Shown here one piece after another: positions 1-64,000 of a stretch of DNA of 64,000 nucleotides. Every line of letters starts with the position of its first letter. Position 1 is the stretch's first letter. This DNA comes from Alphaproteobacteria bacterium (GTDB lineage: Bacteria; Pseudomonadota; Alphaproteobacteria; UBA9219; RFNS01): positions 1 to 64,000 of the forward strand of contig JBBCGY010000002.1 of the NCBI GenBank assembly GCA_037200005.1. The letters run 5' to 3'. Below the pieces are notes generated by a model. That model worked only from the letters and a program-made list of their open reading frames with translations, made no database searches and was not told where the DNA came from. The position numbers and the translations under genes are program-made.

Positions 1-2045
1 ATGTCCTCTGTATTCCCCGCTATGGCTGAAGTTGTGCCGGCCTATCGCCCCGAGGCGGGCAAGAAATTCGTCCTGAAATCCGATTTCCAGCCCGCGGGCG
101 ACCAGCCCGCCGCCATCCGCGAGCTTGTCGCGGGATTGCAGCGCGGCGAGCGGGATCAGGTTCTGCTTGGCGTCACCGGATCGGGCAAGACATTCACCGC
201 GGCACAGGTCATCCATGAGCTACAACGTCCCGCCATTATTCTCGCACCCAACAAGACGCTGGCGGCGCAACTATACGGCGAAATGAAGCAGTTCTTTCCC
301 GATAACGCCGTGGAGTATTTCGTCAGCTTTTACGATTACTACCAGCCGGAAGCCTATATTCCCCGTTCCGATACTTTTATCGAAAAAGATTCCATGATCA
401 ACGAGCAGATCGACCGCATGCGCCACGCGGCGACGCGCGCGCTGCTGGAGCGGGACGACGTGATTATCGTCGCGTCGGTTTCCTGCATTTACGGCATCGG
501 CTCGGTCGAGACATATTCCGGAACCGCCGCCGTTCTTGCGAAGGGGCAGAAAGTCGGGCGGCAAGCGCTGCTGGCCCAGCTTGTCGAATTGCAATACAAG
601 CGCAACGACATAGGTTTCTCGCGCGGCGATTTCCGCGCTCGCGGCGACACGGTGGATATTTTCCCGGCGCATATGGAAGATCGCGCCTGGCGCATCAGCA
701 CGTTCGACGATGAAATCGAGGAGATCGTCGAGTTCGACCCGCTGACCGGCGAGAAGACGGCGGTCATGGAGGAAGTGAAGCTCTATGCCAATAGCCACTA
801 TGTCACGCCGAAACCGACACTCGCCCAGGCTATCGGGCAGATCAAGGTCGAGCTGAAAGACCGTCTGCAGGAATTCACCGCGCAGGGAAAACTCATCGAG
901 GAGCAGCGCCTGCGCGAGCGGACGCAGTTCGATCTGGAAATGCTGGCGGCGGCGGGCGTGTGTTCGGGCATCGAGAATTACAGCCGCTATCTCACCGGAC
1001 GCGCGCCGGGCCAGCCGCCGCCGACGTTGTTTGAGTATCTTCCACCTAATGCCCTGCTGTTCGTCGATGAAAGTCACGCGATGGTGCCGCAGCTCAACGC
1101 CATGTATCGCGGCGATCTTCAGCGCAAGACCACGCTGGCGGATTACGGCTTCCGCCTGCCGTCCTGCCGCGATAACCGCCCGCTTAAATTCGAGGAGTGG
1201 GAGCGGATGCGGCCGCAGACGATTTTCGTTTCGGCGACGCCGGGGGCCATGGGAACTGGAGCGCACCGGCGGCGTCTTTACCGAGCAGGTCGTGCGGCCC
1301 ACCGGCCTGATCGATCCGCCGGTCGTCATCCGCCCGACCGAGTTTCAGGTCGACGATTTGCTGGCGGAAACCCGCGCGGTGACGGCACGGGGCTTTCGCA
1401 CGCTGGTGACGACGCTCACCAAGAAAATGGCCGAGGCGCTGACCGAATATATGGGCGAGGCGGGGATCAAGGTGCGCTATCTGCATTCCGACGTGGAAAC
1501 GCTGGAGCGCAGCGAGATCATTCGCGATTTAAGGCTTGGCGTGTATGACGTGCTCATCGGCATCAATCTGCTGCGCGAGGGGCTGGACATTCCCGAATGC
1601 GGCCTCGTCGCCATCCTCGACGCCGACAAGGAAGGCTATCTGCGCTCGCGCACATCGCTGATCCAGACGATAGGCCGCGCCGCGCGCAATGTGGAAGCCC
1701 GCGCGATCCTCTACGCCGACAGGATCACCGGCAGCATGCAGGCGGCTCTCGATGAAACGGGCCGCCGCCGGGCGAAGCAGAAGCCTATAACGCCGAACAC
1801 GGCATCACGCCGTCGAGCGTCAAGAAATCCATCGACGATATTCTGCATTCGTGTACGAGCGCGATTACCTCGATGTCGGGACGGGCGACGACGAAACCGC
1901 GCATCTCGTCGGCAAGGATTTGCGCAGCCATATCCGCGATCTCGAAAAACGCATGAAAACGGTGGCGGGCGATTTGGAATTCGAGGAGGCCGCCCGCCTG
2001 CGCGACGAAATCAAGCGGCTGGAAGCGCGGGAGTTGGGGGTTTGA
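1..2045 (+). CDS. uvrB: UvrABC excinuclease subunit B, frameshifted at three places
   Basis: UvrB takes damaged DNA from UvrA and positions UvrC for the dual incision in nucleotide excision repair. Visible parts: Walker A GVTGSGKT at residues 57-64, the beta-hairpin region [12 protein letters not shown], the DESH box near residue 357, SATPG, a helicase C half with [13 protein letters not shown], and a C-terminal UVR helix pair at about 1929-2042. The reading frame breaks three times: one extra G in the G5 run 1242-1246 (restoring [12 protein letters not shown]), one missing base near 1780, and one missing base near 1850. Corrected length is about 680 residues, normal for the family. The sequence starts at the first base of the window, so an earlier start cannot be excluded. 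I infer sequencing errors rather than decay, because conservation continues through every frame. Confidence 0.93.
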
Positions 2046-2120
2046 GCGCGTACTCACCCCACAGGACAAGTCACCAAACCGGGGCGTGCCCTTGGGCGCG
2101 ACCCAGGATCCCGTTTGCTT

Positions 2121-2160
2121 CCTAGCAGCCGGAAAAACAATATGCTATTATAGCGCTAGG
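2121..2160 (+). promoter_or_regulatory. Possible promoter/operator of the RelE-type toxin-antitoxin pair
   Basis: A 6-bp inverted repeat (CCTAGC at 2121-2126, GCTAGG at 2155-2160) encloses a TATTAT at 2146-2151 that could be a -10 box, and an 8-bp palindrome TAGCGCTA lies at 2151-2158. It sits just upstream of the antitoxin start, where such operons usually carry an autoregulatory operator. No good -35 box is visible, so this is a weak call. Confidence 0.3.
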
Positions 2161-2177
2161 GTAAACGGGAGAAGATG

Positions 2178-2369
2178 ATGGTTGGGATTCAATATGTAAC
2201 GGATGAGAAGGGCCGGAAGGTGGCTGTTCAGATCGACCTCAAAAAGCATAAAGAGCTTTGGGAAGATATCGAGGATGTTCTGGTTTCCCGGTCGCGGAAA
2301 CAGGAACGCCGGATTCCGCTCAGCAAGGTCAAGGCCGCGCTCGTCAAGAGCGGCAAGCTGCATGGATAG
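2178..2369 (+). CDS. Antitoxin-like protein of a RelE/ParE pair
   Basis: A 63-residue charged protein with the pattern VAVQIDLKKHKELWEDIEDV near its N-terminus. This resembles the strand-plus-helix core of Phd/RelB-type antitoxins, which bind the toxin and the operon promoter. The second of two adjacent ATG codons is chosen because a GGGAGAAG ribosome site then lies 6 nt upstream; 2175 is the alternative. The stop overlaps the toxin start by 8 bp, the usual antitoxin-first layout. The family assignment rests on size, position and pattern only. Confidence 0.7.
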   Translation: MVGIQYVTDEKGRKVAVQIDLKKHKELWEDIEDVLVSRSRKQERRIPLSKVKAALVKSGKLHG

Positions 2370-2625
2370 GCTCTATAGCGTCGGCCTTGCCGCTAGCGCT
2401 GATAAAGAAATACAGAAATTACCCGCTAAAATTGTCGAGCGCATCTTTCCGCATGTCGAGGGACTTGCCGCCAATCCCCGTCCGCCCGGATGCAAAAAGT
2501 TAAAGGGTGGCGATAAAGAATATCGAATTCGGATCGGCGATTACCGCGTCGTTTATGTCATCGACGATACCGCTCGAACAGTTGATATAACGCGCATCGC
2601 TCATCGGCGCGATGTTTATGAATAG
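2362..2625 (+). CDS. RelE/ParE-family toxin
   Basis: An 87-residue protein starting at the ATG inside the antitoxin's last codons. The C-terminal half has the RelE/ParE signature KKLKGGDKEYRIRIGDYRVVY followed by ITRIAHRRDVYE. RelE members cleave mRNA on the ribosome, while ParE members inhibit gyrase. The combination of LKG, YRIRIGDYRVVY and a basic HRRDVY tail favours the RelE branch. It lies between uvrB and the formylglutamate hydrolase with no mobile gene nearby. Confidence 0.85.
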   Translation: MDRLYSVGLAASADKEIQKLPAKIVERIFPHVEGLAANPRPPGCKKLKGGDKEYRIRIGDYRVVYVIDDTARTVDITRIAHRRDVYE

Positions 2626-2695
2626 AGTCATATAGGCTTGGCTGAAATGACAATCTAGATTAAGATAGAAGCCGAAGATAAAGAAGGAACACTTC

Positions 2696-3553
2696 ATGGA
2701 AATCCCGGGCATCTTTCGCGTTAACGATCCGGCAGGGCCGGCGGCGCCGCTGGTTCTCGATGTGCCGCATAGCGGGCGCACTTATCCGGGCGACTTTCAA
2801 TACGCCTGTCCGTTTCCGCTGCTGCGCCAGACCGAAGACGCCTATGTCGATGAATTGATGGAAAACGCCGTCGAGCATGGCGCGACGGTTCTGACGGCGC
2901 TGTTTCCGCGCGCGCTGATCGACGTCAATCGCGCGGTCGACGATCTCGATCCGGCGGTCGTCGATGGCGTCTGGCCTGAACCATTGCAGCCCAGCGAGCG
3001 GACGCTTGGCGGTCTTGGGCTCGTGCGGCGGATGTGCCGCGGCGGCGTGCCGGTCTACAAGGAACCGCTGGCGATCGAGGAAATCGACCGGCGGCTGCGG
3101 CAATATTACCATCCTTATCACCGGGCGCTGGCCAGAATTCTGGATGGCATGCATCGCCGCTTCGGCGCGGTGTGGCATATCGACTGCCATTCCATGCCGT
3201 CGAAAATGTATGACGGATCGCTGATGGCGGCGGACTTCGTGCTCGGCGACCGCGACGGCACGAGTTGTTCGGCGGATTTCACAGCGCTGTGCGCCGAGGC
3301 GCTGCGTGGATTAGGCTATAAGGTCGTCATCAACGATCCCTATAAAGGCGTCGAAATCGTACGCCGCCATGGGCAGCCCGGACAGGCAAGGCATTCGCTG
3401 CAGCTGGAAATCAACCGGGCGCTCTATCTGGACGAGGATGTGATCCAGCGCGCTTCGGGCTTTGACAAAATGCGCGCCGATCTCGGCAAATTCATCCAGA
3501 AAGTCGCGGCTGCGCTGCCTTATCATCGCGAGCAGCAGACGGCGGCAGAATAA
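2696..3553 (+). CDS. N-formylglutamate amidohydrolase
   Basis: This enzyme hydrolyses N-formyl-L-glutamate to glutamate and formate, the last step of one histidine degradation route, though many alphaproteobacterial members stand alone. Seen in 285 residues: DVPHSGRTYP near residue 21, WHIDCHSMPS near residue 160, KGVEIVRRHG, and LEINRALYLDED near residue 238. These match the metal-binding and substrate motifs of the family. The ATG has an AGAAGGA site about 7 nt upstream. No other hut gene is in the window, so its role in histidine breakdown here is not shown. Confidence 0.88.
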   Translation: MEIPGIFRVNDPAGPAAPLVLDVPHSGRTYPGDFQYACPFPLLRQTEDAYVDELMENAVEHGATVLTALFPRALIDVNRAVDDLDPAVVDGVWPEPLQPSERTLGGLGLVRRMCRGGVPVYKEPLAIEEIDRRLRQYYHPYHRALARILDGMHRRFGAVWHIDCHSMPSKMYDGSLMAADFVLGDRDGTSCSADFTALCAEALRGLGYKVVINDPYKGVEIVRRHGQPGQARHSLQLEINRALYLDEDVIQRASGFDKMRADLGKFIQKVAAALPYHREQQTAAE

Positions 3554-3567
3554 GACGCTGCGTTCAA

Positions 3568-4719
3568 TCAGCTTGGCAGGGCATGGAAGGGGCTGCTGCT
3601 CGCCATCGGGTGGCTTGAGGCGCGCGGGCTGCTGCGCGCCGGCTTGTCGCTATCGCCGGCTGTCAGCTGGTTGTTCTTTACCACCGGCACGAATGCCGGA
3701 CTGCTCAACCGTATGAAGCCGCTGTCGATCAAATCGAGCAAAGTCTCGAAGCCTTTTGGCAGGCGGATAATGCTGTCGTTGATGCCAAGCGCGTCGATTT
3801 CCTTATTGACCGCTTCGGCGCCCAGCAGCTCTTTGCCGGGACGAAGCTGGTTGTTGATGTCGCGTTCCGCGGGACTGATATCGTTGGCGCCATGTTCCTG
3901 AAAACAGAAAATCGCGTTCCGGCTCTTCGGGTCATATTCGCGAGACTTGGAAGGATCGATGCCTAGCGCAACGCGCAAATCGCTTAATCCTTCTCCGATC
4001 ACGAGAATTTGGTCGGGACTGGCCCCGGTCAATCTTGCGATTTCATGCAGCGGCGTCGGGTCCGGTTTTTGATATGTGTAGGGAATGACGATTCTGCCGA
4101 ATCCTCCGCCGTTGGATGAGGCCGCGCCTTCTTTCCAGCTCGGCGAGTCTTCATCGCATAATTTTTTGGCATAAAAGGCGCTAAGATGGTCGGGATCGAG
4201 GCCCGCGCGCTTCGACCGGTCCACGGCATGAGAGTCCGGGGAGTTGGTATAGATGGCTCCGAATACGCCGGCCTTGCTTGCCACGCGAAGAAAATCGGCC
4301 GCGCCTGAGTATAATTCGTAAGATTGGTGCGCCGAGGTTTTTGCGTCTTTCAGCGTAGCCAGTTCTTCAGAGATAGCCGGATTTCCGTAATCGAGGCTCC
4401 TCATATATTCACGGAATACCTGTTCCGGACGGTGGAGTATGTTCTGAATGCCGAGGGTGCGCATTAAATGGCTCTGCCATGCGGCGCCGCTCATGCAGGT
4501 TTCTCCGCCCGCGGCGTCGAATTGACGCTGCAGGGAATCTTGCGTGGCGGCGACAGACGCCAATGTTTTGTATGTGGGCACTAGCGTGCCATCGAGGTCG
4601 AGCACGATGACTTTGATGTCGAGCGGTTCTGAAAGCTGCGTTCCGGCAATACCGGGGAATATTGTTTTGGGGGACACTTTAAATTTTCCTTTATCAAAAT
4701 TCAGCGCACGAAATATCAA
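3568..4719 (-). CDS. HAD-superfamily hydrolase with long C-terminal extension
   Basis: A 383-residue protein with the HAD catalytic set in order: motif I VIVLDLDGTLVP near residue 38, motif II IYTNSP, motif III lysine in YQKPDPTPL, and motif IV VIGEGLSDLRVAL. A helical cap lies between motifs I and II. About 130 residues follow motif IV and match no family I recognise; the tail is Ser/Ala/Pro-rich. HAD enzymes are mostly phosphatases, and the substrate here is unknown. The coding sequence and its upstream region are more AT-rich than the neighbours, which may indicate acquisition. It faces the formylglutamate hydrolase tail to tail. Confidence 0.7.
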   Translation of the reverse strand: MIFRALNFDKGKFKVSPKTIFPGIAGTQLSEPLDIKVIVLDLDGTLVPTYKTLASVAATQDSLQRQFDAAGGETCMSGAAWQSHLMRTLGIQNILHRPEQVFREYMRSLDYGNPAISEELATLKDAKTSAHQSYELYSGAADFLRVASKAGVFGAIYTNSPDSHAVDRSKRAGLDPDHLSAFYAKKLCDEDSPSWKEGAASSNGGGFGRIVIPYTYQKPDPTPLHEIARLTGASPDQILVIGEGLSDLRVALGIDPSKSREYDPKSRNAIFCFQEHGANDISPAERDINNQLRPGKELLGAEAVNKEIDALGINDSIIRLPKGFETLLDLIDSGFIRLSSPAFVPVVKNNQLTAGDSDKPARSSPRASSHPMASSSPFHALPS

Positions 4720-4928
4720 AACATATATATTAGTTCTGCCATCGAATTCCTTTCCATTTAATCAATGGAATGTTACTTTGTCAAAAATATCTGTGCTTTT
4801 TTACTTGCGAAACTGCGCGGTTGACTTCGCAGACGCACAAAACGCAAGTATCCTATCGCGGATCAAGGATGTTGCGATGCAACAAGGGAAAAAATTAACC
4901 TCGATTTTTAGTTTGCGGCGAGAACCCC

Positions 4929-6202
4929 ATGTCGATCGATCCCCGTCAGTTTCTCGAAGGCCTGTTCCAGGCCGCTCTAACGCCGGTCATGGCGGAACGC
5001 TGCGTGCCGCCGTTCCTGCCGGAGCCGCCGAAAGGGCGCACCTTGGTCATTGGCGCCGGCAAGGCCGCGGCTGCAATGGCCAAGGCGGTGGAGGATCATT
5101 ACAAGGGGGACTATCGATTCCGGCATTGTCGTGACCCGTTATCGGCACGGTCTTCCCCTCAGGACGATCGAATGCGTCGAGGCGGGGCATCCCGTGCCTG
5201 ACGATGCTGGGGGCGCGACGGCCTTGCGCATTCTGCAGCTTGCGGAAACGGCGGGTCCGGACGATCTTTTGCTTTGCCTGATTTCGGGAGGCGGCTCGGC
5301 GCTCCTGACGCTGCCGGCGCCCGGCCTGACCATGGACGATCTGCGCGCCGTGAATAAGGCGCTTCTTCTTTCGGGGGCCGCTATTCATGAAATGAATTGC
5401 GTCCGCAAGCATCTGTCGGCTATTTCCGGCGGACGGCTGGCGCAGGCGGTCAAAGGCGGCCGCGTCGTATCCTTGATGATCTCGGATGTTCCGGGCGACG
5501 ATCTTTCCGTCATTGCCTCGGGCCCGACCGTGGGCGATCCCACAAGTTTCGCCGACGCCAGGATGGTCATCAGCAAATACGCCATCGCCGTTCCCGCGGC
5601 GGTCGAGAGATATCTCGCCGAGGCCAAGGAGGAAACGCCCAAGCCCGGCGATCCATGTTTCACGCGCGTCGAGAATATTCTGATTGCGAAACCGCAGGAT
5701 GCGCTCGAAGCGGCGGCCGCTTTCGCCCGCAGGCATGGGATTACGCCGCTTGTCCTCGGCAACGCCATCGAAGGCGAAGCGCGCGATGTCGCCTTGGTGA
5801 TGGCCGGCATGGCGCGCCAGACCGTTGAGCACGGCCAGCCGATTGCCGCTCCTTGCGTGCTGATTTCAGGCGGAGAAACGACGGTCAGCGTCAAGGGGGA
5901 GGGCAGGGGGCGGGCGCAATTGCGAATTTCTTCTCAATTTCGCGATTGCCGTCGAGGGGCTTTCCTCGCGCATTCATGCCATGGCCTGCGACACGGACGG
6001 CATCGACGGCACGGAGGACAATGCGGGCGCTGTCCTGCATCCCGATACGCTCGCCAGGGCGCTGGCCAAAGGCGTCAAAGCCAAGGATTACGCAGCCCGC
6101 AATGATTCCCACGGGTTCTTTTCACGGACGGATTCCTTGCTCATCACGGGGCCGACGCGCACCAACGTCAATGATTTCCGGGCGATCTATATTACGGCCT
6201 AA
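4929..6202 (+). CDS. Glycerate 2-kinase (MOFRL family), frameshifted twice
   Basis: Phosphorylates D-glycerate to 2-phosphoglycerate, feeding glyoxylate or tartrate breakdown into glycolysis. Fragments in three frames join into one product: N-terminal LVIGAGKAAAAMAKAVEDHY, then CLISGGGSALL, RKHLSAISGGRLA and LMISDVPGDDLS, then the MOFRL end with GRNCEF, ACDTDGIDG and GPTRTNVND. Both breaks are one extra G in G5 runs, at 5105-5109 and 5906-5910; removing each restores YKGTIDSG and RGGRN. Corrected length is about 424 residues, as expected. I treat it as an intact gene with sequence errors. The region 4720-4928 before it is AT-rich and probably holds divergent promoters for this gene and the HAD gene. 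Confidence 0.85.
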
Positions 6203-6220
6203 TAATGCCGCGCATGACCG

Positions 6221-6679
6221 TCATTCCGGACGCCCGCGGCGGCTTTGGCCGGCCATGGGCGTTCCGGCGCGGCCGATATTGCCGAACAGGTCTTGAATCC
6301 AGCTCGTATCCCGTCCGAAGCTCGGTGTCTGTCCCGGCGCGGCATCGATATTGGCGATCTCGTCCTTGCCGGTTTTTTCGATCGTCTTGACGATGCCGTT
6401 GTCGTCGAAATGGATGGTGATGATCTGCTGGTCGGTGACCTCGGGATCAAGGAAAGAGTATCGCTCCGTCCGGCGGCCGATATAATACCATGTGTTATCG
6501 TCGAACGTGGAGCGGTGCGAGGGCGAGCCCAGTTTGTCGATAACGTCTTCGCGGGTCGATGTGTCGGCTTTGATCTGCGCGATACGGTCGGCATCGAGCA
6601 GATTGCCGCGATTGGCAATGGTAGGGCTGCACCCGGCAAGGATGGCTACGAGCAAAGGCATAATCAGTTGCGGGCGCAT
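6221..6679 (-). CDS. bamE: Outer membrane assembly lipoprotein BamE (SmpA/OmlA)
   Basis: BamE is a small lipoprotein of the BAM complex that inserts beta-barrel proteins. The 152-residue product begins MRPQLIMPLL and has a lipobox ILAGC at about residues 14-18. It continues with the typical core TREDVIDKLGSPSHRSTFDDNTWYY and QIITIHFDDNGIV. The ATG at 6679 is preferred over a GTG 24 nt upstream because AGGA lies at suitable spacing and the signal peptide then has normal length. It is divergent from the cytochrome chaperone gene, an arrangement common in alphaproteobacteria. Confidence 0.88.
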   Translation of the reverse strand: MRPQLIMPLLVAILAGCSPTIANRGNLLDADRIAQIKADTSTREDVIDKLGSPSHRSTFDDNTWYYIGRRTERYSFLDPEVTDQQIITIHFDDNGIVKTIEKTGKDEIANIDAAPGQTPSFGRDTSWIQDLFGNIGRAGTPMAGQSRRGRPE

Positions 6680-6728
6680 TGGAATCCTGTTTCCTAAATT
6701 CACCAGTCGGAGTTGGAGGGACTATAAA

Positions 6729-7280
6729 TTGCTGCGACGTATATGGCAAAAGATGATTGCATTGCGCCTTGTCCCCGCATGGCAGGCGCCGGAAGTCGCG
6801 GCGCTTTACCGTGCAGCGTCAGGGCAATCGCGCCGTCCGGAGTTTTACACGGCGGGAGGCGTGCCCGACACCATCGACGGCAGATTCGACTTGCTGGCGT
6901 TGCATCTGGTGCTGCTGATGCTCCGTTTGCGCGGCGAGGGGCCGCAAGGACGCAAGATGAGCCAGCACCTTTTTGACTTCATGGGTGCCGACATGGATCG
7001 CAGCCTGCGCGAGATGGGCGTCGGCGACACAGGCATCCCCCGCCGCGTCAAGGCGATGGGCGAGGGCTTTTACGGACGCTATGCGGCTTATGAAAAAGGT
7101 TTGGGCGACGGGCGGGATGCCCTTATGACCGCTCTCGATAAAAATCTGTACGGAACCGTGCCGACCGCGCCTGATTCTCTGGCGCTAATGGCTGCGTATG
7201 TTCTGCGCGCACGCGATACGCTGGCCGGCCAGCCGTTGGAAGCTTTATTAGCGGGGAAGGCAGAATTCGGAAGCTTCTGA
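6729..7280 (+). CDS. Ubiquinol-cytochrome c chaperone (CBP3 family)
   Basis: Helps assemble cytochrome b into the bc1 complex. The 183-residue product matches the family pattern: an N-terminal helix, FYTAGGVPDTIDGRFDLLALHLVLL, then KMSQHLFDFMGADMDRSLREMGVGD and VKAMGEGFYGR. The start is a TTG at 6729, 8 nt after GGAGGG (6715-6720); the ATG at 6753 has no ribosome site and would lose the conserved LLRRIWQK segment. No bc1 genes are in the window. Confidence 0.88.
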   Translation: MLRRIWQKMIALRLVPAWQAPEVAALYRAASGQSRRPEFYTAGGVPDTIDGRFDLLALHLVLLMLRLRGEGPQGRKMSQHLFDFMGADMDRSLREMGVGDTGIPRRVKAMGEGFYGRYAAYEKGLGDGRDALMTALDKNLYGTVPTAPDSLALMAAYVLRARDTLAGQPLEALLAGKAEFGSF

Positions 7281-7291
7281 ATCCAGGACTC

Positions 7292-7780
7292 TTAAATCCC
7301 CGACTGCCGCAACAGCTCGCGCAGGGATTGAAGTTCGACCAGCAAGCCCTGCAATTCTTTGCGCTTTTGCGAAGAAATGCCGGTGCCTTTGGAGGGAGAG
7401 GGAAGGCCGAGTGCGCCGATCTTGCCGTCCGCTTCCTGGATTTTCGGCTCGGAGATGCGGTTGATGACGCCGCCGCGCGTTTCTTTGAGGACCTTCTGCA
7501 CGCCCCGGATCGTGTAACCTTGATTGTAAAGAAGGTTCTGTATGTATTTGAGAAGATGGACATCTTCCGGGCGGTAGTAGCGGCGGCCGCCGCCACGCTT
7601 CATCGGCCTGATTTGCGAAAATTTGCTCTCCCAGAAACGCAGCACATGCTGCGGCACGGCCATCTCTGTCGCTACTTCGCTAATGGTGCGGAAAGCGGCA
7701 GGAGCTTTCACTTCGGCTTTGTGAAGCGTAACGACCGGAAGCGGCTCGCTATGTTCTTCCTTAACCAGTTGGATAGTCAT
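7292..7780 (-). CDS. MerR-family transcriptional regulator (ihfA-linked)
   Basis: A 162-residue regulator. The winged helix-turn-helix spans about residues 30-100: [20 protein letters not shown], then [20 protein letters not shown], then [12 protein letters not shown] short Ser/Lys-rich linker and a leucine-rich C-terminal helix ([15 protein letters not shown]) follow, probably for dimerisation. It lies 3 bp after ihfA, the conserved alphaproteobacterial position. No metal-binding cysteines are present, so it is not a metal or redox sensor of the classical MerR type. Its target is unknown. Confidence 0.9.
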
Positions 7781-7783
7781 GCT

Positions 7784-8122
7784 CTAATCCTCCTCTCCGG
7801 TCTGGGCAGGCGGCAGGCTTTTGCCCGTCAGGCCGCGGTTGATTGCGTCTTTGAGCACATGGCTGGCGCGGAAGACCAGCACCTTGCGCGGCAGAATCGG
7901 CACTTCCTGGCCGGTTTTGGGATTGCGTCCGATGCGCTCGCCCTTGCTTCTTACCTGGAAGCTGCCGAAGGACGACAGTTTGACCATGTCTCCCCGTATC
8001 AGAACGGCGCTGATTTCATCGAGGATGATATCAACAAGTTCGGCGGATTCGTTGCGGGACAGGCCGACTTCCTGATAGACGGATTCGGCGAGATGGGCGC
8101 GGGTCACGGTATTTTCAGCCAT
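7784..8122 (-). CDS. ihfA: Integration host factor subunit alpha
   Basis: IHF alpha and beta form a heterodimer that bends DNA sharply, for recombination, replication and transcription. The 112-residue product has the full HU/IHF fold: [31 protein letters not shown], and the arm with the intercalating proline, [17 protein letters not shown]. It belongs to the plsX-fabH-ihfA-merR block, but a flavin oxidase gene now separates it from fabH, so it probably has its own promoter in 8123-8214. Confidence 0.95.
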
Positions 8123-8214
8123 AAGGCGACTCCGGTTGGCTTCACGGATAACGGCTCACCCTAATACTCTCTTGCAAGCCCGTCAAAGAGAAAGAAAAAG
8201 CGGGGGCGCTTCAC

Positions 8215-9822
8215 CTAATTACCGGTTTTCCGGCTTTTGATGAGGCTGCGCATGATGAAATCGGCGGCCAGCCTGCCGGTCTGGGCGGCGCCGTTCATAT
8301 AGCCGAAATGCTCGTCGCTTAACTGTTCGCCCGCGAAGATTAGATTGCCGGCATGAACTGCTTGCCTTTGCTCGGGGTGATCCGATTCGACCCAGAAATA
8401 TTCTCTGAATTCGGTTAACTGGCCGGGACGATAAGAAGAATAAGCGCCGCGCGTCAGCCTTCCCTCCGTCCAGTTCGTCATGAAATATTGTCCGTTGGCG
8501 TCGGCTTTCGCTCCCGGCGCGATCTGATCGAGCCGTCCGACGAAATTTTCCCCGCAGGCCAGAACGCCGCCGGTGGCCGCCGCCGTAACGCGATTGCCGC
8601 CCATGAAGAAATTCAAGACCCCGCTTTTTTGTTCCGGCTGGCGCTGGGTGGCGTCCCAAACCTGATCGAAACCATGGTCGTTCCAGAATCCCATGCTGAA
8701 GATTTTTTCCCTGCGCCAGGTTTTGTGGTTGAATCCGGCAAGGAGCTTTTCATTGGAGCCGAGCTTCGCGGTCTGGATAAATTTTTGCAGTTTATCGGGC
8801 ACCGGAGCGTCCAGACTCACATCCTGCAGCACCGTGAAGGGCAGGGCGACGACGACATAATCGCTCTCGACGGGTTCGCCTTCCGAGAATTCCAGGCGAT
8901 AGCCATCGTCCTTGGCGCGGATGGCGCGCACTTCTTTCTGGAAAGATATTTGCCCGTCCAGGTTTTTCTTCAGCGCATGAATGATCGCCTCCGAGCCGCC
9001 CATGACGGTATACATTTCATCGCTCTTGCCGAGAAGATCGGCATGTTTTCCATCGGCCTTGGGCAGGCTGTAGATCAGCTGCAACGCGGAGGAGTCCACG
9101 GGATCGACGCCGTATTCAGTATGAATGACGCTTCTGATAAGCGTGCGGATATAAGGCGCGTGGATTTTATCGGCGTGCATGTCGAGATAGTCTTCCACCG
9201 ACATGGCGTCCATCACCGGCCCGTATTTCTTGAAATCCCGGTCGAGAAAAGCAGCGTCGGTTGCCAGTCGCACCGCGAGGCCGAGCAGGTCGGAGGCTAT
9301 TTCCTGCTCGCTGCGCAAGCGTCCGTCGAAGTAATAACATTCTTCGGGACATTTCTGCCGTTTGGCGTCGCGGATTTTGTTGAAAAGCGGGATTTTCAGT
9401 TTGGAGGCCAGCTTCAGCATATCCCGATGGTCGCTGTTGATGAGCTCGCCGCCAAGATCGGTCATGAGATCGTCGCCGACCAAACCCGCGCGGGATATGA
9501 CGCGTCCGCCCAGGCGGTTGCTGGCTTCATAGATTTTAGAGGAAAACCCTGCCTGCTTGAGCCGGTAGGCCGCGTTCAGCCCGGCAAGGCCGCCGCCGAT
9601 CACGGCGATGCGGGGCTGAATCCCTCCCGCCGCAGCCAGAGCTTTCGCGGTAAACGGAAATGCCTGGCTGACGATACCGGCGGCGCCGACGCTCACCAGC
9701 CCTTTGACGAAACTGCGGCGCGTTATGCCCGGCGCGGCAGCCGGAGGAGTCGCTTCGCCCTGAAGAGCTTGCGCCTTCAGCAAAAGCCGGATCAATCTAT
9801 GGAAACCAGGAGTATGAGGCAT
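8215..9822 (-). CDS. Tat-exported flavin monoamine oxidase family protein
   Basis: A 535-residue FAD enzyme. A twin-arginine signal RRSFVKG at about residues 35-41 precedes a hydrophobic stretch, so it is probably exported folded with its FAD. The dinucleotide fold is clear: VIGGGLAGLNAAYRL near residue 73, then YEASNRLGGRV. The C-terminal FAD-covering motif is FAGEQLSDEHFGYMNGAAQTG. Members oxidise amines or amino acids and give an imine and peroxide; the substrate cannot be read here. Upstream lie 135 bp with a tandem 14-bp repeat. The gene interrupts the otherwise conserved fabH-ihfA neighbourhood, which suggests a later insertion. Confidence 0.85.
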   Translation of the reverse strand: MPHTPGFHRLIRLLLKAQALQGEATPPAAAPGITRRSFVKGLVSVGAAGIVSQAFPFTAKALAAAGGIQPRIAVIGGGLAGLNAAYRLKQAGFSSKIYEASNRLGGRVISRAGLVGDDLMTDLGGELINSDHRDMLKLASKLKIPLFNKIRDAKRQKCPEECYYFDGRLRSEQEIASDLLGLAVRLATDAAFLDRDFKKYGPVMDAMSVEDYLDMHADKIHAPYIRTLIRSVIHTEYGVDPVDSSALQLIYSLPKADGKHADLLGKSDEMYTVMGGSEAIIHALKKNLDGQISFQKEVRAIRAKDDGYRLEFSEGEPVESDYVVVALPFTVLQDVSLDAPVPDKLQKFIQTAKLGSNEKLLAGFNHKTWRREKIFSMGFWNDHGFDQVWDATQRQPEQKSGVLNFFMGGNRVTAAATGGVLACGENFVGRLDQIAPGAKADANGQYFMTNWTEGRLTRGAYSSYRPGQLTEFREYFWVESDHPEQRQAVHAGNLIFAGEQLSDEHFGYMNGAAQTGRLAADFIMRSLIKSRKTGN

Positions 9823-9906
9823 TTCAGATGGGCGTCAAATGTCGAGAATCAGATATGGAGAATCACATACAGGAATGTTCTGGCGAGAATACCGCGTTAT
9901 ATCAAT

Positions 9907-9934
9907 ACGAAACTTACTGAACGAAATTTACTGA
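9907..9934 (-). repeat. Tandem 14-bp repeat upstream of the amine oxidase gene
   Basis: Two adjacent 14-bp units (9907-9920 and 9921-9934) differ at one base. Read on the minus strand the unit is TCAGTAA(A/G)TTTCGT. The pair lies about 85 bp before the oxidase start and just after the fabH stop, in the only space where an oxidase promoter could sit. It could be a regulator site with head-to-tail half-sites; no regulator can be named. Confidence 0.5.
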
Positions 9935-9957
9935 CACCCGGCATCGCATGCCTATTG

Positions 9958-10932
9958 TCAGATTCTCACCATCGCCGCCGCCCAGGTAAGGCCCGCTCCC
10001 ATGGCGTCGAGCAGAACGACATGGCCCGGCTTGATGCGGCCGTCCTGCACGGCCACGGACAAGGCGAGCGGAATCGAGGCGGCCGATGTATTGGCGTGTT
10101 CGGAAATGGTTAGAATGACTTTCTCCGAACTCAGGTGAAGTTTCTTTGCGGTGCCGTCGATGATTCTCTTGTTGGCTTGATGCGGAACCAGCCAGTCGAT
10201 TTCATCGGGCTGCATGTTGTTCGCCTGCAGGGCTTCATCGACCACTTCGGCGAGACGGATAACGGCCTGGCGGAAAACTTCCTGCCCTTCCATCACCACT
10301 TTGCCGACCGTTCCGCTGCTGCCTGGGCCGCCGGATGTATAAAGCTTCTTCCAATGTTTGCCTTCGGCATGCAGATGGGTGGATAGAATGCCGCGGTCGC
10401 TCTTATCGCCTACGCCCGGCATGGCCGAAAGCACCACGGCTCCCGCGCCGTCGCCGAACAGGACGCATGTGTTGCGGTCGTTCCAATCCACCAATCTCGA
10501 AAAAGTTTCCGCGCCGATCACCAGCGCATGTTTGACTTGCCCGGTGCGAATGAAGTTATCCGCCGTCGCCAGCGCGTAGATAAATCCGGAACACGCCGCC
10601 TGGACGTCGAAGGCGAAGCCGCGATCGATGCCGAGCGCGGCCTGCACCAGAACCGCCGTGGCGGGAAAGGTGTAATCCGGCGTGGTGGTCGCGACGACGA
10701 CGGCATCGATGGCGCTAGCGTCTATGCCTGCGTTCTCCAATGCTTGGCGCGCCGCGCGCACGGCGAGATCGGAAGTCTTTTCGTCGTCTGCCGCGAGATA
10801 ACGCTGTTTGATGCCGGTGCGCTGCTGAATCCAGGCGTCGGACGTGTCGACGCGCTGCGCCAGCTGGTCGTTGGTGACGGCTTGCGCGGGCAGGGCGTTG
10901 CCGCATCCCGCGATGACGGAGCGCGTGATCAT
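9958..10932 (-). CDS. fabH: 3-oxoacyl-[acyl-carrier-protein] synthase III
   Basis: Condenses acetyl-CoA with malonyl-ACP to start fatty acid synthesis. The 324-residue product has the full catalytic triad: Cys114 in [11 protein letters not shown], His in [12 protein letters not shown], and Asn in [15 protein letters not shown]. The active-site entrance motif QQRTGIKQR is also present. The start ATG shares its A with the plsX stop (TGATG), so the two are translationally coupled. Confidence 0.97.
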
Positions 10933-11996
10933 CAGGCTTGGCCCGCCGCCGCGTCGGGCAGAGAAGGGGGCGGTTCGTGCAGATCATAATGACGGGCAAG
11001 TTCAGCCCTGATTTTGTCATTAAAATTATGTGCCGCGAGGTCTGCCGCAACGCCGATGGCATTCGCGAAGCCTTCATGGTCCGCGCCGCCGTGGCTTTTG
11101 ACGCATACGCCTTCGAGGCCCAGGAACATCGCGCCGTTGTAGCGGCGCGGGTCTATTCTCTGCTTCATGCGTCCCAGCGCGTCGCGCGCGAAGAGGTAAC
11201 CGATTTTGGCCGACAGCGACGACTGGAAAGTCTGGCGCATGAAATGAGCCATGAGCTTGGCGGTGCCTTCGACGGTTTTCAGCGCCACATTGCCCGTAAA
11301 ACCGTCCGTGACGATAACATCGACCCGGCCGCCGGGAATGTCGTTGCCCTCGACGAAGCCGACGAATTTTCCGGGAACCGGGCGCTCGCGAAGCAGCTGC
11401 GCCGCGGTTTTCAATTCATCGCGTCCCTTGATGTCTTCGACGCCGACATTCAGCAGGCCGATGGTCGGTTCGCTCACGCCAAGAATGGCGCTGGCGAAGA
11501 TCGCGCCCATGATGGCGAATTGCACCAGATTCTCGGCATCGACTTCCACGTTAGCCCCGAGGTCGAGCATGACGCTCTCGCCCACCATCGTCGGCAAAAA
11601 AGACGCCATGGCCGGGCGGTCGATGCCGGGGAGCGTCTTCAGCACCAATTTTGCCATGGCCAATAATGCGCCGGTATTGCCTGCCGACACGATGCAGGCG
11701 GCGTCGCCTTTCGCCACCGCGTCGAGAGCGTAACGCATACTGGAATTGCGTCCCTGCCGCAACGCAAGCGAGGGCCGGATGTCGGCGGACACGCTGTCGG
11801 GCGCGTGGCGCAGTTCGGCGATGTCCTTAAGCGGCGCGTACCGGGCGAGGATGGGGGCGACAACGCTCTCGTTGCCGTACATCAGATAGGAAATATTCGG
11901 ATGCCTCTCCGCCGCAAGCGCCGCCCCGGCAATGACGATCTCGGGGGCGCGGTCGCCGCCCATCGCATCGAGCGCGATTACGGTGCGGTTGGACAT
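10932..11996 (-). CDS. plsX: Phosphate acyltransferase PlsX
   Basis: Makes acyl-phosphate from acyl-ACP for phospholipid synthesis by the PlsX/PlsY route. The 354-residue product begins [16 protein letters not shown] and has the family landmarks [44 protein letters not shown] and [16 protein letters not shown]. It is preceded closely by rpmF and coupled to fabH, the standard order. Confidence 0.96.
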
Positions 11997-12009
11997 GCGC
12001 GCGGCTGCG

Positions 12010-12195
12010 TTAAGCGGCGGACTTGGCGCTGGTCACTTCGCGGCCATCGTAATAGCCGCAAGCGCTGCAGACGAAATGGGGCCGCTTCGCTTCGCCGCAA
12101 TTCGGGCATTCCTGATGCTTGCCCGCACTGATCGCATGGTGCGAACGGCGCATGTTGCGCCTTGATTTCGAGGTTTTTCTTTTAGGAACTGCCAT
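12010..12195 (-). CDS. rpmF: 50S ribosomal protein L32
   Basis: A 61-residue protein beginning [20 protein letters not shown], followed by two zinc-ligand cysteine pairs, [14 protein letters not shown] and CGYYDGRE. This is the zinc-binding form of L32. It is 13 bp upstream of plsX and downstream of the YceD-like gene, the usual bacterial order. The 186-bp gap to yceD probably holds an extra promoter; nothing else is visible in it. Confidence 0.96.
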
Positions 12196-12381
12196 GGTAC
12201 TACCCGATTTCCAAATAAATAACGCGCCCGTTCAAATTCGGTGCGCGTAGGTCTTTCTATGAAGAATTCTCGGCAAAGGCAAGAGAAAACCTTTGTTTTC
12301 AAAGCGGTTGTTGTTTTCCGGCTTTTGCGGCAAAGGCTGAAAAACCCTTTGATTTCTATTCGTTAAGGAAAAGACGGCTTA

Positions 12382-12972
12382 TTATTTGTCCTTATCCTTC
12401 TCTTTATCCTTAACTAAATCGGCCAATTTGGCAAAAGGGCTTATGCGCTGGTTCTGATTGCTGGCGGGGGGCGGTTCGGTAAGTTTTGCTCCGGGACTGC
12501 GAGGGTAGGGGTCAAGCGCCAGGGCCAGATGCTGAACCACCAGCTCGCCAAGATCGATGATGCCGCCGACGATGGGCTCGACTTCGTCGGCCATGATATC
12601 GATCATGTCTTCGCCGTCTTCTTCGTCTTCTTTTTTAATGATGGAAGGCGGCGCGAACAGACCGGATATTTCTCCGGCGGGGTTCGCCGGGACGGGATCG
12701 AGCGTCACGACGCATTGCTGCACGACGTCGGAGGCGAAGTTCCCGGTGACCATGATCATGGCGCTGTCGTCGATGCGGCGCAGTTGCAGGTTTGCCAATA
12801 GCTTCTTGAGACTGAGGAGCCTCAAACGTTCGGCCACCGCCTGGCATTCTTCGGGGGTCGCCGTAATCGTAAGGTCTTTGCCGCCGGGAGGAATCTTATC
12901 GACTTCAAAGGGGTATGAAAATTCCGGAATAATGTTAGGCATGGCTTCCGCTTTCGCTGTTTTTTCGATCAT
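12382..12972 (-). CDS. yceD: YceD-family (DUF177) protein
   Basis: A 196-residue acidic protein of the YceD/DUF177 family, which accompanies rpmF across bacteria and has been linked to 23S rRNA maturation. The region around residues 55-150 matches the family: DDSAMIMVTGNFASDVVQQC, VTLDPVPA, then GGIIDLGELVVQHLALALDPYPRSPG. The C-terminus is a Lys/Asp run. It is the first gene of the minus-strand lipid and ribosome cluster. Confidence 0.88.
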   Translation of the reverse strand: MIEKTAKAEAMPNIIPEFSYPFEVDKIPPGGKDLTITATPEECQAVAERLRLLSLKKLLANLQLRRIDDSAMIMVTGNFASDVVQQCVVTLDPVPANPAGEISGLFAPPSIIKKEDEEDGEDMIDIMADEVEPIVGGIIDLGELVVQHLALALDPYPRSPGAKLTEPPPASNQNQRISPFAKLADLVKDKEKDKDK

Positions 12973-13051
12973 GGCATGACCGATGCTTTATTATAGTCAT
13001 TATAGTCTAAATTCATAGCTCGCCAGCGCTTAATTGGAGTATAACAATCTC

Positions 13052-13843
13052 ATGCCCGATCTCTCCGATCTTATCCAGCAAGGCGCGGCCTATGGCTGGC
13101 TGTTTCTGCCGAGCGCGATCCTTCTCGGCGCTTTGCATGGGCTTGAGCCGGGCCATTCCAAAACGCTTATGGCGGGATTTATCGTCGCGGTGCATGGCAC
13201 GGTGAGGCAGGCGGTGCTGCTCGGCCTGGCCGCGACGATATCGCATACGGCCATCGTATGGGCGGTCGCCATCGGAGGGATGTATCTGGGGCGGAATTTC
13301 GATGAGCATACCAGCGAACCCTATTTCCAGCTTGTCTCCGCCGCGTGCATTGTCGGCATGGCGCTGTGGATGCTGATGCAGGCCTGGAGAAAGCAGCGGG
13401 GCGGCGGTCATGCCGCCGGACACGGCCATGATCATGCCCATGGCCACAGCCATGCCCACGAGCATCACCATGACGCGCATGAGGCGGCTCATGCCGAGGA
13501 TATCCGCAAATTCGCCGGCCAGCCCGTGACAACCGGCCAGATCATCATGTTCGGCCTGACCGGCGGGCTGATTCCATGTCCGGCGGCGATTACGGTTCTG
13601 CTGCTATGCCTGCAATTGAAGAAAATCGCCCTGGGCGCTTATCTGGTGTTGGGATTCAGCGTGGGACTTGCCATAACCCTGGTCATGTCGGGCGTTATCG
13701 CCGCGCTCGGCGCGCGTCACATTTCCCGCCATTGGCCGGCTCTTGGCGTACTGGCCAAAAAAGCGCCGTATGCTTCCAGCCTTCTGGTGTTATGCATCGG
13801 AATCTATGTGGGGACACAGGCTGCGCTTACTTTGGCGCATTAG
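13052..13843 (+). CDS. rcnA: Nickel/cobalt efflux transporter RcnA family
   Basis: A membrane exporter of Ni(II) and Co(II). The sequence follows E. coli RcnA closely at the start: FLPSAILLGALHGLEPGHSKTLMAGF, then GLAATISHTAIVWAVA. A His/Asp-rich cytoplasmic loop lies at about residues 115-155 (GHGHDHAHGHSHAHEHHHD), followed by GGLIPCPAAITVLLLCLQ and more helices. The ATG at 13052 is preferred, with GGAG 12 nt upstream; a TTG six codons earlier would include the ribosome site itself. No rcnR repressor is adjacent. The manganese importer MntH follows 48 bp downstream, so the pair may form a metal-handling unit. Confidence 0.87.
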   Translation: MPDLSDLIQQGAAYGWLFLPSAILLGALHGLEPGHSKTLMAGFIVAVHGTVRQAVLLGLAATISHTAIVWAVAIGGMYLGRNFDEHTSEPYFQLVSAACIVGMALWMLMQAWRKQRGGGHAAGHGHDHAHGHSHAHEHHHDAHEAAHAEDIRKFAGQPVTTGQIIMFGLTGGLIPCPAAITVLLLCLQLKKIALGAYLVLGFSVGLAITLVMSGVIAALGARHISRHWPALGVLAKKAPYASSLLVLCIGIYVGTQAALTLAH

Positions 13844-13856
13844 AATAATAGTATAT

Positions 13857-13871
13857 TGCCATCTGATGGCA
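13857..13871 (+). promoter_or_regulatory. Perfect palindrome upstream of mntH, candidate metal-regulator operator
   Basis: TGCCATC-T-GATGGCA is a perfect 7-1-7 inverted repeat in the short gap between rcnA and the mntH ATG, flanked by AT-rich DNA (TATATT before, TTATATAT after). Manganese transporter genes are typically repressed at such a place by MntR or Mur-type regulators. The sequence is not a textbook site for either, so the regulator is unassigned. Confidence 0.5.
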
Positions 13872-13891
13872 GACTTATATATCGTGGCCCC

Positions 13892-15199
13892 ATGTTAGAG
13901 CGCGCCAAGACCGATATTTCCCTCGCCGAAGTTTTCCGCACGGTGCCGATACCGTCGAATGCCGGATTCTGGCGCAAGATGATGGCCTATGGCGGGCCGG
14001 GCTATCTGGTCGCCGTCGGCTATATGGATCCCGGCAATTGGGCGACATCGATCGCGGGCGGCAGCGGTTTCGGCTATACGCTTATCTCCGTCATTATTCT
14101 CGCCAATTTCATGGCGATGCTGCTGCAAAGCCTGAGCGCGAAACTGGGCATCGTCGCCGGACAGGATTTGGCGCAAGCCTGCCGCCACCGTTATCCGAAA
14201 GCCGTCAATATATCGCTGTGGCTGTTATGCGAAATAGCCATCGTCGCCTGTGACCTTGCCGAAGTCATCGGCACGGCCATCGCGCTCAATCTGTTGTTCG
14301 GCTTGCCGCTGGCTGTCGGCGTATGCCTGACCGTGGCGGATGTTTTCCTGATCCTGCTGCTGCAGCGCAGCGGTTTCCGCAAACTGGAAATCTTCACGAT
14401 CAGCCTCATGAGCGTCGTGGCTTTTTCGTTCATATATGAGATCATGGCCGCCAAGCCGGATTTCGGGGCTATCGCGGCGGCGGCGATACCGACCACCCGG
14501 ATTTTCACCGATCCGGCGATGCTCTATATCGCTATCGGCGTCATCGGCGCCACCGTGATGCCGCATAATCTCTATCTGCATTCCTCCATCGTCCAGACGC
14601 GCCAGTTCGGCCTGACGCCAGGCGGCAAAAAAGAGGCGCTGCGCTACGCCGTTTTCGACACGGTCGTCGCGCTGTTTCTCGCGCTGCTGATCAATGCCGC
14701 GATTTTGATCATGGCCGCGGCGGTGTTTCATAAAAACGGGATGTATGAAGTCACCACCATCGAACAAGCGCACCAATTGCTCGCGCCGTTATTGGGATTG
14801 CCGCTTGCCAGCACCTTATTCGCGCTGGCTCTGCTGGCATCGGGGCAGAATTCCGCCGTGACGGCCACCCTGGCCGGGCAAATCGTCATGGAAGGATTCC
14901 TGCAGCTGCGATTGCCGCCTTGGGCGCGGCGGCTCATTACCCGTATGCTGGCCATTATTCCGGCGGCGTTCGTAACCATAGTCTATGGCGCGGAGGGCAC
15001 CGGGAAACTGCTGCTGTTGAGCCAGGTCGTCCTCAGCCTGCAATTGCCGTTCGCCATCGTGCCGCTTTTGCAAATGACGTCGGACCGCAAGCTGATGGGC
15101 GAATTCGTCAGCAGGCCCGTGACGGTTATCGCCGCATGGAGCGCCGCGATCCTGATTATCGCCCTCAACGTCAAGTTGCTCGCGGATGTGCTGTTATAA
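13892..15199 (+). CDS. mntH: Nramp-family divalent metal (Mn2+/H+) transporter
   Basis: Imports manganese and sometimes iron with protons across the inner membrane. The 435-residue product has about eleven hydrophobic segments and the two unwound metal-binding motifs: [10 protein letters not shown] in helix 1 and [10 protein letters not shown] in helix 6. [20 protein letters not shown] also matches the family. The start is uncertain: the ATG at 13892 gives a normal N-terminus but has no clear ribosome site, while a TTG at 13856 would add 12 residues and place the palindrome inside the gene. Confidence 0.93.
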
Positions 15200-15304
15200 A
15201 AAAGATTGAGGAATAGCGATTTGTGCGGCGCACGGCGCGGCTCTATTTACGGAATGGGAATTCTGGTATTCATTCGGCGAGAATCGCATTCGTTTAATCC
15301 GTTA

Positions 15305-15322
15305 TTCCGGCCTTCGCCGGAA
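15305..15322 (+). repeat. Intergenic hairpin
   Basis: TTCCGGC-CTTC-GCCGGAA forms a perfect 7-bp stem with a 4-base loop in the 146-bp space between mntH and the glutamate dehydrogenase gene. No T-run follows, so it is not a standard terminator. Its sequence resembles small dispersed GC-rich hairpins common in alphaproteobacterial intergenic regions. Confidence 0.5.
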
Positions 15323-15345
15323 CCGCGAGAGTAGGTAGTTGACTA

Positions 15346-18300
15346 GTGGCTCGTACTTTGAAATCCGCGCATCGAAAAAATCCGGCCGGGAATAGCGCGC
15401 AGCGCGAATTCATGGCGCAGTTCTTCGCTCAATTGAGCCCTCAGGATTTGATCTCCCTGCCTCCGGAACTGCGCGCCGTCATCGGCGGCAATTTCTGGCA
15501 GTTCATGCAGCGGCGCAAGCCGGGGCATATGCTGGTGCGAGTCTACAACCCCACGCTCGAGCGGGACGGCTGGAAAGGAAAATGCAGCGTCGCGGAAATC
15601 ATCCATGACGACATGCCTTTCATCGTCGATTCCGCCATGGGCGCCATCAACAAGCTCGGATTCCCGGTTCAGCAGATCATTCACCCGGTTTTGCGCGTCA
15701 GGCGCGACGCGGCGGGACGTCTGCTGGGCGTCGAGCCGTCGCATAAGGGCAGTCCCGGCGTCATGGCGGAGTCGTGCACGCATATCCAATTCGATGAAAT
15801 TCGCGATCCTGTCCAGTTGCGGCAGCTCGAAGACAATATGCGCCAGGCATTTCGCGACGTGCGGCTTGCCTTCGGCGACTGGAAGGCGATGCGTGAGCTG
15901 ATCGACGATGTCATCGAGGAAATCAGCGCCCATCAGTCCATGTCCCTGCCGGAAGGGGAAGTGCAGGAAACCAAGCATTTCCTGCGCTGGCTGCAAGATA
16001 ATCATTATACGTTTCTCGGCTACCGCCGGCTTGAACTGCGAACGCGGCGCCGCAGGCTCGAATTGGCGGTGACGCCGCGAAGCGGACGCGGCGTGCTGCA
16101 CGATCCGGACGTGTTCGTGTTCAATAATCTCAGCGATCTGGAATCGCAGCCGCCGGAAGTGCAGAATTTCATGCAGGAGCGCCGGCTGCTGATGGTCACC
16201 AAGACTAATCGCGCCGCGACCGTGCATCGTCCCGTGCCGATGGACGCGATCTTCGTCAAGCGTTTCGACAAGAAGGGCAATGTGGCGGGCGAGCATTTAT
16301 TCATCGGCCTTTTCACCTCTTTCGCCTATTCGCGCAGCCCCAGGGAAATCCCGCTTTTGCGGCAAAAGGTCAGCCGCGTGCTGGCGAAGGCCCAGCTCGA
16401 TCCGATCAGCCACGACGGCAAATCTCTGATCCATATTCTCGATAATTATCCGCGCGACGAAATGTATCAGATTTCCGAACGCGAGCTTTACGATCACGCT
16501 ATCGGCATTCTGGGGCTGCAGGAACGGCAGCAGGTGGCGCTGTTCGTGCGTCTCGATCCGTTCGAGCGCTTCGCCACTTGCCTTATATACGTGCCGCGCG
16601 ATTATTATACGTCCGCTTTGCGGGTGAAATTCCAAAGGGTGCTGCAAGCGGGATTCGGCGGCACGGCCGAGAATTTCAATGTGCGGATCGACGACAGCCC
16701 CCTGGCCCGCGTCTTTATGACCGTGACGACGACGCCTGGCGCCGTCCCGGCCGTGGATTTGCAGGCTCTCGAGGAGGAACTGCGCGATATCGCCCGTCCC
16801 TGGAGCGACCGGCTGCGCGACCAGCTTTATGACGTATTCGGCGATGGCGCGGGCAGGATTCTGGTCGAACGATATCATGCCGCGTTTCCGCAAACCTATC
16901 GCGAGGCGACGTCCGTCGAATTGGCGCTGCAGGATATCGGTATCGTCGAGACGATGGAGGCCGAGACCATAGGCGTTAACCTGCTGCATCACGGCGGCGA
17001 TTCTCCTCATATCGTCAATCTCAGGATTTTTCATCGCGGCACGCCGCTCGCTTTGTCTCAAGTATTGCCGATGATCGAGAATATGGGGCTTTTCGTGGAA
17101 ATCCACGAAGGGCCTTATGTCATCGAACCGCATGGCGTCTCGGAATCCGTGTGGCTGCATGATTTCATCGGCCGGGTGCATCATGCGATTCCCTCCCAGC
17201 TTCGCAGCGTGAAAACTTTATTCGAGAATGCGTTCCGTAAAATCTGGCAGGGTCAGATTCCCAATGACGGCTTCAATCAGCTGGTCTTGCGCGCCGAGTT
17301 GCCGTGGCGGGAGGTCAATGTTCTCCGCGTGCTGGCGAAATACGCCCGGCAGCTTCGCAGTCCGCACAGCGAGCAGGCGATCATCGCCGCTTTGGCCAAG
17401 CATCATCGCCTGGCGCAATTGATCGTGGCGCTCTTCATGGCGCGGCACGATCCCGCCGCGCAGCGCCAATATTCCGCGCGAAGCAAAGCGATCGAAGCGG
17501 AGGCGGTGCGGCTTCTGGCCGACGTGCCCAATCTGGACGAAGACCGCATCATCCGCCGTCTCTTTAATCTCGTGCGGGCGTCGGTCAGGACCAATTATTT
17601 CCAGTTTGACGCCGCGGGTGATCCCAAGAGCTATCTGGCGATCAAATTCGACTGCGGGGCGATCGATAACCTGCCTTTGCCGAAGCCGCTTTATGAAATC
17701 TTCGTCGTCAGCGCGCGTATGGAAGGCATCCATTTGCGCGGCGGCAAAGTCGCCAGGGGCGGCATTCGCTGGTCCGAACGGCCCGAAGATTTCCGTACTG
17801 AAATCCTGGGCCTGATGAAGGCGCAGATGGTCAAGAACAGCGTCATCGTGCCGGTCGGCGCGAAGGGCGGATTCGTCGTCAAAAATCCCGATCCGCAGAA
17901 TGCGCAAAAAGAAGGCGTGGAATGTTACCGCACCCTGATGCGCGGATTGCTGGATCTCACGGACAATCGCGTGAAAGGCAGGATCGTTCCGCCGGGCAAT
18001 ATCGTGCGCCATGACGGCGACGATCCGTATCTGGTCGTCGCCGCCGACAAGGGCACGGCGAAATTCTCCGATATCGCCAACGGAATTTCCGCGGATTACG
18101 ATTTCTGGCTCGGTGACGCTTTCGCATCGGGCGGATCGGCGGGTTACGACCACAAGCATATGGGCATAACCGCGCTGGGTGTTTGGGAAGCCGTGAAACG
18201 GCATTTCCGCGAACTGGGCAAGAACATTCAGCGCGAGGATTTCACCTGCATCGGCGTGGGCGACATGTCGGGCGATGTGTTCGGCAACGGCATGCTGCGG

Positions 18301-20127
18301 TCGAAGCATATCAGGCTTCTCGGCGCTTTCGATCATCGCCATATTTTCTGCGATCCCAATCCCGACGCGGCCAAAAGCTTTGCCGAACGCCGCCGCCTGT
18401 TCGCGAAGCAGTCCTGCACCTGGGCGGATTACGATCCGAAACTAATTTCCAGGGGCGGCGGCATTTTTTCCCGTAACCTCAAGACGATTAAGATAACGCC
18501 CGAGATGCAGGCGGCTTACGGACTGACCGCCGATCAGTTATCGCCGTCGGAACTCATTCAGGCGATGCTGCGGGCGTCGGCCGATCTGCTTTATTTCGGC
18601 GGCGTCGGCACTTTCGTCAAAGGCGCCGATGAGCGGCACGAGGAAGCTGGCGACCATGTCAACGACTCGCTTCGCATCGATGCCGCGGAATTGCGGGTCA
18701 AGGTTGTCGCCGAGGGCGCCAATCTCGGCATGACGCAGCGCGCGCGGATCGAATATGCGTTGAAAGGCGGATGCATCAATACCGACGCGATCGACAATTC
18801 GGCGGGCGTGGATACGTCGGATCACGAGGTCAACATCAAGATCGCGCTCGCCCGCGCTTCGCAAAACGGTACGCTGCGGCCCGCGGCCCGCAAGAAGCTG
18901 CTGGCGGCCATGACCGGCGACGTCGCGAGGCTGGTGCTGCGCGATAATTACCTGCAGACCCAGGCGCTGTCGCTGGTCGGAACCGAGGCTTCCGAACTGC
19001 TGATCGTGCATGTGCGCGTCATGCGGCTGCTCGAGCGCAGCGGGCTGCTCAATCGCCGTATCGAGGTGCTGCCGGACGAGGACGAGCTTGCCGACCGGCA
19101 GCGCGCCGGGCGCGGCCTGACGCGGCCCGAGCTGGCCGTGCTGCTGGCTTATGCCAAAATATGGCTTTTCCAGCAGCTGCTCGCGTCGGGTTTGCCGGAC
19201 GACCAATTCCTGGAGTCCGAGCTTGTCCAGTATTTCCCGACCCTCATGCGAACCAAATTCGTCGCGGATATAAGGCGGCATCAATTGCGGCGCGAAATCA
19301 TCGCGACTTCGGTGGCCAATAGCCTGATCAATCACGCGGGCATCCATTTCGTCATGCGGATCACCGAACGCACCGGGCGCAGCGCTGCCGATATCACCCA
19401 GGCCTATTGGCTGACGCGCGAAGCTTTCGGCCTTGTTGGCATCTGGCAGGAGATCGAGGCGCTCGACAATAAAGTGTCCGCCCAGACCCAGATCGCCATG
19501 CAGCTCATCGCCAATCAGGCGGTGAAAAGGCTGGCGCCATGGTTCCTGCGCGAGCATCCCAGCGGCATCCGGCTCGACCGGCTGATTCCGTATTATCGCC
19601 GCGGCGCGCTCGGCCTGGCTTCATGGCTGGCGCGGAACGGCGACGACCGCCTCAGCAATCATCATCGGCAGAATTGGACGACGTTAAAGGCGGCAGGGGT
19701 TCCAGCGCATCTGGCCTATCGCATCGCGACCTTGCCTCTTCTTGCCGCCGCGCCGGATTTGCAAAGCCTTGCCAGAACGTCGCGCACGACGATTGCCCAG
19801 GTCGCCGATATATATTTCCGCCTCGACCAGCAGTTCAGCTTCGCCTGGCTGCGCGAGCGGGCGCAGCAATTGCCCACGCCGTCTTCATGGCAGCGGGATG
19901 CCGGCGCCGCGCTGATCGAGGAAATGCTGATCGCGCAGCGGAAATTGACCGCCTCGGTGCTGCGTGAAAAAGGCCGTAACGGCGCGCGTTACCAGCGCTG
20001 GCTGCAGCAGCTGGGAACGCGGCGGCTGGCGGCGGAACAGACGGTGCAGGAACTGCGCGCGGCCAATAATCCCGACCTTGCCATGCTTACGCTGGCGACG
20101 CGCCAGCTCGCGGCGCTGGGGGAATAG
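15346..20127 (+). CDS. gdh2: NAD-specific glutamate dehydrogenase, 180-kDa class
   Basis: A catabolic enzyme that oxidises glutamate to 2-oxoglutarate and ammonia with NAD. At 1593 residues it belongs to the large proteobacterial class: a long N-terminal regulatory part (about 1-700), a catalytic core and a C-terminal helical part. Core motifs: GGIRWSERPEDFRTEILGL near residue 804, KNSVIVPVGAKGGFVVK, FWLGDAFASGGSAGYDHK, and the NAD-fold GVGDMSGDVFGNGML near residue 970. The start is a GTG at 15346 with only a weak ribosome site; an ATG 23 codons later is possible. It stands alone. Confidence 0.96.
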   Translation: MARTLKSAHRKNPAGNSAQREFMAQFFAQLSPQDLISLPPELRAVIGGNFWQFMQRRKPGHMLVRVYNPTLERDGWKGKCSVAEIIHDDMPFIVDSAMGAINKLGFPVQQIIHPVLRVRRDAAGRLLGVEPSHKGSPGVMAESCTHIQFDEIRDPVQLRQLEDNMRQAFRDVRLAFGDWKAMRELIDDVIEEISAHQSMSLPEGEVQETKHFLRWLQDNHYTFLGYRRLELRTRRRRLELAVTPRSGRGVLHDPDVFVFNNLSDLESQPPEVQNFMQERRLLMVTKTNRAATVHRPVPMDAIFVKRFDKKGNVAGEHLFIGLFTSFAYSRSPREIPLLRQKVSRVLAKAQLDPISHDGKSLIHILDNYPRDEMYQISERELYDHAIGILGLQERQQVALFVRLDPFERFATCLIYVPRDYYTSALRVKFQRVLQAGFGGTAENFNVRIDDSPLARVFMTVTTTPGAVPAVDLQALEEELRDIARPWSDRLRDQLYDVFGDGAGRILVERYHAAFPQTYREATSVELALQDIGIVETMEAETIGVNLLHHGGDSPHIVNLRIFHRGTPLALSQVLPMIENMGLFVEIHEGPYVIEPHGVSESVWLHDFIGRVHHAIPSQLRSVKTLFENAFRKIWQGQIPNDGFNQLVLRAELPWREVNVLRVLAKYARQLRSPHSEQAIIAALAKHHRLAQLIVALFMARHDPAAQRQYSARSKAIEAEAVRLLADVPNLDEDRIIRRLFNLVRASVRTNYFQFDAAGDPKSYLAIKFDCGAIDNLPLPKPLYEIFVVSARMEGIHLRGGKVARGGIRWSERPEDFRTEILGLMKAQMVKNSVIVPVGAKGGFVVKNPDPQNAQKEGVECYRTLMRGLLDLTDNRVKGRIVPPGNIVRHDGDDPYLVVAADKGTAKFSDIANGISADYDFWLGDAFASGGSAGYDHKHMGITALGVWEAVKRHFRELGKNIQREDFTCIGVGDMSGDVFGNGMLRSKHIRLLGAFDHRHIFCDPNPDAAKSFAERRRLFAKQSCTWADYDPKLISRGGGIFSRNLKTIKITPEMQAAYGLTADQLSPSELIQAMLRASADLLYFGGVGTFVKGADERHEEAGDHVNDSLRIDAAELRVKVVAEGANLGMTQRARIEYALKGGCINTDAIDNSAGVDTSDHEVNIKIALARASQNGTLRPAARKKLLAAMTGDVARLVLRDNYLQTQALSLVGTEASELLIVHVRVMRLLERSGLLNRRIEVLPDEDELADRQRAGRGLTRPELAVLLAYAKIWLFQQLLASGLPDDQFLESELVQYFPTLMRTKFVADIRRHQLRREIIATSVANSLINHAGIHFVMRITERTGRSAADITQAYWLTREAFGLVGIWQEIEALDNKVSAQTQIAMQLIANQAVKRLAPWFLREHPSGIRLDRLIPYYRRGALGLASWLARNGDDRLSNHHRQNWTTLKAAGVPAHLAYRIATLPLLAAAPDLQSLARTSRTTIAQVADIYFRLDQQFSFAWLRERAQQLPTPSSWQRDAGAALIEEMLIAQRKLTASVLREKGRNGARYQRWLQQLGTRRLAAEQTVQELRAANNPDLAMLTLATRQLAALGE

Positions 20128-20130
20128 AAA

Positions 20131-21168
20131 TCATCCCGCCACCGGCGCCCAAAGCACGTCTTCGATATGTGCCGCGCCGGTGCAGAGCATGATCAAGCGG
20201 TCGAATCCTAAAGCGATGCCCGCGGCGGGCGGCATGTGAGCGAGGGCGGCGAGGAAATCCTCGTCGAGCGGGTAACGCTCGCCATAGAGTTTTTCCTTGG
20301 CATCCATGTCGGCGGCGAAGCGGCGGCGCTGCTCGTCCGGATCGGTAAGCTCGCCGAAGGCATTGGCGATTTCTACCCCGCACAAGTAAAGCTCGAAGCG
20401 TTCCGCGAGGCGCGGCTCTTCGGGCTTGGGGCGGGCCAGCGCCGCCTGGCTCACGGGATAATCGGTCAGAAAAACCGGGCGGTCTTTCCCCAAATGCGGC
20501 TCGATGCGTTCGCCGAGAATGCGGAAAAATATATTGTCCCAGTCGTCGTCCGGCGCGGTGCGGATTTCCAGGCGCGCTGCTTCGGCGCGCAATCGTTCGG
20601 TATCGCCAGTGTGCGGCGCGGGCATGGTCGCCAGCAGGTCGATGGCGCAATAGCGGCGGAAAGCTTCCGGCAGCGTCAACACTTCCCAATCGGCAAAGGG
20701 ATCGCAGGATATATCTTGATGGACAAGGGAAGTCTTGCCGCAAACCGTCGCCGCCGCGCGCACCAGAGCGACGCAATCCTCCATTAAGTCGCGGTAACCG
20801 GCATGGGCGCGATACCATTCCAGCATCGTGAATTCGGGATGATGCAGCGAGGATCGCTCGTTATTGCGGTAAACCTGTGCCAATTGGTAAAGACGGGGCA
20901 TCCCGGCGGCCAGGAGCTTCTTCATCGTGAATTCGGGGCTGGTATGCAGATAGAGCGCGCGCGGCGCGCCGCCATGCGGATCGTTAAACGCGGTTTCGAA
21001 AGCGTGGAGATGAACCTCCAGCCCCGGCGAGACTTGCAAGGCGGGCGTCGTGACTTCATGAAAGTCTTGCGCGGCGAAATACTGCCTGACCGCTTGCGTT
21101 ATCTTCTGCCGCGCCGCGAGCGCAGGCATTTTGCGGGCGAAGATTTCAGGGGACCACCAGGGGGGCAT
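20131..21168 (-). CDS. epmA: EF-P-lysine ligase EpmA-like (class II LysRS paralogue)
   Basis: EpmA attaches beta-lysine to elongation factor P. The 345-residue product has the catalytic core of a class II lysyl-tRNA synthetase but lacks the N-terminal anticodon-binding domain. It starts directly with WWSPEIFARKMPALAARQKI, then motif 2 QVYRNNERSSLHHPEFTMLEWY and motif 3 AGIALGFDRLIML. Neither efp nor the aminomutase epmB lies in the window, so the modification partner is not shown. It converges on the glutamate dehydrogenase with 3 bp between stops. Confidence 0.9.
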   Translation of the reverse strand: MPPWWSPEIFARKMPALAARQKITQAVRQYFAAQDFHEVTTPALQVSPGLEVHLHAFETAFNDPHGGAPRALYLHTSPEFTMKKLLAAGMPRLYQLAQVYRNNERSSLHHPEFTMLEWYRAHAGYRDLMEDCVALVRAAATVCGKTSLVHQDISCDPFADWEVLTLPEAFRRYCAIDLLATMPAPHTGDTERLRAEAARLEIRTAPDDDWDNIFFRILGERIEPHLGKDRPVFLTDYPVSQAALARPKPEEPRLAERFELYLCGVEIANAFGELTDPDEQRRRFAADMDAKEKLYGERYPLDEDFLAALAHMPPAAGIALGFDRLIMLCTGAAHIEDVLWAPVAG

Positions 21169-21221
21169 GGAGCTTGCGATTGTGGATAGCGAAGATAAAA
21201 GTCTATCACATCAAAGCATTT

Positions 21222-21878
21222 TTAGAACTTTAACTTAAGTCCCATATCGAGCGAGTGCAGATCGACTTTCTGCTGATCGCGCCCGGTGAAAACATTGCTG
21301 CCGGACAGGCTGCCGCTATATCCGGCCTTATAGTTGAGCGATAAATCCCAATCCTGACCGAGCTTGTAGGTCACGCCGCTGGTGAGGCGGAACAGGGGCA
21401 CCGATTCGCCGTCCCCGCTGAGGCCGCTTCTCGACGAAGCTTCATAAACCGCCATGCCCAAGCCGCCGCCGATATAGGGATGCAGCGCAAGTCCGGTGCC
21501 GAAATCGAACGAAAAATCGTATTTGCCGTCGATGAGCAGCGCGAAGACCCTTTGGTCGCCTTCCAGTTCGGCCAGCCGGTCGCCGCTTTGCCCGAGGACT
21601 CCGAGGCCGGCAAGGCTGTGTCCGGCGCTGGGATCGTTGCCCGAGGCGCGACCGGAAAAGCTGCTGCTGGTCAAGGATAGGCGTTGGGATAAGCCCTGAT
21701 GCTCGTCTCTGGCGAATAGGGGCTTCTGGTTATTCGTGAATAGGGCCTGGCGCAAGCTGAGCGTCGAATTTCCCGTATCCGCCGCCATTGCTGCGGCCGG
21801 AGTCATGATTCCCACGGCAAACGCCAACAGGCTGGCGATAACCGGCGGTACGCCCTTATGCGAGAACATATCAAACAT
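21222..21878 (-). CDS. Outer membrane beta-barrel protein (OmpA/Omp25-like)
   Basis: A 218-residue secreted protein. The signal peptide ends with MTPAAAMAADTG, so cleavage is likely after AMA near residue 33. The mature part alternates hydrophobic and polar residues in strand-like stretches (VFALLIDGKYDFSFDFGTG, LHPYIGGGLGMAVYE, DWDLSLNYKAGYSG) and ends in LDMGLKLKF. A terminal aromatic residue is the usual outer membrane insertion signal. The ATG at 21878 has AGGA about 7 nt upstream; a GTG nine codons earlier is less likely. Porin or adhesin function cannot be decided. Confidence 0.78.
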   Translation of the reverse strand: MFDMFSHKGVPPVIASLLAFAVGIMTPAAAMAADTGNSTLSLRQALFTNNQKPLFARDEHQGLSQRLSLTSSSFSGRASGNDPSAGHSLAGLGVLGQSGDRLAELEGDQRVFALLIDGKYDFSFDFGTGLALHPYIGGGLGMAVYEASSRSGLSGDGESVPLFRLTSGVTYKLGQDWDLSLNYKAGYSGSLSGSNVFTGRDQQKVDLHSLDMGLKLKF

Positions 21879-22000
21879 GGCGGCCGTTCCTAACTCCGAG
21901 CGCACCAGAATGCACGAAGATGGCTAACGGAAACCTAACCAATGGTTGAGCGGAGATTAAGGCGGCCTGGAAAGTATTAATCGTTGCGATTATACAACAA

Positions 22001-23956
22001 CTATTTGCTGGCAATCTTGAAAGCAGGTTGGGTGAGGGAGGCGGATTCGGTTTCCCGATCCTCGAATTGTTGCGGCGTGGCGAAATAAGGCCATTTTCCA
22101 GCCGCGAGGTCGCGCAGCGATCCCTGAGATTGATCCATGCGGGCGCGGTACATCCAATAGCTGGCAAGCACGTTTTCGACATAGTCCCGTGTTTCGTGCA
22201 CCGGCAAAGTCTCGATGAATGTCAGCGGATCGTCGCCGTGAGTTGCGGCCCGGCGCCAGCGCGCGATATTGCCCGGCCCGCCATTATAAGCCGCGACCAT
22301 CAACAGCAAATTATTATCGATCCCCGGATGATCGGCCAAATGGCGGATATAGCGCGCGCCAAGCGTTATATTATAATCGGGATCGAACAGATTGACGTTC
22401 CTGCCGCGCATGGCGGCATCGGTCATGCCTCCGGCGGTGCGGGGCATGAGCTGCATCAATCCTTGAGCGCCGCGACGGCTGATCGCTTCCGGATCGAAGC
22501 CGGATTCATGCCGTGCGACGGCGTAAATAAGGGCATGGTCTTCCGCTTGTTCCGATCGCGGTTGCCAGGGCGGCAAAGGATACAAGGCGCTATCGAACAA
22601 TTTGCCGTCGGCGGTTTTCAGCGCGCTGCCCAAGGCCAGCGAAAATGCCGGCAGGCCGGCTTCATGCGCGAGGGCGACCAGGGCTTGAGTCAGTTCGCGA
22701 TTGCCCTTGGTCCGTATGCGCAGGAGTTCCGCCATCGCCAGTTCAGGCTCATTGACCTGGAGCAGTGCCAATCCCCGACGTCCGGCCGGGGCGGCGGCGA
22801 TGGCTCGCAGGCCGCCGGAGGTGAGGGAGGGCGTTTCCCACGAAAAATCGATGTTTTGTCCCGTTTGGGCCAGCGCCAGCATCCCGTAGAAACTATGCGG
22901 ATAGGCGGCGGCTTTCGCCAAGGCCTCATGGGCTCCGGCCACGTCGCCCAGGCGCGTCAAGGCACGGGCATGCCAGAAATGACCCGCCGCGCGATCCCAG
23001 TCGCCCAGATTTCGATGTTCGGCAAACTGGCTGAAATAAAGGGATGCCTGGGCGGTATCGCGAAGACGCCAGGCGCGCAGGCCGGAAATCCATCCTGCCA
23101 GCGGAACGGTTTTGATGGTCGATGCGCTGAGATTCTTGGTTCGGCGATCATCGCCCGCGAAAAAGGCCGTGGCCGCCAGGGCGGCTTCCGCCTGGGCCAG
23201 CATTTTAGGGGCTTTATTGTCCTTGCGCGTCCGCTCCAGCAGTTTTTCGGCCTCCGCCAGCTTGCCCCGCCGCAGCAGGCGGTTGAAGGCTTCCGCTTTA
23301 GGTTTGTCGGCATCGTCGAGAGTGTCAGAGTCGATGCCTATCTTCAGATCGCTGCCGGTATTCGCCAACGCGCCCTTGGTGAGCGTTTGGGGGGCAGGGG
23401 CCATGGGTTCCGAAGCGGCTTGCGGCTTTAATTTCAAAGCGGAAGCGTAAATCCGCCCGGCCTGAGGCAAATCATTATGTTTCGTGAGCCAGACGGCCAT
23501 GTCCGTATAATTGGGTTTGTTCTGGTTTTGGCGCGACAGATACTTTTCGGCGCGTATATGCCCAGCGAGAAGGGGATCGCGCACCTCTTTGAGCAGGTCT
23601 TCGGCCTTGGCGAACTGGCCGTGGCGCACGGCGGCGAAGCTTCGCCGGTAAAGCGCTTCATCATCGTGCGAGAGCACCGTCAAACCGGTCAGATTGCCGT
23701 AGCCCGGTTTATCATTGCCGTAAGTTTTGATGATTTGCGCGAAGCGCTGCACAAGCGCGGGCGCAGCCATGTCGCCATCGTTATGCGGCAAATTGAATTG
23801 CGTCGACGCAAGAGCAATTCTCTGTGCGCCAAGTTCAGGCCAAATATCGGCGGACGCAACTCGTGTACTCGTTGCCAGTATCAGGCAGATCAGGATTGCG
23901 GTCACAAGTCCGACATCAATCCCGAAACGAACCGCGTGGGGGTTAGCTTTGCTCAT
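22001..23956 (-). CDS. slt: Soluble lytic murein transglycosylase
   Basis: Cleaves peptidoglycan glycan strands with formation of 1,6-anhydro ends, in the periplasm. The 651-residue product has an N-terminal hydrophobic segment (GIDVGLVTAILICLILATS), a long helical superhelix with TPR-like repeats to about residue 470, and a C-terminal SLT domain. In that domain the catalytic glutamate is in YAVARHESGFDPEAISRRGA, followed by GLMQLMPRTA and ITLGARYI. The ending, with ETRDYVENVLASYWMY, is typical. It lies downstream of the uracil-DNA glycosylase gene on the same strand. Confidence 0.93.
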   Translation of the reverse strand: MSKANPHAVRFGIDVGLVTAILICLILATSTRVASADIWPELGAQRIALASTQFNLPHNDGDMAAPALVQRFAQIIKTYGNDKPGYGNLTGLTVLSHDDEALYRRSFAAVRHGQFAKAEDLLKEVRDPLLAGHIRAEKYLSRQNQNKPNYTDMAVWLTKHNDLPQAGRIYASALKLKPQAASEPMAPAPQTLTKGALANTGSDLKIGIDSDTLDDADKPKAEAFNRLLRRGKLAEAEKLLERTRKDNKAPKMLAQAEAALAATAFFAGDDRRTKNLSASTIKTVPLAGWISGLRAWRLRDTAQASLYFSQFAEHRNLGDWDRAAGHFWHARALTRLGDVAGAHEALAKAAAYPHSFYGMLALAQTGQNIDFSWETPSLTSGGLRAIAAAPAGRRGLALLQVNEPELAMAELLRIRTKGNRELTQALVALAHEAGLPAFSLALGSALKTADGKLFDSALYPLPPWQPRSEQAEDHALIYAVARHESGFDPEAISRRGAQGLMQLMPRTAGGMTDAAMRGRNVNLFDPDYNITLGARYIRHLADHPGIDNNLLLMVAAYNGGPGNIARWRRAATHGDDPLTFIETLPVHETRDYVENVLASYWMYRARMDQSQGSLRDLAAGKWPYFATPQQFEDRETESASLTQPAFKIASK

Positions 23957-24035
23957 GACGGCTGGGTAACCGCCAATACTGGGATTGGCAAGCCTGTTCT
24001 TGCACCAAAAATAGGTAATTCTTGCGATTATACTG

Positions 24036-24842
24036 TCAGTTCAGCAAGTTAGACCGAATCAGAAATTTTTTTACTTGCCGAAGGTCATTCCATGCTTGAC
24101 GTTTCGCCGCGGTCTGACGCAGCAGGTATGCGGGATGGTATATCGGCATAGTCATAATGGTTTGATCGGCCTTGCCTTCGGGACGATATTCCTGCCACCG
24201 GCCGCGAATCTTGGTGATTCCGTCCGTAGTCCGCAGCAAGGTCTTGGCCGCAACTCCTCCAAGCAAAATCAATGCCTTGGGGTTGATTATTGAGATATGA
24301 CGTTCGATAAAAGGCAGGCAAGCCGCCAATTCCGCCTCGGTGGGCGAGCGATTGCCGGGCGGACGCCAGAAAATGACGTTGCTGATATAGAATCGCGTCC
24401 GGTCGAGGCCGATATGCCCCATCATCCGGTCGAGCAGCTTGCCGCTGACCCCAACGAAGGGTTTGCCCTGCCGGTCTTCGTCTTCGCCCGGCGCTTCGCC
24501 GATCAGCATGACGGAGGACTCAGGATTGCCGTCGGCAAACACAAGATTGGTCGCCGTTCGCTTGAGCGCGCAGCCGTCGAAAGCGGCAAGTTCTTCTTTA
24601 AGAGCTTCCAATGTCGTCGCCTGCACCCGGCTTGGGATCAGTGTCGGGGGCGGAGAAGCGGAGGATTGCCGCATTTGGGGCGGCTGCGCGGGCGGTGCCA
24701 ATATAGGGGATACCGGCGCGCCTAATGAGCGCGGCGGCGCGGCCGTCCAATGCTGAAGCCCCGGCTGAAGCGCTATGGCTTCGTCGGCGCCAGCTTCAAG
24801 CTGCCACTGCAGCGCGTCGAGGGTGGAGAGTTCCTGGGTCAT
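24036..24842 (-). CDS. Uracil-DNA glycosylase, family 4-like, with few cysteines
   Basis: Removes uracil from DNA to start base excision repair. The catalytic domain occupies about residues 90-268: [21 protein letters not shown] (motif A), [17 protein letters not shown], and the HPAYLLR motif near the C-terminus. The first 75 residues are Pro/Ala/Gln-rich and probably flexible. The whole protein has only two cysteines (FDGCALK and ELAACLPF), whereas classical family 4 enzymes use four to hold an Fe4S4 cluster. The cluster may be altered or absent; this is an inference. Confidence 0.88.
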
Positions 24843-24903
24843 GCTTCCGACTATAAATGACCGATTATATAATCTCTATCATTGAGATCAGTATGGGGGC
24901 TTT

Positions 24904-25680
24904 TCAGCCTTTCGTCGGCTTCTGCGAGGATATAACGCGTAAATGCCGCACGGGTTTCTGCGGCTGCTTGGGGGCTGAGAAAGGCTGGCTAGGCGGTGGC
25001 GCGAAGAGAGGCAAAGGCTTTTGACCCGGAAGCATGGGGCCGGTATCGGGAACAAGCGTAATCAGCGCCTCGTTTGTCCGAGGATCGCGCAGCACCAGTC
25101 TGTCAGGAGATTCTTCGATAACGGCGCGGCGTATCGCTGCGTGGGTCGCGGCATCATCAAAGCGTTCCCGGTGCTTGTCATGCTCGCTTATTACGCTGCT
25201 AGCGGGCGTGGCATCCTTCTGATTAATGAGCCGCTCCTTGGGCGTGCATTCGCGGAAGAAGCCCTTGTTCGATTTTGGGAGCTTTAATCCCATATTGGTC
25301 AACGGATCGCATGCATGCGTGACGATAGCATCGCGGAAGACATGGTCCCAGCCTGCGTTCAACGGCGGGATAGGGTCGCTGTAGATTGAATTATCAGAAA
25401 CGCAGGCATTCTTGCCTTTGCTCGAATCCGGTTTTTTAGCTTTTTTAAGCCGCAGCGTTTTCACTCCTATGCCTACCGCGACCAGGGCAGGCAACAGCGC
25501 GGCAATGATGTTTCCGGTGGAGGCGGGCGGCAGCGCTACCGAGTGCACGATTTTTATATTCTTTTCTTGTCTAACTATCGAGGGCGCGGTCGCTTTTTTC
25601 TCAGCCCACGCTGCGCCGGAGGCTAAAAGCAGCGTCGCGGCGGCGCCAAAGGCAACCAATACATTTTTTGCCGAAGTCAT
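24904..25680 (-). CDS. Hypothetical membrane-anchored protein
   Basis: I do not recognise this 258-residue protein. It begins with a signal-like segment (VLVAFGAAATLLLASGAAWA) and has a second hydrophobic helix at about residues 55-75 (IIAALLPALVAVGIGVKTL) followed by a lysine-rich stretch. The rest is polar with three cysteines in the middle and a Pro-rich, basic C-terminus. The ATG at 25680 is chosen because GGAGA lies 8 nt upstream; the open frame continues upstream but would overlap the ftsB gene on the other strand. It is divergent from ftsB. Confidence 0.6.
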   Translation of the reverse strand: MTSAKNVLVAFGAAATLLLASGAAWAEKKATAPSIVRQEKNIKIVHSVALPPASTGNIIAALLPALVAVGIGVKTLRLKKAKKPDSSKGKNACVSDNSIYSDPIPPLNAGWDHVFRDAIVTHACDPLTNMGLKLPKSNKGFFRECTPKERLINQKDATPASSVISEHDKHRERFDDAATHAAIRRAVIEESPDRLVLRDPRTNEALITLVPDTGPMLPGQKPLPLFAPPPSQPFSAPKQPQKPVRHLRVISSQKPTKG

Positions 25681-25794
25681 CGCTTTCTCCGTTCCGTCAT
25701 GATTATTTATATCATGAGGTTGGCGAAAGTAAAAATAACGGGACTTCCGCCGGCAATAATCGCGCTCTATTATGGTTAAGAATGCGAGGTCGGC

Positions 25795-26160
25795 TTGATT
25801 CGTTCCTGGTTCGATAAGAATGCCCGCAGCTTGGCCGTATCCTTGGTCATGGCCATGCTGTTCGTTTACTTCCTGTACGTGACGGTTCAGGGAGATCGGG
25901 GGATTATCGCCATGCTCCGGCTGCGAAACGAGCAGCACAACGCGGAGGAAAATCTGGCTCAGACGCGAAAAGAGCGCACGGCGCTCGAAGCGCGGGTCAA
26001 GCATTTGCGCCCGGACAGCATCGATGCCGACCTTTTAGACGAAGAAGCCCGGCGGCAATTGAATATGGCCAAGCCGAATGATTTGGTTGTTATCCCCCTC
26101 GCAGTTCAAGAGTCGGCAGGCCGCGCCCAGAAGCCTCCGCCAGCAAAGGCCGTGCCGTAA
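25795..26160 (+). CDS. ftsB: Septum formation initiator FtsB/DivIC family
   Basis: A small bitopic division protein that bridges FtsL and FtsQ at the septum. The 121-residue product has one membrane helix (SLVMAMLFVYFLYVTVQG, residues 14-31) and then a coiled coil rich in Glu, Arg and Leu to about residue 72. A conserved end follows with DSIDADLLDEEARRQLNMA. The start is a TTG with GAGG close upstream. Its position before the pyruvate dehydrogenase operon is the common alphaproteobacterial one. Confidence 0.9.
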   Translation: MIRSWFDKNARSLAVSLVMAMLFVYFLYVTVQGDRGIIAMLRLRNEQHNAEENLAQTRKERTALEARVKHLRPDSIDADLLDEEARRQLNMAKPNDLVVIPLAVQESAGRAQKPPPAKAVP

Positions 26161-26188
26161 AGCCGCCTGCCGGCTCTTGAGTTGCGAG
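26098..26188 (+). repeat. Long hairpin across the ftsB stop codon
   Basis: Arms 26098-26121 and 26165-26188 pair over 24 positions, counting three G-U pairs, around a 43-base loop. The left arm is inside the last codons of ftsB and the right arm lies just after the stop. No T-run follows. It could slow transcription, protect the ftsB mRNA 3' end, or be a remnant of an inverted duplication. Confidence 0.65.
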
Positions 26189-26353
26189 AATCGTAAATAT
26201 CCTCGCGCCGCAGCAAGCAACGCCCAAGAATTCTGCTGTATTGCAGCGCAGCAAATAAGAATGTTTAGTGCATTTGAAACCTTGAACATCTATACTGCAT
26301 AAAATTATTGTACGAAATTATTTAACCTGCAGCGCGTGTCGCTTGAAAAAATT

Positions 26354-26388
26354 TTGCTGGCGTTCTATTGACGTGACGCGGCCAGCAA
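26354..26388 (+). promoter_or_regulatory. Inverted repeat upstream of pdhA
   Basis: An 8-bp perfect inverted repeat (TTGCTGGC at 26354-26361, GCCAGCAA at 26381-26388) with a 19-bp spacer lies 35 bp before the pdhA start. The half-site distance of 27 bp between starts suits either an RNA stem-loop or a dimeric regulator. The preceding 26161-26353 is AT-rich and should contain the operon promoter. Confidence 0.4.
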
Positions 26389-26422
26389 GGGTTCAGATGC
26401 GGCCATGACGGAGAATATTGAT

Positions 26423-27430
26423 ATGCAGATAAGCAAGCCGCAGAGCAGCCTTAAGGTTGTCGATAACCATGCGCCCGCATACGCGGCAGAGCTTACCCGC
26501 CACTTCCGTGAAATGCTTCTCATCCGCCGCTTTGAAGAAAAGGCCGGCCAGCTTTACGGCATGGGATTGATCGGCGGCTTCTGCCATCTCTATATCGGGC
26601 AGGAAGCGGTCGTCGTCGGACTGCAGGCGGCGCAGCTTCCCCAAGACAGTGTCGTCACCGCCTATCGCGATCACGGCCATATGCTGGCGGCGGGCATGGA
26701 CCCCAAGGGCGTCATGGCGGAACTCACCGGACGCATCGGCGGCTATTCGCGCGGCAAGGGCGGCTCGATGCATATGTTCAGCCGCGAGAAGAATTTCTTC
26801 GGCGGCCACGGCATCGTCGGCGCGCAGGTGCCGATCGGCACCGGCTTGGCATTCGCGCATAAATTCAAGCAGGATAACGGCGTGTGCCTTACTTATATGG
26901 GCGACGGCGCGGCCAATCAGGGGCAGGTTTACGAAAGCTTCAACATGGCTTCGCTGTGGAAGCTTCCGGTGCTCTACGTCATCGAAAATAACAAATACGG
27001 CATGGGCACGAGCCAGGCTCGTCACGCGGCCGGCGAATTATGGCGTCGCGGCGAAGGCTTCGGCATTCCCGGCGTCAAGATCGACGGCATGGATGTCGTC
27101 AAGGTGCGCGCCGCCGCCGAGGAAGCGGTGGAATATGTCCGCTCCGGGCGCGGGCCGATGCTGTTGGAAATGATCACCTACCGCTATCGCGGCCATTCGA
27201 TGTCCGATCCCGCCAAATATCGCAGCAAGGAAGAAGTCGAGCAGATGCGCGAGCAGAACGACCCCATCGAAAACCTGCGCAAGATTTTGCTCACCGAGCA
27301 CATGGCTACCGAAGAAGATTTGAAAGCGATGGAGCGCGAGATCAAGCAAATCGTGGCCGAGGCCGCCGAGTTCGCGCAAAGCAGCCCGGAGCCCGATCCG
27401 GAAGAATTATGGACGGATGTTCTTAAATAA
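26423..27430 (+). CDS. pdhA: Pyruvate dehydrogenase E1 component subunit alpha
   Basis: With PdhB this forms the thiamine-diphosphate E1 enzyme that decarboxylates pyruvate. The 335-residue product carries the ThDP/Mg motif GDGAANQGQVYESFNMASLW, the substrate-side GLIGGFCHLYIGQEA, and the phosphorylation-loop-like YRYRGHSMSDPAKYR. The ATG at 26423 is chosen because GGAG (26410-26413) lies 9 nt upstream; an ATG at 26405 in frame is the alternative. It opens the operon that runs to lpd. Confidence 0.96.
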   Translation: MQISKPQSSLKVVDNHAPAYAAELTRHFREMLLIRRFEEKAGQLYGMGLIGGFCHLYIGQEAVVVGLQAAQLPQDSVVTAYRDHGHMLAAGMDPKGVMAELTGRIGGYSRGKGGSMHMFSREKNFFGGHGIVGAQVPIGTGLAFAHKFKQDNGVCLTYMGDGAANQGQVYESFNMASLWKLPVLYVIENNKYGMGTSQARHAAGELWRRGEGFGIPGVKIDGMDVVKVRAAAEEAVEYVRSGRGPMLLEMITYRYRGHSMSDPAKYRSKEEVEQMREQNDPIENLRKILLTEHMATEEDLKAMEREIKQIVAEAAEFAQSSPEPDPEELWTDVLK

Positions 27431-27469
27431 AACGCTTTGTTGGCGTCTTCATAAGTGACGCAGGGGAAT

Positions 27470-28075
27470 ATGACGGAACAAACGAGCACGATCGAACGCC
27501 TTATGCAGGCGACCAAAACAGAAGTTTGCGCGGCTATTCAGCAATACGCTGCGCCGGGCCAGGAAAATTATCCCCTTCTTGCGGTGGCAACGTCCCGCGC
27601 TTTGGATTTATACAAAAGGAACAAGAAGGGCGCGACCGGAGCATTTGTTCAATCTCTTTGCACGGCGGCGCGCGGCCTTGCGAAATCCGGCGAATCCACG
27701 ATTTTGGCCGGGGCCGCCATTCAGCAAGCCGTTGTCATTGCCCATCATGCGGTGAAAAACATCAGGCATGAGCTTTTCGCCGACTATGCGTTTCAGGTCC
27801 GGGGCCATGCCCTGGAAGCGCTGGTCGATGTCGCGGCGGCTTTCCCTCCGGCCAGCGTGCAGCGGGTTCATTTGATTGCCGATTGGGGAGGTAAATATTT
27901 CGATATTTGCTCGGAGGCTGCCGAACGCGCCGCTCCTCTGATGCTCGCAAGCGCGCTGTCCAGCGATCTGGACATGAAATGGCGGCACATGGCCGTGCAA
28001 CATGCGAGAGCTTATGGCAACGGCCCCGTCAGGCGCGAAGCTTATGAAGTTCACCTTCCGGCGCCTGCGCCGTAA
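27470..28075 (+). CDS. Hypothetical helical protein inside the pdh operon
   Basis: I do not recognise this 201-residue protein. It is predicted almost entirely helical, rich in Ala, with no signal peptide and no membrane segment. Features include ENYPLLAVATSRALDLYKRN and a HHAVKNIRHELFADYAFQ segment. The ATG at 27470 follows AGGGGA closely. It lies 39 bp after pdhA and 21 bp before pdhB, so it should be co-transcribed with them, yet most pdh operons have pdhA and pdhB adjacent. It may be a helical repeat protein (ARM/HEAT-like), which is an inference from composition only. Confidence 0.65.
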   Translation: MTEQTSTIERLMQATKTEVCAAIQQYAAPGQENYPLLAVATSRALDLYKRNKKGATGAFVQSLCTAARGLAKSGESTILAGAAIQQAVVIAHHAVKNIRHELFADYAFQVRGHALEALVDVAAAFPPASVQRVHLIADWGGKYFDICSEAAERAAPLMLASALSSDLDMKWRHMAVQHARAYGNGPVRREAYEVHLPAPAP

Positions 28076-28096
28076 TATCTTGGAATAGGAACGACC

Positions 28097-29492
28097 ATGC
28101 CCATCGAAATCCTTATGCCTGCCCTATCGCCGACGATGACGGAGGGCAAGCTCGCGCGCTGGCTCAAGAAAGAAGGCGATATCGTCAAGGCCGGTCAGGT
28201 TCTCGCCGAGATCGAAACCGACAAGGCGACGATGGAAGTCGAAGCGGTCGATGAAGGCACGCTCGGCAAAATCTTGATTCCCGAAGGAACGGAAGGCGTG
28301 AAGGTCAATACGCCGATCGCCCTGCTGGAAGGCGAAGATAGCGCCGCGGCTCCGGCCGCCCCGGCTTTTTTCTCAAAAGCCCGCCGCCGCCGCGCCCAAG
28401 ATAGAGCCGAAGGCGCCCCCCACTGCCAATGTCGTGCCGCTGATGCCGGTAGCGGCCACTGTTGCGCCCATGGCGATGCAGCCGGAAAAGACCCACGAGA
28501 AATATATCAAGCAAACCGTCCGCGAAGCCTTGCGCGATGCCATGGCCGAGGAAATGCGCCGCGACGAAAACGTATTCCTGATGGGCGAGGAAGTCGCGGA
28601 GTATCAGGGCGCCTATAAGATCAGCCAGGGCTTGCTGCAGGAATTCGGCGCCAAGCGCGTGGTCGATACGCCGATCACCGAAATGGGCTTCGCCGGCCTG
28701 GGCGTCGGCGCGGCCTTCGGCGGCCTGCGCCCGATCATCGAATTCATGACGATGAATTTCGCCATGCAGGCCATCGACCAGATCATCAACTCCGCCGCCA
28801 AGACGCTGTATATGTCCGGCGGGCTGATGGGCTGCCCCATCGTGTTCCGCGGCCCGAACGGCGCGGCATCGCGCGTCGCGGCGCAGCACTCGCAATGCTA
28901 TGCGAGCTGGTATGCGCATATACCGGGCCTGAAAGTCGTCTCGCCTTACGACGCCGAGGACGCGAAGGGCCTGATGAAATCGGCGATCCGCGACAATAAT
29001 CCCGTCATTTTCCTCGAGCATGAATTGATGTACGGCACGAGCTTCGACGTGCCGGACGAGCCGGATTTCACCATTCCCATCGGCAAGGCGAAAGTCATGC
29101 GCGAGGGCAGCGACGTGACCATCGTGTCGTTCTCGCGCCCCGTGGGCTACGCGCTGGCGGCGGCGGAACAGCTTGCGGCGGAAGGCATCCAGGCCGAAGT
29201 CATCAATCTTCGCAGTTTGCGCCCGCTCGATACCGAGACCGTGGTGGCCAGCGTGAAGAAGACCAACCGCCTGCTTTCCGTCGAGGAAGGCTGGCCGGTC
29301 GCGGGCATGGGTTCGGAAATCGCCGCGCTGATGATGGAGCATGCGTTCGATTATCTCGATGCGCCGGTCATGCGCGTCCATGCCGCCGACGTGCCGCTGC
29401 CCTACGCCGCCAATCTGGAGCGCCTCGCCCTGCCGCAGGTGGAGAACATCGTCGCGGCCGTGCGCCAGCTTTGCCTCAAGCGGGCGGCATAA
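28097..29492 (+). CDS. pdhB: Pyruvate dehydrogenase E1 beta with N-terminal lipoyl domain, frameshifted
   Basis: The E1 beta subunit. Residues 1-77 form a lipoyl domain with the lipoylated lysine in [13 protein letters not shown] Pro/Ala-rich linker follows, then the transketolase-like E1 beta domain from [14 protein letters not shown], with [33 protein letters not shown] and FLEHELMYG. The linker contains one extra T in the T6 run 28366-28371, and removing it joins [12 protein letters not shown] to the second frame. E1 beta with its own lipoyl domain is typical of alphaproteobacteria. The lipoyl domain is nearly the same as that of PdhC (about 64 of 77 residues by hand count). Confidence 0.92.
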
Positions 29493-29528
29493 ATCAGCCG
29501 CTGTCCGCTCATCCACGTAAGGAATAAG

Positions 29529-30317
29529 ATGCTCAAAGCCTTGCTCGCTCTCGCGCTTATTCTCGCTATGCCCTTTTCTGCTCATGCTGAAGACAAGGCG
29601 TTCGAGCGCATCAATAAGAACCAGGAAATCAACTGCGGCGTTTATGTTCTCGGGACTATTTTTTCCTACGATGCCTCCGGCCAGCCGCAAGGATTCACCG
29701 TCGATCTTTTCAAGGAAGTGTCCGAGCGCACCGGCCTGAAGGTCAGATACACCGAGATTTCGAGCTTCGCGACCTTGCTGCAGGATTTGAATGGCGGCAA
29801 ATACGACATGACCTGCGCGCCGCTGCTGCTGCTGCCGTCGACGGCCATGAAATATCTGCCGGGCTACTTCATCGGCTCCGACGAAATCAATATCTACGCG
29901 GACGGAGAGAAGGATATTTCGGGCATAAAAACACTCGCCGACTTGAATGACCCGAAATACACCTTCGTTGGCATGGATGGCGAGCTTGGCGGCATTTATG
30001 TGCCGAAAATGTTTCCCAAGGCGAAACTCAACCTGCTGGCCATGGGGCTGTCCGTGAGCAATATGTTCCTGGAACTGCGCGGCAAGAAGGCGGATTTCGT
30101 CGTTCTGTCGCGCATTGCCGCCAATGCTTATCTCAAAGACAATCCCGGCCAGTTGAAAAAGGCCGGCGACGGCTCGATCCTGAAAGTATCGGTACGCGTG
30201 TTTTACCCGCCCGAAAGCTATAAGTTGAAAGCCAACATCGATGCGATTATAGATGAAATCCAGCGCGACGGAACGATGGACAAGCTTCTGAAGAAGCACG
30301 GCCTGAATTTCGATTAG
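29529..30317 (+). CDS. Periplasmic solute-binding protein (family 3) inside the pdh operon
   Basis: A 262-residue secreted protein. The signal peptide MLKALLALALILAMPFSAHA ends in an AHA cleavage site. The mature part shows the family 3 fold: GTIFSYDASGQPQGFTVDLF, KVRYTEISSFATLLQDLNGG, KYDMTCAP, then a hinge with ADLNDPKYTFVGMDG. Such proteins deliver amino acids or related small acids to ABC transporters or act as sensor domains. No permease or ATPase is in the window. It lies 36 bp after pdhB and 25 bp before pdhC, so it is probably co-transcribed. Its ligand is unknown; a link to pyruvate or branched acids would be speculation. Confidence 0.8.
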   Translation: MLKALLALALILAMPFSAHAEDKAFERINKNQEINCGVYVLGTIFSYDASGQPQGFTVDLFKEVSERTGLKVRYTEISSFATLLQDLNGGKYDMTCAPLLLLPSTAMKYLPGYFIGSDEINIYADGEKDISGIKTLADLNDPKYTFVGMDGELGGIYVPKMFPKAKLNLLAMGLSVSNMFLELRGKKADFVVLSRIAANAYLKDNPGQLKKAGDGSILKVSVRVFYPPESYKLKANIDAIIDEIQRDGTMDKLLKKHGLNFD

Positions 30318-30342
30318 CATACAGTCACACAGGAATACCCTT

Positions 30343-31654
30343 ATGCCCATCAATATCCTCATGCCCGCTTTGTCGCCAACGATGACCGAGGGGAATCTCG
30401 CCCGCTGGCTCAAGAAGGAAGGCGACACGGTCAAGGCCGGTCAGGTGCTGGCCGAGATCGAAACCGACAAGGCGACGATGGAGGTCGAGGCCGTCGATGA
30501 AGGCATTCTCGCGAAAATTCTGGTTCCCGCCGGAGCGCAAGGCATCGCCGTCAACGCGCCCATCGCCATATTGGCCGAAGAAGGGGAGAGCATCGAAGCC
30601 GCGACGGGAGGCGGCGCTGCCCCCACTGCCGCCCGAGCCGCTCCGCCGAAAGCCGAAACCAAACCGCAGGAGGCCCCAGCCATGCCCGCAACGTCCGCTC
30701 AATCATCGCCATCGGTTTCTCACGATGGCGGACGCATTTTCGCCAGTCCGCTCGCGCGCCGCGTGGCGGAACAATCCGGCGTCGATCTGAAAGCCGTCGC
30801 CGGTTCCGGTCCGGGCGGCAGGATCGTCAAGGCCGATGTCGAGGGCGGCGACGGCAGGCGGCGCGAAGCCCGCCGCCAAAGCCGCGCCCGCTCCGGCGAA
30901 ATCCGCCGCGCCCGCGTCCGGCGGCGCGATGCCTGCCGGGGTCGATGCCCGCGATCTCGCGGACAAGCTCGGCATGGAGTATGATCTCATTCCCAACAAC
31001 GGCGTCCGCAAGGTCATCGCGCGCCGCCTGATGGAATCGAAGCTGACGGTTCCGCATTTCTATCTGACCGTCGATTGCGCCATCGACGACCTGCTCGACC
31101 TGCGCAAGAAGACCAACGGCGTCGAGGGCGTAAAAATTTCGGTCAATGATTTTGTCATCCGCGCCGTTGCGCTGGCGATGCGCAAGGTTCCGACGACCAA
31201 CGTGTCCTGGAGCGACGAGGCGATCCTGCAATATAAGAATGTCGATGTGTCTGTTGCCGTGGCCACGCCGAACGGCCTGATCACGCCGATCATCAAGCAA
31301 GCCGACAAGAAAACCGTCGCCGTCATTTCAACGGAGATGAAAGACCTCGCCGCGCGCGCCCGCGACGGCAAGCTGCGGCCTGAAGAATTCCAGGGCGGCG
31401 GCTTCTCGATCTCCAATCTCGGCATGTTCGGCGTCAAGGATTTCGCCGCGATCATCAATCCGCCGCAGGGCTGTATTCTCGCAGTCGGCGCGGGCGAGCA
31501 ACGCGCCGTCGTAAAGGACGGCCAGCTTGCCGTGGCGACGATCATGTCCTGCACGCTCTCGGTCGATCACCGCGCGGTGGACGGCGCGGTCGGCGCGGAA
31601 TTCCTGCAGGCCTTCAAGGGCCTGATCGAGCAACCTTACAGCCTCGTGGTATAA
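30343..31654 (+). CDS. pdhC: Dihydrolipoamide acetyltransferase (E2), frameshifted
   Basis: The core E2 of pyruvate dehydrogenase, which transfers acetyl groups to CoA. Order: lipoyl domain at residues 1-77 with [12 protein letters not shown], a Pro/Ala linker, a peripheral subunit-binding domain (ASPLARRVAEQSGVDLKAVA, GSGPGGRIVKADVE), a second linker, and the catalytic domain ending in LSVDHRAVDGAVGAEFL, where the active His is in DHRAVDG. One extra G at 30843-30845 shifts the frame in the second linker; removing it gives DVEAATAGGAKPAAK. I read it as an intact gene with a sequence error. Confidence 0.92.
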
Positions 31655-31658
31655 ATTC

Positions 31659-33053
31659 ATGACTCAATCCGACCTCATCATCATCGGCGGCGGGCCGGGC
31701 GGCTATGTCGCGGCCATTCGCGCGGCGCAGCTCGGCATGAAAGTGACGCTGGTGGAAAAGGCGCAGCTTGGCGGCATCTGCCTGAACTGGGGCTGCATTC
31801 CGACCAAGGCGCTGTTGCGCTCGTCGGAGATCGCCACGCTGCTGAAACATGCCGATGCTTATGGCTTCACGATCAAGGAGCATAGCTTCGACATCAAGAA
31901 AATCGTCGACCGCTCGCGCAAGGTCGCGGCGCAACTTTCCGGCGGCATCAAGCATCTGATGAAAAAGAACAAGGTCGAAGTGATCGAAGGTCACGCCAAA
32001 CTATTGGGCAAAGGCCAGATCGAGGTCACGAAAGACGACCAGAAAACCGTCACGATTGCTGCCAAGAACATCATCCTCGCTACCGGCGCGCGGGCGCGGG
32101 TGCTGCCGGGGCTGGAGCCTGACGGGCAATTGATCTGGACGTATCGCGAGGCCATGGTGCCGCCCGCGATGCCGAAATCGCTGCTGGTCGTCGGATCGGG
32201 CGCCATCGGCATCGAATTCGCCAGCTTCTATCGCGCGCTCGGCGCGGAGGTCACGGTGGTCGAGGTCATGGATCGCGTGCTGCCGGTCGAGGACGAGGAA
32301 ATCTCCGCCTTCGCCCGCAAGAGCTTCGAGAAGCAGGGCATGAAGATTCTCACCGGCGCGACGGTCAAGAAGCTGGAGCGGGGAGGGGACAATGTCACCG
32401 CCACCATCGAGCAGGGCGGCAAGGCGCAGCAGCTCACGGTCGACCGCGTCATCATGGCCATCGGCATCACGGGTAACACGGAAAATATGGGCCTTGAGAA
32501 TACCAAGGTCAAAGTGGATCGCGGCCATATCGTGATCGACGAATGGTGCGCGACCGGCGAGCCCGGAATCTATGCCATCGGCGATGTCGCGGGGCCGCCA
32601 TGGCTCGCGCACAAGGCCAGCCATGAGGGCGTCGTCTGCGTCGAGAAGATCGCGGGCGTGAAGGGCGTGCATCCGCTCGATGCCGGAAACATTCCCGGCT
32701 GCACCTATTGCACGCCGCAGGTTGCCAGCGTCGGCCTCACCGAAGCCAAGGCCAAAGCCGCCGGGCATGAGGTCAAAGTCGGGCGCTTCAACTTCATCGG
32801 CAACGGCAAGGCGATTGCGATGGGCGAGCCGGAAGGCATGGTCAAGACGATCTTCGACGCCAAGACCGGCGCGCTGCTCGGCGCGCATATGATCGGCCCG
32901 GAAGTCACCGAGATGATCCAGGGCTACACCATCGCCCGCACGCTCGAAACCACCGAGGCGGAATTGATGCACACCGTCTTCCCGCATCCGACGATTTCAG
33001 AAACGATGCATGAAGCGGTTTTGGATGCGTATGGCAAGGTCGTGCATATGTAG
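31659..33053 (+). CDS. lpd: Dihydrolipoamide dehydrogenase (E3)
   Basis: A flavoprotein that reoxidises dihydrolipoamide with NAD. The 464-residue product has an FAD fold IIIGGGPGGYVAAIRA at the N-terminus, the redox disulfide in GGICLNWGCIPTK (Cys41 and Cys46), the NAD fold LLVVGSGAIGIEFASFY, and the catalytic His-Glu in FPHPTISETMHE. It starts 4 bp after the pdhC stop and closes the operon. Confidence 0.97.
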   Translation: MTQSDLIIIGGGPGGYVAAIRAAQLGMKVTLVEKAQLGGICLNWGCIPTKALLRSSEIATLLKHADAYGFTIKEHSFDIKKIVDRSRKVAAQLSGGIKHLMKKNKVEVIEGHAKLLGKGQIEVTKDDQKTVTIAAKNIILATGARARVLPGLEPDGQLIWTYREAMVPPAMPKSLLVVGSGAIGIEFASFYRALGAEVTVVEVMDRVLPVEDEEISAFARKSFEKQGMKILTGATVKKLERGGDNVTATIEQGGKAQQLTVDRVIMAIGITGNTENMGLENTKVKVDRGHIVIDEWCATGEPGIYAIGDVAGPPWLAHKASHEGVVCVEKIAGVKGVHPLDAGNIPGCTYCTPQVASVGLTEAKAKAAGHEVKVGRFNFIGNGKAIAMGEPEGMVKTIFDAKTGALLGAHMIGPEVTEMIQGYTIARTLETTEAELMHTVFPHPTISETMHEAVLDAYGKVVHM

Positions 33054-33068
33054 AATGTGAGGAGGGGG

Positions 33069-34958
33069 CTACCCCGCCTTGCGCTCCGCGCCGTCGCCTG
33101 AAAATTCAGGAACCAGGCGCGTGATGAACTGGCGCAGCGCCGCGGCGTCCGCGCCCGCGCTGGCGGAACGGAGCAAGTCTTCGAGATCGCGCCGGAACTG
33201 CGCCGCATCCCGCGCGGGATTGAGCAGGATATTCACGCCGTCCGCCGTCGTGGCGCGCAGATTTTCCTGACCGCCGATAAGCTCCTCATGCATTTTCTCG
33301 CCGGGGCGCAGGCCGGTATAGGTGATCTTCACGTCTTCGTCGGGGCGCAATCCGGCGAGGCGGATCATCTGCCGCGCGAGATCGACGATCTTCACCGGCG
33401 TGCCCATATCCAGCACCAGAATGTGGCCGCGTTCCTCTTGCGGCTGCACGGCAAAGGCCGAAGCCTGCAAGACCAGCTCTACCGCCTCGCGCACGGTCAT
33501 GAAGTAGCGCGTCATGTCGGGATGCGTGACGGTCAGCGGGCCGCCTTTCGCCAGCTGCGCGCGGAAACGCGGCACGACCGAGCCGGTCGATCCCAGCACA
33601 TTGCCGAACCGCACCGCGAGGCAGCGGGTCTTGCCGCCGCTCAGATCGAGGCTTTGCGTATAGAGCTCGGCGACGCGCTTGGTCGCGCCCATCACGCTGG
33701 TGGGATTGACGGCCTTGTCGGTCGAGATCAGCACGGCGGCAAGCGCGCCGGACTCGGCGGCGCTGTCGGCCACCATCTTGGTGCCGAGCACATTGGTCAA
33801 AACGGTTTCGCGCACATTGTCTTCCGCGATCGGCACATGCTTGAGCGCGGCGGCATGGAACACCAGTTCCGGCCTGTCCTTGGCGAAAATATCGCGCAGG
33901 CGCGTCTGGTCGCGCACGTCGCCGAGATGGCAGCGCAGATTGAGCGCGGGAAATTTTTCGCGCAGTTCCATCTCGATGGTATAGAGGTTGAACTCGCTCA
34001 GTTCGACGATGCCGAGTTGCGCGGGATTGAGCGCGGCGATCTGGCGGCAAAGCTCGCCGCCGATGGTGCCGCCGCCTCCCGTGACCAGCACGCGCTTTCC
34101 GGCGATCAGCGACGCGATGGCTTCGCGCTCCAGCACGGTTTCGGCGCGTCCCAGCAAATCCTCGATGGCGATGGGATGCTCGGTCGCGGCGGCGGCTTCG
34201 GCGGCTTGCAGGTTGGTCAGGCGCGGCACGCTCGATAACTGCAATCCATGTTGCGCGGCCATCTCCAGCAGCGTATCGCCCTGTCCCGCGGGCGGGCAGG
34301 TGAGAATGAGCCGCGCCGGAGCTTGCCCCTTGGCGCGCATCTGCGTCATGATCGCGGGCAGCTGCTCGAGCGCGCCCAGCACTTTGACGCCGTGAATCTC
34401 GCGCCCGACGCGCTTGGCGTTCTCGGCGATCACGCCCGTTACGCGATAGGGCGCGTGGGGATTGGAGGCTAGCGCGCGGATGAACAAATCCGCGCCGTCG
34501 CCCGCGCCGTAGAGCAAGACCGGGCTTTGTCCCGCGCCCGCCTTCGACCATAATGACGACAGCCGCCCTTCGCGGATCAGCCGGTAGCCGAGCCGCGATC
34601 CGCACAGCATCGCGGTCAGGATCAGCCAAACGATCACCGGCGTGGTGCGAGGCACGTCGGCAAGGCGCGTCGTCAGAAACGATACCGGCAGGAAAATCAG
34701 CACCGCGAGCGTCACCGCGCGCAGGATCGCGCCGAGATCGCGCACCGAGCTATAGGCCCAGATGCCGCGATAAAGCCCCGACAGCATGAAGACGATGCCG
34801 CAAACCGCCGCGAACAGCAGCGTATTGCCGAAGATATGCTCGGCGGGAACTTCGCCGATATGCTCGCCGTGACGCAGCGCCATGCCGAGCAGAAAAGCCA
34901 GCGCCGCCGCCGTCAGATCGTGCCCGAAGGCCAGCAGGGTTTTGAGCCGTTGATTGTG
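33069..34958 (-). CDS. Membrane nucleotide-sugar 4,6-dehydratase (FlaA1/CapD/WbpM type)
   Basis: A membrane enzyme that dehydrates UDP-GlcNAc-type sugars for surface polysaccharides or glycoprotein glycans. The 629-residue product has four N-terminal membrane helices (to about residue 130), a CoA-binding-like Rossmann domain, and a C-terminal extended SDR domain. The latter holds VLVTGGGGTIGGELCRQI, FHAAALKHVPIAEDN and ISTDKAVNPTSVMGATKR. The usual SDR catalytic Tyr is Met in VMGATK, as known for WbpM and PglF. The ATG at 34958 gives the family's normal N-terminus; upstream in-frame starts exist. Confidence 0.88.
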   Translation of the reverse strand, partial: HNQRLKTLLAFGHDLTAAALAFLLGMALRHGEHIGEVPAEHIFGNTLLFAAVCGIVFMLSGLYRGIWAYSSVRDLGAILRAVTLAVLIFLPVSFLTTRLADVPRTTPVIVWLILTAMLCGSRLGYRLIREGRLSSLWSKAGAGQSPVLLYGAGDGADLFIRALASNPHAPYRVTGVIAENAKRVGREIHGVKVLGALEQLPAIMTQMRAKGQAPARLILTCPPAGQGDTLLEMAAQHGLQLSSVPRLTNLQAAEAAAATEHPIAIEDLLGRAETVLEREAIASLIAGKRVLVTGGGGTIGGELCRQIAALNPAQLGIVELSEFNLYTIEMELREKFPALNLRCHLGDVRDQTRLRDIFAKDRPELVFHAAALKHVPIAEDNVRETVLTNVLGTKMVADSAAESGALAAVLISTDKAVNPTSVMGATKRVAELYTQSLDLSGGKTRCLAVRFGNVLGSTGSVVPRFRAQLAKGGPLTVTHPDMTRYFMTVREAVELVLQASAFAVQPQEERGHILVLDMGTPVKIVDLARQMIRLAGLRPDEDVKITYTGLRPGEKMHEELIGGQENLRATTADGVNILLNPARDAAQFRRDLEDLLRSASAGADAAALRQFITRLVPEFSGDGAERKAG

Positions 34959-35097
34959 CATCCATGGTGAGTACCAAGCTTGAGGCCATGTTGACAAGGA
35001 TTTCGGGCGCATGGTGCGGCGTGCCGGGACAATCCCCAAAAATCGCGACTCTTACCTCCGGTTTTGAAATAAAGATTTTTGCCGCATTCGGGCCATG

Positions 35098-35132
35098 AAA
35101 AAACCCGCCGGGATGGTCTCCGGGCGGGTTTT
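35098..35132 (-). terminator. Rho-independent terminator downstream of obgE
   Basis: On the minus strand a GC-rich stem of about 12 bp (AAAACCCGCCCGG paired with CCGGCGGGTTTT, one bulged base) is followed by a run of T. It lies about 80 bp after the obgE stop and before the dehydratase gene, so it should end the rplU-rpmA-obgE transcript. Confidence 0.8.
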
Positions 35133-35209
35133 GGGCGCAAGGCCCCTGGGATCGTCAAATACAGGAATATGGCGAAAAAGTCAAGGGAAATTTCCCAATG
35201 TGAAGGGTT

Positions 35210-36561
<1,352 letters not shown>

Positions 36562-36586
36562 AGTCGTTCTCCAGAGTTTTTAGGTC

Positions 36587-36898
36587 TTAGGCGGCAATCG
36601 CCGTGATGCGGATGACCGTGTAATCCTGCCGGTGCGTGTTCTTGCGGCGATAATTCTGGCGGCGCTTCTTCTTGAAGACGATGACCTTGGCGCTGCGCTC
36701 ATGGCCGAGGATTTCGGCTTCTACCGTAGCACCGGCCAGGAAGGGCGCGCCGAACTTGGAGCTTGCGCCGTCGCCGACCATCAGCACTTCTGCCAATTGG
36801 ATCTTGACTCCCGCTTCTCCAGCCAGCTTTTCCACCTGGATCACATCGCCTTGGGCAACCTTGTATTGCTTGCCGCCTGTTTTAATGACCGCGAACAT
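36587..36898 (-). CDS. rplU: 50S ribosomal protein L21
   Basis: A 103-residue protein: [20 protein letters not shown] at the N-terminus, then the rRNA-binding [16 protein letters not shown]. The ATG at 36898 gives the exact family length; an upstream TTG would add eight residues. First gene of the rplU-rpmA-obgE operon. Just before it is a hairpin followed by a T-run. Confidence 0.97.
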
Positions 36899-36923
36899 TT
36901 CTAACACCTTGAATTGCAACAAT

Positions 36924-36950
36924 AAAAAGAGGGCAACCGCCTAGGCGCCC
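36924..36950 (-). terminator. Hairpin with T-run just upstream of rplU
   Basis: On the minus strand GGGCGCC...GGTTGCCC folds into a 7-bp stem with one bulge, and TCTTTTTATT follows. It lies 62 bp after the acetyltransferase stop and ends only about 25 bp before the rplU start. It could be the terminator of the upstream gene or an attenuator in the rplU leader. Confidence 0.55.
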
Positions 36951-37011
36951 CCGGATGCCGGATTTATCGCGGATTCACGGCCCGAAGTCAATAAAAACAG
37001 TTTCGGTCGGG

Positions 37012-37599
37012 CTAAAGGGTCAATATGGCGGTGTTCGGCGACGAATTGACCATGGCCCAGCTCGGCTTGTCGGGCTGTTCTTTCCATCTTTCGCGCGGCA
37101 AGCTCAGATAACGGTCAAGGATGGTGTGATACCACGGCACCTCCTCCAAAGGTTCGAACCCGACGCCTTCCAGCAGGGCGTGCGACCGGGCATTGCTGCG
37201 CGCTACGGAAGCGGCAATCCGGGGCAATTCCCGTTGCTCGAAAGCGTAAGCGCAAATCGCATGCAGGGATTCGGCAGCGTAGCCTTTGCGGCGCTCTTTT
37301 TTAAGCAACGCATAGTGTATGACTTGCCGCTCGTTCTCCTCCGGGCCAGCCCAAGCGGCGAGGCCTATATAACCCTTGAACTGATTGGTCTCTTTGTCGG
37401 CGATAACGAAACCATCCTGCGTGATCGGCTTCGATCCATAGTCGGGTCTGATCCCGTCGGGAAAATAGCGCCGCACCGTCAGCCAGTCGGCGTTGAGCTT
37501 ATAGAAGCCGCGCATGTCGCCGGGATCGGGACGCTGATGATTATACCGCCGCAAGCGCAGGCGCGGCGTTATGATTTCGCTTATCTTATCCTGGCCCAT
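37012..37599 (-). CDS. GNAT-family N-acetyltransferase (RimJ/RimL-like)
   Basis: A 195-residue acetyltransferase. It starts with the RimJ-type strand ITPRLRLRRY, has an acetyl-CoA loop region in KKERRKGYAAESLHAICAYAF, and continues RIAASVARSNARSHALLEGVGF near the C-terminus. Members acetylate N-termini of proteins or small molecules; the substrate here is unknown. It follows the glycosyltransferase gene on the same strand by 28 bp and may share its transcript. Confidence 0.82.
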   Translation of the reverse strand: MGQDKISEIITPRLRLRRYNHQRPDPGDMRGFYKLNADWLTVRRYFPDGIRPDYGSKPITQDGFVIADKETNQFKGYIGLAAWAGPEENERQVIHYALLKKERRKGYAAESLHAICAYAFEQRELPRIAASVARSNARSHALLEGVGFEPLEEVPWYHTILDRYLSLPRERWKEQPDKPSWAMVNSSPNTAILTL

Positions 37600-37627
37600 A
37601 ATTCGTTTCTCAATATGGAGAATAGTT

Positions 37628-38407
37628 TTAACGCTTAAGCGGTTTTTGCAGAGTGGTCACCACCGCCGTCCGCATTTCTTCATGAGCGGTTCGGACAGGC
37701 GTGCGGCGGGTCAGCCATATGACCCCGAAAATGTCGTAAAACCCGCGCAGGCCGCGTTCGATAATGCCCGATTTCGATTGTCCGCGGAGCCGGGGACGGT
37801 CATTGACCAAAATATGGACGACCTCATGGCCGTAGGTCTTGAACATCGCTGGCATGAAACGATGCAGCCCGTTGAAGAACGGAACGGCCAGATAGGCGTC
37901 GCGGCGGAACGCCTTGAGGGCGCAGCCGGTGTCGGGAGAGCCGTCTTTCAGCAGGGCGCGCCGTACGCCATTGGCGAATTTGCTTGCGAGCCGTTTTTGC
38001 CACGTGTCGCAGCGATGGATGCGGACGCCGCAAACGATAATCCTGCCGTCTTTGCCGTGCGTCCAGGCGCGCTGCAAGAGGCGCGGAATGTCGGACGGGT
38101 CGTTCTGCCCATCGCCGTCGCAGGTCACGATCCATTCGGCGCGGGCGCCGTTAATGCCATGGCGGATGGCCGCGCTAATGCCCATGCGCGCGCCATGGCG
38201 CAGCAGGCGAATGCGGCCGTCGTCCTGCATCAGCGTCATGATTTCGCCACATGTCGCGTCTAGGCTGGCGTCGTCGATAAAGATGACTTCGTATGCGCCA
38301 AGGATCGCCGGATGAAAATCGAGCGCGGCCTGAATATCTTCGGCAAGCGGCAGGACATTGCCGCTTTCGTTGAATACCGGGATGATGATGCTGATTTTCG
38401 GCTGCAT
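37628..38407 (-). CDS. Glycosyltransferase family 2 (dolichyl-phosphate mannose synthase-like)
   Basis: A 259-residue GT-A enzyme. It opens with ISIIIPVFNESGNVLPLAEDI, has the acidic VIFIDDASLDAT strand, and the catalytic metal motif VTCDGDGQNDP. It lacks C-terminal membrane helices. Its likely donor is a nucleotide sugar transferred to undecaprenyl phosphate; the GT39-like gene nearby would be the type of enzyme that uses such a lipid-linked sugar. The ATG at 38407 is placed by homology; the open frame extends 63 nt further. Confidence 0.88.
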   Translation of the reverse strand: MQPKISIIIPVFNESGNVLPLAEDIQAALDFHPAILGAYEVIFIDDASLDATCGEIMTLMQDDGRIRLLRHGARMGISAAIRHGINGARAEWIVTCDGDGQNDPSDIPRLLQRAWTHGKDGRIIVCGVRIHRCDTWQKRLASKFANGVRRALLKDGSPDTGCALKAFRRDAYLAVPFFNGLHRFMPAMFKTYGHEVVHILVNDRPRLRGQSKSGIIERGLRGFYDIFGVIWLTRRTPVRTAHEEMRTAVVTTLQKPLKR

Positions 38408-38589
38408 ATGATGGCTTAAACTAACGGATATGACGGGATAGTAACCGCGCTTCATATAAAAACGCCACAAATTCCGTCAGGGGATTGTTTTATTTGGCTA
38501 AAGCTTGCAGTGCAAATTCCTTTCGGCTAAGGTGCCGCCTCTCTTGCAGCCTTGGTAATATTAACCAATATGCCTGCATGAAGAATTGC

Positions 38590-38666
38590 GCGCCCGTAGC
38601 TCAACTGGATAGAGCATCAGACTACGAATCTGGAGGTTAGGAGTTCGAATCTCTTCGGGCGCGCCA
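38590..38666 (+). tRNA. tRNA-Arg (ACG)
   Basis: A complete 77-nt cloverleaf: acceptor GCGCCCG paired with CGGGCGC, D arm GCTC...GAGC, anticodon stem CAGA...TCTG with anticodon ACG at 38624-38626, T arm with GTTCGAATC, discriminator G, and an encoded CCA. The A34 is normally edited to inosine to read CGU, CGC and CGA. Confidence 0.97.
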
Positions 38667-38667
38667 T

Positions 38668-38770
38668 CCTGCTCCGCTAAAGCTACGCAGGACAAGCCCT
38701 CCGCCTTCGGAGGGCTTGTCCTGCGTAAAATAAAGCAGCAGGATGCCCTGCGAAGCTTTAGCGAAGCAGG
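38668..38770 (+). repeat. Nested palindromic element adjacent to tRNA-Arg
   Basis: Outer arms 38668-38691 and 38747-38770 are 24-bp inverted repeats with 22 matches. Within them, 38684-38703 and 38708-38727 form a perfect 20-bp stem with a CCTT loop. The right outer arm also folds on itself (CCCTGC...GCAGGG). It begins 2 bp after the tRNA and ends 6 bp before the GIY-YIG ATG. No T-run follows, so it is more than a terminator. The compact nested form resembles REP/REPIN or RPE-type dispersed repeats; only one copy is recognisable in this window. Confidence 0.75.
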
Positions 38771-38775
38771 GCTGT

Positions 38776-39018
38776 ATGCATTACGTCTATCTTCTTCAAA
38801 GCATGGCAAACCCTGACCAAAGATATTCAGGTGTTACTATTGATTTGAAGACAAGGTTCAAGGAGCATAACAGCGGTAAATCTATTCACACCAATAAATT
38901 TAAACCATGGAAGCTTGTTGCCTATATCGCTTTTGAAGATAAGGACAAGGCGATAGCCTTCGAGAAATATGTCAAGCATGGATCGGGACATGCTTTTGCA
39001 AAAAGACATTTGTGGTAA
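38776..39018 (+). CDS. GIY-YIG nuclease superfamily small protein
   Basis: An 80-residue protein with the GIY-YIG core only. YVYLLQS and RYSGVTIDLKTRFKEHNSGK hold the two Tyr motifs and the catalytic Arg, then FEDKDKAIAFEKYVKHGSG holds the metal-binding Glu. Single-domain members are abundant and of uncertain cellular role; some relatives are mobile. The ATG at 38776 has AGGG 6 nt upstream; the frame continues upstream into the palindromic element, where a second ATG lies. Its position right after a tRNA and a palindromic element suggests it may belong to a small mobile unit. Confidence 0.82.
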   Translation: MHYVYLLQSMANPDQRYSGVTIDLKTRFKEHNSGKSIHTNKFKPWKLVAYIAFEDKDKAIAFEKYVKHGSGHAFAKRHLW

Positions 39019-39040
39019 ATATCCGTACAGAGAGCAGCCC

Positions 39041-40696
39041 ATGATGAATTTCTCGTCTTCCGGCATGAGTAGGTTTTTATCGCGTCGCATGCCATTAGCG
39101 GACTGGGCGAGCCTAGCCGTGTTCGGCGCGCTCGTTTTACTGGTCGCCGCGACATTCGGCAATTACGGCAACGGCTTCGATGCCGCTCTCGAGGATACCT
39201 ACGGCAGGCAAATTATCTCCTGGTATGCCAGCCTGGGCGCCGACACCTCCGCCCTTCATTATCGCGATCTTTTTTATTATGGCGGCCTGTTCGATACGTT
39301 AGCGGCCTTGGCCACCATGGTTTCTCCCTTCGACCGTTGGGCGACTTGTCACCTAATGGGGGGAATATTCGGCCTGATAGGGCTTGCGGGAGCCTGGAAG
39401 CTGGGACGCCATCTCGGCGGGCCGCTCGCGGGGTTTTTCTCGCTGGCGGCGCTGGCGCTGATGCCAAGTTATTACGGGATGATGTTCGTCAACCCGAAGG
39501 ATATTCCTTTCGCGGCCATGACCATATGGGCGGTTTACGCCTGTACCCTCCTTATGGAGAATTTGCCGAAACCGCCGATGAAGCTGATCCTGGCTTTTGG
39601 CTTGGCCGCCGGTCTGTCTCTCGCGGTTCGCGTGGGCGGGATACTGCTTTTCTTCTATCTCGGCGCGGCGCTGCTGCTTTATTGGATGACGGACAAGACC
39701 GGCCGGGCGGAATCCATGCTCGATCGCTGGCGGCAGGCCGGGATTTCAAGTCTGCGGATTGTTGTTCCCGCCGTGGCGCTGGCCTGGATCGTCATGATGG
39801 CGTTCTGGCCGTGGGCGCAGGTCGATCCGTTGCGCCATCCCTTCGAGGCTCTCCTGCATTTTTCCAATACGCACAGCAACATCAATACGCTGTTCTTCGG
39901 CCATGAAGTGGGTCTGACCTATCACCCCGCTTTATATTTGCCGGTTTATGTCGCCGCCAAGATGCCGCAGATAGTCATAGCCGCACTGGCGGCAGGGACG
40001 GCCCTTGGCGCGATGGCGCTATGGAAAAACGGCATTCGTCAATTTCCTCTGCGCCTGGCGCCGGTGACGCTGGCGGCATTTTTTCCTCTCGCCTATGCCG
40101 TGATCGCCAGGCCCGAGCTTTATGACGCAGACCGTCATTTCATATTCATTCTGCCGCCCATGGCGGTTCTTGCCGGGCTGGCGGCAAGCAGGCTCGCGGT
40201 GATGCCGCAACGGCGCTGGGCCAGCGCCGCCGTCGCCATCATGCTTATCGCCGGAGGCGGTCGGCAGATGCAGGTCTTGATCGATATGCATCCTTATGAA
40301 TACGCGGCCTTCAACGACATCGTTGGCGGCGTGAAAGGCGCGGAGGGGCTGTTCGAGACGGAATACTGGGGAACTTCCATGGCCGAGGCGACGACGGATT
40401 TGAGGCGCTATATCGCCGAGCATCAGTTGAACCGGCCCGAACCCTGGCGCGTGGCCATTTGCGGCGATTACAATCAAATGGGCGATCAGCCCCATCCGGA
40501 GCTTCAGCCGACGGCGGACTGGCGGCATGTGGACTTCTTTATCGCCGCGACGCGATATGGCTGCGACGAAAAGCTGCCGGGCCGCATTATAGCCGAAGTG
40601 GGACGCGATGGCGTTCCGTTCGCCGTCGTCAAAGACGTGCGCTTTGCCAAGCATGTTGATAATCTCGGCAATGGTGATACTCTGTCCCGGCCCTAA
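39041..40696 (+). CDS. Integral membrane glycosyltransferase (GT39/ArnT-like)
   Basis: A 551-residue membrane protein with about ten helices. The large periplasmic loop after helix 1 starts with an acidic site (FDAALEDTYGRQI), as in GT-C enzymes where such Asp/Glu residues are catalytic. Other features: MMFVNPKDIPFAAMTIWAVY, RVGGILLFFYLGAALL, and a soluble C-terminal part. GT39-like enzymes move sugars from lipid phosphates onto lipid A or proteins. The start at 39041 is one of several ATGs; it follows the GIY-YIG stop by 22 bp. Confidence 0.78.
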   Translation: MMNFSSSGMSRFLSRRMPLADWASLAVFGALVLLVAATFGNYGNGFDAALEDTYGRQIISWYASLGADTSALHYRDLFYYGGLFDTLAALATMVSPFDRWATCHLMGGIFGLIGLAGAWKLGRHLGGPLAGFFSLAALALMPSYYGMMFVNPKDIPFAAMTIWAVYACTLLMENLPKPPMKLILAFGLAAGLSLAVRVGGILLFFYLGAALLLYWMTDKTGRAESMLDRWRQAGISSLRIVVPAVALAWIVMMAFWPWAQVDPLRHPFEALLHFSNTHSNINTLFFGHEVGLTYHPALYLPVYVAAKMPQIVIAALAAGTALGAMALWKNGIRQFPLRLAPVTLAAFFPLAYAVIARPELYDADRHFIFILPPMAVLAGLAASRLAVMPQRRWASAAVAIMLIAGGGRQMQVLIDMHPYEYAAFNDIVGGVKGAEGLFETEYWGTSMAEATTDLRRYIAEHQLNRPEPWRVAICGDYNQMGDQPHPELQPTADWRHVDFFIAATRYGCDEKLPGRIIAEVGRDGVPFAVVKDVRFAKHVDNLGNGDTLSRP

Positions 40697-40723
40697 TTCT
40701 TTTCAAGCCGAGATGAGCCGACC

Positions 40724-41266
40724 ATGCTCCCACGATTTGACATCGCCGCGGTGCCGACCGATCCGAAGGTCGTAAAATATCTTTTCCAGGCGGCGGCGCA
40801 GTTCAAATCCATCGCGGACGGCTATTGCCTTGCGCCCGACCTGTCGTTCCCTCACATATCCTTATGCCAGTTCCGCGCGGAGAGCGATGCCGTCGCGGTT
40901 ATGCTGGCGAGCAAATTTTCACTGGGCGGGATATGGCTCAAGAATACCGGCCTCTATATCAATAAAGGGACGGCGGAACATGAAGGAAAATTCTGGATCG
41001 GCTACGGCGTCGCCCGCGCTCCGCAATTGATGGATCTGCAGGCCGAGATCGCCGACGATTTGCAGAACCGGCTGCCGGAAGTTTATACCAAGAGCCGGGA
41101 CGGGTATTTCCCGCATATGCCGCTCGCGCGGACATCGGCCCCGCCTTCCAAGCTCGCCGCCGGTTTCTTTTCCGACACCCTGATCGGCAACATCGAATAT
41201 GCCCTGTGCCTCGGCCATGCCGACGAGAACGGCCAACTTGTAAGCCTGGTCGATCCGAACGCTTGA
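40724..41266 (+). CDS. Possible 2H phosphoesterase/2'-5' RNA ligase-like protein
   Basis: A 180-residue protein with two histidine motifs spaced as in the 2H superfamily: PHISLCQF near residue 43 and PHMPLAR near residue 128. The first fits the H-x-S pattern; the second has Pro where Ser or Thr is usual, so activity is uncertain. Family members hydrolyse or ligate 2'-5' or cyclic phosphates in RNA or nucleotides. It starts 27 bp after the glycosyltransferase stop. Confidence 0.5.
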   Translation: MLPRFDIAAVPTDPKVVKYLFQAAAQFKSIADGYCLAPDLSFPHISLCQFRAESDAVAVMLASKFSLGGIWLKNTGLYINKGTAEHEGKFWIGYGVARAPQLMDLQAEIADDLQNRLPEVYTKSRDGYFPHMPLARTSAPPSKLAAGFFSDTLIGNIEYALCLGHADENGQLVSLVDPNA

Positions 41267-41389
41267 GCTGATTAAAAGCAGGAATGGCTTTATAGCGAGC
41301 GATATTTGGTTTTTACTTTCATGAATTCATAGTAGGCTGCCCGCGCTGAAGATTTCGATTTTATTCTATTCATAATAAGGAGATCGATT

Positions 41390-41992
41390 ATGTCCCAAAA
41401 AGAAACTCCCTATGGCTTTACGGGGGACATAAAAGTTAATGATCAAATCTCGACCGAAACGCTTCGGCAGATGGCCCAGTCGCCGGGCGTGGCTCTGAAT
41501 GTCACGAATCTCTCCGATCTCTCGCGCTTGCCGCCGATCGTTAAGGCCAGCCTATTTAGCGAAGTGGAACGCTTTGTCGCGCCGTCCCTTGTCGAGGCCG
41601 CCGGCGGAATATGCATCCGCGATACGATCCAGGAATCGGATTACGCAAAACGCGTCGAAGTGCCGAATCTGAAAAGCGGATGCATTACGCTGCAACGCTA
41701 TTTTTATCGTCCCAATGGTCACCCTGACAGCGGAAGCTATATTTATGCGCCGCTTTTAGAGCAAGGCGGCGTCAATACTTTTCCAAAAGATAATATCGTT
41801 GCGCCAAAGCTGGCATCCGTCACGGTCATATCTCTGCCGTGGGCCAGAAAAATAAGAAGCAATATTAAATATACTGGCCGTCCCGATTTTATGGATTCGC
41901 ACTGGCACGATGTTCACGTTTCTCCCTCCAGGCCCGTCGCCTTGCAGAACCAGCAGCGTCCATTCTCGCACCTAATGTTTGCTAAGGACTAG
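41390..41992 (+). CDS. Hypothetical protein
   Basis: I do not recognise this 200-residue cytoplasmic-looking protein. It has no signal peptide and no membrane helix. The ATG follows AAGGAG at good spacing, so it is probably expressed. Notable stretches are ALNVTNLSDLSRLPPIVKAS, GCITLQRYFYRPNGHPDSGS and a His-rich MDSHWHDVHVSPSRP near the C-terminus that could bind metal. The gene is more AT-rich than its neighbours. It converges on the FkbM methyltransferase gene with 2 bp between stops. Confidence 0.6.
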   Translation: MSQKETPYGFTGDIKVNDQISTETLRQMAQSPGVALNVTNLSDLSRLPPIVKASLFSEVERFVAPSLVEAAGGICIRDTIQESDYAKRVEVPNLKSGCITLQRYFYRPNGHPDSGSYIYAPLLEQGGVNTFPKDNIVAPKLASVTVISLPWARKIRSNIKYTGRPDFMDSHWHDVHVSPSRPVALQNQQRPFSHLMFAKD

Positions 41993-41994
41993 CG

Positions 41995-43065
41995 CTATTC
42001 GATTGCCGCGTATAACACCGTTTCGCCCATATGGATCGTGTAGTGATCCAGATGGAACTTATAGCCCAGGCCGAGCGCGTCGATAAAAATAGGCACTTCG
42101 TAAAAATGCCGGACGTCGTGATAGACCGAGATCGCCAATTTGGGGCGGAAAGTCCGCAGAGTTTGCGCGGCTCCATGCAAAGCGCGCATTTCCGATCCTT
42201 CGATATCCATCTTGATGAAATCGACGCGCGGGATTTCGCCTTGCGCCACCAGATGATCGACGGTGGATGTCGCGAAAGTCTGGTTGCCTTCCTCCAGCGT
42301 AAATCCGGGGTCGTAGGCGTCCGCTTGCGGTAGTTTCCGCTCCGGCGTGAACACGGCATCCGACAGGCCGCGCTCGATGATTTTGAAATGGGACAGCCCG
42401 GCATTCTGCTCCGCGTTCAGGCGGCAGAACTTGACATGGGCTTCGAGCATTTCGAGCATATAGACCCAGCCGTCGCGTCCGACAGCCTGGCCGAAAGCCA
42501 GCGAGGTGTCGCCGAAGCCCGCGCCTGCATCGATCACATGGTCGCCGTGTTCGGGCCGGATGCGGACGCCGTTTTTTTCGTAGAAATATTGCCGGTACTG
42601 GAACGGCCATAACGGCGCGCCGTAGCCGTCTATTTTGATGGCGTCGCCCTCGAAAACGAATTCCATATGAGAAATCTGCCAGCCAAGCACGCTTGGGATG
42701 GCGAGCGCCGAAGGCGAGGAGGGCATCGCATGTCCGATTTTCCGGATTGCCCAATGTTCCGGCGTGTTGGTGGGAAGCCGCACATGCTTATGCCCGGCGA
42801 GGCGGTAGCGCAGCAGATCGATGAACAGGCGCTTCGAATCCTCGTCGCCGAGAAGCGACCACGCGCGGTAATAGGACTCCGTCTCGCGGATAAGGGATTT
42901 CAGCGTGGCGAAATGAACCGGCAGATAATCATCCTGGGAACGGTCGACCCCGCCATAATTGAAGCGCTCGGCGTCGTAATTATCGGCGACGGCGGTTTGC
43001 AGGTCGCCATAAAAACGGGTCAGGATGTGATCTAGAAAGGCATCCGGGCTATCAAGGGGCGGCAT
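41995..43065 (-). CDS. FkbM-family methyltransferase
   Basis: A 356-residue protein whose C-terminal 200 residues form an FkbM-type SAM methyltransferase: HVIDAGAGFGDTSLAFGQAV (SAM motif I), then VDFIKMDIEGSEMRALHGA, the family signature, and FRPKLAISVYHD. The N-terminal 140 residues are an extra domain of unknown role. FkbM enzymes O-methylate sugars or polyketides, so surface glycan modification fits the neighbourhood. Its start overlaps the hisS end by 14 bp, so the two may be coupled. Confidence 0.85.
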   Translation of the reverse strand: MPPLDSPDAFLDHILTRFYGDLQTAVADNYDAERFNYGGVDRSQDDYLPVHFATLKSLIRETESYYRAWSLLGDEDSKRLFIDLLRYRLAGHKHVRLPTNTPEHWAIRKIGHAMPSSPSALAIPSVLGWQISHMEFVFEGDAIKIDGYGAPLWPFQYRQYFYEKNGVRIRPEHGDHVIDAGAGFGDTSLAFGQAVGRDGWVYMLEMLEAHVKFCRLNAEQNAGLSHFKIIERGLSDAVFTPERKLPQADAYDPGFTLEEGNQTFATSTVDHLVAQGEIPRVDFIKMDIEGSEMRALHGAAQTLRTFRPKLAISVYHDVRHFYEVPIFIDALGLGYKFHLDHYTIHMGETVLYAAIE

Positions 43066-44404
43066 TCAGGATTTCCTTCGCCCGCGCGGCGATATCGCCG
43101 ATTGCCACCTCGCGCTGCTCCTTGGTTTGCAGGTTTTTAAGCTGGACAACCCGTTTCGCGCGCTCGTCCTCGCCCATAAGGACGGCGAGGGGGATTCCGG
43201 CGCGGTCGGCATAGCGCATCTGCTTGTCGAGCTTGGCCGGTTCGAGATAGACCTCGGTATTGAGTCCCGCTTCGCGCAGCTTCGCGGCGAGCGCCAGATA
43301 ATCATGGCGCAGCGCGGGATCGAGTTGCAGGATCAATATCTGCACGGTGCTCGCTGCATCCTTGGCCCATCCGATGGAACGCAGCAAATCGAAAAGCCGG
43401 GTCGCGCCGATGGATATGCCGACGCCGGGCAGCTTGGATTTGGTGTAGAGGCTCGCCAGATCGTCATAGCGCCCGCCGGAGCAGACGCTGCCGAATTCCG
43501 GATGCGCGTCGATGACGGTTTCGTAAACCGTGCCGGTGTAATAATCCAGGCCGCGCGCGATGGCGAGGTTAAGCCGCGCCCTGCCTTCCGGCACGCCGAG
43601 CGCGGCAAGTGCCGCAACCGTGCTTTCCGCTTCTTCCACGCCGGCCTTGAAAACCGGATGATCGATTGTTTCCGCCTTGAGCAGCGCGATGATCGCGGCA
43701 TTATTTGTCGCGCCGCCGATCAGGCGCAAGACTTTCTCCGCGTCTTCGGCTTTCATGCCGAGCGCGCCGAGATTTTCCCGTACTTTCGCGACGCCGATTT
43801 TGTCCAGCTTGTCGATCTCGCGCAGGCATAGCTTCTGCTTGTCGTCATCGTAGCCCAGCGCCGCGAACAGCCCGAGCAGGATTTTCCGGTTGCTGAAATT
43901 GATGGTGAAATCGCCGACGTTTAATTCGGTGAAAATCTGCGCGATGATCGCCGGAATTTCCGCGTCATAGGCGGGGTCGAGCTTATCCTTGCCGATCACG
44001 TCGATATCGCATTGGTAGAATTCGCGGAACCGGCCTTTTTGCGCTCGCTCGCCGCGATACACGCGCTGTATCTGATAGCGGCGGAAGGGAAAGACCAGAT
44101 CGCGCTCATGCTCGGCGACATAGCGGGCGAGGGGCACGGTCAGGTCGAAGCGCAGCGCCATATCCGGCGCGTGGCCTTGCTCGATCGAGCCGGTGGACTG
44201 GACGAAATAGACCTGCTTTTCGGTCTCGCCGCCGGATTTGGTCAGCAGCACGTCGCGCTGCTCGAAGACCGGAGTTTCGACGGGCAGGAATCCGAAACGC
44301 TCATAGCCCTTGCGGATAATATCCAGCATACGCTGAAAGGCGATTTGCTCGCGCGGCAGCAGTTCCATGGTGCCGGCGGGCGTGCGGGGCGTGACGAGAG
44401 ACAT
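43052..44404 (-). CDS. hisS: Histidine-tRNA ligase
   Basis: A class II synthetase of 450 residues. Seen: TPAGTMELLPREQIAFQRML at the start, motif 2 FRRYQIQRVYRGERAQKGRF followed by YQCDID, the histidine-specific LNLAIARGLDYYTGTVYE, and motif 3 with GVGISIGATRLF. The C-terminal anticodon-binding domain (about 345-450) is complete. It carries a short insertion-rich middle like other alphaproteobacterial members. Confidence 0.96.
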   Translation of the reverse strand: MSLVTPRTPAGTMELLPREQIAFQRMLDIIRKGYERFGFLPVETPVFEQRDVLLTKSGGETEKQVYFVQSTGSIEQGHAPDMALRFDLTVPLARYVAEHERDLVFPFRRYQIQRVYRGERAQKGRFREFYQCDIDVIGKDKLDPAYDAEIPAIIAQIFTELNVGDFTINFSNRKILLGLFAALGYDDDKQKLCLREIDKLDKIGVAKVRENLGALGMKAEDAEKVLRLIGGATNNAAIIALLKAETIDHPVFKAGVEEAESTVAALAALGVPEGRARLNLAIARGLDYYTGTVYETVIDAHPEFGSVCSGGRYDDLASLYTKSKLPGVGISIGATRLFDLLRSIGWAKDAASTVQILILQLDPALRHDYLALAAKLREAGLNTEVYLEPAKLDKQMRYADRAGIPLAVLMGEDERAKRVVQLKNLQTKEQREVAIGDIAARAKEILNAAP

Positions 44405-44576
44405 AGGTTCAATCCGGGATGAGCGAGCGGATTTTACCTTACCTTAATCGGCGCTATTCGCAAGGGATCATGCCGGGGTCGGGTGCCTGCCGGACGTTAT
44501 TCATTAACAGCAAATTAGGGAAATTCCGCCATCATGCTGGGTGAGTCCCTTCATACCTCATTAACCGGGTTTCTTC

Positions 44577-45575
44577 ATGTCCATCCTGACGCTCAGCGAC
44601 CTGAATTTTACTGACCTTTATCTGCGCCTGGATCAGAAGGACAAAGCCAAGTACTTGCCGCGCGAAAAAGGCAGGCATCGCCATAATCGGGACGTTCCGG
44701 ACGCCTTTGAGCCGGTGATCGAGCGCGTGATGCTGAAGGTCAATGAGATTCTGCAGCATGCGGACGGCGCGATGGAGTTCGACGGCATTCGTCTGCGTAT
44801 TTCCCGCCAGCATATGGCGGACGGACAAACCTGGGCCTGTTTGCGCCGGATCAATACCGAGATACCGGATATCGAAAAGCTCGGCATCGCGCCGCATATT
44901 CTCAACCATATTCGCGGCCTCGGGCTGCGCGACGGTCTGATCCTGATTTCCGGCGCGACGGGGCAAGGCAAGACCACGACGGCGGCGGCGCTTCTGGCGG
45001 ATTTCCTGCGCCGCAACGGCGGCACGGCGGTGACGATCGAAGACCCGGTCGAGTTCATGATGAAAGGCCGCCACGGCGAGGGCGGTTATTGTTTCCAGGT
45101 GGAAGTGGAGCAAGACGAGGATTGGGCGATTTGCCTCAAGCGCGCTCTGCGCTGGGCGCCGCGTTATATCTTTGTCGGCGAAATCCGCACCCCGAAAGCC
45201 GCCGAGCAATTGCTGCGCGCCGCGACGACCGGTCATATGGTCATCACCACGGTTCACGCCGGAGCGCCCGAAGAGGCGCTGATGGGCCTCACCCATCTCG
45301 CTGAACAGGCGATGGGGCCGGGCGTGGAAAACATTCTGGCCGCCGGTCTTACCGCGCTGATCTATCAGAACATGGCCGAAACCGGGCCTTACATGCGGTA
45401 TCTTTATACGGAAGAAAATTCGCCGGGCGATCCGATTCGCGCCCTGATCCGCGACAAGAAAATCGGCATGATCACGACCTATGTCGAAAAGATCGCCGCC
45501 AAGCTTACCCATGCTCACGCGGCGGGCGTAACGTCGGTGCAGCCATCGTCCCTGGCCGGGAAAAGACGGATATAG
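44577..45575 (+). CDS. DotB/PilT-type secretion ATPase, copy 1
   Basis: A 332-residue hexameric traffic ATPase of the PilT/VirB11 superfamily, closest in layout to DotB of type IVB secretion. It has an N-terminal PAS-like domain, Walker A GATGQGKT at 126-133, Asp box EDPVEF, Walker B-like RYIFVGEIRTPKAAEQLLRA, and His box TGHMVITTVHAG. The Asp box GGYCFQVEVEQDEDW also matches its neighbour. The C-terminal GDPIRALIRDKKIGMI is shared with copy 2. It is 3 bp upstream of copy 2. No other dot/icm or pilus gene lies in the window. Confidence 0.83.
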   Translation: MSILTLSDLNFTDLYLRLDQKDKAKYLPREKGRHRHNRDVPDAFEPVIERVMLKVNEILQHADGAMEFDGIRLRISRQHMADGQTWACLRRINTEIPDIEKLGIAPHILNHIRGLGLRDGLILISGATGQGKTTTAAALLADFLRRNGGTAVTIEDPVEFMMKGRHGEGGYCFQVEVEQDEDWAICLKRALRWAPRYIFVGEIRTPKAAEQLLRAATTGHMVITTVHAGAPEEALMGLTHLAEQAMGPGVENILAAGLTALIYQNMAETGPYMRYLYTEENSPGDPIRALIRDKKIGMITTYVEKIAAKLTHAHAAGVTSVQPSSLAGKRRI

Positions 45576-45578
45576 GTT

Positions 45579-46616
45579 ATGAATGTCATCCCGCCGAAGC
45601 CTCCTCTGTCGCCGGATATGATGATGCCGATGGGCGCGGGTCCCGCGCGGCTATACGACTTGCCGATGATGGATATCTATGTGCGGATCGATAGGACGGG
45701 CGAGGCCCGCTATCGTTCTCCGGCACGCGACATGTCGAATACCTGGTCGCGTCCGTTGCCAGACGATTATATGCCGGACGCGATGCGGATGGCGGAAAAA
45801 ATCCGCAGCGAGCTGGATAACCCGGATTCATCCTTCGAGTATGACGGGATGCGGTTCCGCCTGTCCTATCAGAAACTGGCGTCGGGCGCGGAATGGATCA
45901 TCCTGCGCAAAATCAATCCGAATGTCGCCACGCTGGTCAGCCTTGGCTATCCGCCGCATATCGCCACGATGCTGACGGGGCTTGGCCGCCGCGATGGGCT
46001 GATCATGATCTCGGGAGCGACCGGCCACGGCAAAACCACGACCAGCTTCGCGCTGCTTCGGGAATATCTGATCCGCTTCGGCGGCGTCGGCATCACGGTT
46101 GAAGACCCGGTCGAATACGCGCTGGACGGTCCGGTCGGCGAGCACGGCTATTGCTATCAGGTACAGGTGGACAACAACGAAGATTGGGCGACGCCGCTGA
46201 AGCGCGCGCTGCGCTGGACGCCGCGCTATATCCTGGTCGGCGAGGTGCGTTCTCCAAAAGCGGCGGAGCAGATTCTGCGCGCCGCGACGACGGGGCATTT
46301 GGTCATCACCACGATTCACGCCGGTTCCATCGAAGAAAGCTTCATGGGCCTGATGCATCTGGCGTCGCAAACGATGGAGCAGGGGGCCAATTTCATGCTG
46401 GCGCAAGGGCTGACGGCGGCCTGCCACCAAACCCTGAACGTCAACGGCCCCTATCTGCGCTATATCGTCACCGAAGAAGGCAATAGCGGCGATCCGGTGC
46501 GGGCGCTGATCCGCGACAATCGCGTCGGCATGATCAATACCTATATCGACAAGCAAATCGCCCGCATGAACATGATCGCGGGAGCCAATTCGATCCCGCC
46601 AGGCGCGAAGAAGTAA
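45579..46616 (+). CDS. DotB/PilT-type secretion ATPase, copy 2
   Basis: A 345-residue paralogue of the preceding gene. Same order of motifs: an N-terminal domain with FEYDGMRFRLSYQKL, Walker A GATGHGKT at 146-153, VEDPVEYALDGPVGEHGYCY, RYILVGEVRSPKAAEQILRA, and TGHLVITTIHAGSIEESFMG. Its N-terminus is longer, Pro/Met-rich. All catalytic motifs are kept in both copies, so both look active. Tandem ATPases may act as an antagonistic pair (like PilT/PilU) or form a mixed hexamer. The pyrE gene follows independently. Confidence 0.83.
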   Translation: MNVIPPKPPLSPDMMMPMGAGPARLYDLPMMDIYVRIDRTGEARYRSPARDMSNTWSRPLPDDYMPDAMRMAEKIRSELDNPDSSFEYDGMRFRLSYQKLASGAEWIILRKINPNVATLVSLGYPPHIATMLTGLGRRDGLIMISGATGHGKTTTSFALLREYLIRFGGVGITVEDPVEYALDGPVGEHGYCYQVQVDNNEDWATPLKRALRWTPRYILVGEVRSPKAAEQILRAATTGHLVITTIHAGSIEESFMGLMHLASQTMEQGANFMLAQGLTAACHQTLNVNGPYLRYIVTEEGNSGDPVRALIRDNRVGMINTYIDKQIARMNMIAGANSIPPGAKK

Positions 46617-46685
46617 TCTTTCATTCCTGCTTTTCCATGCCGCCCAAATAAGCTATTGTCGGCTCATCTTATTGGGGAGCCATTC

Positions 46686-47363
46686 ATGAAACCGCACCAA
46701 CTCACCGCCACCGCCGAGCGCACCGCGAAAATCCTGTTTGAGATCAAGGCGGTGAATTTCAACGCCGAGAAGCCGTTCATCCTGACGTCCGGCAGCGCCA
46801 GCCCGGTCTATATCGATTGCCGCAAGCTGATATCGTTCCCGCGCGCGCGCCGCGCGATCATCGCCATGCTGGCCGAGACGGTCATGAATAGCGCGGGCCA
46901 TGAAGCCTTCGACGCGATCGCGGGCGGGGAGACGGCGGGCATTTCCTATGCCGCATGGATGTCGGACGCGTTCGATTTGCCGATGCTCTATGTCCGCAAG
47001 CAGCCCAAGGGTTTCGGGCGCATGGCGCAGATCGAGGGCGATCTGCGCGAGGGGCAGCGCGTGCTGCTCGTCGAGGATTTGCAGAGCCAGGGCACCAGCA
47101 AGATCAAGTTCGTCGAGGCGCTGCGCCAGGCGGGAGCGGTGGTCGAGCATATCGCCGTGGTATTTCACTACGACATTTTCGCGGCCAGCGACGACACGAT
47201 GCAGAAGCTCGGCGTGAAGCTGCACGCGCTCTGCACATGGCGGGACGCGCTCGCGGTCGCGAGGGCTAATAATTATTTTGACGCGGGGACGCTGGACGAG
47301 GTCGAGAAGTTCCTGAACGCGCCGGAGGCGTGGTCGAAGGCTCATGGCGGGAAGGCGGCTTAA
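46686..47363 (+). CDS. pyrE: Orotate phosphoribosyltransferase
   Basis: Adds PRPP to orotate in pyrimidine synthesis. The 225-residue product has FILTSGSASPVYIDCRKLIS, AGGETAGISYAAW, and the PRPP-binding VLLVEDLQSQGTSKIKFVEAL. In the last motif the usual second acidic residue is Gln (EDLQSQGTS), a variant seen in some alphaproteobacterial members. The ATG at 46686 has GGGGAG 8 nt upstream; an earlier in-frame start is less likely. Its 3' end overlaps the neighbouring minus-strand gene by 98 bp. Confidence 0.93.
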   Translation: MKPHQLTATAERTAKILFEIKAVNFNAEKPFILTSGSASPVYIDCRKLISFPRARRAIIAMLAETVMNSAGHEAFDAIAGGETAGISYAAWMSDAFDLPMLYVRKQPKGFGRMAQIEGDLREGQRVLLVEDLQSQGTSKIKFVEALRQAGAVVEHIAVVFHYDIFAASDDTMQKLGVKLHALCTWRDALAVARANNYFDAGTLDEVEKFLNAPEAWSKAHGGKAA

Positions 47364-48003
47364 TTCGCGCGCGGCTCCGGCTCGCCGGGGGCGGGGCATC
47401 TTCGTCATAAACGAAAATAACGGAGGCGTCGTCTAAAACGGCGGCGGGCTTCGCGTCTTCGAGAAACGCCGCGCAGCCATGGCGTTTGGCGATATTCTGC
47501 GCCGCCCTGCGATTATCTGTTAGGTAATCGTGCCGCGCGACGTTATCAAGCGCTTTCGCCAGAATTGGGGCAGTGTTCTTGTCGGCACTCATGCATGCAA
47601 CGGCGGCTATCAGCGGAGCGTAATTCTCCCGTCCCTGGCGGGCCGTTTCCGCGGCTAAAGTTTGCGCGATACCCGGCGCGGCCAGGGCCGCCGTGGCGGG
47701 ATAGGTGTCGATAACATCCGCCAGTTCTAAAAAGGCTTGATGGCTGGCCAAGCTCCGGGTTTGGCCAATGCGCAACAGCCCTTCGGCGAGTTTCCGGCCG
47801 CGCACAGGATCGCGACGGGGGTTATTCTTTTCTTCTTTCAAGGATTGAGACAGACAACCCATGATAGCTTGGGTCTTGGCCTCGTCCTTCAATCCGGGGT
47901 TCTTTTTGCGCAAAACCGTCTCGGTGAGCTTCAGTAATTTAACGGAGTCACACGGATAGCTTACCCTGTGTGCTTCATGCAAAAAATCCGAATAGACTTT
48001 CAT
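47266..48003 (-). CDS. Hypothetical helical protein coupled to PBP1A
   Basis: I do not recognise this 245-residue protein. It is mainly helical, without a signal peptide; the last 45 residues are Arg/Pro/Ser-rich and disordered. Its ATG shares one base with the PBP1A stop (TGATG), so translation is probably coupled. Its final 98 bp overlap the 3' end of pyrE on the other strand, which explains the odd composition of the tail. A segment RQGRENYAPLIAAVA resembles part of the unknown protein in the pdh operon, possibly by chance. Confidence 0.55.
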   Translation of the reverse strand: MKVYSDFLHEAHRVSYPCDSVKLLKLTETVLRKKNPGLKDEAKTQAIMGCLSQSLKEEKNNPRRDPVRGRKLAEGLLRIGQTRSLASHQAFLELADVIDTYPATAALAAPGIAQTLAAETARQGRENYAPLIAAVACMSADKNTAPILAKALDNVARHDYLTDNRRAAQNIAKRHGCAAFLEDAKPAAVLDDASVIFVYDEDAPPPASRSRARIKPPSRHEPSTTPPARSGTSRPRPASPRQNNY

Positions 48004-51000
48004 CAGGGCTGCAGCGTGGACGGCTGCTGCTGCGGCAACGATGAAGGCGGCAGCGGGGCTTGAGGCTGCGGCGCCAGCAAAGGAGGCGCGCCGCCCGGAG
48101 GCGTATATCCCGGTATGGCGTTAACCGGCGCCGCGCCAACCAGCACCGGCTGAGGAATATATTCAGGCGGCAGGCCGGTCGGCACGGGCGCGCGCGCTTT
48201 CGGCTCGGTGCCGGGCAGGAAGGATTCGGTGATGGGCAAGAGCGCCTTCTTCGGCTTGCCGTCTTTGCCTTTTATGGCCTTACCCTCTTCGTTGAGCAAT
48301 TCCACGCCTTCCTTGGGAAGATTTTCCTGTCCCGCCCATGGCAGCAAGCCGGTCGCGGGATCGATGGTCATTTTGACGATGCCATCCTTGGGAGGCGTTT
48401 GCGCGCCCCAGGACGGCAGGCCGGTCGCAGGATCGATCGGCACTTGAACTTCCGGAGGAGGCTGGAATAGAGTCACGGAACGATTGTTTTGCAGGCCATT
48501 CGCCAAGGATATCCAGGCGGGCAGGGCGGCGGTGGCCCCCGTTTCCTTGCCGAGCGACGAGCCGTCATCCATGCCTACCCAAACCACGCCGACAAAGCCG
48601 TGATTTTGGGGGTCTTTGGGATCGCCTGCTTTCATGCCCGCGAACCACGCATCTTTCGTGCCCTTGGTATTCACGTTTGCATCGTCCACGATATTGCTGG
48701 TGCCGGTTTTGCCCGCGATGGAACGGGCGGGGAAAACTTTTCCCGCCGCTTTAGCCGTGCCGTGATCGACCACGGAGGTCAGCATATCGGTGATCAGATA
48801 TGCGGTATTCGCCTGCATGACGCGCTGCGGCGCGGGGCGTTCGGGAAGAGCTATTTCCGTTTTATCGGGATTCCTCATCTTCGTGAGGAGATGCGAGGGT
48901 TCAGCTACGCCGCCGTTAAAGATGGTCGTGAACATATTCGCCATGATAAGGGCGTTAACATCGACCGCGCCTTGAGCAAGAGACAGGCCGAGGTCCATCT
49001 TGACGCCTTCCGGAATGCCCAATTGATGCGCCCAGGTTACGAATCTCTGCGGCGTGACTTTGGCCATGAGGTCGGTGGCGACGGGATTGAGGCTTTGCGC
49101 CAAGGCTTCGCGAAGAAGAACCGGCTCGCGGAAATTCTTGTCTTCGATCACGCTCATCTTAAGGCCGCGCATGGAGATGATCCCTCCAGGCGCGAATTTA
49201 TTCTTGATTGCCTCGGGGTCGCAGACCGTGCCGGGAGTCGCTAGTCCCAATTCCAATGCTTGGGCATAGAGAGCAGGCTTGAGGGTCGATCCGGCCTGGC
49301 GCATGGCTTGCGTCGCGCGGTCGAAGCCGCCGTTGCTGCCGTCATAGCCGCCCACCAATGCGAGAATCTCCTTGGTCGCCGGATCGATGACGACCATGGC
49401 GGATTCCGCTCCCATGGCGGGGGAGAGCTGCACGCGGCCCGGCTCATTGGTTCCGGGCTGCAAAGCCAGGACTTTATCGGGGTTGCCGACAAGGCTGACG
49501 CGCATATGCGCGCCGACTTCGGCGAACTGGCTGGCCGGGACATCGTCGGGATTATAGCGCTTCAGCTGGGCCATGGTCATATAGCCGCGCAGCTTGCCGA
49601 CCCGAAACTCCACGGTCTTGGCAACGTCGTCCGCGGCCGTCACAACGCCGATGACGCCGTGATTGAAATCGCTCTTCGTCGGCATGCCCTCGAACGGAGG
49701 CTCGGCGTTATACGGCGAAGCGGAAGCGACAACGGCGTGCTTGCCCTTTTTGCCGCTCTGCGCGACTACGGATCCCGGGTTCCGGTATGGTGTCGGAACG
49801 TCCTTGCGAACCTGAAGGTTCATGCGCTTATCCAGCGCTTCCAGATTTTCGCGCACGGCCGTGCGCGCCAGCGCCTGGACACGCGGGTCGATGGTGGTTT
49901 CCACCTCGTAGCCGCCCGTCGCCTTGTATGAGGAGCCCGCGACCTGGGTCAACCGTTCGCGCACGATCCCCACGACTTCGGAGACCGGGCCGCTTGTGGC
50001 TTCCGATGGCGTCGTGATGACGATGGGCTCACTTTTTATGGACTCGGCCATCTTCTTGGCCTGGGCGGGCTCCTTGTCCAGGAAGCCTTTCTCCGCCATC
50101 TGGTCGATGATCTCATGCTGGCGCTTGATAGCGGCATTGAAATGAGCTTCGTCCTTGATCGGATTATATTTTTCCGGCGAGTTCGGTATTCCCGCCAGAA
50201 AGGCGGCTTGCGCGATCGTCAGTTCCTTGGCGTCTTTGTCGAAATAATATTTCGAAGCTTCCTGGATGCCGTAACGACCGTTAGCGTAATAATTCTCGTT
50301 GAAATAGTTTTCGAGAATCCAGTTCTTGATTGCAATTTTTTGCTGCTCTGGCGGCAGATTCTCCGCGCCCGGAGGAACTTGCTGCTCGAGTTTGATCGCG
50401 AGTTGGATTTCTTTTATTTTGCGCGTGTAGGTTTTTTCGGTATCGCCCAGAATGTTTTTGACCACCTGTTGGGTGATGGTCGATGCGCCTTGCTTCTTGT
50501 GCCCCGATACAAGGTTTTTGAAGCCAGCCCGGACTATGCCGGTATAGCTTATGCCTTCATGCTCATAGAAGCTGGCGTCTTCGGCGGCGAGCGTGGCGAG
50601 TTTGACATGGGCGGGTAGGTCGTCGAGCTTAATATTCGTGCGCCGCTCGGTATAGATTTCCGCAAGCTGGCTGCCGTCACGCGCGAGAATTTTCGTCGTT
50701 TGGGGCGCCTTATGCTCGGTCAGTTTGTGAATGTCGGGCAGTTCGCTGTTGATTTTATTCAAGGCGACTAAAGCAGGTCCGCCCACTGCGCCGCTTGCGA
50801 CGGCAGTCGCGGTCAGGCCGATCGCGGCGACCTTAAAAAATCGTCTTATCTTGCTTCTCTTTTTTGGCGGCTCAGCGGCAGGCGCATTGACCGCGGGCTG
50901 CGCGCGCGCACGGCTTTGGCCTGCGGGCGCTGGAGCGGGCTGTTGCCGAAGCTGTTGCGGCTGAATCTGTGGCAGCGGTTGAGCAGCCTGTTGCTGCTGC

Positions 51001-51110
51001 CATGCCTGCAACGGAACATAGGGGATTTGAGCCACGCCGCCCAAGCCAGCGGGACGGCGATTGGGCGAACGGTTGGAGCCTCGCGGCGGAAATCGATTAT
51101 TGTTGTCCAT
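48003..51110 (-). CDS. mrcA: Class A penicillin-binding protein 1A
   Basis: A bifunctional peptidoglycan synthase. A Gln/Pro-rich cytoplasmic tail (about 1-85) precedes one membrane helix (KVAAIGLTATAVASGAV). The GT51 domain follows with AAEDASFYEHEGISYTGIVR and KKQGASTITQQVVKNIL, then an OB-like insert, and the transpeptidase with SxxK in AGSTLKPALY, SxN in QSLNPVA and KTG in AGKTGTSN. At 1035 residues it is long; the last 150 residues are a Pro-rich periplasmic tail with two copies of IDPATGL(P/L)(S/P)W. Start region 51111-51345 holds only a 10-bp direct repeat TTATAGAGGC. Confidence 0.94.
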   Translation of the reverse strand: MDNNNRFPPRGSNRSPNRRPAGLGGVAQIPYVPLQAWQQQQAAQPLPQIQPQQLRQQPAPAPAGQSRARAQPAVNAPAAEPPKKRSKIRRFFKVAAIGLTATAVASGAVGGPALVALNKINSELPDIHKLTEHKAPQTTKILARDGSQLAEIYTERRTNIKLDDLPAHVKLATLAAEDASFYEHEGISYTGIVRAGFKNLVSGHKKQGASTITQQVVKNILGDTEKTYTRKIKEIQLAIKLEQQVPPGAENLPPEQQKIAIKNWILENYFNENYYANGRYGIQEASKYYFDKDAKELTIAQAAFLAGIPNSPEKYNPIKDEAHFNAAIKRQHEIIDQMAEKGFLDKEPAQAKKMAESIKSEPIVITTPSEATSGPVSEVVGIVRERLTQVAGSSYKATGGYEVETTIDPRVQALARTAVRENLEALDKRMNLQVRKDVPTPYRNPGSVVAQSGKKGKHAVVASASPYNAEPPFEGMPTKSDFNHGVIGVVTAADDVAKTVEFRVGKLRGYMTMAQLKRYNPDDVPASQFAEVGAHMRVSLVGNPDKVLALQPGTNEPGRVQLSPAMGAESAMVVIDPATKEILALVGGYDGSNGGFDRATQAMRQAGSTLKPALYAQALELGLATPGTVCDPEAIKNKFAPGGIISMRGLKMSVIEDKNFREPVLLREALAQSLNPVATDLMAKVTPQRFVTWAHQLGIPEGVKMDLGLSLAQGAVDVNALIMANMFTTIFNGGVAEPSHLLTKMRNPDKTEIALPERPAPQRVMQANTAYLITDMLTSVVDHGTAKAAGKVFPARSIAGKTGTSNIVDDANVNTKGTKDAWFAGMKAGDPKDPQNHGFVGVVWVGMDDGSSLGKETGATAALPAWISLANGLQNNRSVTLFQPPPEVQVPIDPATGLPSWGAQTPPKDGIVKMTIDPATGLLPWAGQENLPKEGVELLNEEGKAIKGKDGKPKKALLPITESFLPGTEPKARAPVPTGLPPEYIPQPVLVGAAPVNAIPGYTPPGGAPPLLAPQPQAPLPPSSLPQQQPSTLQP

Positions 51111-51351
51111 TGTAATGCGTCTATGCGTTGTTATCGAAGCCTTGGATAATTATATAACCGGAATCGGATGAAAGTAATAACGCCACCTTCGCAGGCTACC
51201 AAAGATTGGTAAACATGCTCTTTATAGAGGCTTATAGAGGCGAGGGGCGAAGCTTTTGAGGTAATATAATACCCCACAAATAAACGCCTGATATTCCTTG
51301 ACATAGCGAGCCGTCTGCCGATACAAAGGCGCACGTTAATGGAGTATGAAC

Positions 51352-51885
51352 ATGGCAACCAAGGCAAACAAACCCGCGCCCGCGATAACCGCGGCCAAGA
51401 AAGTCGCGGTCAAGAGAACCCCCACCAAGACTTTTGCGCTCCGGCATCAGGACGTTAAAAAGCATTGGGTATTATTCGACGCCGAAGGCGTCATCCTGGG
51501 CCGTCTGGCCTCGGCGATCGCGATGACGCTGCGCGGCAAGACCAAGGCGATTTATACGCCGTCGGTCGATTGCGGCGACAATGTCATCGTCATCAATGCC
51601 GAGAAGGTCAAAATGACCGGCAAGAAGGCGACCGACAAGGTTTACTATTATCACACCGGCTTCGTCGGCGGGATCAAAGAGCGCACGCGCGACAAGATGC
51701 TGGCGGGCAAGTTCCCCGAGCGGGTCATCGAGCTTGCGGTGCAGCGCATGATGCCGCGCGGCCCGCTGGCGCGGCGGCAGCTTACCAACCTGCGCGTCTA
51801 TAAGGGCGCTGAGCACCCTCATGCGGCGCAGGCTCCGACCGTGATTGATTTCGCGTCCCGCAACCCCAAGAATAAAAGAGGCTAA
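51352..51885 (+). CDS. rplM: 50S ribosomal protein L13
   Basis: A 177-residue L13, against about 142 in E. coli. The core starts at [20 protein letters not shown] near residue 38 and has [32 protein letters not shown] and [14 protein letters not shown]. The first 35 residues are a Lys/Ala/Thr/Pro-rich extension. The ATG at 51352 has GGAG 7 nt upstream; an ATG two codons earlier is too close to that site. It is followed by rpsI 2 bp later. Confidence 0.96.
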
Positions 51886-51887
51886 GC

Positions 51888-52460
51888 ATGGCTTCTCCCA
51901 CTGACGACACCCCCAAGCCCGCCCGCGCGCCTCGCGCGCCGCGTGCGAAGGCCGCGCCGCTTGCCGAGCTGAAGACGATCGGCAAGGCAGCCGCGAAGCC
52001 GGAAGCGCCCGTGGCGGCGGTTGTTGCGCCGCCCGCGCCGCAGCATGATCCCAACGAACCGAAACTGGACAAATTCGGCCGCGCCTACGCGACCGGCAAG
52101 CGCAAGAACGCCGTCGCCCGCGTATGGATCAAGCCGGGCAATGGCAAGATCGTCGTGAACGGCCGCAGCATCGAGACTTATTTCGCGCGTCCGGTTCTGC
52201 AGATGGTGGTACGCCAGCCTTTCGCTATCGCGGATCGCAGCACGCAATTCGATGTCGACGTCAATGTCGTCGGCGGCGGGCTTTCGGGCCAGGCCGGCGC
52301 CGTCAAGCACGGCATCTCCAAGGCGCTGACTTATTTCGAGCCCGCGCTGCGCCCGGTTCTGAAAAAGGCCAAATTCCTCACCCGCGACAGCCGCGTGGTC
52401 GAACGCAAGAAATACGGCAAGCCCAAAGCGCGCAAGAGCTTCCAGTTCAGCAAGCGGTAA
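51888..52460 (+). CDS. rpsI: 30S ribosomal protein S9
   Basis: A 190-residue S9, against about 130 in E. coli. The core from about residue 62 has [60 protein letters not shown], and the C-terminal tail [17 protein letters not shown] that reaches the P-site tRNA. The first 60 residues are an Ala/Pro/Lys-rich extension. It shares the rplM transcript, which ends in the terminator at 52483-52512. Confidence 0.96.
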
Positions 52461-52482
52461 GCTTCTTATCCTGTTGTTATGT

Positions 52483-52512
52483 AAAGGGCGTTCCGGTTGG
52501 AGCGCCCTTTTT
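52483..52512 (+). terminator. Rho-independent terminator of rplM-rpsI
   Basis: AAAGGGCGTTCC and GGAGCGCCCTTT pair into an 11-12 bp stem (one G-U) with a GGTT loop, directly followed by a T-run. It starts 22 bp after the rpsI stop. Confidence 0.9.
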
Positions 52513-52660
52513 CGTTATGGGTTCAGCATGGAATATTGTTACCTTGGCGCCTTAGCATTGCCCTGTCGCCGCCACATATCGGCCATGAACCGGAACTAAG
52601 AATCTAATTCGGGAAACGGAAGCATCCGCGCAATCCCGCAACCACTGACGGAGGATCAAT

Positions 52661-53200
52661 ATGACGACATTCACCAATTCTTTGCGGCGCACCGTGGCTG
52701 CGGCTGCTTTGCTCGGCGTGCTCGCCGGACCTGCTTATGCGGCCACGGGCGACACCGTGACGCTTCAGAAAGAAAGCCCCGCCTCGATGAAGGAAGCATG
52801 GGGAAAGATGAGCCCGGAAGAACGGGGCGAAGCCCATAACCAGAAACTGCATGACGAACTCGGCATCACTGCCGCGCAGGAAGCGCAATGGAAGGTCGTC
52901 GCACAGGTCATGCATGACAACCATGCGGCTATGCGCGCTTCTTTCGCCGAGCGCCATAAGGAAGGGGAAAGCGCGAGCGCGCTCGACAATCTGCGCTTTC
53001 AGCAAAAGATGGCGCAGAGCCATGCCGAAGGCGTAGGCAAGCTGCTGACGGCTTTCGAGCCGCTCTATAACAGCATGTCCGAGGAACAGAAGAAGGCCGC
53101 CGACGCGTCCTTCGGAAAATTTAAGGGCGGCGGCAAAGGAGAGCATCGCTTTGGCGGCAAAGGCGGCGGTCATGGCAGGTCCATGAGAGAAGGCCAATAA
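52661..53200 (+). CDS. Spy/CpxP-like periplasmic protein (LTXXQ family)
   Basis: A 179-residue exported protein. The signal peptide ends in GPAYAATG (cleavage after AYA near residue 29). The mature part has the helical pattern of Spy/CpxP proteins: ELGITAAQEAQWKVVAQVM, with ITAAQ in place of the usual LTxxQ, a second helix pair, and MSEEQKKAADASF as the second copy. The tail is Gly/Lys/His-rich. Spy is an ATP-independent chaperone, and relatives sense envelope or metal stress. The start has GGAGGATC upstream. Confidence 0.8.
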   Translation: MTTFTNSLRRTVAAAALLGVLAGPAYAATGDTVTLQKESPASMKEAWGKMSPEERGEAHNQKLHDELGITAAQEAQWKVVAQVMHDNHAAMRASFAERHKEGESASALDNLRFQQKMAQSHAEGVGKLLTAFEPLYNSMSEEQKKAADASFGKFKGGGKGEHRFGGKGGGHGRSMREGQ

Positions 53201-53218
53201 TCAGTCGCGCGCTCGATG

Positions 53219-53245
53219 GCGAATCCGGCAAAGCGCCGGATTCGC
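53219..53245 (+). repeat. Intergenic hairpin
   Basis: GCGAATCCGGC and GCCGGATTCGC form a perfect 11-bp stem with a 5-base loop in the gap between the Spy-like gene and the next secreted protein. It is not followed by a T-run. It may stabilise the upstream mRNA end or act as a weak terminator. Confidence 0.6.
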
Positions 53246-53277
53246 TTCAAGCGGAGGGGAGAGAGAAGGAGATCATC

Positions 53278-53673
53278 ATGAACAGCCGAAAAATGCCGAT
53301 TCAGGCGTTTCTTACTCGTTGCGGCACGGCAGTGGCTTTATCGCTGGTGTTGAGCGCCGTTATGGCGGTTCCTTCATCCATGCCGGCAAAAGCCGACAGA
53401 GATCGGCGTCAGGGAGACCATCATGACCATCATGACCGGGGCCGGCATGGCGGCCATGATTGGAATCGCGGGCGCAATCATGGGCCCACGGTCGTCATAC
53501 GCCCTGGTTATCCGCCATATTACACCTACTATGGATATCCGTCGCGGCCCGTCTATGCGCCGCCGGTCATCTATACTAATCCGACGGTGATCTATACCAA
53601 CCCGCCGGTGATTTATACGGCGCCTTATTACGCGCAGCGCCCCGCGCCGAGCTTCTTTTTCTCGGTCGATTAG
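53278..53673 (+). CDS. Small secreted Tyr/Pro/His-rich protein
   Basis: A 131-residue protein of unknown function. A signal peptide (ALSLVLSAVMAVPSSMPAKA) is followed by a His/Arg/Asp-rich segment (GDHHDHHDRGRHGGHDWNRG) and a Pro/Tyr-rich part. The latter contains three near-copies of P(P/T)VIYTNP, and the protein ends in FFFSVD. The His cluster suggests metal binding and the aromatic repeats a surface or cell-wall role, both inferences. It lies downstream of the Spy-like gene, with a strong AAGGAG ribosome site. Confidence 0.7.
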   Translation: MNSRKMPIQAFLTRCGTAVALSLVLSAVMAVPSSMPAKADRDRRQGDHHDHHDRGRHGGHDWNRGRNHGPTVVIRPGYPPYYTYYGYPSRPVYAPPVIYTNPTVIYTNPPVIYTAPYYAQRPAPSFFFSVD

Positions 53674-53721
53674 AAGAATCGCCGCATTGACCGCCGCGCT
53701 TGTTATGGCCGATGATAAGGC

Positions 53722-54240
53722 ATGAGCAACGCACCCATCATCATGCCCTATAAGGGCATCTGGCCGAAGATCGATCCGGCGGCTTTCGTCGCTCCCGGCG
53801 CGGTCGTTATCGGCGACGTGGAGATCGGGCCGGAAAGCTCGATATGGCCCGGCTGCGTCTTGCGCGGCGACGTTCACGTCATTCGTATCGGCGCGCGGAC
53901 GAATATCCAGGACGGCACCGTCATTCACGTCACGACAGGCGGGCAGGGGACGCATGTCGGCTCCGGCGTCACCGTGGGGCATATGGTGGTGCTGCATGAT
54001 TGCACGATCGAGGATAATGCTTTCGTCGGCATGAAATCCTGCGTCATGGATCGGGCGCGCATCAAAAGCCAAGGCATGCTGGCGACGATGGGGTTGCTGA
54101 CGGCGGGAAAAGTCATTTCCGGCGGCGAGCTATGGGCGGGCAATCCCGCCAAGCTCTGGCGCGCTCTCAAACCCGAAGAAATCGCCGAATTTCATCATCG
54201 CGCCGATCATTATGCGCAGCTGGCGGCGAGTTATCGGTGA
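53722..54240 (+). CDS. Gamma-carbonic anhydrase family protein
   Basis: A 172-residue left-handed beta-helix protein of the gamma-carbonic anhydrase/PaaY type. It has hexapeptide repeats (VIGDVEIGPESSIWPGCVLR, NIQDGTVIHV), and zinc ligands fit the His residues in THVGSGVTVGHMVVLHDCTI. A short C-terminal helix with ELWAGNPAKLWRALK ends the family pattern. Whether it hydrates CO2 or is an acyltransferase-like relative cannot be decided from sequence. Confidence 0.9.
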   Translation: MSNAPIIMPYKGIWPKIDPAAFVAPGAVVIGDVEIGPESSIWPGCVLRGDVHVIRIGARTNIQDGTVIHVTTGGQGTHVGSGVTVGHMVVLHDCTIEDNAFVGMKSCVMDRARIKSQGMLATMGLLTAGKVISGGELWAGNPAKLWRALKPEEIAEFHHRADHYAQLAASYR

Positions 54241-54247
54241 ATGCCGG

Positions 54248-55126
54248 TCATTCCAGAATAAGAAGATTCTTGTCGGGTACGCCTGTCTCGTCCACCGAGA
54301 CGCTGAAATCAGGAATTTTGCCGTAACAGGGGCTGCCCTTCGGGCAAGCGGAATTCGGATCGAAGCCCCGGAACTCGATTTTGCATAATTTCCTGCCCGG
54401 GAGGGGAGGGGCTTTTACGCAATTGAGCCGCACGGTGTCGCCTGATTTCACCAGGCGTCCGCTGGTGACGGTCGGACTCAGGCGGCCTTTTCTGACCTGC
54501 CCGCTATCGTCTTCCACCAGAACATTCATCCACGGCATGGATGTCTGCGCCAGATTGCCAAGATAAAAGAAGGCCACGGGATAGTTCATAAGAAAGCTAA
54601 GCTTGTCCGCCCAGTCGCTGACGGCCGGTTTGCTCGGCGATATATGTTTTGCGGTTTTATAGTCCTCTTCGGAAAACTGGCCAATCTCCGTCACGAGGCT
54701 TACGGTCGTCGCGAATTCCGGATGACCGATTTTGACGCCGGTGATTTTATAGGTTTCGCCCTGGCGAAGCTCCCGGAACGTAACTTGGCCGCCGCCGCCA
54801 AACGTCTCTTTGCCGGACGAGAAGCCGCCGCTTCCATCGGAATATGTCCGCAAATAGCCATTCTCGTTAATAGTGACATAGCCATCGTTCAGGATGGGGA
54901 AAACCAGCGGGTTCCTTGCGACGGTCATATTGAAAGCGATGGCGGCGATGCATGCAAGCATGGTTCCGGTCATGGCCTTGCGGGATATCTTTTTGGCGAG
55001 GGCTATCGCGGCGAGCATGAAGGGAAGGGCCGGCGCAAAGCCGGAAAAGCCGTAGTTTACGGCTCCCGCCGCGATAAAAATCGCGCAGATGCCATAAAAG
55101 AGTTTGGCGATATTTTTTCGGGGCAT
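54248..55126 (-). CDS. Hypothetical membrane protein
   Basis: I do not recognise this 292-residue protein. Three hydrophobic segments lie in the first 80 residues (LFYGICAIFIAAGAVNYGF, ALPFMLAAIALA, GTMLACIAAIAFNMTVA). A soluble domain follows with beta-like stretches and four cysteines near the C-terminus (LNCVKAPPLPGRKLCK, ACPKGSPCYGK), which could form disulfides outside the cell. The ATG at 55126 has AGG 7 nt upstream. Its start lies only 11 bp after the repeat copy of the phaC end, so it was probably directly behind phaC before the islet arrived. Confidence 0.6.
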   Translation of the reverse strand: MPRKNIAKLFYGICAIFIAAGAVNYGFSGFAPALPFMLAAIALAKKISRKAMTGTMLACIAAIAFNMTVARNPLVFPILNDGYVTINENGYLRTYSDGSGGFSSGKETFGGGGQVTFRELRQGETYKITGVKIGHPEFATTVSLVTEIGQFSEEDYKTAKHISPSKPAVSDWADKLSFLMNYPVAFFYLGNLAQTSMPWMNVLVEDDSGQVRKGRLSPTVTSGRLVKSGDTVRLNCVKAPPLPGRKLCKIEFRGFDPNSACPKGSPCYGKIPDFSVSVDETGVPDKNLLILE

Positions 55127-55137
55127 AAGCGCGCCTG

Positions 55138-55179
55138 TCAAACCGCCCGCACGCGTGCATAACTGCCCGCGTCTTCGAT
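55138..55179 (-). repeat. Copy of the phaC 3' end (right-hand direct repeat)
   Basis: These 42 bp repeat the last 45 bp of phaC (56358-56402): the first 32 bp on the plus strand are exact, then 3 bp are missing in frame. On the minus strand it encodes IEDAGSYARVRAV and a stop, against IEDAPGSYARVRAV at the phaC end. An ATG at 55191-55189, overlapping the acetyltransferase stop as ATGA, opens a 17-codon frame MNDHIEDAGSYARVRAV. Confidence 0.9.
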
Positions 55180-55187
55180 ATGATCAT

Positions 55188-55670
55188 TCATAAGAAAGCC
55201 AACTGCATCGGAACGAATAACACATCATTCATATTCTGCATAGGTCCAGTGACTGAGAATCCAAGCCTCTCGTACGCCGCTACGGCATTCTTTGAAGAAT
55301 TGACCGTAAAGATACCGGAGTTGCTTTCCTTTCGGCATTCAGCCACTGCGTATTCCCACAGCCGTCGTCCCAATCCTTGGCACTGCAAGGATTCAGCAAC
55401 GAATAAATGAAACAGATGCGCGTTATCGCGAATGCCTGCCAGCCCCACCAATTCGTGATCCGCCTCGGCAAGGTGGTATCGGAAATTTCCGTTGATGCGT
55501 TCCCGCATTTTCGCGGGCGTGTGATCCGAAAGAAATTGCGCGCGCCCTCGCTCCGAGAACTCAAACAGGATAAATTTTTCTGCCAGATTCACGATGAATG
55601 TCGACATTAACTCGGCATCATTAGCGTTCGCGGGCCTGATGGAAACGGATTCGGCCCATTTGCCAGGCAT
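55188..55670 (-). CDS. GNAT-family acetyltransferase coupled to HicB
   Basis: A 160-residue GNAT protein: SIRPANANDAELMSTFIVNL at the N-terminus, then HLFHLFVAESLQCQGLGRRL with the acetyl-CoA loop Q-x-x-G-x-G/R, and SSKNAVAAYERLGFSVTG at the end. Its ATG shares one base with the hicB stop (TGATG), so it is translated with the antitoxin. It could be cargo, an extra toxin (some GNAT proteins acetylate tRNA) or a resistance enzyme; the sequence does not decide. Confidence 0.8.
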   Translation of the reverse strand: MPGKWAESVSIRPANANDAELMSTFIVNLAEKFILFEFSERGRAQFLSDHTPAKMRERINGNFRYHLAEADHELVGLAGIRDNAHLFHLFVAESLQCQGLGRRLWEYAVAECRKESNSGIFTVNSSKNAVAAYERLGFSVTGPMQNMNDVLFVPMQLAFL

Positions 55671-56107
55671 CAAGTCGACACCAGCACGACATTGACCCGT
55701 TGCCCCAGCGCGGCATAAGCGGCTTCCACCTGATCGATCCGGCTATGATGCGTGAGGTCGAGCAGTCTGTCGACTTCCATTAAATGCTTGCCCATCCGTC
55801 GGGCAAGTGCGGTCTTGGTGATTTTCTGCGTCCGCATCTGCTGATATAGCCCCAGCTTCATTTCGCCGCGCAATGACGGGAAAATCAGGGGACGCCGGCG
55901 CCGCGCCGACGGTTTGGGCAAATCTTTGCCCTGATCGACATAAAAGGACAGGCCGGTCTCCAGGGCATCCGACGCATGGGCCAATGCTTCTTCCAGCGAG
56001 TCGCCTTGCGTAATCGCTTCGGGCACGTCCGGAAACGTCACGACAAAGCCGCGCTCGCCCGGATTATGTTGGGCAGCGTCCTCAATATCGGCGGGATAGG
56101 CGAACAT
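55670..56107 (-). CDS. hicB: HicB-family antitoxin
   Basis: A 145-residue HicB. The N-terminal half has the partial RNase H-like fold: GFVVTFPDVPEAITQGDSLE and EALAHASDALETGLSFYVD. The C-terminal half is a DNA-binding helix-turn-helix (TKTALARRMGKHLMEVDRLL). HicB neutralises HicA and represses the operon. The ATG follows GGAG and is 1 bp after the hicA stop. Confidence 0.9.
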   Translation of the reverse strand: MFAYPADIEDAAQHNPGERGFVVTFPDVPEAITQGDSLEEALAHASDALETGLSFYVDQGKDLPKPSARRRRPLIFPSLRGEMKLGLYQQMRTQKITKTALARRMGKHLMEVDRLLDLTHHSRIDQVEAAYAALGQRVNVVLVST

Positions 56108-56305
56108 CTAAATCTCCATGAAGTCTTGCCGGTCGATGCCGAGTTGTTTCAAGATGGCATACAGCGTTCCGGTCTTTATCTCTCCGGTGTGCATCGGAAT
56201 GATGCTTCGGCGGCCGCGGTGATACAGCTTGAGATGACTGCCTGTTTGGCCGCCTGTTTCCACGCCCAGCCGCCGCAACCGACGCAATGCCTCTTTTGTC
56301 TTCAT
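56108..56305 (-). CDS. hicA: HicA-family mRNA interferase toxin
   Basis: A 65-residue double-stranded RNA-binding-fold toxin that cleaves mRNA. The catalytic His is in GGQTGSHLKLYHRGRRSIIP, and the conserved MHTGEIKTGTLYAILKQLGI follows. It is the first gene of the operon, the usual HicAB order, with a promoter and paired operator repeats just upstream. Confidence 0.92.
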   Translation of the reverse strand: MKTKEALRRLRRLGVETGGQTGSHLKLYHRGRRSIIPMHTGEIKTGTLYAILKQLGIDRQDFMEI

Positions 56306-56313
56306 AAAAACCT

Positions 56314-56352
56314 AACAGATATGTTGTGTTTTGTCAACAGATGTGTTGTGTT
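56314..56352 (-). promoter_or_regulatory. hicA promoter with paired 17-bp operator repeats
   Basis: Two 17-bp direct repeats (56314-56330 and 56336-56352, 16 of 17 identical) start 22 bp apart, about two helical turns. On the minus strand a perfect TTGACA (56337-56332) lies between them, and a TAGGTT follows after 17 bp as a possible -10. This suits repression by HicB or a HicAB complex bound on one DNA face. The left repeat of the islet ends only 5 bp away. Confidence 0.7.
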
Positions 56353-56357
56353 GACAA

Positions 56358-56402
56358 TCAAACCGCCCGCACGCGTGCATAACTGCCCGGCGCGTCTTCG
56401 AT
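56358..56402 (-). repeat. phaC 3' end (left-hand direct repeat)
   Basis: The last 15 codons of phaC including the stop. The first 32 bp on the plus strand (56358-56389) recur exactly at 55138-55169, and the following bases recur with a 3-bp deletion. It marks the phaC-side edge of the HicAB-GNAT islet. Confidence 0.9.
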
Positions 56403-58604
56403 GATCGGGGCTTCGGGCTTGCGGGCGGGGACTTCGCCGCCGGTATATTGGCGCGACCATTTGTCCCATTCTCCCCACCATGAGCCCGGATGCTGCGCGG
56501 CATCCTTGAACCAGTCGTCGGGCTTCGCGGGCAGTTCGTCGTTCGTCCAGTAATTATATTTGTTGGCGGCGGGCGGATTGATGACGCCCGCGATATGGCC
56601 GGAACCCGACAGGACGAATTTCACCGGCCCCTGATATATCTGCGTCGCGGCATAGGTCGATTTCCATGGCGCGATATGGTCTTCGCGGGTCGAGAGCATG
56701 AAAGTCGGCGTCTTGATTCCGTGCAGGTTGATCGGCGCGCCCGCAAGCTCGATGCCGTCCGGCTCGATGAGGCGGTTCTGCTGATACATCTTGCGCAGGT
56801 AAAAGCTGTGCATCGCGGCGGGCATGCGCGTGGCGTCGGCGTTCCAGAACAGCAGGTCGAACGGGAACGGCTCGCGCCCCATCAGGTAGTTGCTGACCAC
56901 GAACGACCAGACCAGATCGTTGGCGCGCAGCAGGTTGAAGGTGTTGGCCATCGTCGCGCCGTCGAGATAACCTTTCTCCTGCATCTGCGCTTCGAGGAAA
57001 CGCACATGCTCCTCGTCGACGAACAAGCCGAGTTCGCCCGGCTCGCTGAAATCGATCATGGTGACGAGATAGGTGGCGCTGGTGATTTGCGGGATTTCCC
57101 GCGCCCGTTCCGGCTTGGCCTTGAGCCAGGCGAGCAGGCAGGCGAGCAGCGTGCCGCCTAAGCAGTACCCGATGACGTTCGCGCCCTCGGCTCCGGTGCG
57201 GCGCTTGATTTCGGCAAGCGCCGCGAGCGGGCCTTCGGTCATGTAATCTTCAAAATTCTTGGCCGCATGCTTTTCGTCGGGATTGACCCAGGAAACCATG
57301 AACACCGTGTGGCCTTGCTCCAGGCAATAACGGACGAAGGAGTTTTTCTCGCGCAGATCGAGAATGTAATATTTATTGATCCATGGCGGAATGATGAGCA
57401 GCGGATGGGCGTGAGCCTTTTCGGTCATCGGTTCATACTGGATCAATTGCATCAGGTCGGTCTGATAGACCACCTTGCCGGGCGTCATGGCGATATTCTT
57501 GCCCAGCTCGAACGCGTTGATGTCGGTCATGCTGATCTTGAGCTTGCCCTGGCCGCGTTCCAGGTCTTGCAGCAAATTCTGCAGTCCCTTGACCAGATTT
57601 TCTCCGCCGGTTTCCGCGGTCAGCCGCAGCACTTCCGGGTTGGTGAAGGCGAAATTGCTGGGCGACAGCGCGTCGACGAACTGGCGCGTGTAAAATTCGG
57701 CCCGCCGCATGGTCGGAACCGATACGCCATCGACCGAACGCACCTCGTTCTGAAGCCATTGCGAGGTAATCAGGTATGATTGCTTGATAAAATCGAACAG
57801 CGTGTTTTGCGTCCAGGCTTCGTCATTGAAACGACGGTCCTGCGGCTGCGGCTCGATGATCGTTTCATAGGACTTGCCGAGAAAGCGGCGGGACGTGTTC
57901 TGCCACAGCTTCAGATAATTCTGCCAAAGCCCCAGCTGCGCGTCGACCACGCGCTGCGGATTCGTCCACATCTGCGAGGCAAGTTCCATCCAGGTGTCGC
58001 CGAAACTGGACGGGAAGGCGGAGGCCGGCACCATGTCGGGTACGGTGAGCTTGACCCGCTCCATGAAATCGCGCATCAGCGGCTGGCTTTTTTCCATGAG
58101 GTTCATCATGGCCTGGCCGAGCGCGACGGGATCGGGAACTTTCACCAAATCGTTGGCCTTGCTGCTTGAAGCCGCGGGAAGCTTGGCCGAAGGCGGGGCC
58201 GCCGTTTGTGTTTCGGACTTCCTGGGAGCTTCTTTCCTAGGGGTTTCTTTCCTGGGCTGGGGCGCGGATTTCTTTTTTCGAGCAGGTTCAGGTTTTTTAG
58301 GCTTTGCCGCTTTGGGTTTTGCATGTTTGATCGGCGCTGCCGCCTGCGCCGGTAGCGGCGCATCCGTTGCATGTGCCGGTATCGATGCATCTGCTTCTGT
58401 CGGTTCCGGCGCTGGCACTGGCATTGGCTCGTCTGCCTGCGCCGGCGTCGGGGCATCTGCGGGACGGGCGGATATGGGCGCGTCGGATCGCGGCGGCGCG
58501 GCGACATACTCGCGAATCATCTGCAAGCGCGCGGCGGTTCGTTCCGCCTCGGTCAAAGGGACTTTTTTCTTTTGGATTTTCGGCGTACTGTCCTGGGGAG
58601 CCAT
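56358..58604 (-). CDS. phaC: Class I poly(3-hydroxyalkanoate) synthase
   Basis: Polymerises hydroxyacyl-CoA to PHA storage granules. The 748-residue product has a Pro/Ala/Lys-rich N-terminal extension of about 140 residues, then the PhaC N domain (from about residue 150) and the alpha/beta hydrolase with the lipase-like box VIGYCLGGTLLACLLAW, where Cys replaces Ser, near residue 480. The catalytic His region is VLSGSGHIAGVINPP and the end is typical with WWGEWDKWS. The ATG at 58604 is preferred over a GTG two codons earlier. No phaA, phaB or phasin gene is adjacent. Confidence 0.94.
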   Translation of the reverse strand: MAPQDSTPKIQKKKVPLTEAERTAARLQMIREYVAAPPRSDAPISARPADAPTPAQADEPMPVPAPEPTEADASIPAHATDAPLPAQAAAPIKHAKPKAAKPKKPEPARKKKSAPQPRKETPRKEAPRKSETQTAAPPSAKLPAASSSKANDLVKVPDPVALGQAMMNLMEKSQPLMRDFMERVKLTVPDMVPASAFPSSFGDTWMELASQMWTNPQRVVDAQLGLWQNYLKLWQNTSRRFLGKSYETIIEPQPQDRRFNDEAWTQNTLFDFIKQSYLITSQWLQNEVRSVDGVSVPTMRRAEFYTRQFVDALSPSNFAFTNPEVLRLTAETGGENLVKGLQNLLQDLERGQGKLKISMTDINAFELGKNIAMTPGKVVYQTDLMQLIQYEPMTEKAHAHPLLIIPPWINKYYILDLREKNSFVRYCLEQGHTVFMVSWVNPDEKHAAKNFEDYMTEGPLAALAEIKRRTGAEGANVIGYCLGGTLLACLLAWLKAKPERAREIPQITSATYLVTMIDFSEPGELGLFVDEEHVRFLEAQMQEKGYLDGATMANTFNLLRANDLVWSFVVSNYLMGREPFPFDLLFWNADATRMPAAMHSFYLRKMYQQNRLIEPDGIELAGAPINLHGIKTPTFMLSTREDHIAPWKSTYAATQIYQGPVKFVLSGSGHIAGVINPPAANKYNYWTNDELPAKPDDWFKDAAQHPGSWWGEWDKWSRQYTGGEVPARKPEAPIIEDAPGSYARVRAV

Positions 58605-58615
58605 CACCAAACCTT

Positions 58616-58969
58616 ATGCAACGAAAACAGATGCCAATGAAATACGTCAAATCGAGACAAAAGACCAATCTTTTTCAATATGCTATGCTATTAGCCGTAT
58701 GTAGCAGTTTAGCTGGCTGCGCCGACGAGACCTGGATAAACCGTTTCACCGGCGAGCCCGATGCCAAGAAAATCGGCCAAAATCGTTCAAATATTCAACG
58801 GGTTGATGAACAGGCCGCGGCATGGCCGAATCTTGCTTCGGTACCGGAACGTCCCAAGGATTTGCCGTCTCCGGCGGCGCGCCGTCAGGAACGCGAGCAA
58901 CTCAGCCGCGACCGGGAAGAGGCTCTGAGCCTGGTGCCCGCGAAAGAAGGGGCGCCGGAGACAAAGTAA
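58616..58969 (+). CDS. Small lipoprotein of unknown function
   Basis: About 117 residues. A hydrophobic N-terminal segment LFQYAMLLAVCSSLAGCADE contains the lipobox SLAGC, so the Cys should be lipidated. The mature part is polar with EREQLSRDREEALSLVP near the C-terminus. Starts at 58616, 58631 and 58637 are all possible; none has a good ribosome site. It is divergent from phaC with 11 bp between starts, so the promoters overlap the coding starts. Confidence 0.65.
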   Translation: MQRKQMPMKYVKSRQKTNLFQYAMLLAVCSSLAGCADETWINRFTGEPDAKKIGQNRSNIQRVDEQAAAWPNLASVPERPKDLPSPAARRQEREQLSRDREEALSLVPAKEGAPETK

Positions 58970-59041
58970 CGGAAAGTTAGTGTAATTCTCCGATACCGGC
59001 ATTATGCCTTTCCGCTCCTCATTCTTTCCATCGCTGCCACC

Positions 59042-60226
59042 ATGACCAACGAAGAATTCTACCGCATCAAACGTCTGCCGCCTTACGTCTTCGCGCAGGT
59101 TACGGCGATGAAGCAGGCCGCGCGCGCGGCGGGCGAAGATATCATCGATCTCGGCATGGGCAATCCAGATCAGCCGACGCCGCAGCATATCGTCGATAAG
59201 CTGATCGAAACCGTGCAAGACCCGAAGACCCATCGCTATTCGGTGTCGAAGGGCATTCCCGGCCTGCGCCGCGCCAACGCCGCCTATTACAAGCGGCGCT
59301 TCGGCGTCGAGATCAATCCGGATACCGAAACCATCGTCACGATAGGTTCCAAGGAAGGGCTGGCCAATCTGGCGCAGGCGATTACTTCGCCCGGCGACGT
59401 GATCATCGTCCCCAATCCGTCCTATCCGATTCATCCGTTCGGTTTTATCCTGGCCGGAGCGGCGCTGCGCCATATTCCGGTCGGGCCGGGCTATGATTTT
59501 CTGGAACTGCTCAAGCGCGCGGTCAAGCACAGCATTCCGAAGCCGCTCTGCGTGATCCTGTCCTATCCTTCCAATCCCACGGCGCAGGTGGTCGATCTGG
59601 AATTCTACCGCCAGGTGGTCGAATATTGCCTGGAACAGCAGATTTACATCATTTCCGACGTGGCCTATGCCGAGATCTATTTCGATGGCAACCCGCCTCC
59701 GTCGATTTTGCAAATCCCCGAGGCGCGGGAAATCGCCATCGAATTCACTTCGATGAGCAAAAGCTTCAATATGCCGGGCTGGCGGATAGGTTTCGCTACT
59801 GGCTCGAAGAAGCTGATCACGGCGCTGACGCGTTTTAAGTCCTATGTCGATTACGGCGCCTTCACGCCGATCCAGGTCGCGGCGGCGGCGGCGCTCAACG
59901 GCCCGCAGGATTGCGTCGCCGAAATCCGCGCCATGTATCAGGCGCGGCGCGACGCGCTGGTCGAAGGCTTGCATCAGGCCGGATGGGATATTCCCTCGCC
60001 GCCCGCCACGATGTTCTGCTGGGCCCCGATCCCCGAGCCGTTCAAGCATCTCGGCTCTCTGGAATTCGCCAAATTGCTGCTCCAGGAATCCCAGGTGGCG
60101 GTATCGCCCGGCGTCGGCTTCGGCGAGTATGGCGACGGCTATGTACGCATGGCGCTGATCGAAAACCCGCACCGCTTGCGGCAGGCATGCCGCAACATCA
60201 AGCATTTCTTGAACGGAAAAGTGTAA
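59042..60226 (+). CDS. Class I/II aminotransferase (AlaC/LL-DAP-aminotransferase-like)
   Basis: A 394-residue PLP enzyme. PLP Lys is in SMSKSFNMPGWRIGFATGSK; other motifs: IDLGMGNPDQPTPQ, SYPSNPTAQVVDLEFY and ISDVAYAEIYFDG. In alphaproteobacteria this gene directly precedes hom and is usually annotated as alanine/glutamate or diaminopimelate aminotransferase; the substrate cannot be fixed here. Its stop overlaps the hom start (TAATG), so the two are coupled. Confidence 0.9.
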   Translation: MTNEEFYRIKRLPPYVFAQVTAMKQAARAAGEDIIDLGMGNPDQPTPQHIVDKLIETVQDPKTHRYSVSKGIPGLRRANAAYYKRRFGVEINPDTETIVTIGSKEGLANLAQAITSPGDVIIVPNPSYPIHPFGFILAGAALRHIPVGPGYDFLELLKRAVKHSIPKPLCVILSYPSNPTAQVVDLEFYRQVVEYCLEQQIYIISDVAYAEIYFDGNPPPSILQIPEAREIAIEFTSMSKSFNMPGWRIGFATGSKKLITALTRFKSYVDYGAFTPIQVAAAAALNGPQDCVAEIRAMYQARRDALVEGLHQAGWDIPSPPATMFCWAPIPEPFKHLGSLEFAKLLLQESQVAVSPGVGFGEYGDGYVRMALIENPHRLRQACRNIKHFLNGKV

Positions 60227-61254
60227 TGGAGAAGCAGCCGCTGCGCATCGGCCTCGCCGGTCTTGGAACGGTGGGCGTCGCGGCCATCAAAATCCTGCGT
60301 GAACAAAAAGATTTGCTCGCGGCGCGCGCGGGCCGCGATATGCGGCTCGTCGCCGTAAGCGCCCGTGATCGCAGCCGGGATCGCGGCGTGGATTTAAGCG
60401 GCTGCCGCTGGCATGACGATCCGGCTTCTTTTGCCGCCGATCCGGATATCGATGTCGTCGTCGAGCTGATGGGCGGAGCCGGGGGCGCGGCGCGCAATCT
60501 GGTGACGGCGGCGCTGAAAGCCGGAAAATCGGTGGTCACGGCCAACAAGGCGCTGCTGGCGGCGCATGGCGTCGAGCTTGCCGCGATCACTGAGCAAACC
60601 GGCGCGGCGCTGGCTTTCGAGGCGGCGGTAGCGGGCGGCGTTCCGGTCATCAAGGTCTTGCGCGAGGCGATGGCCGCCAATCGCGTGACCCGCATACGCG
60701 GCATTCTCAACGGCACCTGCAACGATATCCTATCGCGGATGGCATGGGAGAATGTCGATTTCGATCAGGCGCTCAAGGCCGCGCAAGACGCGGGCTATGC
60801 CGAAGCCGATCCCAGCCAGGATATCGACGGATTCGACGCGATGCAGAAAATCGCGCTGCTCGCCATGATCGCGGGCGGCGGAACGGTCGATCTCAGCCGC
60901 ATCGAGGTCGCGGGCATCCGCGACATCGTCCGCCACGACGTGCTGCAGGCCAAGCGCGACGGCATGACGATCAAGCTTATCGCCGGCGCGGAGCTGTCCG
61001 GCGGCAAGGCGCGCATTCGGGTCAAACCGGAAAAGCTCATGGCTTCCGATCCGCTGGCGCAGCTTTCGGGGCCGACGAATGTCATCGAACTCCATGGCGA
61101 TTTTTCGGGGCCGATCATGCTGATCGGCGCCGGGGCAGGGGGCAGCGTGACCGCTTCCGCCATCGTGGCCGATCTGGTGGACATCGCCTGCGGACGCAAG
61201 ACTTTGCCTTTCGGCGTGCCGGTGGCTATGTTGCGGGAGATTGTAGTAAACTAG
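60226..61254 (+). CDS. hom: Homoserine dehydrogenase without ACT domain
   Basis: Reduces aspartate semialdehyde to homoserine for threonine and methionine. The 342-residue product has the NAD fold RIGLAGLGTVGVAAI, VTANKALLAAHG, and the catalytic region GILNGTCNDILSRM and ADPSQDIDGFDAMQKI. It ends soon after AGAGGSVTASAIVADLVDIA, whereas most alphaproteobacterial members run to about 430 residues with a C-terminal ACT domain for threonine feedback. The short form suggests loss of that control. Confidence 0.93.
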   Translation: MEKQPLRIGLAGLGTVGVAAIKILREQKDLLAARAGRDMRLVAVSARDRSRDRGVDLSGCRWHDDPASFAADPDIDVVVELMGGAGGAARNLVTAALKAGKSVVTANKALLAAHGVELAAITEQTGAALAFEAAVAGGVPVIKVLREAMAANRVTRIRGILNGTCNDILSRMAWENVDFDQALKAAQDAGYAEADPSQDIDGFDAMQKIALLAMIAGGGTVDLSRIEVAGIRDIVRHDVLQAKRDGMTIKLIAGAELSGGKARIRVKPEKLMASDPLAQLSGPTNVIELHGDFSGPIMLIGAGAGGSVTASAIVADLVDIACGRKTLPFGVPVAMLREIVVN

Positions 61255-61270
61255 CAGCCGTCGTTCCCGG

Positions 61271-61376
61271 CGTCTTTGACCGCCCATAAGGCGGGCAAAG
61301 ACGAACGGGAATCCCGTTTTTTTGTTTTTGGACCAAAACCAAACGGGATTCCCGCTCGCCGCTATGCGGCGTCGGG
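61271..61376 (+). terminator. Cluster of three hairpins between hom and the XRE regulator
   Basis: Hairpin 1: 61271-61284 with 61290-61303 (13 of 14 bp). Hairpin 2: 61306-61319 with 61341-61354 (14 bp perfect), with T7 at 61317-61323. Hairpin 3: CGCCGC-TAT-GCGGCG at 61357-61371, extended by CCCG/CGGG. The genes on both sides end here, so this is probably a bidirectional terminator built from dispersed GC-rich hairpin repeats. Confidence 0.65.
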
Positions 61377-61386
61377 AATGACGGCT

Positions 61387-62067
61387 CTATGACTTCTTCT
61401 TCAGCCGCAGCTGCTCGATTTTTTTCAATTGCGCCGCCGAGAAAGGCCTGGCGATGCTCCACAGCGCGTTGAATTGCTTTTTGAACGTCTCGGCGACCAT
61501 GTGGTTTTTAATCATCGTGACGCGCATCGCTTCCCATTCGATCAAGGCGAGGCGGTTGCCGTATATTTCATAATTCATTTTTCCGAAAACCGGTTCCGGC
61601 AAAGTCCGGTAGGATTTCGGCGGGCTGGTGATAAATGACGCCGTCGCGGGAATGAGAAAGCGCTCCTTCCATTTTATCCGGGTGCGAGCCTCGACATAGG
61701 CGGGATTCGTCACCCCAGCATACTCTATCCATTTGCGGTCGTCATAGGTACTGCCGACAATCTCGTCTTCCGGCTTATGCAAAACGGTCATGATGTCTTC
61801 ATCCAGATCGCGGATAAAATTCGGCCCGGTGAAGGTGATGATATCATGATGTTCCTGCCGTTGCCGCAGGCCGTTATTCTCGGTGAACTCGATACCGGCT
61901 TTTTCGAGAGCCGTCACGATCGCCCGGTGGGTTTCGGGACGCGGCGAATACAGCCCCCGCTCCATATTGTTGATGGAGGGCAGGGAAATGCCCGCCGCGT
62001 CGGCCAGCGCATCCTGCGTCCATCCCAGCAGAGCCCGCGCGGCCTTGATCTGCGGCAATGTGATCAT
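61387..62067 (-). CDS. XRE-family transcriptional regulator with unknown C-terminal domain
   Basis: A 226-residue protein. The helix-turn-helix occupies about residues 5-58 (QIKAARALLGWTQDALADAA, GISLPSINNMERG). The remaining 165 residues contain VFGKMNYEIYGNRLALIEW and VTMIKNHMVAETFKKQFNALW. This pattern recalls the C-terminal ligand or PLD-like domain found in TrmB-type and related regulators, though I cannot be certain. It is divergent from the small gene at 62183 over an AT-rich promoter region. Confidence 0.72.
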   Translation of the reverse strand: MITLPQIKAARALLGWTQDALADAAGISLPSINNMERGLYSPRPETHRAIVTALEKAGIEFTENNGLRQRQEHHDIITFTGPNFIRDLDEDIMTVLHKPEDEIVGSTYDDRKWIEYAGVTNPAYVEARTRIKWKERFLIPATASFITSPPKSYRTLPEPVFGKMNYEIYGNRLALIEWEAMRVTMIKNHMVAETFKKQFNALWSIARPFSAAQLKKIEQLRLKKKS

Positions 62068-62118
62068 GGTTAAGACTCCTTGCGGTTCAAGAATACAGTA
62101 TGAAACTAATTTATGTAT

Positions 62119-62147
62119 TTGACATTAAAATATATGTTTATTACATT
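62119..62147 (+). promoter_or_regulatory. Predicted sigma-70 promoter for the 62183 gene
   Basis: TTGACA at 62119-62124, a 17-bp AT spacer, and TACATT at 62142-62147, giving a start about 30 bp before the ATG. The surrounding 62068-62182 is very AT-rich and has TTATGTA (62111-62117) and TACATAA (62156-62162) as an inverted pair around the promoter. This could be an operator for the divergent XRE regulator. Confidence 0.55.
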
Positions 62148-62182
62148 ATGGATATTACATAATTAATTTATGGAGAATAACT

Positions 62183-62569
62183 ATGGATAGGGCCGATAGA
62201 TACGCTTATGGGATGGCCGCCGCGATCGTAACGGCGAGCATTATTTCTCTCACGCGCGACGAAGTCATGATCGATCCCGCCAAACCGGCGCAACAGCAGA
62301 TTGACGCGGCTCGGAAATTGCTTCCCGACCCATACAAAGGCAAGCAAGGCTCACGCGAAGGCTATGTAGTGGCCTGTTTTTTGGCGGGTCGTTTCGTGGG
62401 AATGACACCGGGCCTGGAAGTCAACGAGCCGCCGCCGGAAAATTATGTAAGAGGCCTGCAAAACGGCGATTGCATAATCGCGCAAATGTCATTTCCGCCC
62501 GAGTGGCCGTCCTTGGCCAGGCCGCAACGACGGCCTCTTCACAAAATGGGCGACGCCAAACCTCTTTAA
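62183..62569 (+). CDS. Hypothetical protein
   Basis: A 128-residue protein I do not recognise. It may have a weak N-terminal hydrophobic segment (YGMAAAIVTASIISL) that could be a membrane anchor. Then comes QQIDAARKLLPDPYKGKQGS and a short segment GYVVACFLAGRFVGMTPGLE. The ATG has GGAG 8 nt upstream and a good predicted promoter. It is more AT-rich upstream than its surroundings. It lies between the XRE regulator and glpX. Confidence 0.6.
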   Translation: MDRADRYAYGMAAAIVTASIISLTRDEVMIDPAKPAQQQIDAARKLLPDPYKGKQGSREGYVVACFLAGRFVGMTPGLEVNEPPPENYVRGLQNGDCIIAQMSFPPEWPSLARPQRRPLHKMGDAKPL

Positions 62570-62658
62570 AAAGTCGTTGATGGCTAAATAAAATTAGCTC
62601 TTTCTCTCTTGCCGGGGTGAAGCTACTGTTTGTGTCCATTTTATGAGAAAGCTCCCCC

Positions 62659-63618
62659 ATGGACCGTAACCTAGCCCTTGAAGTCGTGCGCGTGACCGAA
62701 GCCGCCGCGCTGTCCTGCTCGCGGCTGGTGGGACGCGGCGACGAGAAACAGGCCGACCAGCTTGCGGTCAACGCGATGCGCGACCGGCTGAACAGCCTGG
62801 ACATCGACGGTACCGTAGTCATCGGCGAAGGCGAGCGCGACGAAGCGCCGATGCTTTTCATCGGCGAGAAAGTCGGTTCCGGCAAAGGGCCGAAGGTCGA
62901 TATCGCGCTTGATCCACTGGAAGGAACCACAATTACCGCACGCGGCGGGACCAATGCTCTTGCCGTCGTGGCAATGGCGCAGGCGGGCGGATTCCTGAAC
63001 GCGCCCGATGTCTATATGGACAAGATCGCCGTCGGCCCCGGCATGCCTGACGGCGTCATCGATCTCGACGCTTCGCCGGGCGAGAATCTCCGCAATATCG
63101 CCGCCGCCAAAGGCGCGGCGATGGACGATCTTCAGGTCTGCATTCTCGACCGGGATCGCCATGCCGAACTGATCGCCAAGGTGCGAGAAACAGGCGCGCG
63201 GATTATGCTGATTACCGACGGCGACGTTTCCGGCGTCATCGCGACGGCGCAGCCGGAAAGCGGCGTCGATGTCTATATGGGCACGGGCGGCGCGCCGGAA
63301 GGCGTGCTGGCCGCCGCCGCGCTGCAATGCATCGGCGGGCAGATGCAGGGGCGGCTGGTGTTCCGCAACGACGACGAAAAGGCGCGGGCGGCGCGCATGG
63401 GGATTACCGATCTGGGCCGTAAATATATGCTCGGCGATCTGGCCCATGGCGACGTGATGTTCGCGGCGACCGGCGTGACCAATGGCGCGATGCTGAAGGG
63501 CGTGCGGCTTTTTCCCGGCGGCGCGGCGACGCATTCCATCGTCATGCGCTCTATCACCGGCACCGTGCGCACCATCGAGGCCATGCATAATTTCCGCCGG
63601 AAGCCGTTTGATTTATGA
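62659..63618 (+). CDS. glpX: Class II fructose-1,6-bisphosphatase
   Basis: Gluconeogenic phosphatase, Mn or Mg dependent. The 319-residue product has VVIGEGERDEAPMLFIGE and the metal motif DIALDPLEGTTITARGG, then RIMLITDGDVSGVIATAQ and YMGTGGAPEGVLAAAAL. The ending VRTIEAMHNFRRKPF is typical. Neighbourhood with hom is the common alphaproteobacterial one. It starts 89 bp after the previous gene. Confidence 0.95.
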   Translation: MDRNLALEVVRVTEAAALSCSRLVGRGDEKQADQLAVNAMRDRLNSLDIDGTVVIGEGERDEAPMLFIGEKVGSGKGPKVDIALDPLEGTTITARGGTNALAVVAMAQAGGFLNAPDVYMDKIAVGPGMPDGVIDLDASPGENLRNIAAAKGAAMDDLQVCILDRDRHAELIAKVRETGARIMLITDGDVSGVIATAQPESGVDVYMGTGGAPEGVLAAAALQCIGGQMQGRLVFRNDDEKARAARMGITDLGRKYMLGDLAHGDVMFAATGVTNGAMLKGVRLFPGGAATHSIVMRSITGTVRTIEAMHNFRRKPFDL

Positions 63619-63721
63619 GTTGCCGTTTTGGTTAACGGGTAACGCAAAATCGATGATTTACTTTCACGTTTTCATGATAAAAACATGGCAACGCGAAATT
63701 TCATTGAAAGGAGAAAATATT

Positions 63722-64000
63722 ATGAGCGACGCTCCATCTCAATTAACGGAAGCCGTTGTGGGCCCTAAAAGAAATCTCGATGGCTTATATAATTTAGCGA
63801 AAGAGTTATTCGCCGATATGGCCGATAGAGTTCAGGTTTCTCCGCCTGTCAATGCTTGCGATTCCAATAGTGATGCTTTTTTTACGATATATAGTCTGAC
63901 CAAGAAGAAAAAAGAGCGTTGTGAAGAGATCGCCCGCGTCGGAGCTTGTGGTGATTCGAGTTATGAGCTTCATATTGGAGGTTTGGTCTGTGGTCGAAGG
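63722..64000 (+). CDS. Hypothetical protein, cut by the window end
   Basis: An open frame of 93 codons that continues beyond the window. It has AAGGAG at ideal distance before the ATG. The visible part starts MSDAPSQLTEAVVGPKRNLD, has a lysine-rich KKKKER patch near residue 65 and four cysteines (positions about 49, 69, 77 and 91). No family is recognised. It is more AT-rich than the genes before it. Confidence 0.65.
   Translation, partial: MSDAPSQLTEAVVGPKRNLDGLYNLAKELFADMADRVQVSPPVNACDSNSDAFFTIYSLTKKKKERCEEIARVGACGDSSYELHIGGLVCGRR

Follow-up and report, generated by a model that had tools for sequence, protein, structure and literature searches.

A probable tRNA- and tmRNA-targeting mobile palindromic element with a single-domain GIY-YIG nuclease gene

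Within the window, the 64,000-nucleotide stretch of alphaproteobacterial DNA analyzed here, 351 bp of palindromes and a small GIY-YIG gene follow tRNA-Arg(ACG), which raises the question of whether these parts form one unit and, if so, of what kind. In our reading, the 351 bp probably represent a single insertion of a mobile palindromic element directed at tRNA and tmRNA genes, with the nuclease as its presumed mobiliser. As judged from the loci compared below, the target site would usually lie directly 3′ of CCA, and autonomous copies would carry a single-domain GIY-YIG gene. A nested palindrome joined to a GIY-YIG gene after the tRNA had been proposed by the sequence-only reading. All of these parts are present (Table 1), at slightly different offsets: the outer repeat starts 1 nt after CCA, not 2, with 5 bp rather than 6 between its end and the ATG.

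Table 1. Features of the tRNA-Arg locus, in window coordinates.
Feature	Position	Strand	Basis
tRNA-Arg(ACG), encoded CCA, target gene, intact	38590..38666	+	ARAGORN; Rfam tRNA 66.6 bits
Left outer arm CATCCTGC, starting with the CA of the tRNA CCA	38665..38672	+	sequence read
Hairpin H1, CCTGC-TCC-GCTAAAGC-TAC-GCAGG	38668..38691	+	sequence, inverted-repeat search
Perfect 20-bp hairpin, variable middle of the element	38684..38727	+	inverted repeat I2
Right outer arm GCAGGATG, ends in the family-common TG	38738..38745	+	sequence read; family comparison
Hairpin H2, CCCTGC-GAA-GCTTTAGC-GAA-GCAGGG, inverted copy of H1	38746..38771	+	inverted repeat I1; swapped-arm control
GIY-YIG nuclease, 80 aa, single domain, subfamily with KxGSGHAFAKRHLW end	38776..39018	+	PF01541 6.6e-15

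The outer inverted repeat (38668-38694 / 38744-38770, 27 nt, 89%) is more aptly described as a single imperfect hairpin present twice in inverted orientation, H1 and H2, each interrupted by internal loops of three bases (H1, TCC/TAC; H2, GAA/GAA). Between them lies the perfect 20-bp inverted repeat, with arms at 38684-38703 and 38708-38727, and the two outer arms are reverse complements of each other, forming an 8-bp repeat. The H1 layout recurs at about 85 other loci. The folding energy is 9.5 s.d. below that of dinucleotide shuffles, with 0 of 200 shuffles as low. The reading frame (MHYVYLLQ...HLW) has an in-frame ATG at 38743, from which an alternative product of 91 aa would start. No second copy of the whole unit was found in a search of the genome, and no direct repeat of the tRNA was found beside the unit in the window.

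The GIY-YIG domain occupies residues 1-68 of the 80-residue protein, with no separate DNA-recognition domain. Residues Y5, Y17, G19, R27 and E63 are invariant in an alignment of 23 nuclease relatives. A profile search against the PDB gave UPF0213/SLX1-type matches over the GIY-YIG domain (1zg2, 3.8e-11; 7cq2, 2.1e-7), and by profile the closest proteins of known structure are UPF0213 (BH0048) and SLX1, a structure-specific DNA nuclease that cuts branched DNA. The window nuclease falls in no family of NCBIfam or PHROGs. Phage and plasmid collections hold no relative of it, and a phage- or plasmid-borne origin is therefore unsupported. The same genome contains other GIY-YIG genes, one at C2:70639 from a different clade and with other repeats, and two weaker ones at C2:525551 and C1:1683193.

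A scan of GTDB with one genome per species yielded 68 loci encoding the nuclease. Further loci came from searches among relatives and across the class, in which 43 of 385 alphaproteobacterial genomes were positive, and a profile built from the 23 nuclease proteins collected 143 distinct loci. Among loci scoring at least 90 bits with at least 300 bp of upstream sequence, a tRNA or tmRNA gene on the same strand ended no more than 400 bp upstream in 63 of 82; one on the opposite strand was found in that interval in none of the 82. Loci of 60-90 bits had a same-strand upstream tRNA or tmRNA in 17 of 24 cases. None of the URI-like GIY-YIG loci (28-40 bits), used as a control of the same fold, had an upstream tRNA or tmRNA. 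The targets comprise tmRNA and 16 tRNA isotypes (Ser, Ala, Leu, Asp, Pro, Tyr, Val, His, Met, Gln, Gly, Glu, Arg, Lys, Trp and Thr), and the hosts belong to Pseudomonadota, Acidobacteriota, Verrucomicrobiota, Planctomycetota and many candidate phyla. In nearly all junctions the element starts 0 bp past CCA. The unit runs from H1 through a variable middle to H2 in inverted orientation and closes with a GIY-YIG gene of about 80 residues, transcribed in the direction of the tRNA. This anatomy resembles that of a REPIN. The earlier suggestion of a small mobile, REPIN-like unit with its own nuclease gene thus gains support, the layout of tRNA, palindromes and nuclease being found in dozens of genomes. 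Several units (L092, also L162; L113; L117) are placed between convergent tRNA genes. At L092 one palindrome family occurs at both tRNA ends, so that the nuclease gene is flanked by inverted palindromes.

The tRNA genes of the window's own genome were surveyed through tRNA matches and their fetched flanks, giving 43 tRNAs. A double-palindrome element abuts the CCA in 22 of these and falls into four sequence families; only the window's copy has a nuclease gene, and the other 21 are gene-less. All 18 genome-wide copies of families A (8) and B (10) lie directly 3′ of tRNAs, which shows gene-less copies confined to tRNA ends; an eleventh family-B match corresponds to H2 of a family-A copy. In G390, a complete genome, five such elements were counted among 47 tRNAs. 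The window's genome has only one nuclease of this subfamily, and it is linked to a palindrome unlike those of families A-C, and the nucleases that mobilised the A-C copies would thus now be absent. No nuclease matching families A, B or C was seen in this genome; family A is closely similar to a nuclease-linked palindrome family of g278, a distant, rhizobial-type genus with genomes mostly of 5-10 Mb. Assignment of g278 to Bradyrhizobium was rejected, as its identity to the Bradyrhizobium loci L127 and L119 is no more than 67-82%.

The occupancy of individual tRNA ends differs between relatives. Had the element been a single-copy feature kept with its tRNA while the nuclease was absent, a mobile unit would have been a poor description. 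Instead, the window's element occurs in none of the relatives' tRNA-Arg(ACG) genes with a readable flank, one of which (L383) carries a different palindrome family. At the tRNA-Ala(ggc) locus of g278, constant flanks enclose a type A nuclease (23), a type B nuclease (14) or a palindrome-only or remnant allele (6), along with tandem copies and internal deletions. Alleles here span 380-430 bp from CCA to the constant flank, and the GIY-YIG ORF is the sole gene of the unit. The type A allele L208 and the type B allele L218 have right flanks 99.4% identical over 500 bp and left flanks 96.6% identical over 324 bp; their nucleases agree at 41 of 83 aligned positions, about half. Such a type replacement between near-identical flanks indicates a recent exchange of elements, bounded exactly by CCA and the flank. 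Turnover at a tRNA-Leu(caa) locus is similar. At that locus in G452 (L423), an apparent transposase ORF of an insertion sequence follows the palindrome within the element. Among intact nuclease copies at the tRNA-Ala locus, pN/pS was 0.135 and 0.127, values of about 0.13 that show purifying selection on the nuclease gene; a stop codon breaks 3 of 21 type A copies. These observations support the view that a functional nuclease belongs to the mobile unit.

Exchange of this kind would also be produced by a stand-alone homing endonuclease gene that cleaves empty tRNA-end alleles and is copied into them by homologous repair, its palindromes being recognition or regulatory appendages. The GIY-YIG fold is in keeping with homing, which predicts just the allele replacement between homologous flanks seen at L208/L218. 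We nevertheless consider this explanation unlikely: 21 further, different tRNA genes of the same genome hold gene-less palindromes, homing through flank homology cannot move sequence between unrelated tRNA loci, and the nuclease has no additional target-recognition domain.

Direct repeats of tRNA sequence, 14-42 bp long, frame a few units, and most units, like that in the window, have none; among 3′-end loci, a downstream tRNA repeat was present in 5 of 87, one of the five inverted. L090 and L114 have a 21-bp direct repeat of the tRNA end, L104 has a 14-bp tRNA repeat two bases past the stop codon, and in L147 the direct repeat spans 38-42 bp of the tRNA 3′ half. In L111 and L140 it consists of 38 bp from the tRNA 5′ half as far as the anticodon loop. 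An intact tRNA is kept at each unit with tRNA-derived direct repeats. Five units (L111, L140, L147, L149 and L153) lie in or beside split tRNA copies, with a half-tRNA on one side and a full tRNA on the other.

Palindrome and nuclease appear to be inherited jointly. On the nuclease tree, which has few columns and many weak forks, palindrome type (the first six bases) requires 41 changes (shuffles: mean 62, minimum 57) and tRNA isotype 53 (mean 61.5, minimum 55). The smaller number for palindrome type therefore suggests that the palindrome stays with its nuclease and that the tRNA target switches often. The pairing of the outer arms was assessed with swapped-arm controls. At 45 of 87 loci the 8-nt arm had its complement downstream, compared with 87 of 796 when arms were swapped between loci, across 21 distinct arms; for the H2 stem, matches numbered 20 of 48 for own arms versus 34 of 372 in the control. 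Arm pairing is thus conserved despite differing arm sequences.

That palindrome type tracks the nuclease tree is hard to reconcile with a second alternative, in which the palindromes are host-owned structures at tRNA 3′ ends (terminators, or processing or anti-read-through hairpins) and the nuclease gene is an opportunistic neighbor. The hairpins do begin exactly at the mature tRNA end, and some palindromes 3′ of tRNAs elsewhere look terminator-like: at tRNA-Arg(ACG) in G003 and G013 (L366, L372), terminator-like hairpins start 0 bp after CCA, and these may represent either ordinary terminators or element families that have taken up a terminator. The idea that the window's own hairpin serves as the tRNA terminator found no support, because a terminator search of the locus detected no terminator-like hairpin with a T run on the + strand. 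Furthermore, elements are absent at 21 of the 43 tRNAs of the genome, their presence varies among relatives and some units are framed by tRNA repeats, all of which make host ownership very improbable. The least credible alternative, to which we attach hardly any probability, is an RNA-level element in which the protein works on tRNA precursors together with a structured trailer, DNA mobility being a by-product: the element is on the tRNA's strand in every case, so that co-transcription is probable, and its RNA fold is very stable, yet the closest solved relatives are SLX1, a DNA enzyme, and UPF0213, the tRNA alone reaches the Rfam gathering score in the window with nothing else over threshold, and duplications of tRNA halves are DNA events.

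For the mobile palindromic element, we propose the following route. The GIY-YIG nuclease, taken to cut DNA on the strength of its co-inheritance with the palindrome, the selection on it and its fold, would act as the mobiliser in the role that RAYT plays for REPINs. It would recognize the two palindromes once they pair into folded or cruciform DNA, and would nick the tRNA end or the anticodon loop, perhaps because the folded strand of a tRNA gene presents matching structures; both insertion sites, acceptor end and anticodon loop, mark prominent positions in the folded tRNA, and from this we take recognition of a folded strand as a working hypothesis. The break would be repaired with a copy of the element as template or donor, and gene-less copies would be mobilised in trans. 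The element could persist because one complete tRNA remains and it sits outside the mature tRNA. Against this reading, the type swaps could also stem from homologous recombination in the flanks that brings in foreign alleles, most 3′-end units are without a direct repeat, the A-C copies of the window's genome have no matching nuclease there, the nuclease tree is weakly resolved and the protein has no DNA-binding domain beyond GIY-YIG.

A second GIY-YIG clade may have a comparable partner. CGTC-tagged REPs are palindromic repeats, often arranged as head-to-head dimers, that are common in alphaproteobacteria and are reported to have no associated transposase gene (PMC3733652). In a URI-like clade, repeats resembling CGTC REPs were seen on both sides of the GIY-YIG gene at about 8 of 10 loci looked at, among them C2:70639-70860 in the same genome but outside the window (L021, L024) and L079, L080, L081, L082, L084, L085 and L087. 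The repeat flanking the C2:70639 gene occurs at about 20 dispersed places in that genome. The URI-like clade is a candidate transposase for the CGTC repeats. A broader reading, which we consider equally likely to hold or to fail, is that GIY-YIG constitutes a second, independent REPIN-like engine, one clade of which homes to tRNA and tmRNA genes, perhaps through the folded tRNA strand, in alphaproteobacteria, Acidobacteria, Verrucomicrobia, Planctomycetes and candidate-phyla bacteria, and a second of which drives the CGTC repeats. If the proposed element is what it seems, an autonomous mobile element of less than 400 bp, with one 80-residue nuclease, would be aimed at a highly conserved class of genes and would already have settled at half of this genome's tRNA 3′ ends. 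REP-type palindromes would gain a second kind of enzyme, tRNA 3′ flanks would become places to seek mobile DNA, a small nuclease whose target choice may be guided by structure would be at hand, and the mobiliser of the alphaproteobacterial CGTC repeats would become a testable question.

No description of such an element was found in the literature searched, a scope outside which preprints and most subscription journals fell. The family is apparently a large, undescribed kind of mobile element; given the partial coverage, it may have been described elsewhere before. By its sequence features, the element lacks at least one defining property each of REPIN/RAYT systems, homing endonucleases and integrative elements. 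Tyrosine-integrase elements at tRNA 3′ ends share the tRNA or tmRNA target and the intact tRNA, whereas the present units have no tyrosine or serine integrase and total 90-400 bp; tRNA-derived direct repeats, a feature of such elements, occur at some copies here and are missing at most. Group I introns in bacterial tRNA genes (PMC3984707) likewise target tRNA genes, resemble the few copies seen here at anticodon-loop sites and have GIY-YIG enzymes in some cases; here, by contrast, the main site is outside the tRNA, and the anticodon-loop units carry a duplicated tRNA half and involve no splicing. Stand-alone GIY-YIG homing endonucleases (I-TevI type, SegA-like) have the same catalytic fold and motifs and a site-linked spread, but the proteins described here are about 80 aa long without a separate DNA-binding domain, and gene-less copies occur at unrelated sites. 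SLX1 and UPF0213 (BH0048), closest by profile over the GIY-YIG domain, are not reported within mobile elements. CGTC REPs are also palindromic repeats of alphaproteobacteria but are dispersed, differ in sequence and, in the window's genome, flank another GIY-YIG gene; the CGTC tag and AT-starting 8-9 bp stem described for them (PMC3733652) do not occur in H1 or H2. REPIN/RAYT differs in its enzyme, a Y1 HUH transposase (RAYT) rather than a GIY-YIG protein (PF01541), in the GTAG tag, which is absent here, and in being high-copy and dispersed in extragenic DNA, as opposed to 8 and 10 copies per family, all at tRNA ends. It has in common with the present element a unit of two inverted imperfect hairpins (here H1 and H2), many gene-less copies, one linked nuclease gene and a palindrome type inherited with the enzyme.
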